45,734 bases of DNA, taken from a virus. Made by a program: the position numbers and the translations under genes. Below are positions 1 through 45,734 of this stretch, in pieces (the first letter of the stretch is position 1; every line of letters begins with the position of its first letter). Location: positions 1 through 45,734 of IMG/VR virus record IMGVR_UViG_3300025728_000016. One strand, written 5' to 3'. The notes beneath the pieces are model-generated. The model did not search any database. It was not told the DNA's origin and saw only the letters and a program-made list of their open reading frames with translations.

Positions 1-107
1 ATCCAACCGAAGGCCCTCCCTACCAGCTCGCGGGCGACCAGGTCGAACTCTGGCTTCTTCGCACGCGCTAGAAGATTGTCGAATCGCATTTTCTGGAGCT
101 CGTTCAT
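1..107 (-). CDS. Unknown small protein, cut by window start
   Basis: An open frame starts at 107 on the minus strand behind a strong ribosome-binding site (GGAGG, spacing 5) and continues off the left edge. The visible 35 residues start MNELQKMRFDNLL and are charged and helical looking, with no motif I recognise. It points the same way as the rest of the leftward arm. It could be a small phage gene near the integrase. No function is inferred. Confidence 0.55.
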   Translation of the reverse strand, partial: MNELQKMRFDNLLARAKKPEFDLVARELVGRAFGW

Positions 108-128
108 GATCGCCTCCGTGGCGAGCTG

Positions 129-209
129 ATTGACCGCATTGATCAGATGCCCGCGCAGGTGACCAAGCCCTTGCCGTGAAGCACGCGGGCACCTGTCGAT
201 GCGGTCGAT
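129..209. repeat. Long imperfect inverted repeat
   Basis: Arms at 129-156 and 183-209 pair over about 27 positions with a few G-U pairs, one bulge and a 26-nt loop. Both arms contain the word TGCGGTC (as GACCGCA on the left). It lies just upstream of the minus-strand gene that begins at 107, so it would be in that gene's 5' leader or promoter region. Possible roles are a structured leader RNA or a protein site. Confidence 0.5.
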
Positions 210-609
210 GAATTAACCAAACACACTCAGCTGCAACCACAAGAACGCGAACGGCCAAGGGGCAGCGGAGGGGTTGCATGTGGGTGTGTTCGGGAGGTGA
301 AGGGGTTCCGCATGTGCGGGCACTGAAACCATGTGCTGCGAGGGGTGGGCCTGCCTTCCGGCCGATGCGCGGTGACATCGACGGCCCTGCTTTCCGCTGC
401 CTGCCAGGGTGTTGGGCGCCGCCTTCAGGCTTACGGCGCCACGCAGGTGAATCAGCTCGCTTACTTCATGGCGGTATCTCCTGTAGCGCTTCCCATGAAA
501 TGGCGTGGGCACCTTTTCTCAAATTTCCAAGGTGATGCAGGTGGGCGGTTATAGGCCGCAGTTTCGTCCGCATCCCACTGCCCACTCTGTGAATGGGCAG
601 GAGGATGGT
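210..609. other. Gene-poor segment with no convincing coding sequence
   Basis: Four hundred bases carry several short open frames on both strands, none with a good start signal or natural-looking composition. On the minus strand a clear Shine-Dalgarno (ACAGGAGATACCGCC) precedes a minimal start-lysine-stop frame (ATG AAG TAA, about 465-473). A perfect 7-bp stem GGCGCCG/CGGCGCC follows at 415-440. That combination looks like a leader or structured RNA rather than a protein gene. I cannot assign it. Confidence 0.3.
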
Positions 610-1257
610 TCAGTCGTCGTCAGGTTCTGGCTCCCAGCCCTTCACCTCATAGGCAAAGGCCTGCCACTTTTCTTGTTCGGCCTTCGACATTTTGTTCCAG
701 CCCTGCGATTCGTCCCGAGACACGAATTCGCCAGCTTTTAGCTTCAGCGTTCCACAGTTGCTACCGATGTCTTCATCGGCGTAAACCACGGAGATTTCTG
801 CTTCGGGATGCTTGGCTGATAGAGCTTTCAGGACAGGCTCAGGACAGCTCCATGCGGTATCGAATTTCAGCGTGCCAGCTTCAAGGTCGGGATCCTGATC
901 GCAGGCGTTCCACTTCGTACCCCAGTTCGCATTGGCGAAGTCGAGGGTGTGGAAGTGCCCGGTCAGCCGCTTGTTGCGCAGCATCTGTACGAACTGCTCA
1001 AACTGCTCGTCGTTGAGCTTCAGTGCGTTGGCGCCCTGACGATTTGATTGCTGAAGGGAGGCGATCAGCGGGTGTTCGTTCAATGGCTGGCCGCTGATGA
1101 CCTCGGCGCACTGCTCGGCAGCACTGTCGATTCCGTTCCAGGGAAAAGATCCAGCGAAGGTAATCAGCGTGTTGAAGTCGATTCGTCCTTCGGCATTGAT
1201 CAACGATTGCAGCACCTCTTTAGGGGCGCTGACTTTGTTGGTTACCCAATTCGGCAT
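610..1257 (-). CDS. YubB/Api92-like protein
   Basis: The protein starts MPNWVTNKVSA, the N-terminal signature of the DUF1281/Api92/YubB group, whose C-terminal half is a ferredoxin-like fold. Length from this start is 215 residues. The C-terminal part is rich in W and acidic residues (GTKWNACDQDPD, KGWEPEPDDD). The frame stays open further upstream (ATG at 1386, GTG at 1470), so the N-terminus is uncertain. I chose the start that matches the family and has CGGAG nearby. It is the first sizeable gene downstream of the leftward promoter at 1614-1642 and so should be repressor controlled. The biochemical role of the family is unknown to me. Confidence 0.7.
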   Translation of the reverse strand: MPNWVTNKVSAPKEVLQSLINAEGRIDFNTLITFAGSFPWNGIDSAAEQCAEVISGQPLNEHPLIASLQQSNRQGANALKLNDEQFEQFVQMLRNKRLTGHFHTLDFANANWGTKWNACDQDPDLEAGTLKFDTAWSCPEPVLKALSAKHPEAEISVVYADEDIGSNCGTLKLKAGEFVSRDESQGWNKMSKAEQEKWQAFAYEVKGWEPEPDDD

Positions 1258-1607
1258 TTTGGTTGCTCCGGTTGATTTCCCGTCTGGCCCTGTCTCCAAG
1301 GCCAGCCAGTGAAATCTGGTGTTGCTGGGTTCCGTTACCTGCCACGGTTTCCAGGGCTGCCTTTCGGCTCTCTCCACCACGCTCATCGCCTGAGTCCTCT
1401 CTTGGCCTGCGTCACACATTTCATGACCGGTGTTCTTCGCTGGCTGGCTTGCGTGGCTTCGCGTACTCACATCTGGTGAGCACGGCCAGTTCCAGAGCTG
1501 GCATGGGTCGACTGTTTGTTGCTCGCATTTACCGGTTGCCCGGGGTAGTCGATCGCGAGGATCTCAGCAGGGGTAAAGAGCGGTTCGGAGCGGTGTGTCG
1601 CTGCGAT
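1258..1607 (-). other. Leader of the leftward early transcript; possible tiny coupled ORFs
   Basis: Between the predicted PL start (about 1607) and the YubB-like gene lie 350 bases. One frame (62 codons, ending at 1467) overlaps a GTG start at 1470 by GTGA. Its only ATGs fall inside the promoter and operator, so a PL transcript could not use them. A 27-codon ORF starting ATG CCA GCT (about 1502) has no ribosome-binding site. By analogy with lambda this could be an antitermination leader, but I saw no convincing boxA/boxB. Confidence 0.25.
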
Positions 1608-1613
1608 GGGTGA

Positions 1614-1642
1614 AATATAGGAGTACCCATATTTCATGTCAA
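1614..1642 (-). promoter_or_regulatory. Leftward early promoter PL
   Basis: On the minus strand TTGACA (1642-1637) and TATATT (1619-1614) are separated by exactly 17 bases, an almost perfect sigma-70 promoter. Both hexamers overlap repressor-type operators, so transcription leftward should be silent in the lysogen. Confidence 0.8.
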
Positions 1643-1656
1643 TGGGTATTCCCATA
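1616..1656. promoter_or_regulatory. Left operators OL (two sites)
   Basis: Two 16-bp near-palindromes, TATAGGAGTACCCATA (1616-1631) and AATGGGTATTCCCATA (1641-1656), are 25 bp apart. They match the three sites between repressor and cro (consensus TATGGGTATTCCCATA). One covers the -10 and the other the -35 of PL. The repressor at 4891-5556 is the obvious ligand. Confidence 0.8.
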
Positions 1657-1674
1657 AATTTATAGGCAGGCGAT

Positions 1675-1697
1675 AAAAAGCCCGCACTTGGCGGGCT
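1675..1697 (-). terminator. Rho-independent terminator after the DUF1654 gene
   Basis: Stem AGCCCGC/GCGGGCT with a 5-nt loop is followed on the minus strand by TTTTT, five bases after the stop of the gene at 1702. It insulates that gene from PL. Confidence 0.8.
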
Positions 1698-1701
1698 CTA
1701 T

Positions 1702-1953
1702 TTAGGCTTCGCAGTATTCTCGCCAGCCTATCTTGAAGGAGTCTTCATCGACCCTCTGCACCCGGATGCCTTGAGTGCTGGCTATCTCATTCATCAGCCT
1801 CCACCAGTCTGACTTACCCTCATTGGGCAGCCTGGAGACGGTAACGAACTGGACCTTCTGAACATTGGGATCGCTGATGATCTCTTTAACGCGGTGGCCG
1901 ATCTGCTCGTAGGAGCGGGGCTTAATCTGGGTGAACTCGGGCTGCTGAAGCAT
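1702..1953 (-). CDS. DUF1654 family protein, SOS controlled
   Basis: This 83-residue protein has the DUF1654 pattern: a SYEQIGHRV helix near residue 14, then the line VSRLPNEGKSDWWRLMNEI. DUF1654 proteins are small and, to my knowledge, restricted to Pseudomonas and their phages. The start has a strong site (TGGAGGTTCACC then ATG). A perfect LexA box lies 22 bp upstream of the start and a terminator closes the gene, so it is a monocistronic SOS unit inside the immunity arm. It is likely expressed when the host is DNA damaged. Its function is not established. Confidence 0.85.
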   Translation of the reverse strand: MLQQPEFTQIKPRSYEQIGHRVKEIISDPNVQKVQFVTVSRLPNEGKSDWWRLMNEIASTQGIRVQRVDEDSFKIGWREYCEA

Positions 1954-1974
1954 GGTGAACCTCCATTTCTACTG

Positions 1975-1990
1975 CTGTATGCATATACAG
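1975..1990. promoter_or_regulatory. SOS (LexA) box
   Basis: CTGTATGCATATACAG fits the CTG-N10-CAG consensus perfectly and is palindromic at its ends. It lies just upstream of the DUF1654 gene, overlapping its likely promoter (minus-strand TTGGAT upstream). The same 16 bases recur at 44,256-44,271. Confidence 0.9.
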
Positions 1991-2056
1991 TAAAAAGGAT
2001 CCAAACGAATGGCAATAGGCTTGGAGTACAAATGTTCTCCTGCGGCAGTCGGGCGC

Positions 2057-2080
2057 AAAAAAGCCCGCGAATAGCGGGCT
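2057..2080 (-). terminator. Rho-independent terminator
   Basis: Stem AGCCCGC/GCGGGCT, the same stem as at 1679-1697, is followed by six T on the minus strand. It ends the transcript of the genes at 2090-2609 before the SOS unit. Confidence 0.8.
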
Positions 2081-2089
2081 CGGAAGCAA

Positions 2090-2293
2090 TCAGTCCTCCA
2101 GTAGGACTAGGGTCAGTAGAACCGTCTTCAGATTGTCATCGATAGGCCTCAAAGCGGCCCGTACCTTAGCCGCAAGACGGAGATTTCCGGAGTCTTCAGC
2201 CCAGTCGGCTATCTCATCAATGGCCGCTGCCAGTGCGATCTGGTTGTCATTGAAAGCCTTCAGTAGGCCAGGGAGCATATCCAAGTTGCGCAT
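2090..2293 (-). CDS. Small helical protein of unknown function
   Basis: This 67-residue protein starts MRNLDMLPGLLKAF behind an excellent site (GGAGGG, spacing 5 to ATG). It is amphipathic and all-helical in appearance (QIALAAAIDEIADWAEDSG, then a second helix). I do not recognise a family. A longer frame exists upstream but its residues look non-natural and lack a start signal. It lies between a terminator and the gene at 2382, probably in one leftward transcript with it. Confidence 0.65.
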   Translation of the reverse strand: MRNLDMLPGLLKAFNDNQIALAAAIDEIADWAEDSGNLRLAAKVRAALRPIDDNLKTVLLTLVLLED

Positions 2294-2381
2294 AGCGATC
2301 CCTCCGCGTGGAAAGGGAAGCGTAGCAGGCGGGAAGGGTAGAAACGTAAACTCGTGCGAGACAGGCTGGACGGGCATCAAA

Positions 2382-2609
2382 TCAGCAGCGTCCTCCGAGA
2401 GCGTATGCATCGGAGAAAAGCCTTTTCAACTGGCTGGCGTTCTCCTGAAATGCGGATATTTCGGGCCTATCGATTGTCATGCGGAACGATCGGTCAGCGC
2501 CGACGATCTGGAATGTGGCATGACAGCGCCCAGTTCGTAGCAGCGTCACTTCAATGCCTGGCGGCGAGAGGAAGGGAAGATTGCGAGTGATGCGGTCATG
2601 GTAGGGCAT
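2382..2609 (-). CDS. Hypothetical protein, 75 residues
   Basis: The frame begins MPYHDRITRNLPFLSPPG with CAGGAGAACGCT before the ATG. The middle (TGRCHATFQIVGADRSFRMTIDRPE) looks like a beta-rich small domain. No family recognised. It is the distal part of the minus-strand immunity arm, 88 bp upstream of the small helical gene. Confidence 0.55.
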   Translation of the reverse strand: MPYHDRITRNLPFLSPPGIEVTLLRTGRCHATFQIVGADRSFRMTIDRPEISAFQENASQLKRLFSDAYALGGRC

Positions 2610-2735
2610 AGCGTTCTCCTGGATGAGTTCCAGGCCGAACTTATGTGACTGGATCAATACCGCAAAGAGATTTGCAGTTAATTGCGAAGCTGGGAAAGCA
2701 GATACGAAACGCCCGGCGCTGGGCCGGCCTTTCTG

Positions 2736-3137
2736 TTAAGTACGCCAAATAGGCTCGAAAAACAGTTTTATCTCTTTCGGGGTATGCCGAGAATTCAAGA
2801 CGCCTTCACAGATTCTGGCAAACACAGCGCTATCCATTGGCTCCTTCGGAACCAGCAGTTGACGACGAACACCTTCCTCCAGGGTCTGAACTGACTCAAT
2901 CCTTGCTTTGGAATACAGGACAAAGCTAGCAGTTCGGATGAAAGGGTGATCGCCTGGCCCTAATAAGCAGCAGGAGTCATGGAAGCGTTTCGGGCGGATC
3001 GTCGAAATGCTGACCATGAGCACGAGCTTTTGGTCACTGATTGGGTCGTTGAGCAGAATGAACAAGTGCTTTAGGTCGGGCTGTTCTTCTGTGCCAGATG
3101 GCACCAGTACAGTGGCGCGACGAGTGACTATGAACAT
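2736..3137 (-). CDS. Putative toxin of a Panacea-type TA pair
   Basis: This 133-residue protein overlaps the 3' end of the Panacea gene by 10 bp, so translation should be coupled. It has a compact sheet-rich look: RATVLVPSG, KHLFILLNDP, KLVLMVSIST, then GPGDHPFIRTASFVLY and LLVPKEPMDSAVFARICEG. The G-D-H-P-F-I segment followed by a conserved serine resembles a small PemK/MazF-like SH3-type family found next to diverse antitoxins; that comparison is from memory. In PanAT loci the neighbour of the Panacea protein is the toxin, which is the main basis for this call. Chemistry and target are unknown. Confidence 0.6.
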   Translation of the reverse strand: MFIVTRRATVLVPSGTEEQPDLKHLFILLNDPISDQKLVLMVSISTIRPKRFHDSCCLLGPGDHPFIRTASFVLYSKARIESVQTLEEGVRRQLLVPKEPMDSAVFARICEGVLNSRHTPKEIKLFFEPIWRT

Positions 3138-3700
3138 CTGATCCTCGAAAATAGCTGATCCATGCTGTTGTGACTTTCCAATTCTTGCTGAGCTTGTCGA
3201 GCCTCTGCCGGTGTTCTTCCGAGAGCGACAAATACATCCCTGTAATCTATAGGACGTGACGACCCTTCAGGATCTTGCCACTCTGCACAATGGTCATGAG
3301 TGAAGTTCCGCAGCTCCCAAGGGGCCATGGCGCCGTACTCAGCTTGCACGGCTTCGAGCACATCAATGTCAGCCTCGCTAAGCGCTGGAAGGTCCAGATC
3401 CTGCTGACATGCTGTTTGTTTCAAGCTGAGCATATGGCCCGCTCGATCGGCGATCAGACTGTCCCAACCGTCGCTGACCGAGAACCCCGAGCCGTTCATG
3501 AGCTCGTAGGTTTTCGAGAGCACTGGGCCATGCGGCATAGATACCATTCGGTCGCCTGAGATCGGGGCATCAAACATATCCAGCGCACGGCGGTCGGCAA
3601 GATAAAGAAGCTTCATCAATTTCAAAATTGATAAGCATCCGTCATTCCTTTGAATAAAAAAGGCTGCCATTTGAGCAACCTTGCGTTCGTTGAACGCCAT
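3128..3700 (-). CDS. Panacea-domain (SocA/DUF4065) antitoxin
   Basis: The 190-residue protein carries the Panacea core: LSILKLMKLLYLADRRALD at about residues 27-45, then SGDRMVSMPHGPVLSKTYELMN. This domain neutralises many unrelated toxins in PanAT systems and is also found in SocA-type adaptors. The start is the ATG with GGAGGT 7 bases upstream. A consensus promoter (3,781-3,808), a 7-bp inverted repeat just ahead of the start and a large hairpin lie upstream, so the pair has its own control and could be expressed in the lysogen. A phage-carried PanAT pair would suit superinfection defence or prophage maintenance. Confidence 0.85.
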   Translation of the reverse strand: MAFNERKVAQMAAFFIQRNDGCLSILKLMKLLYLADRRALDMFDAPISGDRMVSMPHGPVLSKTYELMNGSGFSVSDGWDSLIADRAGHMLSLKQTACQQDLDLPALSEADIDVLEAVQAEYGAMAPWELRNFTHDHCAEWQDPEGSSRPIDYRDVFVALGRTPAEARQAQQELESHNSMDQLFSRIRCS

Positions 3701-3717
3701 GGTCCACACCTCCAAAT

Positions 3718-3739
3718 GTATTCCCAGTCTGTGGAATAC
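3718..3739. promoter_or_regulatory. Inverted repeat in the TA leader, possible operator
   Basis: Perfect arms GTATTCC and GGAATAC are separated by 8 bases, 18 bp upstream of the antitoxin start and downstream of its promoter. It could be the TA autoregulatory operator. It also shares GTATTCCCA with the phage repressor operators, so weak repressor binding is possible. Confidence 0.45.
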
Positions 3740-3780
3740 CGCGCGGAAATCGCACGCTTGTCACTCGCTACGGGTGCGCG

Positions 3781-3808
3781 ATTATCGCCAGTTCGCAGGC
3801 AGTGTCAA
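3781..3808 (-). promoter_or_regulatory. Promoter of the Panacea TA pair
   Basis: Minus strand TTGACA (3808-3803) and GATAAT (3786-3781) with a 16-base spacer. This is independent of the phage PL and PRM promoters. Confidence 0.7.
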
Positions 3809-3816
3809 CAGAATCC

Positions 3817-3851
3817 GCGCCACGAAACGGCATCTCATCGTTTCGTGGCGC
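3817..3851. repeat. Hairpin element copy 1 (GCGCCACG family)
   Basis: Perfect 13-bp arms GCGCCACGAAACG and CGTTTCGTGGCGC enclose 9 bases. Related elements occur at 6,657-6,692 and 15,484-15,520. This copy lies directly upstream of the TA promoter's -35. There is no T-run, so it is not a standard terminator; a protein-binding palindrome is more likely. Confidence 0.6.
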
Positions 3852-3976
3852 ACACGGTGACTATAGGTTAGTGAATCGAATCGGTCACTGGTTCCCTCAT
3901 TGTTTCGGCTGATTGCAGGCATTCTTTACGTCAATAAGCAGTCATGCGTCGAATGTGGATGCATGTTGCCGACGTT

Positions 3977-4489
3977 TCAAGGCATCTCCCCGGTGTTTAG
4001 CAGGCGGCAGAATTCGGCTGAATCAATGATGAACGCGCCGGCTTCTTGGGCTTTGATGACCTTGGATGGACCCGCATTGTCTCCGTAGCAGAGAAACGTA
4101 AGACTTTTTCCCGCAGTTCTCATGACCTTCATGCCCGACTCTTCCGCCTGGCGCTCAAGCTCTGCGCGATGCGCTGCAGCAAAACCGGTAAAAAGAATCT
4201 GATGAATGCCTCTGGGAAGTAGAGTCGGTTGCCCAGAAGCGGCCGCTGACGCAGCGAATTCAACCGGGCTTTGGCGCGGGGCGGCGGTGGGTGCAGCAGG
4301 CGCGGCATCTCCCAGTAATAGCTCTTCACCGACGAGAAACGCAACGATTCGATCCTTGCGGTAGCTTTTCGGAAATGTATCTGCGTCCGTCCGGCCTTGC
4401 AGGTAGAGGGACGTTTCTTTCCACTGGATCAGTTCACGATCGCTGACGTCGCCTTTGGAATCCTTGTACGTAAACCGGATCACGCTCAT
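3977..4489 (-). CDS. BRCT-domain protein with WYL-like N-terminus
   Basis: Residues about 97-170 form a BRCT-type fold: HQILFTGF, then RAELERQAEESGMKVM, KSLTFLCYGDN, SKVIKAQEAG, IIDSAEFCRLL. That is the pattern of ligase-type BRCT domains, which bind DNA ends or protein partners. The first 60 residues (SVIRFTYKDSKG, RELIQW) look like a short WYL-like module. The start is the ATG with GGAGTG upstream, giving 170 residues. It is transcribed with the repressor-side genes. A stand-alone BRCT protein in a prophage may act in DNA repair or ligand sensing; the exact role is unknown. Confidence 0.75.
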   Translation of the reverse strand: MSVIRFTYKDSKGDVSDRELIQWKETSLYLQGRTDADTFPKSYRKDRIVAFLVGEELLLGDAAPAAPTAAPRQSPVEFAASAAASGQPTLLPRGIHQILFTGFAAAHRAELERQAEESGMKVMRTAGKSLTFLCYGDNAGPSKVIKAQEAGAFIIDSAEFCRLLNTGEMP

Positions 4490-4519
4490 TGCATTCACTC
4501 CATGTGGTGGGGGCAAGCG

Positions 4520-4849
4520 CTAACTTTGGGATTCATTACTCTTAAGGCAAGACTGAAAAATCACGTCCCTGAACTTCACTACCGCTCTTTCTTGATATTC
4601 CTCGCTGGAGAACCGATCTTCTCGGTATGCACCATCGATTAGCATCTTGAAAACCTTCGATGTGTGATCCTCGCCAGTCACAGACGCTTTGTACATTTCT
4701 GCCATAGGGACACCGTGCTGACGGGCTTTCATCACCGACTCAGCCATCCGGTCCATTAGGTTGCAGTCGTCCGCTTTTCGCTGCTCGGCGAAACTGAAAG
4801 CGGGGAGAAGGGCACAAGTTGCGAGAAGGCATAGCAACGATTTGTTCAA
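4520..4849 (-). CDS. Secreted small protein
   Basis: A TTG start (4849) behind AAGGAC gives a 109-residue protein with a clear signal peptide: NKSLLCLLATCALLPAFSFA, cleavage after AFSFA. The mature part is helical with two cysteines (DDC near the start, QSC near the end) that could form a disulfide. No in-frame ATG lies in the right place. It sits just downstream of the repressor on the same strand and is likely co-transcribed from PRM, so it would be made in the lysogen. That fits a lysogenic conversion (moron) gene; the function is unknown. Confidence 0.65.
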   Translation of the reverse strand: MNKSLLCLLATCALLPAFSFAEQRKADDCNLMDRMAESVMKARQHGVPMAEMYKASVTGEDHTSKVFKMLIDGAYREDRFSSEEYQERAVVKFRDVIFQSCLKSNESQS

Positions 4850-4890
4850 AGGATCCGTCCTTATTAGTAGCTGAATTGATGCCACGCAGG

Positions 4891-5556
4891 TCACAGCTTC
4901 ATAAGCGCACGAACCACGACTCCGATGATTCGACAGTCGTCCTCGCACGTCTCCATCGGGTAGGCGGGGTTCAGGGGCTTGAGGAATCGCCGACCGCCGT
5001 CGTCGACCAACTTCTTAAACGTGGCCTTGTCGCTGTTTGACAGCTTCGCAATCACCAGCTTGCCGGAATAAGCGTCCGCCTCAGTGTCCACCAGGATCAG
5101 GCTGCCCTCGGGCACACTCTGACCAACCGGCGATGTCATCGAGTCGCCTTTGACCTCAAGCCAGAACGCCGGCCCCTTAGAATTGTAGTCGGACATCTCG
5201 TAGTGGTCAGAAAAGCCAGGAGGGTAGGGCTCAACTGCTTCGGCCCAAGCGCCGGCGGCGACCCATGAAATGACCGGATACCGGAACATCATGTTGGGCT
5301 GGTCTGCCATGGCCACGTTCGCGGGCTCATCACCTTGTGAAGTTGCGCGGCGAACCATTTCACCCTTGCCATCTGAAAGCCAAAGGGCATCGACGCCACA
5401 AACGCTCGCGATTTTCGCAACATGAGCGGTGGCCTTGGATTTGCCCCTTTCGAGATCGGAAATCGACGTCTGCGTGATCCCGGCTCGTTGAGCCAGCTCA
5501 GCCTGGTTGAGATTTGCGTGTCGACGGGCGGCTTTTAAGCGGTCTTTAAATTCCAT
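4891..5556 (-). CDS. CI-like repressor, HTH plus S24 peptidase
   Basis: The 221-residue protein has an XRE helix-turn-helix (AELAQRAGITQTSISDLERG, about 19-38) and a C-terminal S24 autoprotease: cleavage-type pair A101-G102 (WVAAGAW), nucleophile S139 (GDSM) and K171 (KLVIAKL). It should hold the prophage silent and self-cleave when RecA is activated. The start is at 5556; the predicted PRM -10 lies 7 bases ahead of the ATG, so the mRNA is probably leaderless as for lambda cI. Five matching operators flank its immunity arm. The frame is open further upstream, but that part runs into the operators and cro. Confidence 0.95.
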   Translation of the reverse strand: MEFKDRLKAARRHANLNQAELAQRAGITQTSISDLERGKSKATAHVAKIASVCGVDALWLSDGKGEMVRRATSQGDEPANVAMADQPNMMFRYPVISWVAAGAWAEAVEPYPPGFSDHYEMSDYNSKGPAFWLEVKGDSMTSPVGQSVPEGSLILVDTEADAYSGKLVIAKLSNSDKATFKKLVDDGGRRFLKPLNPAYPMETCEDDCRIIGVVVRALMKL

Positions 5557-5563
5557 CCGCCGA

Positions 5564-5592
5564 GTATTACGGGTGCTCCCATATCCTTGCAA
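5564..5592 (-). promoter_or_regulatory. Repressor maintenance promoter PRM
   Basis: Minus strand TTGCAA (5592-5587) and TAATAC (5569-5564) are 17 bases apart. Only seven bases separate the -10 from the repressor ATG, so transcription would begin at or next to the start codon. Confidence 0.65.
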
Positions 5593-5631
5593 ATCGGCAT
5601 TCCCATAATCTACTATATGGGTATTCCCGTA
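5568..5631. promoter_or_regulatory. Right operators OR (three sites)
   Basis: TACGGGTGCTCCCATA (5568-5583), AATCGGCATTCCCATA (5592-5607) and TATGGGTATTCCCGTA (5616-5631) start exactly 24 bp apart. The cro-proximal site overlaps the PR -10 and transcription start; the repressor-proximal site overlaps the PRM -10; the middle site has one degenerate half. The arrangement is that of lambda OR1-OR3. Confidence 0.85.
5587..5616 (+). promoter_or_regulatory. Rightward early promoter PR
   Basis: TTGCAA (5587-5592) and TACTAT (5611-5616) with an 18-base spacer drive cro. The -35 hexamer is self-complementary and is the same six bases used by PRM on the other strand. Confidence 0.65.
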
Positions 5632-5643
5632 TGGAGGGGCGAT

Positions 5644-5859
5644 ATGAACACTATTTTCCAGGACCTCGTCACCTTCTTCGGGACGCAGGAAACCACCGCC
5701 GAAAAGCTCAAGGTTGATCAAAGCACCGTCTCTGGCTGGGTTCGTGGCAAGCACGGGATGTCTCCGATTGTTGCGAAGCGGGCAGAGGCGCTGACCCAGG
5801 GTGAGTTCAAGAAAGAGACCCTGTGCCCATCGTTCCCATGGGCCGAGATGGCGGCTTAG
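5644..5859 (+). CDS. Cro/YdaS-like regulator
   Basis: The 71-residue protein begins MNTIFQDLVTFFGTQETT, followed by a helix-turn-helix (AEKLKVDQSTVSGWVRGKHG) and ends LCPSFPWAEMAA. This is the Cro/YdaS-type architecture seen opposite S24 repressors in gamma-proteobacterial phages. It follows PR with ATGGAGGGGCGAT ahead of the ATG. It probably binds the same operators and shuts off repressor synthesis during lytic growth. Confidence 0.88.
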   Translation: MNTIFQDLVTFFGTQETTAEKLKVDQSTVSGWVRGKHGMSPIVAKRAEALTQGEFKKETLCPSFPWAEMAA

Positions 5860-6052
5860 AGCTGAGCGAGACCGTCGCCTGCTCAAAGCCGCGCAGAGCT
5901 TCATCGCTCAACTGATCACGCAACTGACTGGCCTTCTGCTCGAACGCAGGCCAGAGCCTCATCTGAGAAGACAGGGGCAGGGTGGATGCCAAGGCACCTA
6001 CAAAGCAGCACAGGGCGGTTATCTCGCCCTGTAGTTCGGAAGAGTCGGTCAT
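5807..6052 (-). CDS. Antisense small protein between cro and cII
   Basis: An 81-residue frame begins MTDSSELQGEITALCCF with AAGGACGCATCC before the ATG. It has a hydrophobic first helix (ALCCFVGALAS), then a charged helix. It reads against the early operon and overlaps the last 53 bases of cro tail to tail. Its composition and start signal look real, but I cannot name a family. Transcription across it would be antisense to cro, so a regulatory effect is possible. No clear promoter found. Confidence 0.55.
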   Translation of the reverse strand: MTDSSELQGEITALCCFVGALASTLPLSSQMRLWPAFEQKASQLRDQLSDEALRGFEQATVSLSSKPPSRPMGTMGTGSLS

Positions 6053-6135
6053 GGATGCGTCCTTGATCAGTTGGTAACCGAATCATCCCGATGTTGGCAC
6101 TGAGCCACCACGGAAAACGTAACGAGGTTTTACGA

Positions 6136-6558
6136 ATGGAAGACTTTCTGGATGCGTGCCAGTCGGCGGTGAAGGGCAACGAGCCCAAAGCACTGGCCGC
6201 AAAGATGGGTGTTCCGCACGTGAGTCTGCTGCAACGCGCGAACCCGGACAACGACGCCCACCACCTGACCATCGAGCATCTGTACGGCGTGCTGCTGCAC
6301 ACCGGCGACATGCGCCCTCTGGTTGCGCTGGCATCCGAGTTCGGTTTCGACCTGGTTGCTCGCGATAAGCCGAAACCGACTGATCTGAACTCGGCGCTGA
6401 TGCGCCTGCACGTTGACCTGGCTGACGTCACTCGCTTGGCCCACGACGCCCAAGCGGACGGGCATGTGTGCTCGCGTGAGAAATCGGAACTGATCAAGGA
6501 AGCCGACGAGGTGATCGTCAGCCTGGAAGTGTTCAAGCAGTCCGTAAAGGTCGCCTGA
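6136..6558 (+). CDS. Phage CII-family regulator
   Basis: The 140-residue protein fits the phage regulatory CII (CP76-type) family: an N-terminal DNA-binding helical region with AVKGNEPKALAAKMGVPHVSLLQRANP, then HHLTIEHLYGVLLHTGDMRPLVALASEFGF and a C-terminal coiled segment. It lies downstream of cro as lambda cII does and would act in the lysis-lysogeny choice. The ATG at 6136 has ACGAGG eight bases upstream. Confidence 0.85.
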   Translation: MEDFLDACQSAVKGNEPKALAAKMGVPHVSLLQRANPDNDAHHLTIEHLYGVLLHTGDMRPLVALASEFGFDLVARDKPKPTDLNSALMRLHVDLADVTRLAHDAQADGHVCSREKSELIKEADEVIVSLEVFKQSVKVA

Positions 6559-6574
6559 TCTGCGGGCTCAAAAA

Positions 6575-6597
6575 AGCCACCGGACAGGGTGGCTATT
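6575..6597. terminator. Hairpin terminator after cII
   Basis: Stem AGCCACC/GGTGGCT with a 6-nt loop. On the plus strand it is followed by ATTTG only; on the minus strand by TTTTTT. It could attenuate the early transcript at a tR1-like position, or end leftward transcription. Confidence 0.55.
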
Positions 6598-6618
6598 TGC
6601 AAAACGAGTGAGGCAAGT

Positions 6619-7440
6619 ATGCACAGCCAACAGATTTTGAGCAACACCCCTCAAGCCGCGCCACGTTTTGCTATCTCAGAAAACGTGGCGCGCGTCGTCT
6701 CCATGTCAAGCCAAGAGATAGCAGATCTGGTTGGTTCTCGGCATGACAAAGTGAAGCAATCAATCGAGCGACTCGCAGTGCGGGGTGCAATCCAACTCCC
6801 CCCAATGGGGGAAGTCAAAAATCACCTTGGTCAATTGGTCGAGCAGTACCAAGTCTGCAAGCGCGACAGCTTCGTGGTTGTCGCCCAGCTTTCTCCAGAA
6901 TTCACCGCCGCGCTTGTTGACCGCTGGCAGGAGCTTGAGTCACGGCAGTCCGTCACGCTTCCTGACTTCTCTAATCCGGCAGCTGCTGCGCGCGCTTGGG
7001 CTGATGAGGTCGAGAAAAAACAGGAGGCGGAAAAAGCACAGGCCCTCCTCAGCATCGAAGTGCAGGCTCAGGCCAAGAAGATCGACCACCTTGAGAACCT
7101 GTTCAAGGAGGGGATGACACCGACGCAGTTCTGCAAAGGACTCAACGGGGTCAACGTTATGCAGGTTGGTCACTTCCTTGAGGGCCGCAGCTGGCTCTAC
7201 AACGAGAGCAAGTCCGGTACTCGCTGGCGCGTCGGCTCGTACGCCCGCGACATGTACATGACCGAGCATCAACAGGAAATCACGCCTCACGGCAAAGAAT
7301 CGTTCATCACTTTCACACCAGTCCTGCTGTGCAAGGGCGCTGTACGCCTTTACGAACTGTACCTGGCCGGCAAGTTGCCCATGAAGAAGAACTGGGACGG
7401 CTTGCATACCCACGACAAGGCTGTTCGGGGTGCCGCATGA
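6619..7440 (+). CDS. Rha-family regulator with C-terminal antirepressor domain
   Basis: This 273-residue protein has a Rha module at residues about 30-110 (VVSMSSQEIADLVGSRHDKVKQSIERL, later VAQLSPEFTAALVDRWQELE), a coiled linker rich in E/K/Q, and a C-terminal antirepressor-type domain (MTPTQFCKGLNGVNVMQVGHFLEGRSWLY, GKESFITFTPVLLCKGAVRLYELYLAGKL). Rha proteins interfere with growth of some phages in certain hosts, and the C-terminal domain type binds DNA or repressors. The start at 6619 follows GAGTGAGG. A perfect hairpin repeat lies inside codons 14-25, which may be an autoregulatory site. Confidence 0.88.
   Translation: MHSQQILSNTPQAAPRFAISENVARVVSMSSQEIADLVGSRHDKVKQSIERLAVRGAIQLPPMGEVKNHLGQLVEQYQVCKRDSFVVVAQLSPEFTAALVDRWQELESRQSVTLPDFSNPAAAARAWADEVEKKQEAEKAQALLSIEVQAQAKKIDHLENLFKEGMTPTQFCKGLNGVNVMQVGHFLEGRSWLYNESKSGTRWRVGSYARDMYMTEHQQEITPHGKESFITFTPVLLCKGAVRLYELYLAGKLPMKKNWDGLHTHDKAVRGAA
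6657..6692. repeat. Hairpin element copy 2 (GCGCCACG family)
   Basis: Perfect 13-bp arms CGCGCCACGTTTT and AAAACGTGGCGCG with a 10-base loop lie within the 5' coding part of the Rha gene. The outer word GCGCCACG is shared with the copies at 3,817 and 15,484; the inner bases change in a compensating way. Confidence 0.6.
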
Positions 7441-8339
7441 GCATGGGCCTTATGGTCGCCGCGATGAAGATTCGCGTCGGCAATCCACTGCGCAAACTGG
7501 TGCTGCTGAAGCTGGCTGACAACGCCAGCGATCTGGGCGAATGCTGGCCTTCGTATCAGCACATCGCCGATCAGTGCGAGATCAGCAAACGCTCCGTCAT
7601 GAACCACATCACCGCCTTGTGTGATGCAGGTCTCCTCCGTAAGGAAATCCGCAAGGGCGGCCCGAAGGGTAACTCCTCCAATGTGTACTTTCTGACGCTG
7701 GAGGGTGGTGCACCTCCTGCACCAGGGGTAGTGAAGGACGTTCACCAGGGTGGTGCAACTGATACACCCCCTAGTGCAGGAGATTCACTAGGGGGTGGTG
7801 CAGGAGCTGCACCCAGAACCAGTCACTCTTCTGAATCAGTCAAGGAACCAGTCACTGAACCAATTGCGACCCAGGCTGACGCCAAGGCCGCGACGGGGCA
7901 AGTTGTCCCGTTCACTCCCCAGCAGCCGCGGTGCGCCATCCCCGAGGACATGCCGGGCCCCAAAGACCAAACGAGCAAGACGTTCAAGACCTGGGCGAAC
8001 TACGCCATGGCCTATCGCAAGCGCCACGGTGCATGGCCTGTCTGGAATGCCAAGGTCGCCGGCCAGGTGAGCCAGATCATCGACCGTCTCGGCATCGAGG
8101 TTGCCCACCACGTCTCCGCCTTCTTCGTGACCATCAACGACGCGAAGGTCGTGACCAACATGCACAGCATTGGCGATCTGCTGCTGAAGGCCGAGGGCTA
8201 TCACACCCAGTGGGCCACCGGTCGCCAGATGAATGGCCGCACCGCCCGCCAGATCGAAGACACCCAAGCAAACATCAACGCCGCGCAGCAGGCCGCCCAG
8301 AACATCCGCGAAGGAGGCCCGCGCAATGCTTTCCTCTGA
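7437..8339 (+). CDS. Replication initiator, lambda O-like
   Basis: The 300-residue protein starts in an ATGA overlap with Rha. The N-terminus is a winged-helix replication domain (LRKLVLLKLADNASDLGECWPSYQHIADQCEISKRSVMNHITALCDAGLLRK), the usual phage O-type fold. The middle, about residues 88-130, is Gly/Ala/Pro rich because the DNA there encodes five origin iterons. The C-terminal half (TSKTFKTWANYAMAYRKRHGAWP and following) probably contacts the helicase loader. Position after the regulators and before the Nin genes matches lambda. Confidence 0.85.
   Translation: MSMGLMVAAMKIRVGNPLRKLVLLKLADNASDLGECWPSYQHIADQCEISKRSVMNHITALCDAGLLRKEIRKGGPKGNSSNVYFLTLEGGAPPAPGVVKDVHQGGATDTPPSAGDSLGGGAGAAPRTSHSSESVKEPVTEPIATQADAKAATGQVVPFTPQQPRCAIPEDMPGPKDQTSKTFKTWANYAMAYRKRHGAWPVWNAKVAGQVSQIIDRLGIEVAHHVSAFFVTINDAKVVTNMHSIGDLLLKAEGYHTQWATGRQMNGRTARQIEDTQANINAAQQAAQNIREGGPRNAFL
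7708..7812. promoter_or_regulatory. Phage replication origin, five iterons
   Basis: Five 15-bp elements of the form GTG(C/A)A-N5-T(G/T/A)CAC occur at 7708, 7731, 7753, 7774 and 7798, spaced 21-24 bp apart. Examples are GTGCACCTCCTGCAC and GTGAAGGACGTTCAC. Each is a near palindrome. They lie inside the O-like gene, exactly as lambda ori lies in gene O, and a less GC-rich stretch follows. They are the expected binding sites of the protein encoded around them. Confidence 0.8.
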
Positions 8340-9108
8340 CGAAATCGCACAACTGGCAGGGGCGATCTGCGCCACTGCCGAGACGCTGGGCCAGACCATC
8401 AGCGCAGGTGCTGCTCAGCTGATGGCCGAAGACCTCGCTGAATACTCAGCGGGCGACATCCGCAAAGCGCTGCAGTCCTGCCGCCGTGAGCTAACCGGCA
8501 AGCTGACCTTGGCCGCCGTGCTCAGCCGCATTCAGGCCGAGGATGGGCGTCCAGGGCGTGACGAAGCGTGGGCCATAGCTTTGGCGTCCAGTGACGAGTT
8601 CGACACGGTCGTCATGACCGACGAAATCCAGCTGGCTCTGAACGCTGCTCGTCCAGTGCTTGATGCCGGCGACAAGGTCGGCGCCCGCATGGCGTTCATC
8701 AGCGCTTACGACCGGTTCGTGACTGAAGCCCGCACCAACGCTCAGCCGGTGAACTGGCATATCTCGCTCGGGTTTGACGCTGGTCGCCGCATTGCCGCCA
8801 TCAACAAAGCCGCCGAGCTGCAGCGCATTCCGCAAGAACGTGCACAGCTGCTTATCGCTGACATGACCCACGAATCGGTCACTGAAGACGGGCGCGCTAT
8901 CGCAGGGCTGCTCACCGGCGCCGTCGCCAAGCCATCCGTGGACGTCGGCATGAAGATCCGTGAAATCAAACAAGGCCTTCAGCGCAAAAACGCCCAACGC
9001 AAGTTGGTAGAAGCCCATCGCCGCCGGCAAGAACGCCGCGACCTAAACGAACGGGTCATCAAGCACATGGAAGCTATCGAAGAGCTGCAGAAGCGGAGGG
9101 CGTCCTGA
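8326..9108 (+). CDS. Replication-module protein, possible lambda P counterpart
   Basis: This 260-residue protein overlaps the O-like gene by 14 bp and has a strong start signal (GAAGGAGGCCCGCGCA). The N-terminal half is helical (LSSDEIAQLAGAICATAETLG, DIRKALQSCRREL); the last 50 residues are a highly basic coiled coil (QGLQRKNAQRKLVEAHRRRQ). I see no Walker motifs, so it is not a DnaC-type ATPase. Its place suggests helicase loading or another replication role, by position only. Confidence 0.65.
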   Translation: MLSSDEIAQLAGAICATAETLGQTISAGAAQLMAEDLAEYSAGDIRKALQSCRRELTGKLTLAAVLSRIQAEDGRPGRDEAWAIALASSDEFDTVVMTDEIQLALNAARPVLDAGDKVGARMAFISAYDRFVTEARTNAQPVNWHISLGFDAGRRIAAINKAAELQRIPQERAQLLIADMTHESVTEDGRAIAGLLTGAVAKPSVDVGMKIREIKQGLQRKNAQRKLVEAHRRRQERRDLNERVIKHMEAIEELQKRRAS

Positions 9109-9617
9109 TGGCCATCACCGAGCTTCGCCAGCAGCAGCTGCTTCACGGGCAATCCTCGATCGCGAGGAAGGTCTTCGAGTTCGTCCCGATTCAAGACGTC
9201 TGGAGCACACACGAAATTCACAACGCCTCGCTGGCGGTGAATGCCACGACCGTTTCGTCCTACGCGGTTCGCCGCGCACTCGGCGAGCTCAAAGATGCCG
9301 GGCTGATCCGTGAGCCCATCAGCGGCAAGTTCCAGCGCGACTCAGCCACCGCCAAACCAAAAAAGGAAGTAGCCATGACCCAACCATCCAAGCCGACTGT
9401 AGTTGCGATCAAAAAGCCGGAAGGCGCGCTGGATGTTCTGGCTGCGCTGTCTGGCGAAGTAGTGAGCCTGTCCGAGGAGTTCGGCAAGCGCATGAAGGCG
9501 ATGGCCGCGCGCATCGAAGAGGTTGCTTTGTCGGTAGAGGCGGAGCGTGAGAGCAATGCGGAAGCGCTGGGCAAGCTCAAGCAACTGCAGGCTCTGCTGA
9601 AGGGGATCGCGCAATGA
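9108..9617 (+). CDS. Winged-helix protein with coiled-coil tail
   Basis: The 169-residue protein overlaps its upstream neighbour by one base (TGATG). Residues about 20-75 look like a winged helix (IQDVWSTHEIHNASL, SSYAVRRALGELKDAGLIRE). A linker rich in K, P and T follows, then a long helix (DVLAALSGEVVSLSEEFGKRMKAMAARIEEV). It may regulate or assist replication. Family not recognised. Confidence 0.65.
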   Translation: MAITELRQQQLLHGQSSIARKVFEFVPIQDVWSTHEIHNASLAVNATTVSSYAVRRALGELKDAGLIREPISGKFQRDSATAKPKKEVAMTQPSKPTVVAIKKPEGALDVLAALSGEVVSLSEEFGKRMKAMAARIEEVALSVEAERESNAEALGKLKQLQALLKGIAQ

Positions 9618-9931
9618 CGTCCCGCGACCAATTCGAAACCCGCTTCCCGGTACCCGAAGGCGTCACCTGGAACCCTGAAACCTCTCGCTACGTCCTGACC
9701 GAGCTGCGCAGGTCGACCGTATCCACCTATGAGGCGCACGTCGAGCGCTGGGTGGTGTGGCAGGCCTGCCGGGATTCGCTGGCAGTCGCTATGCCGCCGG
9801 TGCCGAAAGCGCCAGAGCCGCCTGAAGACGCTATCGATGACAGCTTCATGGATGGCCACTGCGCGGCTATCCGTATGCGCAACGCCTGCTACCTGGCCAT
9901 CGAAGCCGCTGGTGTGAGGATCAAACCATGA
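9614..9931 (+). CDS. Hypothetical early protein, 105 residues
   Basis: It overlaps its neighbours by ATGA at both ends, a sign of a real coupled operon gene. Residues include VTWNPETSRYV, a W-rich helix (HVERWVVWQACRDSL) and a C-terminal helix with MRNACYLAIEAAGV. This resembles small early proteins common in Pseudomonas prophages. No function inferred. Confidence 0.65.
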   Translation: MTSRDQFETRFPVPEGVTWNPETSRYVLTELRRSTVSTYEAHVERWVVWQACRDSLAVAMPPVPKAPEPPEDAIDDSFMDGHCAAIRMRNACYLAIEAAGVRIKP

Positions 9932-10245
9932 CTGCCGAAATCCATCAGTTCCCGGCATCTCGCCGCCTCGAAAACAGACGCATCGCCGCCAATCAGGCCA
10001 AGCGTAACGAGCTGGCCGACTACCTGCGAACTGTCGCCAAGTGGATTCAGGCCGACGACGTGGAGTCTGAGCCTACCGCCTTGCTTCTGGTGTTGTCCGG
10101 CAAGCGCGGCGATGAGGTCGTCTGGAAGGGCTACAACGGCAACGCCGAAGTCAGCCTACGTGACGCAGGCAATGCTGCTCAGGCGCAGGTCGCCTCGCCG
10201 TTCAAGCGCCGTGGCGGCAATTTCCACGATCGGAGGAAGGTATGA
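9928..10245 (+). CDS. Hypothetical early protein, 105 residues
   Basis: It starts MTAEIHQFPASRRLENRR in an ATGA overlap and ends in a basic tail (FKRRGGNFHDRRKV). The middle has EPTALLLVLSGKRGDEVVWKGYN, a short sheet-like region. The E-I-H-Q-F-P opening is common among small phage and host proteins of this genus. Unknown role. Confidence 0.65.
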   Translation: MTAEIHQFPASRRLENRRIAANQAKRNELADYLRTVAKWIQADDVESEPTALLLVLSGKRGDEVVWKGYNGNAEVSLRDAGNAAQAQVASPFKRRGGNFHDRRKV

Positions 10246-10358
10246 ACAACCGCATCTGGATCGTCCTGACCATCATCCTCGTGGTAGCCGGTTATGGCTT
10301 TCACCACAAAGTTCAGCGGGTGACTGCGCCTGTAAGCATGGGGAGCGTCTTCAGATGA
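10242..10358 (+). CDS. Small single-pass membrane protein, 38 residues
   Basis: The frame ATG AAC AAC CGC to TGA has an excellent start (CGGAGGAAGGT) and ATGA overlaps on both sides. It encodes MNNRIWIVLTIILVVAGYG followed by a basic tail, so one membrane helix at residues about 5-19. Too short for most gene finders, but the coupling and ribosome site make it convincing. Function unknown. Confidence 0.7.
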   Translation: MNNRIWIVLTIILVVAGYGFHHKVQRVTAPVSMGSVFR

Positions 10359-10570
10359 GCCTGCGCGAACAGATACTTGCCTACATGCGTCAATGCCGCG
10401 CCCAGAACTGCAACGTCTTCTGCACCTGGTGGTTCCGTTTCGACGTGACGCCATACACGACGAAGGAAATCCGGCGTGAGCTCGAAAAGATGCGCACCGA
10501 TGGCCTTGTCACTTCTGATCATAGCCAGCGGAGCAACACCAAGTGGTCGCTCGCGGAGGATTGCCAATGA
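10355..10570 (+). CDS. Small winged-helix-like protein
   Basis: The 71-residue protein begins MSLREQILAYMRQCRAQN, then TPYTTKEIRRELEKMRTDGLVTSDHSQRSNTKWSL. This is the shape of a minimal winged helix: helix, recognition helix, then a beta wing. It probably binds DNA as an early regulator. It overlaps its neighbours by ATGA on both sides. Confidence 0.65.
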   Translation: MSLREQILAYMRQCRAQNCNVFCTWWFRFDVTPYTTKEIRRELEKMRTDGLVTSDHSQRSNTKWSLAEDCQ

Positions 10571-11046
10571 CCGACATTCAGGATTTGAAAGCCATCGCCG
10601 AGCGCTGCAAAGGTTACCAGCCGCTGCGATTCATGCAGAGCTATGGCGCTCTGTACATCCGTAATGACAACGGCATTGTTTTCGACGTGCATCAGAACCG
10701 CTCATTCCCCGACTTCATGTCCCAAAACAAGGACTACGCGGATTTGGTGCTCGCCGCCAACCCTGCGGTAGTTCTTGAGCTGATCGCCGAACTGGAAAAG
10801 GTCAAAGCCGACCGCAAGGCGTGCTGGGAAGAATTCAAGGTTCAAGGCCGTCAGCTTGATCTGGTCAGGGATGAAAACGAGAACCTTCGTCAGGATGCCC
10901 GTCGCTGGCAGTGCGTGAGAAACGCCGTCCCGATGCAATCCCCGTACGCCGTATGGCGCGAGGGATCACATGTGGTGCTCGGTAAGGACGCTGATGAGTT
11001 GGTTGACAACTTCCTGTCGCACGCCAAGGAGGACAGCCATGACTGA
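10567..11046 (+). CDS. Ead/Ea22-like early protein
   Basis: The 159-residue protein starts MTDIQDLKAIAERC and contains PDFMSQNKDYADLVLAANPAVVLELIAELEKVKADR followed by a coiled coil (RQLDLVRDENENLRQDARRWQCVR) and a C-terminal GKDADELVDNFL. The phrase on A-N-P-A-V-V-L-E-L-I and the R-W-x-x-x-R pattern are typical of Ead/Ea22 and similar accessory proteins of lambdoid phages. These are non-essential and of unknown activity. Confidence 0.7.
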   Translation: MTDIQDLKAIAERCKGYQPLRFMQSYGALYIRNDNGIVFDVHQNRSFPDFMSQNKDYADLVLAANPAVVLELIAELEKVKADRKACWEEFKVQGRQLDLVRDENENLRQDARRWQCVRNAVPMQSPYAVWREGSHVVLGKDADELVDNFLSHAKEDSHD

Positions 11047-11455
11047 AGTCCTCATGCGCAGTCGTGAAGACACCAGCCGCCTCATGGGCATCCTGCACGC
11101 GACTGACTTCACAAAGCCCAAGCTAATCGTGATCAAGGAGCCTGACCGCAACGGGGAGCAGAACAAGAAGCTCCACGCCATGCTGGCCGACATCTCCCGC
11201 CAGGTGGAGCACGCCGGGCGCAAGTGGGACGTGACGGTATGGAAGCGTCTCTGCACTGCTGCCTGGCTGCGCGAGAGCGGCGAAACCATCCAGATGATCC
11301 CGGCCATCGACGGAAAGGGCATCGACGTCCTGTACGAGCGCACCAGCAAGCTGAGCGTGAGCAAGTGTGCCGAGTTGATCGAGTGGGTTTCCGCGTTCGG
11401 CGCCGAGCACCAGGTTCGCTGGACGCAGAAGGATCTGTGGGAGGGCCGCTACTGA
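11039..11455 (+). CDS. ninB: NinB recombination protein
   Basis: This 138-residue protein matches the lambda NinB (Orf) family: KPKLIVIKEPDRNGEQNKKLHAMLADISRQVEHAGRKWDVTVWKRLCTAAWLRE and the C-terminal VSAFGAEHQVRW. NinB-type proteins bind single-stranded DNA and help load recombinase, standing in for RecFOR. It lies in the nin position ahead of NinG, overlapping the upstream gene by 8 bp. Confidence 0.9.
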   Translation: MTEVLMRSREDTSRLMGILHATDFTKPKLIVIKEPDRNGEQNKKLHAMLADISRQVEHAGRKWDVTVWKRLCTAAWLRESGETIQMIPAIDGKGIDVLYERTSKLSVSKCAELIEWVSAFGAEHQVRWTQKDLWEGRY

Positions 11456-11721
11456 TGAGTCATCAATTCAAGCCGGGCGATCTGGCGCTGACGACAAGAG
11501 ACGGTTTGGTACTTCCAGCCATGAGTCAGGTCGAGCTGGTTGGACGCATTCCAGAGGGAACAGAGGTCGTCGCTAAAAGCGGCGAGGGTTTCATTGCTCA
11601 GGCTGGCCTGTGGGAGGTTACGGCTAACGGCGGGCGATTTGCCTATCACGAAGCTTATCTCATGCCCCTGCGCGGTGACTTCGCTCCCAGGCAAGCCAAG
11701 TCCTTCGAGGTGCCAGCATGA
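11455..11721 (+). CDS. Hypothetical protein in the nin region
   Basis: The 88-residue protein overlaps NinB by one base (TGATG). It looks beta-rich, like a small SH3-type barrel: KPGDLALTTRDG, SQVELVGRIPEGTEV, QAGLWEVTANGG, EAYLMPLRG. Related small proteins sit in many Pseudomonas phage nin regions. No known activity. Confidence 0.65.
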   Translation: MSHQFKPGDLALTTRDGLVLPAMSQVELVGRIPEGTEVVAKSGEGFIAQAGLWEVTANGGRFAYHEAYLMPLRGDFAPRQAKSFEVPA

Positions 11722-11825
11722 AGACCATTCAGGCCCTCATCAGGGTAGCCCGCTGCTTCGTCACGCTGCTGGAAGCCGGTTATGCGGTACAGCCGCTGTC
11801 CGTTCAGCATGGGGGTGGGCTGTGA
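11718..11825 (+). CDS. Small ORF coupled to ninG, 35 residues
   Basis: ATG AAG ACC begins in an ATGA overlap and the stop TGA overlaps the GTG start of NinG. The protein MKTIQALIRVARCFVTLLEAG ends in a Gly-rich tail. One amphipathic or membrane-type helix. It may serve mainly to couple translation into NinG. Confidence 0.55.
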   Translation: MKTIQALIRVARCFVTLLEAGYAVQPLSVQHGGGL

Positions 11826-12415
11826 CCGAGCAGGCAGAGAAGAAGTCGCCTCGCCCAAAGAAATGCCGGGTATCCACCTGCAGGGCCTCATTCGTCCCGC
11901 GCGCATTGTTCCAAACCTGGTGCTCGCCTGACTGCGCCTTGGTCATCGTCCGCCAGCGGCAGGAGAAGCAGCGCAAGTCGTTCGCCCAGCGTGAGCGTCG
12001 GGAGATCAAGGTCCGCAGGGAGAAGCTGAAGAGCAGGGCGGATCACATGGCCGATACCCAGCGCGCTTTCAATGCCTGGATACGCCAGCGCGATGCGGGC
12101 CAGCCCTGCATCAGCTGCGGAACAACGGCTGATGTCCAGTACTGCGCCGGCCACTATCGGACGACAGCCGCTGCTCCAGAGCTCCGCTTCGAGCCGCTGA
12201 ACGTCCATCTGCAATGCAACCGCAACTGCAACATGGGCAAGTCCGGCAACCTGCTGGGGTATCGACCAAGACTGATCGAGAAGATCGGACTGGCGGCCGT
12301 TGAATGGCTCGAGGGCCCGCATGAGCCCAAGAAATACACGATTGAAGACCTTAAGGCGTTGACCGCGCACTACAGGAAGCTGACCAGAGAATTGAAACGG
12401 GGAGAAGTAGCATGA
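11822..12415 (+). CDS. ninG: NinG / Rap recombination protein
   Basis: GTG start in a GTGA overlap gives 197 residues of the NinG (Rap) family: N-terminal zinc-type cysteines ([19 protein letters not shown]), a basic helix ([25 protein letters not shown]) and the characteristic HNH-like part with [47 protein letters not shown]-type pattern. In lambda, Rap is a structure-specific endonuclease acting on recombination intermediates. Confidence 0.92.
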   Translation: [197 protein letters not shown]

Positions 12416-12993
12416 AGATCAATTCCGCACGCCAAGCATGGCACGACTGCACCTACAACCCAGCTCCTGGCCAATCCTCTGATGTCGTTCAGCTGGGCGT
12501 GGTTGTTCAGGCCACAGAGCGCGGGCCGAACGCGAACCATGCCGTGCACAGTGCGCTGGCCGGTCACATTCAGTCGGTCATCGCCAAGCTACACCCTCAG
12601 GTCCGTGTGTTTGGCGAGTACATGTACGCCGCACACCGCAGCGACGACATCCGCGAAGCGGCGGAGGAGGTGGTATTCGGCATGGTCGTCTCCAAGTCCA
12701 AGCGCATGACCGCAGCGAAGCGCGAAAAGCTGGAGTACGTGGTGAAGGGCGTGATGCGCCGGTATCGCTACATGCACCAGGGCGGGCAGTCGGCCAACGA
12801 AGATCCGCTGATCAAGCCCGAGGGGTTCCGCAGCTGGTTATGGGCTGAGTACGGGTGCCGGCTTGAATCGTGCGCCTGGGCAAGGGATTGGGAGGCGGTT
12901 ATCACTCTGATATTCGAGTGCTGCGAAGATCTTGATAGGATGGCGTTGAGCCCGGTTGGGGCGGTGATTTATCAGATGAGGGAAGCGGCATGA
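12412..12993 (+). CDS. Possible late antiterminator (Q-position protein)
   Basis: The 193-residue protein overlaps NinG by ATGA and ends the early operon but for one small gene. It is basic in the middle (SKSKRMTAAKREKLEYVVKGVMRRYRYMHQGG) and has C-terminal helices with WARDWEAVITLIFECCEDLDRM. I do not recognise a classical Q or DUF1133 motif. The call rests on position: after nin, directly before a promoter-plus-terminator arrangement like lambda pR'-tR' (13,229-13,325). Confidence 0.45.
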   Translation: MKINSARQAWHDCTYNPAPGQSSDVVQLGVVVQATERGPNANHAVHSALAGHIQSVIAKLHPQVRVFGEYMYAAHRSDDIREAAEEVVFGMVVSKSKRMTAAKREKLEYVVKGVMRRYRYMHQGGQSANEDPLIKPEGFRSWLWAEYGCRLESCAWARDWEAVITLIFECCEDLDRMALSPVGAVIYQMREAA

Positions 12994-13220
12994 GCTCGAC
13001 TAAAGAGGCATTGCAGGTTGCAGTTGAGAAGAAGAAAGCGGCGGAAGCGGAAATCAGCTCTTTCATCATCGATAAATTGCGGGCGCTGGCAGACGAAACC
13101 GGGCTGAGCATCAAAGAAGTAGAGGTGGATGTGATCACTGTAAGCATCGAAAGGATGGGGCAGGAAAGAGAAGATACCGTCATTGGAGGGGTGAAAACGT
13201 CGATCAGTTTTGACTTCTGA
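12990..13220 (+). CDS. Hypothetical protein at end of early operon
   Basis: The 76-residue protein begins MSSTKEALQVAVEKKKAAEAEISSF in an ATGA overlap. It is a charged helix followed by a short sheet (KEVEVDVITVSIERMG, VKTSISFDF). It resembles small helical phage proteins of unknown role. The possible late promoter begins nine bases after its stop. Confidence 0.6.
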   Translation: MSSTKEALQVAVEKKKAAEAEISSFIIDKLRALADETGLSIKEVEVDVITVSIERMGQEREDTVIGGVKTSISFDF

Positions 13221-13228
13221 AACGTGTC

Positions 13229-13257
13229 TTGACTTCCCGCACGGCTGAGGGCATCAT
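13229..13257 (+). promoter_or_regulatory. Possible late promoter (pR'-like)
   Basis: TTGACT (13229-13234) and CATCAT (13252-13257) are 17 bases apart. The -10 is weak. A terminator sits 45 bases downstream with no gene between, which is the expected layout of a Q-controlled late promoter. A small hairpin TTGCC-TAC-GGCAA lies between. Confidence 0.4.
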
Positions 13258-13301
13258 TTCGCCACATTGAGTATTTTGCCTACGGCAACTTGCTCCGAAA
13301 G

Positions 13302-13325
13302 ACCCGCCATCGAGCGGGTTTTTTT
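13302..13325 (+). terminator. Strong terminator, tR'-like
   Basis: Stem ACCCGC/GCGGGT with a 6-nt loop and seven T. It follows the possible late promoter and precedes the late region, so late genes would need read-through. Confidence 0.85.
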
Positions 13326-13415
13326 GTGCCCATTCGTCGCTCCCGCTGCACCACCAGTCATGTCGCCTTTCCTACCTATATGCGCGGAAATTCTGCGCCT
13401 AACCGGGAGAAGGTC

Positions 13416-13781
13416 ATGAGCATCGACAACAATGGGCCGCAAGCAGCTTACCCCGGCCCTGATGAGGAACAGCCCGATACGGGTGAGGATCATGGTTCGG
13501 GGTTGGAGCAAACCCGCTCTGAGCCGAAACAGGGCGACACCGGGCGGCCTGCAGACTGGGACCCACCGCCTGGTAATCCAGGCTCTGACCAAGACGCACA
13601 AGTAGATCGGGGTAACGGCACTGCGCGTACTGGCACCGATGATGATCTCGGCTTTGACCCAGATTCGCCGGATGTCTCTGATCCGCAGGTTGACCCTCTG
13701 CACCCAGCCAAAACCAGCAACGATCCTGTATCGCGAGAAGCGGTTCCCGGAGAAGAGAGCACTGGTCACACGCCCACATAG
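13416..13781 (+). CDS. Acidic, disordered protein, 121 residues
   Basis: Starts MSIDNNGPQAAYPGP behind GGGAGAAGGTC. The protein is dominated by D, G, P, S, T, E and N with almost no hydrophobics (DPPPGNPGSDQDAQVD, TDDDLGFDPDSPDVSDPQVD). It must be intrinsically disordered and strongly acidic. It stands alone between two terminators. It could be a DNA-mimic or protein-binding peptide, but that is speculation. The opposite strand is open for a similar length; the start signal favours this strand. Confidence 0.6.
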   Translation: MSIDNNGPQAAYPGPDEEQPDTGEDHGSGLEQTRSEPKQGDTGRPADWDPPPGNPGSDQDAQVDRGNGTARTGTDDDLGFDPDSPDVSDPQVDPLHPAKTSNDPVSREAVPGEESTGHTPT

Positions 13782-13814
13782 CGCGTCGTTTGATCAGTAT
13801 CTCGCGAGATTTGC

Positions 13815-13841
13815 AGCCCGGCCGATGAGTCGGGCTTTTTT
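13815..13841 (+). terminator. Rho-independent terminator
   Basis: Stem AGCCCGGC/GTCGGGCT (one G-U pair), 6-nt loop, six T. Ends the transcript of the acidic protein gene. Confidence 0.8.
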
Positions 13842-14046
13842 GTGCCCCAGATTTTTTTGCACCTGCAGCCAGAGCAGCCCTTCGGGGGACGTCTGGACAC
13901 GGATAAGCCGGTAGTGCCGTGCTGCATAAAACACCGGCAGCCCGCGAGCAGTGACCTCATGCTTTCTGCTGCTGCGCGAGGTGAGCCGTCGAGACTGGTG
14001 CATTTGGGTGCCAGCGATGGTGAAGCCTTGGGCGGACAGGAGGGGA

Positions 14047-14074
14047 AAGACCCTCACACATTCGTGAAGGTCTT
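14047..14074 (-). terminator. Terminator of the secreted minus-strand gene
   Basis: On the minus strand a 9-bp stem GACCTTCAC/GTGAGGGTC is followed by TTTCC, eight bases after the stop at 14083. Confidence 0.6.
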
Positions 14075-14082
14075 GGGGCAGG

Positions 14083-14472
14083 TTAGAAGTCTTTCTTCGT
14101 GAAAGATTTTCCGTAAGCTTGGTCGCTTTCGATCACAAGCTTCTCTCCCGAGACCTTGTAAGTGGTGACTGCGTCTCCCATTGAATCTGAGTTGCGCCAG
14201 CGGCCCCACTGCTTCGTATCGTTCAGGAAGGTAGACCAGACAACGCGGTCGCCTTCCAATTGGCAGCGATATTTGAACTTATCTCCGTCGGGCCGCCGAT
14301 AAGAAATCTGCGTAAAACCAGTCTCCGCGTCAGTTTTCATGCTCTTGGTCTCACGTCCCATTTCAACGGCAATCGCCGCTTTGCAGATGTCAGCCACTGA
14401 GAAATCTGCGGCTTGGGCGCCGGATGTCGCTATCAGCAGAACGAACGCCGAACGACTAATCAACTGGTTCAT
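14083..14472 (-). CDS. Secreted protein, possible lysogenic conversion gene
   Basis: The 129-residue protein begins with a signal peptide (MNQLISRSAFVLLIATSGAQA, cleavage before ADFSV). The mature domain is sheet-rich with two cysteines (ADICKAA, YRCQLEGD) and motifs FTQISYRRPDG, RVVWSTFLND, TTYKVSGEKLVIES. It reads against the late genes and has its own terminator, as expected of a moron expressed from the prophage. The start could also be a GTG 30 bases upstream. Function unknown; periplasmic location predicted. Confidence 0.75.
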   Translation of the reverse strand: MNQLISRSAFVLLIATSGAQAADFSVADICKAAIAVEMGRETKSMKTDAETGFTQISYRRPDGDKFKYRCQLEGDRVVWSTFLNDTKQWGRWRNSDSMGDAVTTYKVSGEKLVIESDQAYGKSFTKKDF

Positions 14473-14578
14473 TTGAGTTATCCATACAAAGATTGCGCGC
14501 ACTGTAAATGCGAGCGTTCTGATTTTCCAGCCGCCTTCCTCAAAGCGCGGCTTTCATACCCAGTACGGAGTCGAGCGC

Positions 14579-14908
14579 ATGGAGTTCTTTCACCGCCTGC
14601 TCGACAAACTCGACTGGCTTGTCGCAGGGCTGATTGGCGCGGTCGTCGCCAGTTGGTGGCATAAGGATGACCTCAAGGACCTCTGGTCATGGGCAATCTT
14701 CCTGATCACCGGCATCGCCTGCGCGTTCTATCTCACCGGAATCGTCTGCGACCGGTTCGCCGTGACGGAGCCGAGTGACGTAGCTGGAGTCGGGTTCCTG
14801 CTCGGCGCGTTCGGTGGCTCTCTCATGGCCGCCATCAACCGAGCCATCAAAGCCGCTGACCTCTGGGCGCTCATTCGCCAGCGGTTCGGGGGAGGCAATC
14901 CACCATGA
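14579..14908 (+). CDS. Holin-like membrane protein
   Basis: The 109-residue protein has three likely membrane helices: LDWLVAGLIGAVVASWW (11-27), WSWAIFLITGIACAFYLTGIVC (36-57) and VAGVGFLLGAFGGSLMAAI (68-86), with a basic end (IRQRFGGG). That is a holin-type topology. The gene follows the possible late promoter region and is coupled by ATGA to a second membrane protein. Endolysin and spanins, however, lie 25 kb away, so the lysis genes are split. Confidence 0.75.
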   Translation: MEFFHRLLDKLDWLVAGLIGAVVASWWHKDDLKDLWSWAIFLITGIACAFYLTGIVCDRFAVTEPSDVAGVGFLLGAFGGSLMAAINRAIKAADLWALIRQRFGGGNPP

Positions 14909-15267
14909 ACGCTGAACTGATCAACTCCATCGCCTGCGGCCTTGTCGCGCTGTGGGCCACCTGGTGCGTGCTGAGTGGAAAGGTCCGCGACGGGATCGTC
15001 GGCAAGCTGATCTATTCGGCGATCGCCATCAGCGGTTTCGTTGTGATGACGCGCAACCAGACGCTTTTCTTCGGCCCGACCAATGCCGGACTGACGCTTC
15101 ACGTATCCCTTTGCCTGGCTGGAGTACGTCACATGTTCATGGTCACGTACTGGGCTGCGGTGAAGAAGTGGATCTGCTCGAAGCTGAATTGCGAGCACTG
15201 CCTGCGCGACCCACGCTTCGGTTCTGACCCAGGTCAGATCGACAGGCGACATCGGCGTCGTACCTGA
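14905..15267 (+). CDS. Second holin-like / antiholin-like membrane protein
   Basis: ATGA overlap with the upstream gene. Two to three membrane helices: INSIACGLVALWATWCVLSG, IVGKLIYSAIAISGFVVM, LTLHVSLCLAGVRHMFMVTYWAAV. The cysteine-rich, Arg-rich C-terminus (CSKLNCEHCLRDPRFG) is cytoplasmic-looking. Paired membrane proteins before the terminase are common in Pseudomonas lambdoid phages and may be a holin/antiholin pair. Which of the two is the holin is not clear. Confidence 0.7.
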   Translation: MNAELINSIACGLVALWATWCVLSGKVRDGIVGKLIYSAIAISGFVVMTRNQTLFFGPTNAGLTLHVSLCLAGVRHMFMVTYWAAVKKWICSKLNCEHCLRDPRFGSDPGQIDRRHRRRT

Positions 15268-15374
15268 CTAGCAAGTCACAACTGAAACCCATGATTTCTG
15301 CTCGTCAAACTCGCTGAACTCCCGATAAGCCGCAAGATCAATCCATCCATCTTGATTCCCAGGAGGGTGCTGTG

Positions 15375-15470
15375 ATGGATGACGAATTGGATTTTGCGAC
15401 CGATCTCGAGTTCTTCGGGTGCGCTGTGCTGATCATGATTTGCGCCGCAGTGGTTTGGGCGATTCTGTAA
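15375..15470 (+). CDS. 31-residue membrane peptide
   Basis: Short frame with a textbook start (AGGAGGGTGCTGTG then ATG). The peptide is MDDELDFATDLEFFG followed by one hydrophobic helix (CAVLIMICAAVVWAIL) reaching the C-terminus. An acidic head and single tail-anchored helix suggest an inner-membrane micro-protein in the lysis area. It is too short for standard gene calls; no family known to me. Confidence 0.6.
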   Translation: MDDELDFATDLEFFGCAVLIMICAAVVWAIL

Positions 15471-15483
15471 AGCCCCCGCTGTC

Positions 15484-15520
15484 CGCGCCACAAATTCAGA
15501 TGCGTCCGTTTCGTGGCGCG
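15484..15520. repeat. Hairpin element copy 3 (GCGCCACG family)
   Basis: Arms CGCGCCAC (15484-15491) and GTGGCGCG (15513-15520) pair perfectly; inside them AAA/TTT pair with a one-base bulge. It lies 11 bp upstream of the next start codon. It looks like a slightly decayed version of the element at 3,817. Confidence 0.5.
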
Positions 15521-15530
15521 GGGTAAACCC

Positions 15531-15731
15531 ATGAAAATTGTCGCCCATCACATGAATGGCAGGTACTGCATAGCCTTCACTAAGGATGGCCATCAGGTTC
15601 ATACAGAGTGGATTGAAGAGCACGACCCCGGCACGTACGAGCGACAGCTCCCGGACGGACTGCTGTTCGACGAACATCGCCTGTCCATTGCGATCGGCGG
15701 CCTTGATTTCGATTACCGGGTGACTGAATGA
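15531..15731 (+). CDS. Hypothetical protein, 66 residues
   Basis: MKIVAHHMNGRYCIAFTKDG starts at 15531, right after the hairpin element, and the stop overlaps the next gene by ATGA. Contains TEWIEEHDPGTYERQLPDGLLFDEHRLSIAIGG, a small sheet-like protein. No family recognised. It is coupled to the HslV-like gene and may act with it. Confidence 0.6.
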   Translation: MKIVAHHMNGRYCIAFTKDGHQVHTEWIEEHDPGTYERQLPDGLLFDEHRLSIAIGGLDFDYRVTE

Positions 15732-16216
15732 CGACCATTGCCTATAAAGACGGCGTCATCGCCTATGACTCCCGCCAGACCCGAAACGGCGCGATTGTCA
15801 CTGACAATGCGGAGAAGTCTGAACTGGTTAACGGCGTCCGCTTCTTCCTGGCCGGCGCTGTATGCGACATGCCAGCGCTGATCGCCGCCTACTTTGGAAC
15901 GCCATCAACAGTACCGGTTGAATGCTCGGGCTACGTCGTTGACGGTGGTCGACTGATCATGGTCGGGCACGACGACAAGACTGGGGTCTGGAAGCAGGAA
16001 CTCGACCCCGCAAACCCTGACGCCATTGGCTGCGGCGCACCATACGCCTTGGCGGCTATGGATATGGGTGCAAGCGCGGAAGAAGCAGTCCGTGCCGCTG
16101 TTAAGCGAGATATCTATACCGGCGGCAGGATTCGAACGCTGGTGATCGACGGAGCCAAGTCAGATGGTTCGGCCTCAACCTCCCAAATCGCTGCAGGAAC
16201 TGTCGGAGCTCTCTGA
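15728..16216 (+). CDS. HslV/proteasome-like Ntn hydrolase
   Basis: The 162-residue protein starts MTTIAYKDGVIAYDSRQT, so removal of Met would expose Thr, the nucleophile of proteasome beta subunits and HslV. Candidate partners are D14 and K30. The later segment AIGCGAPYALAAMDMGASAEEAVRAAVKRDIYTGG is the characteristic helix pair plus T-G-G of that fold. It is shorter than the typical HslV (about 175 residues). Phage copies next to terminase may process or degrade capsid or host proteins. I saw no HslU-type ATPase in the window. Confidence 0.8.
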   Translation: MTTIAYKDGVIAYDSRQTRNGAIVTDNAEKSELVNGVRFFLAGAVCDMPALIAAYFGTPSTVPVECSGYVVDGGRLIMVGHDDKTGVWKQELDPANPDAIGCGAPYALAAMDMGASAEEAVRAAVKRDIYTGGRIRTLVIDGAKSDGSASTSQIAAGTVGAL

Positions 16217-16787
16217 CTTCGGTATCCGGCTGACACCTGCACCCGAAGTGTGGGAGTGGATTCAAGCCGAGATCCTTGCCGACACCGGGAGTATCCGTAA
16301 CGAAGACCATGCTCACTTGATCGACGCTGACATCGCTGTGATGTGGGCATCGGCCAGTTTCGAGAAGCAGGGTCGCCGTGTGTTGGGGCAGGCTGAGCAA
16401 GTCGCCTTCCGCGCAGGTGGCTGGCAGAAAGCCCGAATGGAACAGCAGATGCATGACTGGTTCGGCGATGTGCCGACCTTCATCATCACTCTTGCCGCTG
16501 ACTACTGCTCGTTCTGCAGCGACACTGAATTCTGCGCCCTGATCGAACATGAGCTTTATCACCTGGCCCAAGCCACTGACAAATACGGTCAGCCTGCCTT
16601 CACCCAGGATGGGGCGCCAAAGCTGAAACTCCAGGGCCATGACGTCGAAGAGTTCGTCGGTGTCGTCCGCCGCTACGGCGCGAGCACTGAAGTCCAGGCC
16701 ATGGTCGACGCCGCAAACAAACCCGCTGAGGTGGGGAAACTGAATATTTCGAGGGCCTGCGGAACCTGCCTGCTCAAGTCGGCCTGA
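16164..16787 (+). CDS. Putative phage metallopeptidase (HExxH)
   Basis: The 207-residue protein overlaps the HslV-like gene by 53 bp. It has a zinc-binding HELYH at residues 129-133 followed by LAQATDKYGQPAFTQDG and LQGHDVEEFVGVVRRYG, where H157 could be the third ligand. This is the layout of the putative phage metallopeptidase family found near terminases. The N-terminal part begins PPKSLQELSELSDFG. Substrate unknown; capsid maturation or host interference are possible. Confidence 0.8.
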   Translation: MVRPQPPKSLQELSELSDFGIRLTPAPEVWEWIQAEILADTGSIRNEDHAHLIDADIAVMWASASFEKQGRRVLGQAEQVAFRAGGWQKARMEQQMHDWFGDVPTFIITLAADYCSFCSDTEFCALIEHELYHLAQATDKYGQPAFTQDGAPKLKLQGHDVEEFVGVVRRYGASTEVQAMVDAANKPAEVGKLNISRACGTCLLKSA

Positions 16788-16818
16788 TTCCTAGACAGGT
16801 TTAGACGGATGAACGCCT

Positions 16819-17295
16819 ATGGCAGCTCTTCGAGGTGAGGTGAAAGCCTTCATTGTTCAGGCTCTCGCATGCTTCGACACGCCCACGCAGGTTGTTGAGG
16901 CTGTCTCAAAGGAATTTGGCATCAAGATCACCCGGCAGCAGTGTGAGTCGCACGACCCAACGAAGGCGGCCGGGCAGAAGCTGGGGCAGAAATGGGCTGA
17001 GCTATTCCACCAGTGCCGCGAACGCTTCCGCGAAGAGACGGCAGATATCCCTATCGCCAATCGGGCATTCCGTCTGCGAGCCATGAATCGGTTCGTGGAG
17101 AGGGCGGAGACGATGAAAAACATCGTGCTCGCGCTCCAAGTGCTCGAACAGGCAGCCAAAGAGGTGGGCGACGTCTACGTGAATCGCCGCCTCGAACCTG
17201 AAAAGCCGCTGGGCTCCCAGGCTGATCAGCAGCACGCGGTCGCTGAGTACAAGCTGGAGCCTGATGAGAATGTCCCGACTACCCCGTACCTTTGA
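16819..17295 (+). CDS. Terminase small subunit (DUF2280)
   Basis: The 158-residue protein matches DUF2280: MAALRGEVKAFIVQALACFDTPTQVVEAVSKEFGIKITRQQCESHDPTKAAG, with a helix-turn-helix near the N-terminus for recognising the packaging site, then IPIANRAFRLRAMNRFVERAE and a long helix. It overlaps the large subunit by 32 bp. The packaging site should lie in or close upstream of this gene. Confidence 0.9.
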   Translation: MAALRGEVKAFIVQALACFDTPTQVVEAVSKEFGIKITRQQCESHDPTKAAGQKLGQKWAELFHQCRERFREETADIPIANRAFRLRAMNRFVERAETMKNIVLALQVLEQAAKEVGDVYVNRRLEPEKPLGSQADQQHAVAEYKLEPDENVPTTPYL

Positions 17296-18595
17296 CGCGC
17301 CGGTAAGGCTGACGCCGAAGCAGGCGAACATCTATGTGTGGGGGTTCCAGCCTCAGGCCCGGTTCCGCGATGCGGTTTGCGGCCGTCGATTCGGCAAGAC
17401 CTTCCTTGGCAAGGCAGAGATGCGCCGCGCGGCCAGACTGGCTGCGGAGTGGGGCGTGAGCGTCGAGGATGAAATTTGGTACGGCGCGCCGACCTTCAAG
17501 CAGGCGAAGCGCGTGTTCTGGCGTCGACTCAAGCAGGCGATCCCGGAAGCATGGCGCGCTCACCGGCCAAATGAGACCGAATGCTCAATCACGCTTAAGT
17601 CTGGCCACGTCATGCGTGTGGTCGGGCTGGACAACTATGACAATCTGCGCGGCTCTGGCCTGTTCTTCGTCCTGGTGGACGAATGGGCGGACTGTCCATG
17701 GGCTGCGTGGGAAGAAGTTCTGCGCCCGATGCTCTCGACGTGTCAGTACACACTGCCGGACGGGGAGATGCGCAAGGGTGGCCACGCGCTGCGTATTGGC
17801 ACGCCGAAAGGCTTCAACCATTGCTATGACACCTATCTCGACGGGCAGGAAGGCGGCGAGCCAGACCACAAGAGCTGGCAATACACCTCGTTGCAGGGCG
17901 GCAATGTCCCAGCTGAAGAGCTTGAGGCGGCAAGTCGCAAGATGGATCCTCGAACCTTCCGACAGGAATACGGGGCCAGCTTCGAGAACTATGCTGGGGT
18001 CGTCTACTACACGTTCAGCCGCGCGGAGTGCGCCACCACTGAGCGCATCAAGCCCGGCGAAGCTCTGCACATCGGCATGGACTTCAACGTCATGAAGATG
18101 AGTGCCGTGGTGTTCGTGGTGCGTGACGGGCTGCCGCTGGCCCTCGATGAGTTCCACAAGGTCCGTGACACGCCGGAGATGATCGAGAAGATTCAGGCCC
18201 GATTCCCCGGCCATGAGATTGCGGTCTATCCCGACGCCAGCGGCCAGAACACCAGCAGCAAGAACGCCAGCGAGTCTGACCTGTCGCTGCTCAAGAAAGC
18301 GCATTTCACTGTGGTGGTCGACTCGACCAACCCTGGTGTCAAAGACCGGGTAAACGCGCTGAATGCAGTGTTCCTGAACACCTACGGTGAGCGCCGGTTG
18401 AAGGTAAACATCGACCAATGCCCGCAGTTCACGCAGTGCCTTGAGCGCCAGACCTACACCGACAAGGGTGAGCCGGACAAAGATCCGAAAAAGGGTCACG
18501 ACCACATGAACGACGCGGCTGGCTACTTCATCGCCAAGCGATACCCGATCAAGACACAAACATCCGGCCTGCGCCGTATAGGAGGCCTTGCCTGA
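17264..18595 (+). CDS. Terminase large subunit
   Basis: This 443-residue protein has Walker A GRRFGKT (40-46), Walker B LFFVLVDE (133-140), a motif III-like RIGTPKG, and a C-terminal RNase H nuclease with GMDFN (D273) and YPDASG (D324) plus HDHMNDAAGY near the end. It is the motor and nuclease that packages phage DNA. The start ATG at 17264 has GGAGCCTG upstream; a second ATG two codons on is possible. Confidence 0.95.
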   Translation: MRMSRLPRTFDAPVRLTPKQANIYVWGFQPQARFRDAVCGRRFGKTFLGKAEMRRAARLAAEWGVSVEDEIWYGAPTFKQAKRVFWRRLKQAIPEAWRAHRPNETECSITLKSGHVMRVVGLDNYDNLRGSGLFFVLVDEWADCPWAAWEEVLRPMLSTCQYTLPDGEMRKGGHALRIGTPKGFNHCYDTYLDGQEGGEPDHKSWQYTSLQGGNVPAEELEAASRKMDPRTFRQEYGASFENYAGVVYYTFSRAECATTERIKPGEALHIGMDFNVMKMSAVVFVVRDGLPLALDEFHKVRDTPEMIEKIQARFPGHEIAVYPDASGQNTSSKNASESDLSLLKKAHFTVVVDSTNPGVKDRVNALNAVFLNTYGERRLKVNIDQCPQFTQCLERQTYTDKGEPDKDPKKGHDHMNDAAGYFIAKRYPIKTQTSGLRRIGGLA

Positions 18596-20055
18596 TGCCT
18601 GTTCAATCCACAAATCCAGAGTACGACGTCCATCTGCCCGAGTGGCAGATGATGGACGATGCGCTCGAAGGCGAATGCGCGATCAATCGCAGCGCGAAGT
18701 ATCTGCCCAAGCCATCTGGCATGGTCGAGGCGGAAAAGATTGATGCGACCGGGAATGCCTACCTCTACAAAAACTACCGCGACCGGGCCCAGTACGAGCA
18801 CTGGGTGCGCGACTCTCTGCGTTCGATGATGGGCCTGGTCTCCCGGCTGATCCCTGAAATCAGCCTGCCGTCCGGGCTCAAGGACCTGGAAGACAACGCT
18901 ACGGCCGACGGCTTCGACCTCAAGCAGCTATTCCTGCGCATGGTGCGCCAGACAGTCTCCCATGGGCGCATCCCGCTAGTGGTGAACGTCGACGACAGCG
19001 GCAAGCCGTACTTCTCGACCTATGCCACACGCAACGCCATCAACTGGGATACGGCTGACCAAGGCGGTCGGCAGGATCTGGTACTGGCGGTGTTCCGCGA
19101 GTTCCGGCGGAAGGCAGAGGACCGTTACAGTCATGAATGCACCACGGTCTACCGCGAGTTCTACATGGTCGACGGCGTCTGCTACACGGCGGTCCGCGAC
19201 GAAGGCGGCGAACTGATCGAGGACGAGCGACCACTCGGTGCGATCGGTAACAACAATCAGTTGGTGCGCGGCTTGGGCTACCTGCCGGTCATCTACTGCG
19301 GCTCTACCGACAACTCCCCGGACGTCGACGAAGTCCCGCTGCTGACAATGGCGCGCGCCGCCGTGAAGTCCTACCAGCTGAGTGCCGACTACTTCACCGC
19401 GCTGCACCAGACCAGCCACCCGCAACCGTGGGTCGCCGGCCTGGATGAGAAGGTTGAATTGACGGTCACCGGCCCATCTGCGGCATGGGATTTGGGCCCC
19501 AGCGGGTCGTGCGGCTATCTGGAATTCCAGGGCGCGGGAATCGAGGCCGTTCGCACGGCGATGAGTGACCAGAAGAGCGCTGCGCTTGAAGCTGGTGCCA
19601 AGGTCATGGACGCCACCGGCGGTACCGAGTCGGGGGAAGCCCGGAAGACCCGCCAAAACGACCAGCACGCCACGCTGCACAGCATCGTCATGTCCGTCGC
19701 AGAAGCGATTGAGCAAGGCCTGCGTTATGCGGCCGAGTGGACAGGCTACAACCCCGACGATGTGACGTTCACGGTCAAGCCTGAGTTCATCACGCCAGTT
19801 GTCGATCCTCAGGTGCTGGCGGAGCTGCAAAAGGCAGTCATGGCGGGCACCGTAAGCGCCGATACCTACTGGCTCTACCTCACCACCGGCAAGCTGCCCG
19901 AGCGGGGCTACGACGACGAGTCGGAACTGATCAGCGACGAACGTGAGTCCGCTGGCATCAACCTGGACAAAGACAATGGCGACGGTACCGCTGGATCAGG
20001 ACGGGCAGCTGCTGGAGCAGACGACCCGGCACTCGGTGATGATCGAGCGGCTTAA
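18595..20055 (+). CDS. Portal protein (DUF4055)
   Basis: The 486-residue protein has a portal pattern of the DUF4055 type: MMDDALEGECAIN, KYLPKPSGM, LYKNYRDRAQYEHWVRDSLRSMMGLVSR and a long C-terminal helical region (ESGEARKTRQNDQHATLHSIVMSVAEAIEQGLRYAAEW). It forms the ring through which DNA enters the head. It overlaps the terminase by one base. The C-terminal tail is Gly/Asp/Ala rich and overlaps the next gene by 80 bp. Confidence 0.9.
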   Translation: MPVQSTNPEYDVHLPEWQMMDDALEGECAINRSAKYLPKPSGMVEAEKIDATGNAYLYKNYRDRAQYEHWVRDSLRSMMGLVSRLIPEISLPSGLKDLEDNATADGFDLKQLFLRMVRQTVSHGRIPLVVNVDDSGKPYFSTYATRNAINWDTADQGGRQDLVLAVFREFRRKAEDRYSHECTTVYREFYMVDGVCYTAVRDEGGELIEDERPLGAIGNNNQLVRGLGYLPVIYCGSTDNSPDVDEVPLLTMARAAVKSYQLSADYFTALHQTSHPQPWVAGLDEKVELTVTGPSAAWDLGPSGSCGYLEFQGAGIEAVRTAMSDQKSAALEAGAKVMDATGGTESGEARKTRQNDQHATLHSIVMSVAEAIEQGLRYAAEWTGYNPDDVTFTVKPEFITPVVDPQVLAELQKAVMAGTVSADTYWLYLTTGKLPERGYDDESELISDERESAGINLDKDNGDGTAGSGRAAAGADDPALGDDRAA

Positions 20056-21067
20056 GGCTGGCGAGGTCAAGAAATTCGAGAAGTACCTGCGCCAGATCGA
20101 CACGCTGGTTCGCGACCAACTCACCCGCAAGGAGCTGACGACCTACAGCCGTCAGCGCCTGGAAGAGTTTCTGGCGCGCGTCGATGGCAAGCTGTTGGAC
20201 ATCTACAAGGCCTACGCCGATGTGGTTCAGGCTGACTTGGTGGACATCGCGCTCTATGAGTCGACGTTTGAGGCCAGCAGCCTGAATCATGCGTTCTCGA
20301 TTGATGCTGTCGTGCCGAGCAACGCGGTGATCCGTGCGGCGGTGTTCTCCTATCCGCTGCAAGTGACTGGCCTTGACGGCGGTAAGCTGCTGGAACCATT
20401 CCTCAGCGGCTGGACACGCGCCGAGGCGATGCGGGTTACCAATACGATCAGGCTCGGCTTCGGCCAAGGCCAAACGAACGCCCAAATCATCCAGGCTGTT
20501 CGCGGTACCGCCGCGCAGAACTTCACTGACGGCGTTCTGGCAATCAGCAACCGCAACGCGGCATCGGTGGTGCAAACCGCGATCCAGCATGTGGCCACGA
20601 CCGCGCGGATGGAGACGTTGAAGGCGAACCCGGATGTCGTTCAAGGCTACCGCTGGGTCTCTACGCTGGATCGCAAGACCTCACAGCAGTGCAAGGGGCT
20701 CGACGGCCGCGTGTTCAAAGTGGGTAAAGGGCCCTTGCCGCCGGCACACATCAACTGCCGGTCAACAACCACGGCGGTGACTCGGCTGGATGACTTCTTC
20801 TCGGATGGCGCCACTCGCGCGTCGGTTGGTGATAGCGGAGGCGGGCAGGTTGACGCCTCGCTGACCTACTACACCTGGCTCGCGACTCAGCCCGCGAGCT
20901 TTCAGGATGCAGCGTTGGGCCCGGTTCGAGGAAAGCTCTTCCGCAATGGCGGCCTCTCGCCTGAGAAGTTCGCAAAGCTGCAGCTCAACAAAGTATTTAA
21001 GCCGCTGACCCTGGCGGAACTGAAAGAGATCGAGCCGGAAATGTTCAAGCGTGCTGGTGTAAGCTGA
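19976..21067 (+). CDS. Head morphogenesis protein, SPP1 gp7 / MuF-like
   Basis: The 363-residue protein has a helical N-terminus and the C-terminal MuF-type domain: GYRWVSTLDRKTSQQCKGLDGRVFKVGKGPLPPAHINCRSTTT, which carries the conserved C...LDG...PPAH..CRS pattern. It is a minor head protein associated with the portal. The start could be the ATG at 19976 or GTG at 19943; neither has a strong site, which suggests coupling to the portal gene. Confidence 0.88.
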   Translation: MATVPLDQDGQLLEQTTRHSVMIERLKAGEVKKFEKYLRQIDTLVRDQLTRKELTTYSRQRLEEFLARVDGKLLDIYKAYADVVQADLVDIALYESTFEASSLNHAFSIDAVVPSNAVIRAAVFSYPLQVTGLDGGKLLEPFLSGWTRAEAMRVTNTIRLGFGQGQTNAQIIQAVRGTAAQNFTDGVLAISNRNAASVVQTAIQHVATTARMETLKANPDVVQGYRWVSTLDRKTSQQCKGLDGRVFKVGKGPLPPAHINCRSTTTAVTRLDDFFSDGATRASVGDSGGGQVDASLTYYTWLATQPASFQDAALGPVRGKLFRNGGLSPEKFAKLQLNKVFKPLTLAELKEIEPEMFKRAGVS

Positions 21068-21090
21068 TCGCCCAGCATGAAGGGCGCGCC

Positions 21091-21573
21091 ATGATCATCG
21101 TCGAACACGGAAGAGGCACTAACAAGGGTGCAAACAGCTACGCCGACATTGAATCGCTTCAGTTTCACGGCAGCTATTACAGATACCCGATACCTGAAGG
21201 TCATCTCTCTCAAGAGGCATACCTATTGCGGGCCTGCGCGGCAATGGATGCGATGGTCTGGAAGGGTGCGCGAGTCTCGCCGACCCAGCCTCTGGCTTGG
21301 CCGCGTCGAGAAATCATTTTGCGTGACGAGTTTTTGAGTGAAGCCTTGGTTCCTTACGGCATCCGACACGGGCAGGTGATGCTGGCTATCGAAATGTACG
21401 CCGCTGACCACGGGCTCAAGGTCCGCGAGCCAACCCATGGCTACGACGGTCGAACGCTGATTCCACTCTCACGCAGCACGGAGGGATCGATGCTTGATCC
21501 TCCCTTGTGGGTCGCTAGTCGCACGCAGTTCGCCGATTACCTGGTGATGCGTGGATTGAGCGTCGTGAAATAG
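21091..21573 (+). CDS. DnaT-like adaptor-position protein
   Basis: The 160-residue protein contains NSYADIESLQFHGSYYRYP, QEAYLLRACAAMDAMVWKGARVSPTQPLAWPRR and a C-terminal EFLSEALVPYGIRHGQVMLAIEMYAADHG. This is the DnaT-like ssDNA-binding/connector family frequently found between portal and scaffold genes in Pseudomonas phages. The plausible role is head-tail adaptor; the name DnaT-like comes from remote similarity. A terminator follows. Confidence 0.7.
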   Translation: MIIVEHGRGTNKGANSYADIESLQFHGSYYRYPIPEGHLSQEAYLLRACAAMDAMVWKGARVSPTQPLAWPRREIILRDEFLSEALVPYGIRHGQVMLAIEMYAADHGLKVREPTHGYDGRTLIPLSRSTEGSMLDPPLWVASRTQFADYLVMRGLSVVK

Positions 21574-21594
21574 CAACACCTAAAGACTTAACAG

Positions 21595-21619
21595 ACCTCG
21601 GCCATGCCGGGGTTTTTTT
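21595..21619 (+). terminator. Rho-independent terminator inside the head operon
   Basis: Stem ACCTCGGC/GCCGGGGT, loop CAT, seven T. It splits packaging genes from the scaffold and capsid genes and could set their relative dosage, or be passed by antitermination. Confidence 0.85.
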
Positions 21620-21660
21620 ATGCCCGCAAAGCGGGAAATCAAACCCAAGGGGTGTACCAA

Positions 21661-22398
21661 GTGGCTGACGAAAACCAGATTGATCTTGAAGACCAGGCCG
21701 TAAAAGACGCTATCGCGGCAGCCGTTGAGGCTGCTACCGCCGGGCTCAAGAACAAGAACTCCGAGCTGCTTGGCAAGCTCAAGACGTCCACCAGCGAGCT
21801 GGAAGGCTTCAAGACTCAGTTCGAGGGCCTGGACATCAACGCGGTGAAAGGGCTGCTCGCCAAGGTCGGCCAGGACGAAGAGACCAAGTTGATTGCCGAG
21901 GGCAAGCTCGACGAGGTCATCACTCGCCGCACTGAGCGCCTGCGTGGCGACTACGACAAGCAGTTGGCCGCCGAGAAGGCTCGCGCAGATAAGGCAGAAA
22001 CCTTCGCCGCGCGCTACAGCGACAAGGTGCTGGCCGATTCCATCCGCGCCGCTGCCATCAAGGCCGGCGCGCTGCCCGAGGCTGCCGAGGACATCATCCT
22101 GCGCGCCAAGGGCACTTTCAAACTCAGCGAAGACGGCGAGGCGATCGCCACCAACCGTGATGGCGAGGTCATCTACGGCAAGGACGGGAAAACGCCTCTG
22201 TCGCCGCTTGAATGGGCGGAATCGCTGCGTGAAACAGCAACACACCTCTGGCCAAGGGCTCAGGGTGCCGGGCAGACCGGCGACAACGGTGGCAAGGCCA
22301 CGAAGAAGTGGGGCGAATACACGGAATCCGAGCGCGCTGCGCTGGCCCGCGACAACCCCGATGCGTTCAAAAAACTCTTGGCCACCAAAGGAACCTAA
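21661..22398 (+). CDS. Scaffolding protein
   Basis: GTG start behind AAGGGG gives 245 residues. It is a highly charged coiled coil (KNKNSELLGKLKTSTSELEGFKTQFEGL, DYDKQLAAEKARADKAETFAARY) with a C-terminal helix rich in K and E (WGEYTESERAALARDNPDAFKKLLA). Length, composition and position directly before the capsid gene identify a scaffold protein that guides capsid assembly and then leaves. Confidence 0.85.
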   Translation: MADENQIDLEDQAVKDAIAAAVEAATAGLKNKNSELLGKLKTSTSELEGFKTQFEGLDINAVKGLLAKVGQDEETKLIAEGKLDEVITRRTERLRGDYDKQLAAEKARADKAETFAARYSDKVLADSIRAAAIKAGALPEAAEDIILRAKGTFKLSEDGEAIATNRDGEVIYGKDGKTPLSPLEWAESLRETATHLWPRAQGAGQTGDNGGKATKKWGEYTESERAALARDNPDAFKKLLATKGT

Positions 22399-22401
22399 TC
22401 C

Positions 22402-23379
22402 ATGGCAACGACCCAACTGGCGGACATCTTTGTCGCCGATTACTACGGCACTATCGCGCCGGTCAACTCCCCGGAAAAGACTGCGGTCTTTGAGTCCGGG
22501 ATCATCGTCAAATCGCCTGAGCTCGACGCCATCGCGCAGAACGGCCAAGGCACCTCGGAAATCAGCTACTGGCAGGATTTGGATGCTGACGAAGAGCCGA
22601 ACATCTCGAACGACAACCCCGACGACCTGGGCGAAGTCGGCAAGGCAGAGCAGGGCTCCATGCGCGCCCGTACGCTCTACCTCAACAAAGGCTATGGCGT
22701 TGCTGACCTGACGTCCGAGCTGGCCAACACCGAGCCGATGCAGCACATCCGCAACCGCTTCGGCACCTACTGGACCCGCCGCTGGCAGCGTTACCTGCTC
22801 GGCGCCGCCCGTGGCGTGATCGCATCGAACATCGCCAACGACGCCGGTGACATGGTGGTGGACGCCGGTGCGACCATCAGCGCTGGCGCCTTCCAGGATG
22901 CTGCTTTCACCTCTGGTGACGCTGCCGACGTGTTCTCCGCGATCGGCGTGCACTCCGTGGTGATGAACCAGATGGTCAAGCAGGACCTCATCGAGTACCT
23001 GCGCGACTCCGACGGCCGCATCATCCTGGCCACCTATCTGGGCAAGCCGGTGTTCATGGACGACAGCCTCGTCTACGGCGCCGGCCGCTACCTGTCGGTG
23101 TTCTTCGGTCAAGGCGCGTTTGGCTACGGCGAGGGCACCCCAGCCGTTCCGGTCGAGCTGGAGCGCAAGCCAGGCGGCGGCAACGGTGGCGGTGCTGAAG
23201 TCCTGTGGGAGCGTAAGACGTTCATCCTGCAGCCTGCTGGTTTCAGCTGGAAAGGCAGCAACAACCAGAACCTCAGCCCGACCGCCGCTCAGTACGCTGC
23301 TGCTGCGAACTGGGAACGCGTGTTCGACCGCAAGCAGGTTCCGTTCGCCGCGGTGATCAGCGGCACCACCACCCCGTAA
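22402..23379 (+). CDS. Major capsid protein
   Basis: The 325-residue protein follows the scaffold gene by 3 bp. It shows a capsid pattern of the gp13/HK97-like fold in Pseudomonas phages: LADIFVADYYGTIAPVNSPEKTAVFESGI, ISYWQDLDADEEPNISND, MNQMVKQDLIEYLRDSDGRIILATYLGKPVFMDDSL and a C-terminal TFILQPAGFSWKG. It should form the icosahedral shell. Strong GC-rich codon use suggests high expression. Confidence 0.9.
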   Translation: MATTQLADIFVADYYGTIAPVNSPEKTAVFESGIIVKSPELDAIAQNGQGTSEISYWQDLDADEEPNISNDNPDDLGEVGKAEQGSMRARTLYLNKGYGVADLTSELANTEPMQHIRNRFGTYWTRRWQRYLLGAARGVIASNIANDAGDMVVDAGATISAGAFQDAAFTSGDAADVFSAIGVHSVVMNQMVKQDLIEYLRDSDGRIILATYLGKPVFMDDSLVYGAGRYLSVFFGQGAFGYGEGTPAVPVELERKPGGGNGGGAEVLWERKTFILQPAGFSWKGSNNQNLSPTAAQYAAAANWERVFDRKQVPFAAVISGTTTP

Positions 23380-23429
23380 TCCAACTGTGACGGGGCGTCT
23401 TCTGGCGCTCCGTCGCAAGGGAGCGAATC

Positions 23430-23879
23430 ATGAAAGTGATCTACACCGACAAGCCGGGCAGCGAGCCTGGTGTGTGCTATCGACTGCTCAGTGAGTTCTT
23501 CGGGGTGATCAGCGCAGCGACCGATGTTTTCGTGCAGGGCGACAACCCCAACATCATCGAGGCCTACAAGCGGGCAGGCATCAAGGTCACTGGTGCCGAT
23601 GAAAACGGACTGCGTACCGATGGCCCGACGGTGGCGGAGTATGTTGACGCTGGTTATCAGGCGAGCAACTACCCGCCGGCGGGCTACGCCTCGCGCAGCA
23701 CTGCCGAAGAAGTCGAAGCAGCGATTGCCGCTCAGAAGCCGAAGGCTGACACCAACACTGAAACCGACCCGCTGAAAATGAAGGTCGACGACCTCAAGGC
23801 CTGGCTGACCGCGAAAAACATCTCGTTCGACGCCTCGGCCAAGAAAGAAGACCTGCAGGCCCTGGTGCCAGCGGAATAA
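23430..23879 (+). CDS. Head protein with C-terminal HeH/LEM motif
   Basis: The 149-residue protein has an unknown N-terminal part (YTDKPGSEPGVCYRLLSEFFGVI) and a C-terminal HeH/LEM-type helix-extension-helix (MKVDDLKAWLTAKNISFDASAKKEDLQALVPAE). Such motifs bind DNA or protein in Rho N-terminal and LEM families. Related proteins lie after the capsid gene in many phages. It may be a decoration or connector subunit. Confidence 0.7.
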   Translation: MKVIYTDKPGSEPGVCYRLLSEFFGVISAATDVFVQGDNPNIIEAYKRAGIKVTGADENGLRTDGPTVAEYVDAGYQASNYPPAGYASRSTAEEVEAAIAAQKPKADTNTETDPLKMKVDDLKAWLTAKNISFDASAKKEDLQALVPAE

Positions 23880-23889
23880 GGACAAGCAA

Positions 23890-24267
23890 ATGACCGACTT
23901 TATCACCGTCGCCGACGTTGACGCCCTGTTGGGTCCTGACTGGGCCGGCACCGGTGATCCGGTCCTTTCCGTGACCATGGCCAACGCCTGGCTCACGGAC
24001 AAGATTAATAGACCTGTTGCCGATCCGACCCCTGACGCTATCAAGCTTGCAGGCGCTCAGGTTGCGAAGGAAGCGGCGGCGGGCAACTTGTACAAAGCGA
24101 CCCAGAAGGAAGTGCTGAGCAAGACGGTATCGGCTCAGTCGGGCACTTCCGTCAGCAAGACCTATGCGGAAGGCTCGACTGACCTTTCCGCCGGCGAGAA
24201 TTTCGCCCTCGCGCTATTGGCGCCGTGGGTCAAGCGCTCGGGCACGATCATGCTCAAACGGGTGTAG
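23890..24267 (+). CDS. Head-tail connector (adaptor) protein
   Basis: The 125-residue protein starts MTDFITVADVDALLGPDWAG and is mostly helical, with SVTMANAWLTDKINRP and DLSAGENFALALLAPWVK. This is the profile of gp6/gp15-type adaptors that sit under the portal. It is followed at 3 bp by the next connector gene. Family call by position and shape. Confidence 0.65.
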   Translation: MTDFITVADVDALLGPDWAGTGDPVLSVTMANAWLTDKINRPVADPTPDAIKLAGAQVAKEAAAGNLYKATQKEVLSKTVSAQSGTSVSKTYAEGSTDLSAGENFALALLAPWVKRSGTIMLKRV

Positions 24268-24269
24268 CC

Positions 24270-24659
24270 ATGGGAATGCGCGAAGAGATTCAGGCCGAGC
24301 TGGCCGAAGCGTTTGACGATCCGGACGGCCTGGCAGACGCGGTGAAGCCCGTGGAAGGCTCGCGCAAGTCGACCCCGGTCTATGACCCGTCCACTGGCAC
24401 TACCACTGGAGGAACTGTTACCTACACCGGGCGTGGGACCTTCGGCAGCTACCTTGCAAAGGAGATCGATGGGTCCCTGATTCAGACCACCGACGAGAAG
24501 CTGCTGATCCTCCAGAACGAGCTGTTCATCTCTGTTGCTGGCTTGCCGACGACGACACCCGCTGAGCCGAAGATCGGCGACATCATCGCGGCGAAGCGCG
24601 TGCTGAACGTGAGTCAAGATCCAGCTGGCGCAATCTGGACCGTTCAACTGAGGAAGTGA
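24270..24659 (+). CDS. Head closure / stopper protein
   Basis: The 129-residue protein starts MGMREEIQAELAEAFDDPDGLADAV, then turns into a beta-rich domain: GTVTYTGRGTFGSY, EKLLILQNELFISVAGLP, PKIGDIIAAKRVLNVSQDPAGAIWTVQLRK. A helix followed by a small beta barrel between adaptor and tail completion protein is typical of stopper proteins such as gpFII or gp16. Confidence 0.7.
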   Translation: MGMREEIQAELAEAFDDPDGLADAVKPVEGSRKSTPVYDPSTGTTTGGTVTYTGRGTFGSYLAKEIDGSLIQTTDEKLLILQNELFISVAGLPTTTPAEPKIGDIIAAKRVLNVSQDPAGAIWTVQLRK

Positions 24660-24660
24660 C

Positions 24661-25317
24661 ATGGCTTCCAAATATTCAGGACTGAGCGGCGGTTTTGCCG
24701 CGCAGATCCAGGCTTTTGCCGATCAGGCGCAGCAGGCTATCGACGCGACGTTGCGCGAGATAGTCATCGAACTGGGCAGTAGCGTGATTCGCATGTCGCC
24801 GGTGGGCAACCCGGAGATATGGGCGGCGAACGTCGCGCATCAGCAAAAGAACACCCGCGCCGCCGATGACTACGACTTCAAGGTTGCCGTCCGCAACACG
24901 CTGATCAATCTCGACGACAGCAATTTCACCAAGTCCGGCAATCTGCGCAAAGGCGTGAAGTACGCCAAGCCGCTGACCAAAGCTGAGCGGGTCCAGAACT
25001 TCAACGTGAATGGGCTGGTTTCCGGCAACGATTACGTCGGCGGGCGATTCCGTGGCAACTGGATGTTCAGCATCGGGTCGCCGGACAACACCACGACGGA
25101 CGAGGTCGACCCGAGCGGGCGCAAGTCCACCGCCCGAATCGTCGACGGCGCGATCGAGTTCAAGGCAGGCGACACGGCCTACATCACCAACTCGTTGCCG
25201 TACGCTGTTGCATTGGAGTTTGGGCACAGCACACAGGCGCCAAACGGAATGGTCAGAGTGACGCTAGGGCGCTTCCAGCAGATAGTTCTCGACGCAATCA
25301 GGAACAACCAGGTATGA
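24661..25317 (+). CDS. Tail completion protein, HK97 gp10-like
   Basis: The 218-residue protein has LREIVIELGSSVIRMSPVGNPE..., GRFRGNWMFSIGSPD, and a C-terminal ITNSLPYAVALEFGHSTQAPNGMVRVTLGRFQQIVLDAIR. The S-P-V-...-G-R-F-R-x-N-W and P-Y-A-x-x-L-E-x-G-x-S words are the signature of the gp10 / gpZ tail completion family. It caps the tail at the head interface. Confidence 0.88.
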   Translation: MASKYSGLSGGFAAQIQAFADQAQQAIDATLREIVIELGSSVIRMSPVGNPEIWAANVAHQQKNTRAADDYDFKVAVRNTLINLDDSNFTKSGNLRKGVKYAKPLTKAERVQNFNVNGLVSGNDYVGGRFRGNWMFSIGSPDNTTTDEVDPSGRKSTARIVDGAIEFKAGDTAYITNSLPYAVALEFGHSTQAPNGMVRVTLGRFQQIVLDAIRNNQV

Positions 25318-25724
25318 GCCACCAGATCATTCGCCGCATCTACGAACAGCGCCTTGCGGCTTGGGCAGGCCTGCGCGGTTTGCGGATCGCCTATCAGGGC
25401 GTGACATTCGAGCCCGGTGACAACGAGACCTATCTGCGCGCTTTCACGCTGCCCGCAGGCACCGACACACAAACGCTGGAAGGCACTGACCGGGTCTATA
25501 CCGGCGTGTTCCAGATCAGTGTCGTGACGCCGGCCGGTAACGGCACCGGCGATGCTGAAGGCCTGGTCGAAGACCTTGACGACTTGTTTCCCACGTACCT
25601 GCGACTGCAGCAGGGCGACTTCGAAGTGATGGTGCTGACACCGGTCGAGCCCGGGCCCGCAATTCAGGACGGCACAACGCTCACCGTTTCGGCGTCCTTC
25701 CAGTACCGCGCCGACCGCACATAA
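25314..25724 (+). CDS. Tail terminator protein (gpU-like)
   Basis: The 136-residue protein overlaps the gp10-like gene by ATGA. It has an N-terminal helix (IIRRIYEQRLAAWAG) and a sheet-rich body (LRAFTLPAGTDTQTLEGTDRVYTGVFQISVVTPAGNG) with ASFQYRADRT at the end, as in the DUF4128/gpU group. It stops tail tube growth at the correct length. Confidence 0.8.
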   Translation: MSHQIIRRIYEQRLAAWAGLRGLRIAYQGVTFEPGDNETYLRAFTLPAGTDTQTLEGTDRVYTGVFQISVVTPAGNGTGDAEGLVEDLDDLFPTYLRLQQGDFEVMVLTPVEPGPAIQDGTTLTVSASFQYRADRT

Positions 25725-25746
25725 CCCGCCCATTGGGCAAACCCTG

Positions 25747-25770
25747 AACCCTGCCGAGTGTGGGGTTTTT
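25747..25770 (+). terminator. Weak terminator-like hairpin before the tube gene
   Basis: AACCCT pairs with GGGGTT across a 9-12 base loop and is followed by TTTTT-CATTT. It resembles the other terminators here but has a poor stem. It may be a partial attenuator between head and tail genes. Confidence 0.4.
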
Positions 25771-25793
25771 CATTTCTGTACGAGGAAAACCCA

Positions 25794-26444
25794 ATGAGTG
25801 CCATTCTTCCCAACGGCTCGATCTTTGAAATTGCTACCACCTACAGCGCGCCGAAGCCTTTCACCGCTATCACCAATGCCAAGCCGCCTGAAGCCACTTC
25901 CGCCGCGCACGGCTTCGATGATGGTGATGTGCTGGTGGTGACCTCGGGCTGGACCCGCCTGAACGACAAGGTTGTCCGCGTGACTGGCTCCGACACTGAC
26001 AGCTTCGAGCTGGACGGGATTGATACCACCAAAACCTCCGTCTACACCGCCGGTTCTGGTCTCGGCTCTGTGCGTGCGGCCAGCGGCTGGGCGCAGATCA
26101 GCCAGATTACCGACAACAGCAGTTCCGGTGGTGAGCAGCAGTTCGCGACGTTCGGCTTCCTGGAAGAGTCCGACGACCGCCAACTGCCAACCACCAAGAA
26201 CCCGATCACCTTGTCGCTGACTGTCGCCGATGACGACAGCCTGCCGTACGTGGCGGCGGTGGAGGCGGCCGACGATGATCGCGAGCCCCGCGTGCTGCGC
26301 CTGACCCTGCCGAACGGCGCAACTATCTACTACAACGCGTACGTGTCGATCACACCGACTCCGACGCTGACCCGCAACAACGTCATGGCCCGCGTGATCA
26401 CGCTGTCCCTGGCATCGCGTCCAACTCGCTACAAGGCGGCCTAA
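25794..26444 (+). CDS. Major tail tube protein
   Basis: The 216-residue protein starts MSAILPNGSIFEIATTY behind ACGAGG. It is beta-rich with an Ig-like inserted part (HGFDDGDVLVVTSGWTRLNDKVVRVTGSD) and the tube-type C-terminus (RVLRLTLPNGATIYYNAYVSITPTPTLTRNNVMARVITLSLAS). Position before the G/GT frameshift genes matches lambda gpV. Confidence 0.88.
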   Translation: MSAILPNGSIFEIATTYSAPKPFTAITNAKPPEATSAAHGFDDGDVLVVTSGWTRLNDKVVRVTGSDTDSFELDGIDTTKTSVYTAGSGLGSVRAASGWAQISQITDNSSSGGEQQFATFGFLEESDDRQLPTTKNPITLSLTVADDDSLPYVAAVEAADDDREPRVLRLTLPNGATIYYNAYVSITPTPTLTRNNVMARVITLSLASRPTRYKAA

Positions 26445-26447
26445 TCC

Positions 26448-26840
26448 ATGGCGACGAAACTCAAAATTGCCCAGGGCGCGACGTTCAAGGCGGACGTCGA
26501 TATCCCTCGCGTTGGTGGCACCTTCAACCAGGTATCGTTCGAGTTCAAGTATCGGAACCGACGTGAGCTTGCGGCGCTCTTCGCGGGTTGGCAGCAATCC
26601 GCCAAGGATGAGCAGCAGCGACTCAAAGAGAAGGGTGACGATATCACCCTCATCGATATCACTGATGCGCACATCGAACGTCAGATCGAGCAGGTCGGTG
26701 AGCTGGTCGTGGGCTGGGGCTTCGACGACAAGTTCACTCCCGAGAACATCCGTGCCCTGGTCGAAACGTCGGCGGGCGCCGGCGACGCCATCGTGGATGC
26801 CTATCAGAACGCGTTCAAGGTGGTACGCGAGGGAAACTGA
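26448..26840 (+). CDS. Tail assembly chaperone G
   Basis: The 130-residue protein is the gpG-type chaperone: LKIAQGATFKADVDIP, FNQVSFEFKYRNRRELAALFAGWQQ and a helical C-terminus. It binds the tape measure during tail assembly. Its last codons are GAG GGA AAC TGA, so the slippery sequence G-GGA-AAC lies directly before the stop. Confidence 0.9.
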   Translation: MATKLKIAQGATFKADVDIPRVGGTFNQVSFEFKYRNRRELAALFAGWQQSAKDEQQRLKEKGDDITLIDITDAHIERQIEQVGELVVGWGFDDKFTPENIRALVETSAGAGDAIVDAYQNAFKVVREGN

Positions 26841-27151
26841 GGGCGGTCGCTCGCAAGCTATGGGAGCCGGGGCCATCAGATGAGGCTCTGGCATCCTTTG
26901 GTCTTACTCGCGCTGATATTCCGGATGAGGACGTGGAAGTTCTCCCAGATGCCTGGCCAGCCGTTACGGTCTTCAATGCTATGTCGACCCAATGGCGCGT
27001 CGGGATGGGAGGGCCAGTCGGTCTGGATTATGGCGTGATCAGCGAAGTGGCCGCCTTTATTGGTTACACCAAAAAACAGACTGCCAAGCTTTTTCCGGAC
27101 CTTCGGGTAATGGAGGCCGAGGCGTTGCTCGTCATGAGCGAATCGAAATAG
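26448..27151 (+). CDS. Tail assembly chaperone GT (-1 frameshift product)
   Basis: Slippage by -1 at GGGAAAC (26831-26837) reads GGG AAA CTG AGG and continues to 27151, giving 234 residues. The added part (RAVARKLWEPGPSDEALASFG..., then WPAVTVFNAMSTQWRVGMGGPVGLDYGVISEVAAF) is a DUF1799-type domain, the usual T domain of Pseudomonas phages. A separate start for that domain (GTG at 26933) is weaker. The G to GT ratio is critical in lambda tail assembly. Confidence 0.85.
26831..26837 (+). promoter_or_regulatory. Programmed -1 frameshift site
   Basis: GGGAAAC is an X-XXY-YYZ heptamer in the frame G GGA AAC, one base before the UGA of the chaperone gene. Lambda uses the related GGGAAAG at the same place. 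Confidence 0.88.
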
Positions 27152-27161
27152 TGGAGCACTC

Positions 27162-30100
27162 ATGTCGGGCACAATCGCTGAACTTGGGATAGCGGTGGAC
27201 TCGGGTGATGCCGTCCAGGCTGCGTCCGATCTGGACAAGCTCACGGAAGCGGGAGCCAGTGCTGAGAAAGCGGCCGAGGGCGTCACCACCGGTTTCAAGA
27301 AGACCGCCGATGCGGCTGACAAGCTGGCAGAGGCTGAGGCCCGCGCCGCACAGGCAACCGCGGATGCGAAAGCGCGCCTGCTGGAAACCGCCCAAACGTC
27401 GCTGAAAAACAGCGAGTATTACCACCGTCTGACCACCAGCGTGGCGAGCACTGCCAGCGCGATGGATGTCAGCCGCGACTCCACGGCGAGCCTGCTCGCA
27501 CTTCAGAAGCGGATGCAGGCCGAGTCTGATGCGCTCGTCGGCACTCTTCAGGATGAGGCCAAGGCCGCCAAGGATGCTGCGGCGGCCACCGGCGTTCAGG
27601 CGGAAGGCTTGCAGGCGCTGTTGGGCAAGATCAGCCCGGCACTCGCCGCGTTGCAGAAGCTTGACGATCAACAGGAACTGCTGAACAAACATCGCACCGC
27701 TGGCAACCTCGGCGAGGACGACTACAAAACCTTTTCAGCAGACATCGACGCCGCGCGGCAGAAGGTCAAAGGACTGGGCGACGAGACATCGAAGTTCAGC
27801 CTCAACACCAAGGGCGCGCGCGAGAACGTTCTTCAGCTGGGTAATGCCCTGGCCGAAGGCAACTTCCGCGTCGCCGCGCACAACCTGCTGGAGATCGGCA
27901 CAAGCGCTGGCACGTCGGCGCTGCGCCTGGCTGCAATCCTGGCACCAATTGCAGCAGTTGCCGCCGTTGTCGCTACCCTGGGCATTGCCTACTACAAAGG
28001 CAGCGAGGAGGCCGACAGCTACAACAAGGCGCTGATCTCCACCGGCAGTGCCGCCGGCGTCAGCGCATCGCAGCTTGGCGGCCTGGCGCGCCAGGTCAGC
28101 GCTGTGGTGGGCACCACTGGGCAGGCGGCGGAAGTGCTCGCCACCTTGGCGGCCAACGGCAAGATCGCCGGCGACAGCTTTGGCGCGATCACCCAGGCGG
28201 CCATCGGCATGCAGGAAGCGACCGGCACCGCAATCAGTGCCACTGTCGCCGAGTTCGTAAAGATTGCCGACGACCCCGTGAAGGCGTCTGCGGCGCTGAA
28301 CGAGCAGTATCACTACCTGACGGCGTCCGTTTACTCGCAGATTGCCGCACTGGAAGAGCAGGGCGATCACGCTGCGGCGGTAAAGCTCGCCACCGAGCAA
28401 TACGCTGATGCGATCAACGAGCGCACCCCGAAGATTCTGGAAAACCTGAGCTTCTGGGAGCGCGGCTACTTGGCCGTGGTCAAGGCGGCTGATGGGCTGA
28501 AGAACCTAGGTCGTCCTGATATCGACGCCGATATCGCCAATGCCGAGAAGGATCTCGCTGGCGCGCAGGCCGGTGACATCGGCCTGTTCCAGAACAAGCA
28601 GGAGATGATCGAGTACTACACCGATCGGCTCAATTTCCTGAAAGACACCAAGGCAGCAAATGCCGACATCGCTAAATATGATGCCGAGCAGGCGAAAGCG
28701 CAGCAGGATTCGATCGGGGCCATGTCCAAGATCGATGCGCTCACCAAGTCCTCCTGGACCAATGAGCAGAAGCGCACCGACGCGGTAAAGGAATACAAGA
28801 AGTGGCTGGACGACATCCGGAAGACCGATCCGAATGACTCCCGGCTCAACCAGGCGACCGTCGACAAGAACATCGCCAACATCAACGACAAATTCAAGGA
28901 CCCGAAAGGCCCGGCTAACCAGCTGAACCTGACCGGTTTCAACGATGCACAGAACAACCTAAAGTCGATCACGGGTTACTACCAGAACCTCGAAAAGGAA
29001 CTGGATTCCGCGCAAAAGGCCGGGCTGGTGTCGGCTGAGTCCTACAGCAGCCAGCGCGTCGCGATCGTTGAGCAGGAAAAGAGCGATGTCACCGCGGCCT
29101 ACGAGGCTGAGATCGCTGCCCTGCAAGCGGTGCGCGACAAGTCGTCGACCACGGGCGAGCAGCGCATCCAGCTTGACCAGAAAATCGCTGATGCTCGGAC
29201 CAGCATGGTCAAGGCGCAGAAGGACGCTGACAGCCAACTGGAGGTGCTGGCCAGCAATGAAAAAGGCCGGATCGACAAGCAGACCCGCTCTATCGCCCAA
29301 TACGTACAGGCGCTGGATCAGCAGCAGAAGGCGCTGGAATTGGCCGGGCAGCGCGCTGTGCTGGGCGTTGGTCGCGGCGATCGCCAGAACGCGCTCGATG
29401 CACAGCTCAATGCGCAACAAGATCGGTTCGCCCAGCAATCGCTGGACCTCGCGAATCAGATGTCCGATCCGTCGCGAAACATGTCCGACGAGGAGTTCGC
29501 GAAGAAGTCCCAGGCTCTGGCCGATGCCAACAAAAAGGCGACCGACCAGATCCGCCAGAACTACGCCGATGTGCAGGCCGCCCAGGGCGACTGGACCAAC
29601 GGCGCCACGTCTGCTTGGGAAAACTACCTCGACAGCGCCCGGGATATCGCTGGCCAGACGAAATCGCTCTTCACCAATGCGTTTTCCAACATGGAAGATG
29701 CAGTGGCGAACTTCGCCATCACTGGCAAGCTGTCCTTCAGCGACTTCACCAAATCGGTTATCTCTGATCTGGCTCGCATCGCTACCCGGCAGGCTACCTC
29801 GGGGGTTCTCAGCACTCTGTTCGGTATCGGCGCCTCAGCTGCAGGGTCTTACGCTGGTGGCTCTTCGGCAGGTTCCGGTGCGAGTTCGGGGTTCGACTAC
29901 AGCTTGGGTTCTGCATCCTCTGGGATTTCTTACGGTGGTGGTCGTGCCACTGGCGGCGATGTTGCGCCTAACTCGCTGTACCAGGTCAATGAAGTGGGTC
30001 CCGAGCTGTTCAGCCAGGGCGGCAAGTCCTATCTGATGACAGGAGCAAATGGCGGAAGCGTTACCCCGCTTGGTTCGGGGGCAGGCGCTGTCGCTGCCGG

Positions 30101-30293
30101 TAGTGCTGGCGGAAGCCCAAATGTCTACATCAGCATCGCCAGTGACGGCTCATCGCAGGTCAGCTCGGATACTTCGGGCCTTGAATCCTTCGGCAAGCAG
30201 ATCGGTGAAATCGCGGCTCAGAAGTATCGCGAGCTCGAGGCGAAATCGCTTTCGTCGCAGGGCAATATCAGGCGAGCAATAAACGGAAGATGA
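27162..30293 (+). CDS. Tail tape measure protein (gpH-like)
   Basis: The 1043-residue protein is mostly coiled coil. It has a membrane-type segment (SALRLAAILAPIAAVAAVVATLGIAYY, about 256-282) and the conserved C-terminal lambda-type region (NGATSAWENYLDSARDIAGQTKSLFTNAFSNMEDAVANFAITGKLSFSDFTKSVISDLARI), then a Gly/Ser-rich end. It sets tail length and takes part in DNA ejection. Its length predicts a tail of about 150 nm using 1.5 angstrom per residue. Confidence 0.95.
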   Translation: MSGTIAELGIAVDSGDAVQAASDLDKLTEAGASAEKAAEGVTTGFKKTADAADKLAEAEARAAQATADAKARLLETAQTSLKNSEYYHRLTTSVASTASAMDVSRDSTASLLALQKRMQAESDALVGTLQDEAKAAKDAAAATGVQAEGLQALLGKISPALAALQKLDDQQELLNKHRTAGNLGEDDYKTFSADIDAARQKVKGLGDETSKFSLNTKGARENVLQLGNALAEGNFRVAAHNLLEIGTSAGTSALRLAAILAPIAAVAAVVATLGIAYYKGSEEADSYNKALISTGSAAGVSASQLGGLARQVSAVVGTTGQAAEVLATLAANGKIAGDSFGAITQAAIGMQEATGTAISATVAEFVKIADDPVKASAALNEQYHYLTASVYSQIAALEEQGDHAAAVKLATEQYADAINERTPKILENLSFWERGYLAVVKAADGLKNLGRPDIDADIANAEKDLAGAQAGDIGLFQNKQEMIEYYTDRLNFLKDTKAANADIAKYDAEQAKAQQDSIGAMSKIDALTKSSWTNEQKRTDAVKEYKKWLDDIRKTDPNDSRLNQATVDKNIANINDKFKDPKGPANQLNLTGFNDAQNNLKSITGYYQNLEKELDSAQKAGLVSAESYSSQRVAIVEQEKSDVTAAYEAEIAALQAVRDKSSTTGEQRIQLDQKIADARTSMVKAQKDADSQLEVLASNEKGRIDKQTRSIAQYVQALDQQQKALELAGQRAVLGVGRGDRQNALDAQLNAQQDRFAQQSLDLANQMSDPSRNMSDEEFAKKSQALADANKKATDQIRQNYADVQAAQGDWTNGATSAWENYLDSARDIAGQTKSLFTNAFSNMEDAVANFAITGKLSFSDFTKSVISDLARIATRQATSGVLSTLFGIGASAAGSYAGGSSAGSGASSGFDYSLGSASSGISYGGGRATGGDVAPNSLYQVNEVGPELFSQGGKSYLMTGANGGSVTPLGSGAGAVAAGSAGGSPNVYISIASDGSSQVSSDTSGLESFGKQIGEIAAQKYRELEAKSLSSQGNIRRAINGR

Positions 30294-30296
30294 GAG

Positions 30297-30317
30297 GCGG
30301 GGCTACTCAAGCCCCGC
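30297..30317. terminator. Strong hairpin between tape measure and antisense gene
   Basis: Perfect 8-bp stem GCGGGGCT/AGCCCCGC with 5-nt loop lies between the convergent stops at 30293 and 30323. There is no T-run on either strand, so termination would be weak or Rho-dependent; mRNA 3' protection is also possible. Confidence 0.45.
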
Positions 30318-30322
30318 AACTC

Positions 30323-30535
30323 CTACAGCGCCGCTTTTGCTTTATCGATAGCGATCAATTCGACCTGATCGAAAGTAAGTGAGCCAGGGTTCTCATGCTC
30401 AAAATCGACGTCGATGCTGCCTCCAATCTTCGACTCAAAATCTGAGAACACGATATTCAGCTTCGCTCGGACGGTGGGTAGTGGATCTTCGTTGGAGTAG
30501 TTCGTAATTGCGAAGGAGAAAAGCTTGAGATTCAT
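30323..30535 (-). CDS. Minus-strand moron gene in the tail operon, 70 residues
   Basis: A frame with a good start (AGGACGCGCC then ATG) encodes MNLKLFSFAITNYSNEDPLPTVRAKL and ends FDQVELIAIDKAKAAL. Its balanced, natural composition (NIVFSDFESKIGGSIDVDFEHENPGSLTF) suggests a real protein, and no plus-strand gene covers this interval. It breaks the otherwise continuous H-M-L order, as a moron does. Function unknown. Confidence 0.65.
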   Translation of the reverse strand: MNLKLFSFAITNYSNEDPLPTVRAKLNIVFSDFESKIGGSIDVDFEHENPGSLTFDQVELIAIDKAKAAL

Positions 30536-30567
30536 GGCGCGTCCTATTGGCTGAGAGGCTTTTCATA

Positions 30568-30903
30568 ATGCCAGAAATATTCACCTGGACGCCGGACGCA
30601 AAGCCGACCGGCAAATATTCCAACCGAACGAAGTCTGCAAAGTTTGGCGATGGATATGAGCAGGTGGTCGCGGACGGGATCAACAACGAATCCCAGTCGT
30701 GGCCGCTAACGTTCACCAGCAGCAAGGTACGAGCCGATCAGATCATGGCGTTCCTGAGAGCGAGGAAGGGTTACCAGTCGTTTAGCTGGAAGCCCCCGTT
30801 CGGCGATCAGGCACTCTTCCGCTGTACTGAGTACACCGCCACTGACCTGGGCGGCGGCCAATGGGCTGTATCCGCCACCTTCGACCTGTCATTCCAACCC
30901 TGA
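30568..30903 (+). CDS. Minor tail protein M
   Basis: The 111-residue protein matches the phage minor tail M family: MPEIFTWTPDAKPTGKYSNRTKSAKFGDGYEQVVADGINNESQSWPLTFTS and FSWKPPFGDQALFRCTEYT. It belongs to the distal tail tip complex. The start has GAGAGG about 10 bases ahead. Confidence 0.92.
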   Translation: MPEIFTWTPDAKPTGKYSNRTKSAKFGDGYEQVVADGINNESQSWPLTFTSSKVRADQIMAFLRARKGYQSFSWKPPFGDQALFRCTEYTATDLGGGQWAVSATFDLSFQP

Positions 30904-30911
30904 GGTAACCC

Positions 30912-31610
30912 ATGGGCATTAATGCCGACATCCAGACGCTGGAGCCGGGAGAGCGCGTGGAGCTTTTCGAGCTGGACGCCACGCTAGTAGGTGCCGAGCT
31001 TTACCGGTTCCATGGCTACAGCAAACTGGGGTCGATCTGGTGGCAGGGCCTGGAGTACTCGCCGTGGCCGATCCAAGCGACAGGCTTTGAGATCACAGCC
31101 GACGCCCAGCAGCCAAATCCATCTCTGCTGGTGGGCAATGTCACCGGATTCATCAGTGCGCTGTGTTTGGGCTTCGAGGATCTGATCGGTGCGAAGCTCA
31201 CACGTCGCCGAACGCTTGGGCGCTACCTAGATGCGGTCAACTTCCCCGGTGGTAACGCTGAAGCAGACCCTGACGAGGAGTTCTCCCCTGACATCTGGTA
31301 CATCGAACAGAAACTGGGCGAGGACAAAACGAAGGTCGAGTTCTCCCTGGCTTCACCGATTAACCTCAATAACAAGCAGCTGCCAGCGCGCCAGATCGTC
31401 GCGAACTGCTGCCAGTGGTTGTCGATCGGTGGTTACCGTGGGCCGTACTGTGGTTACACCGGCGGACCAGTGGCGACCGACGACGACATCATTACCACCG
31501 ATGCCGCCAGCGACATGTGCAGCGGCACGCTCAAGGGCTGCAAGTTTCGATACGGCGAGACCGGCCAGTTGCGCTTTGGCTCGTTCCCGTCAGCTGGGAG
31601 GATCGGATGA
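30912..31610 (+). CDS. Minor tail protein L
   Basis: The 232-residue protein belongs to the lambda gpL family. Conserved cysteines near the C-terminus (ANCCQWLSIGG, GPYCGYTG, DMCSGTLKGCKFR) fit the iron-sulfur cluster shown in lambda gpL. It joins the tail tip between M and K. Confidence 0.92.
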   Translation: MGINADIQTLEPGERVELFELDATLVGAELYRFHGYSKLGSIWWQGLEYSPWPIQATGFEITADAQQPNPSLLVGNVTGFISALCLGFEDLIGAKLTRRRTLGRYLDAVNFPGGNAEADPDEEFSPDIWYIEQKLGEDKTKVEFSLASPINLNNKQLPARQIVANCCQWLSIGGYRGPYCGYTGGPVATDDDIITTDAASDMCSGTLKGCKFRYGETGQLRFGSFPSAGRIG

Positions 31611-32383
31611 AGATCACGAAATCAACGCTTGATCATATCCATCAGCAGGCGATTCAGTGCTATCCGGCCGAGGCCTGCGGCCTGATCATCAGAGAAGGGC
31701 GGGCGCAGGTATACGTACCATGCACGAACGTGGCCACAACCACTGGTGAACACTTTCGGCTCGCTCCCGCAGAGTATGCCGCTGCCGAAGATCGCGGCAC
31801 CGTGCTGGCGGTAGTGCACAGTCATCCGGACTATTCGCCGCAACCCAGCGAAGCAGACCGGGTAGCGTGCGAAGCCAGCGGCTTGCCCTGGCACATCATC
31901 GAAGTGCGAAAGGGCGACGATGGAGTGGTCTCTGCCGGTGAGCTTTTCAGCTTCACTCCCACAGGCTACCAGGCGCCACTGATTGGCCGGCCGTTCCATC
32001 ACGGAACGCTTGATTGCTACCAGATGATTGTCGACTACTACCAGCGCGAGCTTGGCATCACGCTCAAGCAGTACGGGCGCGAGGACGACTGGTGGAGCAA
32101 CGGCGGCAACCTGTACATGGAGAACTACGCCGATGCAGGGTTTTCGCCTGTGAACGATCTGCAGCAGGGTGACGTGATCATCATGCAGGTGCGGGCGCCA
32201 GTCCCGAATCACGCGGGCATCTACTTGGCCGATGGCATCCTCAAATCAGAGCCGGAGCATTACCCGGCGCCGCGATCAATCCTGCACCACCTGCACGGGC
32301 GAGACAGTCGCCGCGACGTTTACGGAGCCTTCTGGGCGGAATCCACACGGCTGATCCTTCGGTACAAGGACATGATCCAATGA
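31607..32383 (+). CDS. Tail tip protein K, JAMM plus NlpC/P60
   Basis: The 258-residue protein overlaps L by ATGA. It has a Mov34/JAMM peptidase (E22, H71-S-H73, S81 and D84 in HSHPDYSPQPSEAD) and an NlpC/P60 domain with C137 (GTLDCYQMIV) and H202 (NHAGIYL). All key residues are present. Such proteins process tail components and cleave peptidoglycan at infection. Confidence 0.93.
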   Translation: MKITKSTLDHIHQQAIQCYPAEACGLIIREGRAQVYVPCTNVATTTGEHFRLAPAEYAAAEDRGTVLAVVHSHPDYSPQPSEADRVACEASGLPWHIIEVRKGDDGVVSAGELFSFTPTGYQAPLIGRPFHHGTLDCYQMIVDYYQRELGITLKQYGREDDWWSNGGNLYMENYADAGFSPVNDLQQGDVIIMQVRAPVPNHAGIYLADGILKSEPEHYPAPRSILHHLHGRDSRRDVYGAFWAESTRLILRYKDMIQ

Positions 32384-33018
32384 CCTCGATTAACTATGCC
32401 CCAAACGAGCGCCTACGCACCATCCGACTGTACGGCACCCTTGGCGCACGCTTTGGCCGCGTTCATACCCTGGCCGTTAACAGCGCTGCTGAAGCCTGCC
32501 GCGCGCTTGGCGTGCTGCTGCCGGGCTTCGAGCAGTTCATGATCGGCTCCAGGGATAAGGGCATGACCTTCGCCGTTTTCCACGACAAGCGCAACATCGG
32601 GAAAGATGAACTTGGCGATCCGCCGGGCCGCGCCGAGATCCGCATTGCGCCTGTGATCCAAGGATCGAAGCGCGCTGGCACTCTTCAAACGGTAGTGGGA
32701 GTAGCCATATTCGCCGCAGCAGTATTTTTCTCTGGTGGCGCTGCGGCAGGCTCCGCAGGGCTTTTTGCAGGGTCCGCAGGCTGGGGCATTGTTGGTTCAA
32801 TCGGTATTTCCCTTGCTCTTGGTGGGGTTGCTCAGATGATCGCCGGCACACCAAAAGGTTTGGGGGCGCAGGACCAGGCTGATAACAAGCCCAGCTACGG
32901 TTTCAACGGCCCAGTGAACACGCAGGCCCAAGGCAACCCAGTCCCCTTGGGGTATGGGCGAATGATCGTCGGCAGCGCTGTGATCAGTGCAGGCATTTAT
33001 GCAGAAGATGCGCAGTGA
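32380..33018 (+). CDS. Tail assembly protein I
   Basis: The 212-residue protein is the lambda gpI family: TIRLYGTLGARFGRVHTLAVNSAAEACRALGVLLPGFEQFM, a Gly/Ala hydrophobic middle (VVGVAIFAAAVFFSGGAAAGSAGLFAGSAGW) and NTQAQGNPVPLGYGRMIVGSAVISAGIYAED. It is needed for tip assembly and overlaps K by ATGA. Confidence 0.93.
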   Translation: MTSINYAPNERLRTIRLYGTLGARFGRVHTLAVNSAAEACRALGVLLPGFEQFMIGSRDKGMTFAVFHDKRNIGKDELGDPPGRAEIRIAPVIQGSKRAGTLQTVVGVAIFAAAVFFSGGAAAGSAGLFAGSAGWGIVGSIGISLALGGVAQMIAGTPKGLGAQDQADNKPSYGFNGPVNTQAQGNPVPLGYGRMIVGSAVISAGIYAEDAQ

Positions 33019-33050
33019 TAGTCTCGGACCTTCTTTCATGAGGGACCGAC

Positions 33051-33449
33051 ATGCGTATTCTTACAGGCATTCTCACTTCTTTATTGCTGGCTGGCTGCAG
33101 CACCTCACCAGTATCGATTGATAAGGCTGATCCAGTTCCGCAAGCCAGGATTCACGGCTTTTCCACTAAGACCGAGTCTCAACTGGTCGTCACCAGAGAC
33201 ACCGGACTATTCGGGTCGGGCGTCAACTACAGCCTGTACATCGACGGGGCTCTGGCCGCGGAGTTTGCGTCGGGCGAGGTAGCAAGATTTGGCATTTCAC
33301 CTGGCCGGCATATCCTTGGCCTTGCACCAAGCACCATGTTCGGTGGGAGCCAGCATGAATCTGAAATAAACGTAAAACCGGGCGAGGTCATCCGCCGGCG
33401 AATATCGCTCGATGGTGGCGGTTTTCATCTAACCCCCACCGCATACTGA
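33051..33449 (+). CDS. Lipoprotein between I and J, probable superinfection factor
   Basis: The 132-residue protein has a lipoprotein signal (MRILTGILTSLLLAGCS; lipobox LLAGC, lipidated C16). The mature domain is sheet-rich (SLYIDGALAAEFASGEVARFGISPGRHILGLAPS). The residue after the lipid Cys is Ser, so outer-membrane sorting is expected. Small lipoproteins in this tail position are often morons that block the phage receptor. A terminator closes the gene. Confidence 0.8.
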   Translation: MRILTGILTSLLLAGCSTSPVSIDKADPVPQARIHGFSTKTESQLVVTRDTGLFGSGVNYSLYIDGALAAEFASGEVARFGISPGRHILGLAPSTMFGGSQHESEINVKPGEVIRRRISLDGGGFHLTPTAY

Positions 33450-33457
33450 ATCACACA

Positions 33458-33480
33458 AACCCGCTCCGGCGGGTTTTTTT
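33458..33480 (+). terminator. Terminator between lipoprotein and J
   Basis: Perfect stem AACCCGC/GCGGGTT, loop TCCG, seven T. The start of J follows 19 bases after it. It would stop transcripts of the tail operon before J unless antiterminated. Confidence 0.88.
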
Positions 33481-33498
33481 ATGCCCGGAGAAAAGTGC

Positions 33499-36400
33499 AT
33501 GGGTTCGCTTCAAGAGATCAGCGGCGCCAAAAGCAGTGGGTCGAGCCAGAAGGCGGCGACCGAGACGCCAGACAGCCTGATCAGCATCGCCTATGCAAAA
33601 GTGCTGGATGCGATCAGCGAAGGCCCCATCGCAGGCCTGGCCAACGGCAACCAGTCGATCTTTCTGAACAACACGCCTTTGGCCAATGCCGACGGCAGCC
33701 TCAACTTCACCGGCGTTACCGTGGGCACGCGCACTGGCGAGGCTGATCAGGAATATCTGCCGGGCTTCCCATCCGTCGAAAGCGAAACGGGCGTCGGCAT
33801 CGAGCTGAAGTTTGCCAGCCCTTGGGTTCAGACGATCAGTAACACCGAACTGTCCGCCGTGCGCGTGCGCCTGGCTGTCCCGTACCTGACCTACACCGAC
33901 GACAAGGGCAACATCAACGGCTTTCAGGTCGCTTACGCGATCGATATCGCCACCGACACTGGGCCCTACGTTCAGGTGGTGAACTCGTCGTTCAACGGCA
34001 AGACCACCAGCACCTACGAGCGTAGCCATCGCATTGACTTGCCAGCATCGACGACTGGCTGGCGCGTGCGTGTGCGCCGTCTGACGCCGGACTCGACCAC
34101 GTCGAACATCCAGAGCACCACCAATATCTCGTCTTACACCGAGATCATTGACGCAAAGCTGCGCTACCCGTACACCGCCATGGTCGGCATCACCGTCGAC
34201 GCTTCGCAGTTCTCCAGCATTCCGTCCAGGGCGTTCGACTGCAAGCTGCGCATCGTCCGCGTGCCATCCAACTACTTTCCGGACACCCGCACCTACGTCG
34301 GCACATGGGACGGTACGTTCAAGCTGGCGTGGACCGATAACCCCGCCTGGATCTACTACGACCTGATTCTCAACGACCGCTACGGGCTTGGCCAACTGAT
34401 CACTGCCGCCCAGGTCGACAAGTGGGGCCTGTACCAGATCGCCGGCTACTGCGACGAGATGGTCGCCGACGGCAAGGGCGGTCTTGAGCCGCGCTTCACT
34501 TGCAACCTGTACCTGCAGACCCGCGCCGATGCGCTTCAGGTGCTTCAGGACCTGGCCAGTATCTTCCGTGGCATGGCGTATTGGGCGGCTGGCTCGGTCG
34601 TGGCCTCGGCCGACATGCCGACCGATCCGGTGTACACCTACGCGAATGCGAACGTGATCGACGGCCTGTTCACCTACGTGGGCAGCGCACGCAGCACGCG
34701 CTTCTCCGTGGCTCTGGTGAGCTGGAACGACCCGTCCAACTTCTACGAGAAGAAGGTCGAGTATGTCAGCGACCAGAAAGCCTTGGCGCGATACGGCGTG
34801 CAGCAGACCGAGATTTCTGCGTTCGGCTGCACTTCGCAGGGCCAGGCGCAGCGCCTCGGGCACTACACACTGCTGACCAACCTGCTGGAAAACGAAACCG
34901 TCAGCTTTGCTGCTGGCCTGGACGGCACCATCGCGCGCCCGGGCCAGATCATTCGCATCGCGGATGCTGACCGAGCAGGGCGAAGAATTGGCGGCCGGAT
35001 CAAAGCAGCCTCTGCGCGCACCATCACGCTTGACGCCGATGCAGCGGTATCGGTGGGCGATTCCGTGACGGTGATCCTGCCGACCGGCGTGGCGCAGACC
35101 AAGACGGTTACCGGCTATGCCGATCGAGTCATGACTGTCGGGACGTCGTGGACCGCCATTCCGGTCGCTCAGTCGGTTTTTGCGATCGAGAGCAGCACGT
35201 TGGTCGCGCAGACCTACCGAGTGCTGTCGGTCGCCGAGAACTTCAGCGACACGGAGATGAAGTACGACATCACGGCCGTGAAGCACGTGGCGGGCAAGTA
35301 CGCCGCGATCGATAACGGCGCGCAAATTGTTCAGTTGCCCGTGACAGTTATCCCGCCCAGCGTGCAACTGCCGCCGACCAACATTCGGCTGTCGTCCTTC
35401 AGCGCTATTGACCAGGGCGCCGCAGTCACGACGATGCGCGTCGAGTGGGATGCGCCGGCGAATGCGGTTTCCTATGACGTCTGGTGGCGCCGCAACAGTA
35501 ACGATTGGGTTTATGCGGGCCGAACCTACTCAGCAGCGATTGAGGTGGTCGGCATTTACGCAGGGACGTACCTGGTTCGCGTGGCGGCCCTGAACTCGCT
35601 GAATGCTGCTTCGATCTGGGGCTACAGCGAATCCACGCTGCTCAACGGCAAAGAAGGCCTGCCGCCGGCGGTGACCTCACTGACGGCAACGCCGCTGATC
35701 CTCGGCATTCACCTGAAATGGACTTTCCCACCAGGTGCGGAAGACACCCAGCGCACGGAGCTCTGGTACGGCCCGACCACGGACCTCGCGGCCGCGACGA
35801 AACTCAGCGACCTGGCCTACCCGCAGTCCGAGTACAACATGCAGGGCCTGCTCGCGGGCGTGACGTTCTTCTTCTGGGCGCGGCTGGTCGACCGGACCGG
35901 CAACATCGGTCCGTGGTACCCGTTCGGTCAGGGCGTGATGGGGCAGAGCAGCTCTGATGCTGGGCCTATCCTCGATTATCTCGCCGGCCAGATCGGCGAA
36001 TCGGAGCTTGGGCAGGAGTTGCAGGACAAGATCGATCTGATCGACGGCCTGCAAGAGCAGATCGATGCGCTGGACGGCCTGAAAGCCTATGACCCGAATG
36101 CGACTTACACCAAGGGCCAGATGATCGTCATGGACGGTCGCATCCTCCAGGCGGCCAAGAACGTGCCGGTGAACACACCGCCGCCCAACACTGCGTTCTG
36201 GACGGACGTCGGTCAGAGCGTCGAGACAGCCAATGGCCTGGCGCAGCAGGTGGCGACCAACACCACCGACATCACCACCATCGACGGGAGGGTGACGGCC
36301 CAGGCTTCAAGCTTGCAGGCGCTGCGGTCATCCGCCCGGGATGACGATGGTGAAGGTGACCTGGCCGATGCCCTGAAGGGCTGGAGCAGCACGGCCAGCA

Positions 36401-37068
36401 TCGTCACCGAGGCCAAGACCGCCGCCAGCGCGACCGAGGCAGTCGCGAAGAGCGTCACGCAGTTGACTGCTACGGTGGGCGACAACGCTGCGCAGGTTAC
36501 CGATCTGCGCCAGGTGGTCACCACGAACCAGCAGGCCACGGCCACCGCGATTCAGCAACTGGGTGTGAAGGTCGACGGCAACACGCTCGATATTCAGACT
36601 CAGTCGCAGGCGCTGGTCGACGTGAACGGTAAGGTCTCAGGCTCCTGGTCCGTGAAGATGCAATACAACTCGGCGACCGGGCAGTACATCGCCGCCGGCA
36701 TCGGGCTTGGCATTGAGAACACCGCAGCCGGACTACAGAGCCAGTTCCTGGTCTCTGCCGATCGGTTCGCCATCGTCAACACCATCGCCGGCGGTGCCGT
36801 CTCGGTTCCGTTCGCGGTGCAGGGCGGGCAGGTGTTCCTCAACCAGGCGTACATTCAGGACGGGACCATCACCAACGCCAAGATCGGCAGCTTCATCAGC
36901 TCGACGAACTACGTGGCGGGCCAGACCGGCTGGATCTTCAACAAGGACGGCACGCTGGAAATCAACGGCGGCGCACCGGGGCAGGGGCGAATCGTCGTTA
37001 ACAACCTGTATGTCGCGGTCTATGACGGCAATGGCATGCTTCGCGTGAAGCTGGGTAATTTGGGGTGA
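33499..37068 (+). CDS. Central tail tip / receptor protein J
   Basis: The 1189-residue protein matches lambda gpJ: N-terminal DSLISIAYAKVLDAISEGPIAGL, hub domains in the first 550 residues, fibronectin-type parts at about 620-800 (TTMRVEWDAPANAVSYDVWWRR, GIHLKWTFPPG), a coiled coil (VETANGLAQQVATNTTDITT) and a C-terminal DUF1983-type domain (GSWSVKMQYNSATGQYIAAGIGLGIEN). The C-terminus probably contacts the host receptor. I used the ATG with GGAGAAAAGTGC. Confidence 0.95.
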   Translation: MGSLQEISGAKSSGSSQKAATETPDSLISIAYAKVLDAISEGPIAGLANGNQSIFLNNTPLANADGSLNFTGVTVGTRTGEADQEYLPGFPSVESETGVGIELKFASPWVQTISNTELSAVRVRLAVPYLTYTDDKGNINGFQVAYAIDIATDTGPYVQVVNSSFNGKTTSTYERSHRIDLPASTTGWRVRVRRLTPDSTTSNIQSTTNISSYTEIIDAKLRYPYTAMVGITVDASQFSSIPSRAFDCKLRIVRVPSNYFPDTRTYVGTWDGTFKLAWTDNPAWIYYDLILNDRYGLGQLITAAQVDKWGLYQIAGYCDEMVADGKGGLEPRFTCNLYLQTRADALQVLQDLASIFRGMAYWAAGSVVASADMPTDPVYTYANANVIDGLFTYVGSARSTRFSVALVSWNDPSNFYEKKVEYVSDQKALARYGVQQTEISAFGCTSQGQAQRLGHYTLLTNLLENETVSFAAGLDGTIARPGQIIRIADADRAGRRIGGRIKAASARTITLDADAAVSVGDSVTVILPTGVAQTKTVTGYADRVMTVGTSWTAIPVAQSVFAIESSTLVAQTYRVLSVAENFSDTEMKYDITAVKHVAGKYAAIDNGAQIVQLPVTVIPPSVQLPPTNIRLSSFSAIDQGAAVTTMRVEWDAPANAVSYDVWWRRNSNDWVYAGRTYSAAIEVVGIYAGTYLVRVAALNSLNAASIWGYSESTLLNGKEGLPPAVTSLTATPLILGIHLKWTFPPGAEDTQRTELWYGPTTDLAAATKLSDLAYPQSEYNMQGLLAGVTFFFWARLVDRTGNIGPWYPFGQGVMGQSSSDAGPILDYLAGQIGESELGQELQDKIDLIDGLQEQIDALDGLKAYDPNATYTKGQMIVMDGRILQAAKNVPVNTPPPNTAFWTDVGQSVETANGLAQQVATNTTDITTIDGRVTAQASSLQALRSSARDDDGEGDLADALKGWSSTASIVTEAKTAASATEAVAKSVTQLTATVGDNAAQVTDLRQVVTTNQQATATAIQQLGVKVDGNTLDIQTQSQALVDVNGKVSGSWSVKMQYNSATGQYIAAGIGLGIENTAAGLQSQFLVSADRFAIVNTIAGGAVSVPFAVQGGQVFLNQAYIQDGTITNAKIGSFISSTNYVAGQTGWIFNKDGTLEINGGAPGQGRIVVNNLYVAVYDGNGMLRVKLGNLG

Positions 37069-37071
37069 TTC

Positions 37072-37416
37072 ATGGCCTACGGCATGCGGGTGTGGGACGC
37101 CTCGGGAAACCTGCGCATGGACGAAAACTCGTTCACTGTGCGGATTGTCCTGTCGGTAGTCGTCAACAATAGCGGCTGGACAATCGTCAACTCGCAGGGC
37201 GCGGGGTATCAGGATTTCAGTTGTCCAGGCGTCACGCCGTCCAATGCCTCGGCCACTTGCCTTCCTGTGGCTAATTACACAAGCAATGAGACTCAGTTCG
37301 AAACCGAGGTGCGGACAGACGTGGTGCGGGTCTATAACTACAATCGGGGGTACGCCGGATTTACCAACCCGGCAACCACGGCTTCAATGCGACTGATCGT
37401 CGTGAGGATGTCTTGA
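37072..37416 (+). CDS. Tail tip-associated protein, 114 residues
   Basis: The protein starts MAYGMRVWDASGNLRMDENSFTVRIV 3 bases after J. The opening Y-G-x-x-V-x-D-x-x-G words recur in small proteins that follow J in Pseudomonas phages. The rest is beta-rich (YTSNETQFETEVRTDVVRVYNYNRGYAGF). It may be a tip or receptor accessory subunit. Codon use is less GC rich than J, suggesting exchange of this cassette. Confidence 0.65.
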   Translation: MAYGMRVWDASGNLRMDENSFTVRIVLSVVVNNSGWTIVNSQGAGYQDFSCPGVTPSNASATCLPVANYTSNETQFETEVRTDVVRVYNYNRGYAGFTNPATTASMRLIVVRMS

Positions 37417-38093
37417 TGTCGTATGGCTTTCAGTTCATGAACAATAGCGATGTCGTAACGCTAGACTCCGAATTTGCGCGGCTTGTCGTTCTTGATCAGG
37501 GCGCTTACTCGCCAAACGCGGAGAGCGGCTTGCGTGCGAACGTAAATTTCTCACGTGTGATCACCTCGCAAGAACCGCCATTGATTTTCGCTAAGCCAAC
37601 CGTAGTCAGTGGGCAGGCAGCAATTACCAGCGTTTTGATATACGGATCTCCTGGTAACTGGACCGGGTTCGGCATTCGCACGCGAAGCGTGAACCATGCG
37701 CCCCCAAATGGCACATGGTTCGTTGGCGCCTTTGCTGCGCAAGGTGTAAGCCAATACGGTATGCAGCTTTTCGACGGATCGGGGAAGCTTCTTTTCGATA
37801 GTGGAAACCCATGCGCGGTATTTACGGCGGCATATCAGAACTGGGCATATGCCTTCACGCAGACCCTAGACGTTGGCGTAACTAATTTCTTTTCCAGTCC
37901 AAAGCCGATCAACACCGTGGACTACATGCTGATCAATAACTACAGCATGAACGTGGTAGCAGGGTCTAACTCGGGCGCTCTTGTCGCAAGCGTTTGGGAT
38001 TTCACTAATGGGACGCTGTACGCAACTATGACGTCTTCAGCTAACTCTCAGACGTTCTACCTGCCCGCCTTATTCGCCAGGCTCGTCGCTTAA
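37416..38093 (+). CDS. Tail tip-associated protein, 225 residues
   Basis: It overlaps the previous gene by one base (TGATG). MSYGFQFMNNSDVVTLDSEFARLVVLDQG repeats the SYG-x-x-x-x-N opening of tip proteins. The body is beta-rich with TYR/SER-rich loops and N-x-W-T-G-F-G-I-R-T-R. With its neighbour it forms a variable two-gene cassette between J and the fiber. Likely surface exposed in the virion. Confidence 0.65.
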   Translation: MSYGFQFMNNSDVVTLDSEFARLVVLDQGAYSPNAESGLRANVNFSRVITSQEPPLIFAKPTVVSGQAAITSVLIYGSPGNWTGFGIRTRSVNHAPPNGTWFVGAFAAQGVSQYGMQLFDGSGKLLFDSGNPCAVFTAAYQNWAYAFTQTLDVGVTNFFSSPKPINTVDYMLINNYSMNVVAGSNSGALVASVWDFTNGTLYATMTSSANSQTFYLPALFARLVA

Positions 38094-38118
38094 CTTTTCC
38101 AAACCAAAGGAATTACAT

Positions 38119-39159
38119 ATGCCCTGGTACAGAGCCGGGACGGTTTCTGTCGTCCAAAATTCGAATGCGGTGACCGGTACCGGCACAGCATTTATCGCCA
38201 ATGCGCGGGTAGGGGATGCCTTTCGCGGCCCGGACGGTGCCTGGTATGAGGTGACCAACATCCCGAGCAACACCTCGATGTCCATCTCGCCGAACTATCA
38301 GGGCGCGAGCAGCAGCTCGGGTGCCTACGCGCTGGCGCCAATGCAGGGCTACGTGAAGGACTCTGCCGACGCCCTGCGTGCATTGGTGAACCAGTTCGGG
38401 CCGGTGCTGGCGGTGCTCGGCACTACAGGCACCCTGGCGGGTGTTCGCTCCGCGTTGAACCTGACCAACACCGATGGCTTGCCTGAAGGCGACAACAAGT
38501 ACTTCTCGGATTTTCGGGTGCGCGCGGCGGTGCTCACCGGGCTGGTGACGACCAGCACTGCCGATGTGGTTGCAGCCGATAACGTCTTGACCGCCATCGG
38601 CAAGCTGCAGGCGAAGGCCGCTGCTGCTGTGACGGCACTCGGTCAAAAGGCTGCCAGTGGCACCAACAGCGATATCAAATCCCTGACCGGCCTGACCACC
38701 GCGCTGTCCGTCGGCCAGGGCGGTACCGGCGTCACCACAACGGCAGCGCTGCTGTCTGCGCTGCTGGCGGCGGGCGCCTTCGGCAAGAGCAACATCCTCG
38801 GCAGCGTCGGGCAGAGTGGCGGGGTGCCCACGGGCGCCATCATCGAGCGCGGAAGCAACGCTGCCGGTGAATACACACGCTTCGCCGACGGCACCCAGAT
38901 CTGCTACTGCAAACCCTCTGGCATCGTCAGCGCCTCAGCTGGCCTGAACGTTCTGGGGCCTTACTCGACCCCGGCGGCGTTTGCCGCATCGGACTTCATC
39001 GTCCTGGGCAACGCAGTGCCGCAGGGTACGAACGATCAATACGGCATTGTCCTGGCGTATCCCGCCAGCGTTGGGTCGTTCAACCTGGTGCTGCGTAACG
39101 GTGCGGCTGCCCAGCAGTTCGCGAGCTTCCGAATTCTTGTCGTCGGCAGGTGGTTCTAA
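38119..39159 (+). CDS. Tail fiber protein
   Basis: The 346-residue protein has a fiber N-terminus (WYRAGTVSVVQNSNAVTGTGTAF), an Ala-rich shaft with the hallmark NSDIKSLTGLTTALSVGQGGTGVTTTAALL and a C-terminal domain (GSVGQSGGVPTGAIIERGSNAAGEYTRFADGTQICY). The last part should bind the cell surface and would decide host range. Confidence 0.9.
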   Translation: MPWYRAGTVSVVQNSNAVTGTGTAFIANARVGDAFRGPDGAWYEVTNIPSNTSMSISPNYQGASSSSGAYALAPMQGYVKDSADALRALVNQFGPVLAVLGTTGTLAGVRSALNLTNTDGLPEGDNKYFSDFRVRAAVLTGLVTTSTADVVAADNVLTAIGKLQAKAAAAVTALGQKAASGTNSDIKSLTGLTTALSVGQGGTGVTTTAALLSALLAAGAFGKSNILGSVGQSGGVPTGAIIERGSNAAGEYTRFADGTQICYCKPSGIVSASAGLNVLGPYSTPAAFAASDFIVLGNAVPQGTNDQYGIVLAYPASVGSFNLVLRNGAAAQQFASFRILVVGRWF

Positions 39160-39161
39160 TC

Positions 39162-39500
39162 ATGATTATCAAATTGCACCCGCAGCGCCGCGATGAGCTG
39201 CTCGAAGTCCACAAGAGCGGCGATACGCTGGTCATCAACGGCGAGCCGCTGGACTTCAGCCCTCTACCGGACGGCGCCACGCTCCCGGCCGGCGCTGTCG
39301 ATAGCCCATGGTTCACCGGGGACGTTGATCGCGTGAACGGCGAGCTGGTAATCAACCTGCTGCTGCCATTGCCAGTCAACTACAGCCAGGCGCAGGCGTT
39401 TCCCCAGGACCTGGTGGGCGTCCCGGATGGTCCGGTGCTGCTGCCTCAACCGTTGCCGGTGCCCGAAGTTGTCGAAGAACCGCAGGAGTTGGCCGAATGA
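39162..39500 (+). CDS. Fiber-associated protein, 112 residues
   Basis: The protein begins MIIKLHPQRRDELLEVHKSGDTLVINGEPLDFSPLPDGATLPAGAV and ends in a Pro/Glu tail (LLPQPLPVPEVVEEPQELAE). It sits between the fiber and a second small gene with ATGA overlap, the usual place of fiber assembly or capping proteins. The D-F-S-P-L-P-D-G-x-x-L-P word is conserved in similar Pseudomonas proteins. Confidence 0.7.
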   Translation: MIIKLHPQRRDELLEVHKSGDTLVINGEPLDFSPLPDGATLPAGAVDSPWFTGDVDRVNGELVINLLLPLPVNYSQAQAFPQDLVGVPDGPVLLPQPLPVPEVVEEPQELAE

Positions 39501-39865
39501 GCAAAATCGACTGGTCGAAAATGATCACCAAAGAGATGAAGGAGGCTGCGGCGCTGGCGCTGGTGCTTGCCGAATCCAAAAGCCTGCTCGCCCAGCGTAA
39601 CGCCGTGGCTGCCGAGCAGATCGCCCGCATTCAGGACCGTGTGGACACGCTGGGGTACGGCGTTGATGCCGGCGTGGCCACCGAAGAGGACGAGGCCGAG
39701 CTGGCGGCGCTGACGATCAGCCTCAAATCGTGGAAAACCTACAAGTTCGCCCTAGGCAAGGTGGCCACGCAGCCGACCTGGCCGGCGGCGCCGGTATGGC
39801 CCCCAGCCCCCGCAATCCCTGAAATCGCCGCAGATCCCGCCGCGCTGTCGCTCGACACCGTCTGA
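39497..39865 (+). CDS. Fiber assembly-like protein, 122 residues
   Basis: The protein is helical and charged (KMITKEMKEAAALALVLAESKSLLAQRNAVAAEQIARIQDRVDTLGYG) and ends in repeated Trp-Pro words (QPTWPAAPVWPPAPAIPEIA). It resembles tail fiber assembly proteins, which often have such W-P rich tails. It is coupled by ATGA to the gene before it, and a terminator follows. Confidence 0.7.
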   Translation: MSKIDWSKMITKEMKEAAALALVLAESKSLLAQRNAVAAEQIARIQDRVDTLGYGVDAGVATEEDEAELAALTISLKSWKTYKFALGKVATQPTWPAAPVWPPAPAIPEIAADPAALSLDTV

Positions 39866-39885
39866 TCGCGACCCCCGCGACCCGG

Positions 39886-39909
39886 CCCGCCCAGCGCGGG
39901 TATTTTTTT
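39886..39909 (+). terminator. Rho-independent terminator after the fiber genes
   Basis: Stem CCCGC/GCGGG, 5-nt loop, followed by TATTTTTTT. Ends the structural operon ahead of the endolysin gene. Confidence 0.75.
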
Positions 39910-39924
39910 GTCTGGAGAAAAGCG

Positions 39925-40434
39925 ATGCCACGAATCCAATCCGATGCGGCGGGCGGCAAGAACGTACTAGCCTTCCTCGACATGCTGGCCTGGTCCGAAC
40001 TGGGCGCCGATTACCTGCGCCGCAGCGATGACGGCTACAACGTGATCGTCACCGGCACCGACGGCGTGCTGGAGATGTTCTACGACTACAGCACTCACCC
40101 ATTCGCCAATGGCCGGAAGTCAAAGGTGTTCAGCCGTTCTGGCCAGACCTCGAACGCCGCCGGCCGGTATCAGTTCATGCTGAAGGATTACGCCCACTAC
40201 CGCGACCAACTGAAACTGTCCGACTTCGGGCCGGTGAGTCAGGATCGCTGGGCCATCCAACTGATCAAAGAGCGCCGCGCCCTGGACGACGTAAAGGCCG
40301 GACGGGTCGAGTCAGCGATCGCTAAGTGCCGGAACATCTGGGCAAGCTTGCCCGGGGCAGGGTATGGCCAGCGCGAGCACAAGATGCAGGATCTGCTCGA
40401 CCAGTATGTCGCCGCTGGTGGGGTGCTGACATGA
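39925..40434 (+). CDS. Endolysin, lambda R-like
   Basis: The 169-residue protein fits the lambda R transglycosylase family: NVLAFLDMLAWSELGADYLRRSDDGYNVIVTG with catalytic-type Glu in W-S-E, then THPFANGR, SNAAGRYQFMLKDY and a C-terminal WASLPGAGYGQREHKMQDLL. It cleaves peptidoglycan at lysis. No signal peptide is visible, so it depends on a holin, which must be one of the membrane proteins 25 kb upstream. Confidence 0.92.
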   Translation: MPRIQSDAAGGKNVLAFLDMLAWSELGADYLRRSDDGYNVIVTGTDGVLEMFYDYSTHPFANGRKSKVFSRSGQTSNAAGRYQFMLKDYAHYRDQLKLSDFGPVSQDRWAIQLIKERRALDDVKAGRVESAIAKCRNIWASLPGAGYGQREHKMQDLLDQYVAAGGVLT

Positions 40435-40955
40435 CTGACCTGCGAGCTACGCTGCTCGCCTACGCACTGGGAGTGGCCGCAGCATCAGGTCTGGCGTGGT
40501 GGGGGCTGTCTTCCGCGTATGGTCGCGGCGAGGCGGCGGCCGATATGCGCTGGAAAGCCCAATGGGCCGATCAGGAGACGCTCCAGGCAAAAGGTTTGGC
40601 CGCCGCCACGACGGCCAATCGAACCGAAGAGCAACGCCGCCAAGCGGCAATCAATCAGGTAGCGAATGATGCGAAACAACAACAGGTTGCGGCGGTGGTT
40701 GATGCTACTGCCGCTGACGCTGCTGGCCAGCGGGTGCGCGACCAAGCAGGAAAACTGGCTGCCGGAGCAAGTTGCACCGCCGGCGATTCCGGAGCTACCC
40801 GCCGAAGCCAAGCAGCCACCCGCGCCGCCATGGTGCTTTCCGACCTGTTCCAGCGGGCTGACGCGCGAGCGGGAGAGCTGGCAAGAGCATATGACGCAGG
40901 CCGAATAGCCGGGTTGGCATGTGAGGCAGCCTATGCGGCTCTCAAATCAAAATGA
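40431..40955 (+). CDS. Inner spanin Rz
   Basis: The 174-residue protein overlaps the endolysin by ATGA. It has one N-terminal membrane helix (LLAYALGVAAASGLAWWGLSS) and a long helical periplasmic part (AQWADQETLQAKGLAAATTANRTEEQRRQ), the DUF2514/Rz type. It joins Rz1 to bridge the two membranes in the last step of lysis. Confidence 0.9.
   Translation: MTDLRATLLAYALGVAAASGLAWWGLSSAYGRGEAAADMRWKAQWADQETLQAKGLAAATTANRTEEQRRQAAINQVANDAKQQQVAAVVDATAADAAGQRVRDQAGKLAAGASCTAGDSGATRRSQAATRAAMVLSDLFQRADARAGELARAYDAGRIAGLACEAAYAALKSK
40666..40908 (+). CDS. Outer spanin Rz1, embedded in Rz
   Basis: This 80-residue frame lies wholly within Rz in another frame, the classical arrangement. It has a lipoprotein signal (WLMLLPLTLLASGC) and a Pro-rich periplasmic part (LPEQVAPPAIPELPAEAKQPPAPP). 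The lipidated Cys anchors it in the outer membrane. Confidence 0.88.
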   Translation: MMRNNNRLRRWLMLLPLTLLASGCATKQENWLPEQVAPPAIPELPAEAKQPPAPPWCFPTCSSGLTRERESWQEHMTQAE

Positions 40956-40985
40956 TTGTGATCTTCTAAAGTGCGGTGATATAAC
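40956..40985 (+). promoter_or_regulatory. Promoter of the AT-rich accessory gene
   Basis: TTGTGA (40956-40961) and TATAAC (40980-40985) with an 18-base spacer begin right at the end of Rz. No operator of the phage repressor is visible, so it is probably active in the lysogen. Confidence 0.5.
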
Positions 40986-41026
40986 CGATCGCGATAGGAG
41001 TCTATTCATCAAGTTTGGGGGTTTAT

Positions 41027-42175
41027 GTGTCGACTGTAACATATGAAGATACCAATCAGATGGTCAAGGCGCTCGCTCATGAGTTTGAAGATAGTTGGGT
41101 AAATCAGGAGTCGCTTAAATTTCTTAGGCGTGGGAAGTATGCCAAGACTCAAGTAAATATAAAGCATGTCCCGGAGGAGTGGAGCTCGAAAAGTTTTAGG
41201 TGCCAAAATGGACATGATTTTTATCCTGATTGGCTAGCAAAAATTCCACCGGTTTCTTGCTTTAAGCTGAAGAGTGGTATGTTCAGGCAGGCAACTGTTA
41301 ATACCGCGTGTACAGTTTGTGAAGCTGGCTTTGATATGGAGATTTATCAGCCGCGAATCCGTGGTGAAAGCGCAATATTTGGAGATGAAGCGTTTAGGGA
41401 GGTTGATGGGAAAACAGTATTGTGTTACTCGTTTGTGGGCTTTTCTGGCGGACCCAAGAAGCGCAGAACGTTCAAGAAAGAGTTCGATAAAGCCAAAAAA
41501 TACCTAGCTCCCACTATCAATCCGGATGACTGGGTTCTTCATGTTAAAGATTTAGTTGGTACCGAGCGCCGTAGAGGTATTGAACACTTGGCCCATCTCA
41601 ATCGTGATCAGGTTATCAAAGGTTTGAAGCAAGTATTGGCTGTGATTGCAAAGTACAGTGCTTCTCAAAGCCTCAACGTGTACAGCGCGATCAGCGTAGT
41701 AAAGCAAACGCGACTCGCGGGTGCAACAAAGCTACAAGCTCAGTCGTTCGCGTATAGCGCTGCTCTGATGAGAGTGGTGTCAGAATATACGAGAGCTGGA
41801 GTTATGCCGGCTTTCTACTTTGAAAGAACGGGGTCGGATGGGTGGGCTAAAGACTTATTTGACGGGGGGCGTCTCACGTTGTTGTGGGCCCGTTTAACCA
41901 ATGGGGTACCGGTGAAAAGCCCAGAGTTTGTTTTGCCAACGAATAATTTTCTTTTGGAAGTTGCAGATTCTATTAGTTATGTTGTTGCCAGAGAGTTGTA
42001 TGCCGTCGGGAGTCGTGCTTCAGGTAAGCCGCTTAACGCGGAGTTTGATACGAAGCTGTTAGGCCGTACGAGGTATATATGGACAGATGCAGAGGGTGGG
42101 TGGAATAATTTTTTTGGGAATGGCTTTCCGATGGCGGCGATGTTTAAAGGTACTGATTGGGAACGATTTATTTAG
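41027..42175 (+). CDS. AT-rich accessory gene: zinc-ribbon plus DUF3800-like protein
   Basis: The 382-residue protein has a possible zinc ribbon at residues about 60-105 (FRCQNGHDF, SCFKL, TACTVCEAGF). After it comes a region resembling DUF3800, an RNase H-like fold: FGDEAFREVDGKTVLCYSFVGF for the acidic first strand, WVLHVKDL, and near the end NNFLLEVADSISYVVAREL for the L-Q-x-A-D helix. This similarity is by eye. GTG at 41027 has GGGGG upstream; a TTG four codons earlier is possible. Base content is far more AT rich than the phage, so the gene was acquired separately. Its place after the lysis genes and own promoter fit a defence or other cargo gene. Confidence 0.6.
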   Translation: MSTVTYEDTNQMVKALAHEFEDSWVNQESLKFLRRGKYAKTQVNIKHVPEEWSSKSFRCQNGHDFYPDWLAKIPPVSCFKLKSGMFRQATVNTACTVCEAGFDMEIYQPRIRGESAIFGDEAFREVDGKTVLCYSFVGFSGGPKKRRTFKKEFDKAKKYLAPTINPDDWVLHVKDLVGTERRRGIEHLAHLNRDQVIKGLKQVLAVIAKYSASQSLNVYSAISVVKQTRLAGATKLQAQSFAYSAALMRVVSEYTRAGVMPAFYFERTGSDGWAKDLFDGGRLTLLWARLTNGVPVKSPEFVLPTNNFLLEVADSISYVVARELYAVGSRASGKPLNAEFDTKLLGRTRYIWTDAEGGWNNFFGNGFPMAAMFKGTDWERFI

Positions 42176-42266
42176 TTGTTGGCTAGATGCATTGAATGCT
42201 AACCAAGCTGGGCGATCCATGGCGAGAAAATTTGCTTGAGCATTGAGGGTATTCGATGAAGCCTAA

Positions 42267-42303
42267 AGCCCCCGGCTTATCGGTAAACCGGGGGGGGCTA
42301 TTT
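42267..42303. terminator. Bidirectional terminator hairpin
   Basis: AGCCCCCGG pairs with CCGGGGGGGCT around a 12-nt loop, between the accessory gene and the convergent small genes. Only ATTTAA follows on the plus strand and TTTAGG on the minus strand. Confidence 0.55.
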
Positions 42304-42332
42304 AACATACGACCCGTTATGGGTAACGCCGG

Positions 42333-42539
42333 TTACAGCATTTTGCTGAGCGGCACAGGTGGCTCAGGCTCGGCGGGCTTTCCCAGCACGTAAACCACTT
42401 GGGTAGTCAGTGACGCGCCTTGTACTGTCGGCTGCAGCCCTGGGACCACGGCCAGCAAGTGCCAGCCTTGGGCGAGCTTGGCATTCGCATCACGGCTGCC
42501 GTTGACTTCGATTACCTGTTTCACTTCACTGAACTGCAT
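42333..42539 (-). CDS. Small protein, paralog A
   Basis: The 68-residue protein starts MQFSEVKQVIEVNGSRDANAKLAQGWHLLAVVPGL with AAGGAGTCGAT before the ATG. It shares the pattern L-x-x-G-W-x-L-L-A-V ... Y-V-L-G-K-P-A with the gene at 42621-42854, so the two are tandem duplicates. The tail is Pro/Glu rich. Small sheet-helix protein of unknown function, oriented against the late genes; likely moron. Confidence 0.7.
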   Translation of the reverse strand: MQFSEVKQVIEVNGSRDANAKLAQGWHLLAVVPGLQPTVQGASLTTQVVYVLGKPAEPEPPVPLSKML

Positions 42540-42620
42540 ATCGACTCCTTGCTTTGCACAGTGGCCGTTCCAGGCTGGCCCGGCCGGAGTTCCTGTCTGC
42601 TCGTTATGGGTAACGCGGCG

Positions 42621-42854
42621 TCAGTCCTTTTTATCGTTTCCAAAAGCCCCAGCAGCGATGAACTGCTGACGGATCGGATTATTTGGATCGACCTCGGGTG
42701 CGGGCTTGCCCAATACGTAGCAAGGCAGATGTTTGCCGTTGTCACCATAGGAAGACGACGTCACTGCCAATAGCTTCCAGCCATCCCTAAGATGGCTATT
42801 GACCAATGACTCCCCGAACACTTGCTTGATTTCGACTGCATCGCTCATCTGCAT
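42621..42854 (-). CDS. Small protein, paralog B
   Basis: The 77-residue protein starts MQMSDAVEIKQVFGESLVNSHLRDGWKLLAVTSSS with AAGGAGCAAGACCG before the ATG. It repeats the I-K-Q-V, G-W-K-L-L-A-V and Y-V-L-G-K-P-A words of paralog A and has an extra C-terminal helix (NPIRQQFIAAGAFGND). The two genes are 81 bp apart and probably form one transcript. Family unknown to me. Confidence 0.7.
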   Translation of the reverse strand: MQMSDAVEIKQVFGESLVNSHLRDGWKLLAVTSSSYGDNGKHLPCYVLGKPAPEVDPNNPIRQQFIAAGAFGNDKKD

Positions 42855-42955
42855 CGGTCTTGCTCCTTGCACTGCATTGAGGCCGCGCCAGCCGGGCCCG
42901 GCCAGGGATGAGCGATTCTAATCACAGATTCGCCACCTGGCATGACGGCGGGCAT

Positions 42956-42980
42956 AAAAAATCCCCTAGGACGCCGGGGG
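42956..42980 (-). terminator. Minus-strand terminator near the prophage end
   Basis: CCCCCGG...CCTAGGGG forms an imperfect stem on the minus strand, followed by ATTTTTT. It would stop leftward transcription entering from the flanking DNA. Confidence 0.6.
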
Positions 42981-43161
42981 CTGGCTATGCAAGGGCCGGA
43001 CGGCCTGAGAACTGAATCTGCCTGCTGAGCAATCCGCACAGCCTACGGTTTAATAACTCTCAGTCAAACCTCTGAAAATCAATGGGGCAAAAATGGGGCA
43101 ACTCGTACGCCATTCCATGCCAATCCATGCTATTTAAGCGGCGTTCAATATTACTGGAAAG
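42981..43161. other. Possible right attachment region
   Basis: No gene is visible. The segment has a direct repeat TGGGGCA-AAAA-TGGGGCA (43084-43101) and a second one TCCATGC (43114 and 43124). Such clustered short direct repeats resemble integrase arm-type sites, and phage genes stop here. I could not compare with the left end, so the core site is unknown. Confidence 0.35.
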
Positions 43162-43198
43162 CCGCCTGTAAGCCCCGTTCGGTATGGCTTGCAGGCGG
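43162..43198. terminator. Stable hairpin ahead of the lipoprotein frame
   Basis: Arms CCGCCTGTAAGCC and GGCTTGCAGGCGG pair over 13 positions with one T-G, loop 11. It is followed by TTTGGG on the plus strand and CTTT on the minus strand. A weak terminator for either strand. Confidence 0.45.
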
Positions 43199-43199
43199 T

Positions 43200-43463
43200 T
43201 TGGGCATTAATACCCGAGCACAATTGGCGTTTGTCAGTTTGGCTGGATGCGCGAACCACCCACTGGACTGCGCCACCGGCCTGATTGCTTGGGATGATTG
43301 CCTTCCTGGCACGAAAGGATACGAGATTCGGCAGCAAAGCTTGGCCAATCTCGCAGGAGCAAAGGCGGCGAAAGATGCGCGGGATGATGCTCAATGGAGA
43401 TCCTACGGCGCCACTCCGGGCACTGATGCTTACGTCAGTTGTCGCGTTCAGTTGAGCAAATAG
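43200..43463 (+). CDS. Small lipoprotein frame, probably N-terminally damaged
   Basis: The frame encodes LAFVSLAGCANHPLDCATGLIAWDDCLPGTKGYEIRQQ and ends SYGATPGTDAYVSCRVQLSK. The L-A-G-C lipobox and the C-terminal words match a small Cys-rich lipoprotein family I know from Pseudomonas. The available start is TTG directly inside a hairpin, with no ribosome site and a hydrophobic stretch too short for export. The Cys usually preceding R-S-Y-G appears as Trp. It may be a decayed copy at the prophage junction. Confidence 0.45.
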   Translation: MGINTRAQLAFVSLAGCANHPLDCATGLIAWDDCLPGTKGYEIRQQSLANLAGAKAAKDARDDAQWRSYGATPGTDAYVSCRVQLSK

Positions 43464-43469
43464 GCCCGC

Positions 43470-44195
43470 TCACCCACCGAACAGATCATCCTGAGGGTCG
43501 CTGTCGACCGCCGCGATCAGATGCGGCCCCTGATTGCGCACATTCCCCACATCCTTGCTCACCTCGAACCAGGTAAATTCCTCGGTCGACCTGCAGCACT
43601 CCTTGGCGATCTCGGCGGCGCGCTCTGGCGTCGTCTCGGGATCAACCCATTCGCGAGCGTGCTCCGGGCTCAGCACCACTGGCCGGCGGTCGTGAATGTC
43701 CACCATGCCCTGATCTGAATCCGCAGTGATGATCACAAACCCGTCCTGCGGGTCTGGCTCCAGCCCCTCATGCACTTCTGCCAGCGCGGCGAAGAACATT
43801 GGGCCTTCCTCCTTCAGCCTGATGAAGTAGGGCTGCTTCTTCTTCGGATCATCCGGATCCTTCACCCACTCGAACCAGCCGTTGGCCGGGGCGAGCGCTC
43901 GGCCATTCGGCCACAGTTGTTTGAAAAACCTCCCTGTCATTACCGTTTCAACCCTGGCATTGATCGGCGCCGGACGTTTTCCTTCACCTTTCGCCCAGAA
44001 CGGCGACCATCCCCATTTCACTTTGTCCACGCTCAGCCCGCCGTCCACCGGCCGGATAATCTCGACCCGGGTCGACGGCGCAACGTTGAAGCGCTGAATC
44101 GGCCAGAGGTCGTAGCCGTTGATGACGATCTGCTTAGACGCCAGGTCTTTGAGGTAATGGTCCATCGGCTCGTAGATCGAGTAGCGTCCGCACAT
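43470..44195 (-). CDS. yedK: YedK/HMCES-type SOS-associated protein
   Basis: The 241-residue SRAP protein starts MCGRYS, so Cys2 becomes the N-terminal catalytic residue after Met removal. Further conserved words are FNVAPST, VKWGWSPFWAK, NARVET, ANGWFEW and HDRRPVVL. It forms a stable thiazolidine crosslink with abasic sites in single-stranded DNA and protects them. A perfect SOS box lies 60 bp upstream, shared with the divergent operon. Host and phage copies are both known; this one may be either. Confidence 0.93.
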   Translation of the reverse strand: MCGRYSIYEPMDHYLKDLASKQIVINGYDLWPIQRFNVAPSTRVEIIRPVDGGLSVDKVKWGWSPFWAKGEGKRPAPINARVETVMTGRFFKQLWPNGRALAPANGWFEWVKDPDDPKKKQPYFIRLKEEGPMFFAALAEVHEGLEPDPQDGFVIITADSDQGMVDIHDRRPVVLSPEHAREWVDPETTPERAAEIAKECCRSTEEFTWFEVSKDVGNVRNQGPHLIAAVDSDPQDDLFGG

Positions 44196-44228
44196 GGTGT
44201 CACCTGTCGAAAATCGGCTTATACAGTA

Positions 44229-44271
44229 TTGACCACGATAGCTCAGCTTAGTTAACTGTATGCATATACAG
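44229..44271 (+). promoter_or_regulatory. SOS-controlled promoter with LexA box
   Basis: CTGTATGCATATACAG (44256-44271) is a perfect LexA box and identical to the one at 1975-1990. It overlaps the start region of a likely promoter TTGACC (44229-44234) - 17 bases - TTAACT (44252-44257). It lies between divergent genes and may control both. Confidence 0.85.
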
Positions 44272-44289
44272 TATCAGAGAGAGCTGGCC

Positions 44290-44583
44290 ATGTATTTCCT
44301 CATCACACCGCGAATACGCTTAGGCGTGGCGATCGACAAAAAGGAGCTCCCCAAGATTCTCCCGGTCCGGGGAGATGTCCACATCATCGAAACGCATGAC
44401 GAACTGCTCGGGCGTACCACCACTACCGCCTGGGTATTCACCGCTGCCCCGGGGCCGGGAGTGCTTCCCCGTTTGCTGGACGTGACCATCACCGGAATGG
44501 CGACGAATGGGATGAACCTCACTGGCGTCGAGGTGATAGACGATGCGTTCTATGCGCAGTCATGGTGGTGCCGCTTTGAGTGA
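44290..44583 (+). CDS. Hypothetical SOS-regulated protein, 97 residues
   Basis: MYFLITPRIRLGVAIDKKELPKILPVRGDVHIIETHDE follows the LexA box by 18 bases with GAGAGAGCTGGCC before the ATG. The C-terminal half (LPRLLDVTITGMATNGMNLTGVEVIDDAFYAQSWWCRFE) looks globular. It is the first gene of the SOS operon and overlaps the UmuD-like gene. I do not know the family's function. Confidence 0.7.
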   Translation: MYFLITPRIRLGVAIDKKELPKILPVRGDVHIIETHDELLGRTTTTAWVFTAAPGPGVLPRLLDVTITGMATNGMNLTGVEVIDDAFYAQSWWCRFE

Positions 44584-44926
44584 CGGCATGCTTTTCGATC
44601 AGCAGAAAATCTCCCTCGATGAATTGTTCAACATCCGAGATCCGGGCACGTACCTGGTCAAGGTGGAAGGTGACAGCATGGAGGGCGCCGGCATCTTCTC
44701 CGGCGACCTCCTCATCGTGGACAAGGGCATGGAGCCGGCCGAGGGGATGATCATCATCGCTGTGGTCGACCAGGAGCCGACGGCTAAATACCTGACTTTC
44801 GAGTCTGGGATGCCCGTGCTCCGATCAGCGAGCCCGAAGTACCCACCGCGGTACATTCTGGAGAACAACGACTTCGAGGTTTGGGGCGTGGTCACCTACA
44901 GCATCCGCGACCACGATAGGAATTAG
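44543..44926 (+). CDS. UmuD/LexA-like S24 peptidase without partner
   Basis: The S24 domain is complete: YLVKVEGDSMEGAGIFSGDLLIVDKG with the nucleophile Ser in GDSM and the Lys in DQEPTAKYLTFE. From this start (GAGGTGAT upstream) it has 127 residues; an ATG at 44588 would give 112. There is no DNA-binding domain and no clear Ala-Gly or Cys-Gly cleavage pair in the short N-terminal arm, so it resembles processed UmuD'. No UmuC gene follows. It could modulate the host polymerase V or be a remnant of an umuDC-like operon. Confidence 0.8.
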   Translation: MRSMRSHGGAALSDGMLFDQQKISLDELFNIRDPGTYLVKVEGDSMEGAGIFSGDLLIVDKGMEPAEGMIIIAVVDQEPTAKYLTFESGMPVLRSASPKYPPRYILENNDFEVWGVVTYSIRDHDRN

Positions 44927-44928
44927 AG

Positions 44929-45234
44929 ATGGACTTCAAAGAGAGAGAATTGAAGATCTGGCATGACCTGCTCGACCATGAGGCCAGGCGCGAGTGCGCA
45001 ACCGACCACTGGTCTGGTGAGTTGCTGGGTCACGCCAAGGCGATGCGCAGGATGTCCGTCATCGATGATGAGGAGTTGTGCGAACTGCTCGAGCTGGCCG
45101 ATGCGGCATTCAGCCATGTCAATGAAGAGCTTGAGACCAGACGGTGGTTGGAGGAACAGCGAGGCATGGAGGAGGGTGAGGGTCGGCAGGACGCCGGAGA
45201 TGGCGGGGAATTTTTTCCCCAAAACAGCGGGTGA
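44929..45234 (+). CDS. Hypothetical protein, 101 residues
   Basis: MDFKERELKIWHDLLDHEARRE starts 2 bases after the UmuD-like stop. Highly charged helices (DDEELCELLELADAAFSHVNEELETRRWLEEQRGMEEGEG) form most of it. Likely the last gene of the SOS operon. No family recognised. Confidence 0.6.
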   Translation: MDFKERELKIWHDLLDHEARRECATDHWSGELLGHAKAMRRMSVIDDEELCELLELADAAFSHVNEELETRRWLEEQRGMEEGEGRQDAGDGGEFFPQNSG

Positions 45235-45247
45235 ACCTATTGAAAAC

Positions 45248-45284
45248 AAAGGGTTGCGAAGTGACGTATTGTCACCCTTTCTTC
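45248..45284 (+). terminator. Terminator-like hairpin after the SOS operon
   Basis: AAAGGG pairs with CCCTTT around an inner stem GTGAC/GTCAC; CTTC follows. A short T-rich end makes it a moderate terminator. It falls 13 bases after the stop of the operon. Confidence 0.5.
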
Positions 45285-45340
45285 ATGGCGATATCGGGCT
45301 CAAGCGCCTGATTGGTAAGGGGAATAGCCTTATTCCATTG

Positions 45341-45382
45341 TAGTAGTGCGCTATTACCTGCCCCCGTCGAGCGCTACTACTA
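45341..45382. repeat. Inverted repeat upstream of the Tat gene
   Basis: TAGTAGTGCGCT and AGCGCTACTACTA pair over 12 positions with one bulged T, 17-base loop. It lies 49 bp upstream of the host gene start and has no T-run. An operator for a dimeric regulator of that gene is a reasonable guess. Confidence 0.45.
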
Positions 45383-45431
45383 TCAATTGAGCTCTATTGC
45401 ACCGACAACAAAAATAACAAGGACAAAAGCC

Positions 45432-45734
45432 ATGAGAGACCTGATGCTCGATCGTCGCCGCTTCCTGCAGGGCAGTGGCGGATTGCTGTTGGGAACCCTG
45501 TTGTTTACCTCCGGACCTATAGCATTGCTGGCGCCGAGCAGGACCTGGGCGCTGGAGATGAGCACGCTGGACAGCGCCACCGGCAGCAAGCTGTTGCTGG
45601 TGATCCGCAGGATTTTCCCCCATGACACCATGGAAGATGCCGTCTATGCATTTTCCGTCAAAGCCCTGGACGACAAGGCTGCTCAGGATCCGGGTATCGC
45701 CGATCTGCTGAAGAAAGGCCTGGCCGATCTCGAT
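45432..45734 (+). CDS. Tat-exported host protein, cut by window end
   Basis: The first 101 residues start MRDLMLDRRRFLQGSGGLLLG, with the twin-arginine motif RRRFLQG, a hydrophobic stretch (GTLLFTSGPIALLAP) and cleavage around TWA-LEM. The following part (SKLLLVIRRIFPHDTMEDAVYAFSVKALDDKA) resembles the small Tat subunit that accompanies GMC-type membrane dehydrogenases (gluconate 2-dehydrogenase subunit 3-like). It should be periplasmic and would be followed by the large subunit outside the window. The start has ACAAGGACAAAAGCC upstream. Confidence 0.85.
   Translation, partial: MRDLMLDRRRFLQGSGGLLLGTLLFTSGPIALLAPSRTWALEMSTLDSATGSKLLLVIRRIFPHDTMEDAVYAFSVKALDDKAAQDPGIADLLKKGLADLD

Follow-up and report, generated by a model that had tools for sequence, protein, structure and literature searches.

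A probable shared palindromic -35 hexamer for PR and PRM in the right operator region of a D3-type lambdoid phage

Described switches and the D3-type immunity region

The right operator region (OR) of phage lambda holds three operators at 23-24 bp, the PRM transcript begins at the cI AUG, and the divergent promoters PR and PRM have two separate -35 hexamers that lie 12 bp apart. Interference between the lambda PR and PRM promoters has been the subject of published work. The opposing PRM and PR promoters of P22 are closer together than those of lambda, and their annotated cores overlap by 16 bp; the cores interleave but have distinct -35 hexamers, none of which is shared. By protein comparison, the nearest characterised relative of the repressor described below is the CI of phage 434 (46.6% identity over the full length), but in 434 the PR promoter has a TTGACA to itself and TTGCAA is absent. 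Divergent promoters placed on the same boxes have been proposed for the Pc/Pr conjugation switch of pLS20, a plasmid of a Gram-positive host, where the regulator represses one promoter and activates the other; the authors of that study favour an arrangement in which the -35 of one promoter is the -10 of the other (PMC4207663). Unlike pLS20 and P22, the D3-type phages would use one palindromic hexamer as the -35 of both promoters.

The viral record analysed here (the window) is 45,734 bases long, and the closest annotated relatives are the Pseudomonas phages PseuP_222, F10, D3, PMG1, PP9W2, VB_EV13 and JBD44. In D3 (NC_002484.2), F10, PMG1, JBD44 and PseuP_222 the cI and cro genes are likewise divergent, the operators are 24 bp apart and TTGCAA is found in the same place; in this group the cI -10 ends 6 nt before the ATG and the left operator (OL) lies to the left of cI. 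D3 aligns with the window at 73% DNA identity over 84% of a 501-bp query, and the operators align, although those of D3 are of the ATGAG type. The operator array is not new. The D3 RefSeq record already annotates three putative operators 24 bp apart in the same place, with an equal distance to cI, together with pE, and thus the 24-bp array is a known feature of D3-type phages; PR, PRM and a shared -35 are not annotated in that record. In the literature searched, whose coverage did not extend to the original D3 papers, no mention of a -35 shared in this way by D3-type phages came up, so that an earlier description is possible; nor did that literature yield transcription starts, footprints or reporter results for this phage or for D3.

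The gene content of the window is that of a lambda-type immunity region. The cI-type repressor gene (4892-5556, minus strand) encodes a 221 aa protein with an N-terminal helix-turn-helix (Pfam HTH_3, E 1.5e-12) and a C-terminal S24 peptidase domain (Peptidase_S24, E 1.1e-26), which matches the solved structures of the lambda and 434 repressors. Divergent from it is cro (5644-5859, plus strand), which by homology encodes a small helix-turn-helix protein of 71 aa that shares 83% identity with its PseuP_222 counterpart and 70% with D3 Cro and is assigned to PHROG 35 (transcriptional repressor, E 7e-14); it is preceded by a ribosome binding site, GGAGGGG (5633-5639, plus strand), that is kept among relatives. 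The Pfam label for the Cro protein is YdaS_toxin (E 9e-8), a name that is probably misleading for a D3-type Cro. Downstream of cro is the gene for a CII-like regulator (6136-6558, plus strand; Pfam Phage_CP76, E 2.4e-24; PHROG 101, CII-like activator), a member of the CP76 family and not of the D3/lambda CII family. Three operators lie in the cI-cro gap and OL lies at the leftward early promoter. With cI and cro homologous to those of D3 and the three operators in the D3 positions, the site, as read from sequence, is a D3-type lambdoid OR and belongs to a D3-related Pseudomonas phage. A 60 kb contig (L010, IMGVR_UViG_3300009036_000245) encodes a repressor 100% identical to that of the window and has an identical cI-cro region; it probably represents this phage, or a very near relative, on a longer contig.

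Operators and predicted promoters

The three 16-bp operators of OR follow each other at 24 bp from start to start: OR3 is TACGGGTGCTCCCATA at 5568-5583, OR2 is AATCGGCATTCCCATA at 5592-5607 and OR1 is TATGGGTATTCCCGTA at 5616-5631, none with an assigned strand. The array is flanked by the cI ATG (5556, minus strand) and the cro ATG (5644, plus strand). The position equivalent to OR3 is an annotated operator in D3, OR2 shares one base with the -35 hexamer described below, and OR1 spans the predicted PR start. A search of the whole window with TATGGGTATTCCCATA, allowing at most 3 mismatches, returned 7 matches compared with 0.03 expected in shuffles, and all 7 fall on the three OR sites or on 1616 or 1641. 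The sites and spacing given in the first-pass annotation are thus present in the sequence far above chance, and its description of the region as a lambda-like OR with about 24-bp spacing is supported.

The matches at 1616 and 1641 correspond to the two operators of OL (1616-1631 and 1641-1656, again unstranded), which are 25 bp apart and have 1 mismatch each to TAYGGGNNNNCCCRTA. Between them lies a predicted PL promoter, TTGACA-17-TATATT (1614-1642, minus strand), with 11/12 consensus matches, the only promoter found within 1400-1900. An equivalent, unannotated operator pair is carried by D3 to the left of cI, also 25 bp apart (L146, 6989-7029). PL, which stands alone, has TTGACA instead of TTGCAA, and we count this in favour of a -35 shared by PR and PRM.

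The candidate shared -35 is the self-complementary hexamer TTGCAA at 5587-5592, which would be read on the minus strand for PRM and on the plus strand for PR. The predicted PR -10 is TACTAT (5611-5616, plus strand; spacer 18), of which positions 1, 2 and 6 (T, A and T) are nearly invariant among relatives. The predicted PRM -10 is AATACT (5563-5568, minus strand; spacer 18), which ends 6 nt before the cI ATG. The first-pass annotation had given PRM a spacer of 17 and a -10 ending 7 bases before the ATG, one base off, while its PR spacer of 18 stands. That earlier -10, TAATAC (5564-5569), has 3/6 matches to TATAAT with the final T missing, and was replaced by AATACT, which is the better match (4/6) and fits the position found in relatives: GATAAT in D3 (spacer 18) and TATAAA in Halomonas prophages (spacer 17) likewise stop 6 nt short of the cI ATG. 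Both -10s of the window match the consensus at 4/6, both with A2 and T6, so that one hexamer has a -10 within a 16-19 bp spacer on each strand.

Because AATACT ends 6 nt before the cI ATG, the predicted PRM start coincides with the A of this ATG (5556, minus strand) and the transcript would be leaderless; PR is predicted to start near 5623 on the plus strand, 67 bp away. The leaderless repressor mRNA of the first-pass annotation is retained as a prediction, although it does not set the phage apart from lambda, in which the PRM -10 and the cI start are arranged in a similar way and the cI ATG likewise lies at the PRM start. In the Phage CBW1004C-Prop1 region (L009, 760-850), the distance between TTGCAA and the likely cI start is 30 nt; the repressor start given in that record is upstream, across the operators, and looks wrong. 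A generic consensus promoter scan of the OR region flagged neither PR nor PRM, because TTGCAA combined with either -10 gives only 8/12 consensus matches. Since both promoters are weak by this measure, the case for them rests on conservation and not on consensus strength.

Conservation of TTGCAA and competing explanations

We compared 88 distinct cI-cro regions from phages, viral contigs and bacterial genomes, using a tree built from coding columns, with a total length of about 7, on which parsimony changes were counted for each intergenic column. L053, L055, L056, L095 and L096, which have a different operator-promoter layout, were left out of the tree. Among the 88 relatives, TTGCAA has 1 inferred change over its 6 columns, or 0.17 per column. 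The corresponding rates are 9.8 at third codon positions, 13.7 in six cI leader bases, 6.7 in the gap before TTGCAA, 15 in the gap between OR2 and the PR -10, and 1.1-2.5 in the operators (1.8 in OR3); the PRM -10 has 1.3. Positions 4-5 of the hexamer (CA) are off-consensus for either strand taken by itself but preserve the TTG of the opposite strand, and they are equally fixed, as expected if both strands are read. The sole altered hexamer, TGGCAA, is that of L091 (P. fluorescens HK44), where the cro start is apparently GTG.

Further loci were collected with the proteins of phiAH14a, which are more distant, as queries. Among the 48 loci seeded with cro, 45 have TTGCAA at the same position, together with operators of other sequences, and the hexamer is retained with at least five operator types (TAYGGG, ATGAG, TATAGG, AAAGG and ATAAG). 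It is also retained in the operator-swapped regions L013, L150 and L153. In L013/L150 and L153 the C-terminal part of the repressor is window-like (L150 is 81% identical overall) while the helix-turn-helix and the operators are different, the latter of the ATAAG type, and the DNA-binding end and the operators appear to have been exchanged together. In five regions recovered through the phiAH14a repressor (L230, L231, L232, L235 and L242), TTGCAA stands close to an unrelated operator by coincidence, in four of them as ATGCAATTGCAAA; these regions were excluded, together with the truncated L099. We also rejected the possibility that TTGCAA is a piece of the operator repeat: it adjoins OR2 and no other operator, and it is retained when the operators differ. 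Since TTGCAA is constant while the operators vary, it lies outside the operator code; judged by these alignments, it marks an invariant position in an architecture whose repressor code has changed.

The geometry around the hexamer is similarly constant in 17 non-redundant regions. OR3 starts 19 bp before TTGCAA in 17/17, and OR2 starts 5 bp after the first base of TTGCAA in all except the two D3-type regions, for which the automatic palindrome score chose one base earlier while the D3 annotation gives 24 bp; the spacing between OR2 and OR1 is mostly 23 or 24. Under a strict -10 test (at least 4/6 matches with the key A and T, scanned over offsets 6 to 29), -10s were found at spacers 17-18 on the PR side in 14/17 regions and on the PRM side in 11/17, compared with at most 2/17 at any other offset, a positional signal part of which could be produced by fixed operator spacing, since the -10s touch the operator edges. 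The test was passed on both sides by 9/17 regions, whereas 0.2 were expected and no more than 3 were seen in any of 2000 shuffles, which preserved base composition only; the 17 regions themselves share ancestry. In each of the 17, the cI start lies 6-8 nt beyond the end of the PRM -10. Weak one-sided -10s also exist, such as TACCGT for PR in D3 and TAACTT for PRM in phiAH14a.

This conservation makes it likely that PR and PRM share the palindromic -35 TTGCAA in the D3-type lambdoid switch, as the first-pass annotation had proposed from one sequence; the comparative data are far stronger than that single case. What the sharing does is less certain. There is nearly an even chance that the hexamer is shared without special effect, close opposing promoters excluding each other anyway and the compact layout being kept by descent. 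This explanation concerns effect and not anatomy, and is compatible with most of our preferred reading. In its favour are the overlapping PRM and PR cores annotated in P22 and the relatives with a separate PR -35, which show sharing to be dispensable. Three cro loci (L286, L287 and L297) are without TTGCAA in the 100 bp upstream of cro and have a separate PR, TTGACT-17-TATTAT (spacing read from sequence); in Acinetobacter phage A785.1 a separate TTGACA is present. Such relatives show that sharing is not required and serve as natural controls. In L286 and L287 the former TTGCAA position is occupied by TTGCGCAA. Against the absence of a special effect, the near-zero substitutions over the length of the tree indicate strong selection on the hexamer itself; however, dual use alone would cause such selection, which leaves this explanation standing.

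It is unlikely that TTGCAA is the -35 of PR only, with a PRM that has no real -35 and needs CI at OR2, and with the palindrome alone accounting for the match on the opposite strand. Lambdoid PRM promoters are commonly weak and CI-dependent, and the PRM -10 of the window matches the consensus at just 4/6. Hexamer positions 4-5 would in that case be free to become AC, however, which they never do in the 88 sequences, and in divergent phages the -10s on the PRM side cluster at spacers 17-18 and at 6-8 nt from the ATG. Less probable still, and indeed very doubtful, is that TTGCAA is kept not as a -35 but as a protein-binding site (for a host factor, or as an extended CI or Cro contact), since the hexamer, although more conserved than the operators and with conservation that reaches TTGCAAA, is absent beside OR1, OR3 and OL and persists while operators change, and no known factor with such a site was identified.

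Proposed mechanism and significance of the shared hexamer

If PR and PRM share TTGCAA as their -35, sigma region 4 would occupy the hexamer in one orientation at a time, and polymerase would start from only one of the two promoters. Because a single hexamer has no room for sigma region 4 in both orientations, polymerase should choose between them; the mutual exclusion without repressor claimed by the first-pass annotation is in this sense inferred from promoter geometry. Bound at OR1 and OR2, CI would lie over the -10 and start of PR and stand beside the shared -35, and from OR2 it could activate PRM as lambda CI does. The calculated distance from the OR2 centre to the outer edge of the PRM -35 is 7.5 bp compared with 7 bp in lambda, which makes a contact between CI and sigma at the shared hexamer plausible. 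At OR3, either protein, CI or Cro, would lie over the PRM spacer and so turn PRM off. That CI and Cro bind common operators, with CI at OR2 activating PRM, is a prediction with which the geometry agrees. PP_3896, a lambda-like repressor encoded by a Pseudomonas putida prophage, is reported to activate its own promoter in vivo (PMC12894663). Compared here simply as a lambda-like repressor, PP_3896 fits the behaviour expected of PRM.

The first-pass annotation described a switch design different from that of lambda. This is true of lambda itself, with its two spaced -35s, but not of lambdoid phages generally, given the interleaved cores of P22; because the annotated PR and PRM of P22 overlap even more, a shared -35 is no departure from all lambdoid phages. 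The operator array was already known, and the probable shared -35 adds a good new detail to an already familiar kind of switch. It has a practical use, in that TTGCAA in the gap between OR3 and OR2, 29-31 nt from the cI start, is a simple mark for finding and annotating D3-type immunity regions with any operator sequence.

We suggest tentatively, and regard as rather more likely wrong than right, that a large D3-related temperate group has kept a palindromic -35 through operator changes, that PR and PRM compete for one sigma contact, and that the decision between lysis and lysogeny would be an exclusive choice of polymerase orientation made before CI or Cro acts. In lambda it is hard to separate the shares of repressor and of promoter interference in the bistability of the switch. 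A natural family with a shared element, together with relatives whose promoters are separated, would offer a direct comparison.

Follow-up and report, generated by a model that had tools for sequence, protein, structure and literature searches.

A rare stand-alone zinc-ribbon-like–DUF3800 gene, a candidate anti-phage nuclease, lies in an accessory-gene slot of a Pseudomonas prophage

Here, we report that a gene encoding a zinc-ribbon-like site followed by a DUF3800 domain is accessory cargo, not a core gene, in a real hotspot of a prophage, as related prophages share the boundaries of the slot and carry different genes between them. The gene is intact, conserved, horizontally scattered and partnerless; its product belongs to the DUF3800 type and has a paired Cys/His site, and the gene sits in this cargo slot. 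It lies in a viral record of 45,734 nucleotides (IMG/VR record IMGVR_UViG_3300025728_000016, hereafter the window), whose nearest phage records are Pseudomonas phages. We consider it most likely that the product is a stand-alone Pseudomonas prophage cargo nuclease with an anti-phage role (probability roughly 0.45), where the presumed metal-dependent nuclease activity is carried over from the DUF3800 family and the presumed anti-phage role from the context, i.e., a relative with an Abi gene in this slot and a plasmid homologue near a type I restriction-modification operon. The features discussed below are collected in Table 1.

Table 1. Features of the slot and of the zinc-ribbon-like–DUF3800 gene (window coordinates)
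Feature	Position	Strand	Basis or remark
Rz-type spanin, flanking the hotspot on the left	40434..40955	+	DUF2514, E 9.9e-34; matches the "Rz-like spanin" of phiPSA1
Rz1 ORF, 80 codons, overlapping/nested in Rz	40666-40908		lipobox LLASGC
Variable cargo interval, spanin end to SRAP 3' end	40937..43512	.	boundaries common to nine relatives, contents differ
Zinc-ribbon-like–DUF3800 gene, 382 aa	41027..42175	+	GTG start (in-frame TTG 41015 possible); full-length homologues
N-terminal conserved segment, residues 1-58	41027..41200	+	three-sequence alignment
Zinc-ribbon-like segment, residues 59-98	41201..41320	+	ligand positions kept in three homologues
DUF3800 domain, residues about 117-330	41375..42016	+	Pfam on homologues; hhalign with 13 DUF3800 proteins
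GDEA motif, residues 119-122	41381..41392	+	D120-E121 correspond to D-E of DESG by Pfam coordinates; invariant in three homologues
H172	41540..41542	+	equivalent of the nearly invariant histidine in "ELH" of DUF3800
FERTxxDGWAK block, residues 265-275	41819..41851	+	E266 corresponds to D/E on a later DUF3800 strand
LEVAD, residues 310-314	41954..41968	+	D314 is the equivalent of the invariant aspartate in QLAD of DUF3800
SRAP peptidase, flanking the hotspot on the right	43470..44195	-	PF02586, E 5.9e-52

The window shares 45,644 identical bases with a second IMG/VR record, IMGVR_UViG_3300009036_000245, which reaches 14,387 bases further left and has an integrase gene at its beginning. We considered this record as a second independent Pseudomonas observation and rejected it, as the base-for-base overlap at 100% identity indicates that the two records most likely represent one contig. 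An imperfect 18-base repeat (15/18) is found at position 415 of the longer record, beside the integrase gene, and at position 45340 of the window, past the phage genes; it is a possible attachment site. On the right side, the SRAP gene on the minus strand is followed by an S24 peptidase gene on the plus strand. SRAP together with S24 (UmuD-like) genes, which occupy 43470-44926 of the window, recur at the right end of related prophages.

Briefly, the spanin was used as the anchor and 80 loci were taken, among which nine relatives have both flanks (L016, L018, L021, L033, L034, L037, L041, L045 and L048). In all nine, the DNA similarity to the window stops at 40924-40936 and restarts at 43513-43528, and the interval in between ranges from 0.26 kb (L041) and 0.35 kb (L018) through 2.6 kb in the window up to 4.0 kb (L045). 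The preliminary description had placed a cargo hotspot between the spanins and the right end and had proposed to look for different defence genes at this locus in related prophages; the sharp boundaries and varied contents bear out the first, and the comparison returned different genes, one of them of a known Abi family. This one is encoded in L048 (6415-7215), exactly between Rz and SRAP, and matches both Abi_alpha (PF14337, E 2.4e-24) and PADLOC PDC-S47 (E 6.9e-24); it shares the slot with our gene, whereas the two protein families are unrelated. By eye, the slot holds a Dam-type DNA methyltransferase look-alike in L033, L034, L037 and L045 and response-regulator-like genes in L016, i.e., its contents are mixed and not purely defensive. 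Two further loci, whose right flanks are different or missing, carry large proteins at this place: after Rz in L030 (8123-10363), a protein of 746 residues that matches NACHT weakly and may be a NACHT/STAND-type defence protein, and an AAA_16 ATPase beside a putative membrane protein after the Rz-like match in L062 (6380-8812), possibly a two-gene defence module. Unmatched cargo proteins were also seen in the slot (L045 8175-8762, L033 6622-7260 and L019 6440-7153), those of L033 and L019 being alike, with MMHACM words in both. No DUF3800 gene was found in any of the 44 Rz-sharing relatives searched, so that the gene is accessory rather than core, the latter having been named beforehand as the status that would speak against the cargo reading. 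The slot resembles phage and satellite defence hotspots in its fixed flanks, its exchangeable accessory genes and its position at a prophage end. We found no paper on an Rz-to-SRAP slot in Pseudomonas prophages, and the slot is delineated here.

The gene itself is one intact open reading frame with two candidate starts, of which the GTG is more likely on sequence grounds; a GGGGG motif lies upstream of it at ribosome-binding distance. The span 40956-42175 initially assigned to the gene thus contains an intact reading frame, but its first part (40956-41026) is non-coding. The expected sharp drop in base composition after the spanins is there: GC content is 0.459 in the gene versus 0.591 across the remaining window, and only two of the 892 sliding windows of gene length are as GC-poor, both overlapping the gene, which makes it the AT-richest place in the window. 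The flanking reading frames also agree with a position between the spanins and small minus-strand genes. The latter, two similar small ORFs within the variable interval (42333-42539 and 42621-42872, minus strand; common pattern VKQV...GW.LLAV...YVLGKP), have no Pfam match and were not seen among the Rz relatives. The gene had further been credited with its own promoter, which we do not uphold: the scan found two sites in total against 1.7 expected by shuffling, i.e., chance level, and neither is on the plus strand in front of the gene. Please note that by eye one can make out a TTGTGA-18-TATAAC-like pair immediately before the gene; it is missing from the matches of the promoter scan.

Searched alone, the window protein gave nothing in Pfam (up to E 10), PADLOC, NCBIfam or PHROGs, and tblastn against phage records found no homologue. 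Two full-length homologues were obtained elsewhere, one on an Acinetobacter baumannii plasmid (L003; 35% identity across 91% of the length) and the other, through a search with the ERTxxDGWAK motif, on the viral contig IMGVR_UViG_3300032212_000035 (L012; 40% identity). The three copies align end to end without frame breaks at a mutual identity of 33-40%. The gene is very rare among viral contigs, because scans of 2.9 million of them turned up no copy besides those of L012 and the window's own contig. Genome-contig scans confirmed no homologue, although these scans require exact short motifs and may miss chromosomal relatives, and no relative was found in E. coli genomes searched at the DNA level. 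A match on a Hymenobacter plasmid (E 0.2) was judged to be chance. We found no partner gene common to all three loci, and no match in PADLOC, which covers known and candidate defence systems, for any of the three copies. On one side of the plasmid homologue, about 1.3 kb away and beyond an IS5 transposase gene, is a type I restriction-modification operon that includes an "abortive infection protein"; on the other side are two genes annotated as GTPases. In L012, a small DUF3892-like gene, just under the cut-off, lies directly upstream of the homologue (7324-7536, minus strand), and the same phage carries a C-5 cytosine methyltransferase adjoining a PAPS-reductase-like gene (1500-3652).

The likeness to DUF3800 noticed earlier in the acidic words of the protein was substantiated by a Pfam match of a homologue and by a profile-profile comparison with controls. 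The L012 homologue matches Pfam DUF3800 (PF12686) with 26.5 bits, over the curated cut-off of 21 (E 1.2e-5, profile positions 17-149 of 149), and the plasmid homologue matches with 17.5 bits, under that cut-off (E 0.0069, profile positions 5-149), whereas the window protein itself scores below reporting. For comparison, 13 annotated DUF3800 proteins from plasmids were gathered with a consensus probe; six of them were re-tested against Pfam and all were clearly over the cut-off. With hhalign, the profile of the three homologues aligned with this set over 189 columns, i.e., near the whole domain, at a probability of 90.5-91.2% and a score of 52; the reversed profile scored 15.7, and none of 30 column shuffles exceeded 24.1. 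In this alignment, H172 falls on a near-invariant histidine, E266 on the acid of a later strand and A313-D314 on the invariant AD of QLAD, while the aspartate of GDEA (residue 125 in the plasmid copy) falls on position 5 of the Pfam profile, the position that also takes D7, D11 and D24 of the true members L099, L101 and L109 if their first positions are ungapped. D120-E121, H172, E266 and A313-D314 are invariant across the three homologues, and the four motif positions come in the same order as in DUF3800. As hhalign and the Pfam coordinates equate them with DUF3800 motif positions, all candidate catalytic positions are kept by alignment, despite different surrounding letters (GDEA for DESG and E-x-AD for QLAD).

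The family differs from other DUF3800 proteins in what precedes the domain. As read from the alignment, its layout is an N-terminal segment (common pattern Y..N..V..L..W.N.....F....Y.KT.V....P), a zinc-ribbon-like site, the DUF3800 domain and a short tail, so that about 115 residues stand before the domain; among the 13 comparison proteins, DESG is within 20 residues of the start in ten, and a paired Cys/His site ahead of DESG was found in none. From the Cys/His cluster of the preliminary description, C59, H63, C95 and C98 are kept as ligand positions, whereas C80 is not conserved. C59-x3-H63 and C95-x2-C98 are matched in the three-sequence alignment by CSNGH/CEEC and CQNC/CDNC, i.e., the spacing is C-x3-H/C-x2-C in the window and viral copies and C-x2-C/C-x2-C in the plasmid copy. 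The second ligand thus swaps between Cys and His while the other ligand positions are kept, a pattern that a metal site would show. The L012 copy also has a weak Pfam match to Zn_ribbon_Brz, below the cut-off. We infer that the site binds a metal, presumably zinc.

An RNase H-type nuclease fold is suspected for this domain, judging from the family. A sequence search of PDB chains (phmmer plus profile search) gave no match. The full-length fold model, made from only two sequences, has a pLDDT of 36, and the model of the domain alone (L012 homologue in the first row, window domain in the second) is weak as well (pLDDT 49.5, pTM 0.53). With this weak domain model, NurA and RNase HI were the best Foldseek matches (E 0.024 or worse, sub-significant), and VIA-align placed HIV RT residues 320-403 (connection domain) and the Prp8 RNase H-like domain on top (Z at most 6.7), with prokaryotic Argonaute chains (PIWI proteins) in lower rows. 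The fold matches are mostly RNase H-like proteins, all of them sub-significant.

Taken as a defence nuclease, the protein would be a stand-alone "moron" in which the N-terminal segment and the zinc-ribbon-like module recognise a nucleic acid, or perhaps a nucleoprotein, that belongs to an incoming phage. The DUF3800 core would then cleave RNA or DNA at a metal-dependent site formed by D120/E121, E266 and D314, with H172 possibly aiding cleavage, and this would protect the lysogen, in which the gene is presumed to be expressed. It is doubtful, though conceivable, that the protein goes further and represents a new type of single-protein defence effector, i.e., a zinc-ribbon sensor joined to a DUF3800 RNase H-type nuclease, acting with no partner or guide, in a hotspot that had not been delineated.

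Several observations count against a defence nuclease and favour other readings to different degrees. PADLOC gave no match for any copy, the fold models are poor, and some occupants of the slot, such as the response-regulator-like and Dam-like methyltransferase genes, have no evident defensive function. The gene follows Rz by 71 bp on the same strand, no terminator was found between the two, and the promoter signal is at chance; it could therefore be a late lytic gene, sharing a transcript with the lysis genes and acting during the phage's own lytic growth rather than in the lysogen, on host RNA or DNA, on a competitor element or in counter-defence. However, L016, L020 and L062 carry their cargo in this slot on the opposite strand, which shows that late expression is not required there; the phage family can do without the gene, and one homologue belongs to a plasmid, a replicon that lacks a lytic cycle. 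We regard this as a fairly unlikely alternative. Another alternative is an addiction gene: the DUF3800 protein would supply the nuclease toxin for a small toxin-antitoxin or RNA-guarded system by which the mobile element is stabilised. Other DUF3800 genes are found on very small enterobacterial plasmids, e.g., the 5,033-base E. coli plasmid L099, a setting that points to a selfish or protective role; structured RNAs are associated with other DUF3800 genes (Rfam DUF3800-I and -IX), and the small DUF3892-like gene stands just upstream of the L012 copy. Against such an addiction gene, the three loci have no common partner, and Rfam gave only sub-threshold chance matches around our gene, with no DUF3800 RNA or other convincing RNA, which leaves it unlikely, somewhat more so than a late lytic role.

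The changes in GDEA and E-x-AD relative to the 13 DUF3800 proteins mean that the activity could differ or be lost, and at the extreme the protein would be a non-catalytic nucleic-acid binder or regulator that has kept the DUF3800 fold. This we consider improbable, as D120, E121, E266 and D314 are invariant at 33-40% identity, as expected of a selected active site. Weighing these alternatives, we favour the anti-phage cargo nuclease.

The preliminary description had seen in this gene the best candidate for an undescribed defence or host-control system; the family itself, however, is not new. DUF3800 is already catalogued, and for some CRISPR loci the literature describes it as a nuclease with an RNase H fold: it was modelled with this fold and found beside Cas12a2 (PMC10910872), and it is listed as such a nuclease in VI-F and V-A2 loci (PMC12669027). 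Our protein is like the TPR-DUF3800 of Cas12a2 and the DUF3800 of VI-F loci (PMC10910872, PMC12669027) in joining DUF3800 to another module in a defence setting. In contrast to these, it has a zinc-ribbon-like N-terminus, no TPR was found by Pfam in the homologues, and the window gene stands alone in a prophage; no CRISPR effector was found next to any copy, judging by the annotated genes around the one on the plasmid and by a reading of the ORFs adjoining those of the window and L012. In the literature on DUF3800, no functional study of a stand-alone member was found. As far as our searches reach, the zinc-ribbon-like–DUF3800 architecture and the Rz-SRAP prophage slot are undescribed.

DUF3800 is widespread, yet no solved relative turned up, and its nuclease role in the papers we found is a structural prediction with no assay. 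The interval from the end of Rz to the end of SRAP offers a handle for mining more accessory genes in related prophages. A minimal stand-alone DUF3800 protein with candidate catalytic residues, encoded in a slot that also hosts an Abi gene, would permit a simple one-gene test of the anti-phage nuclease idea.
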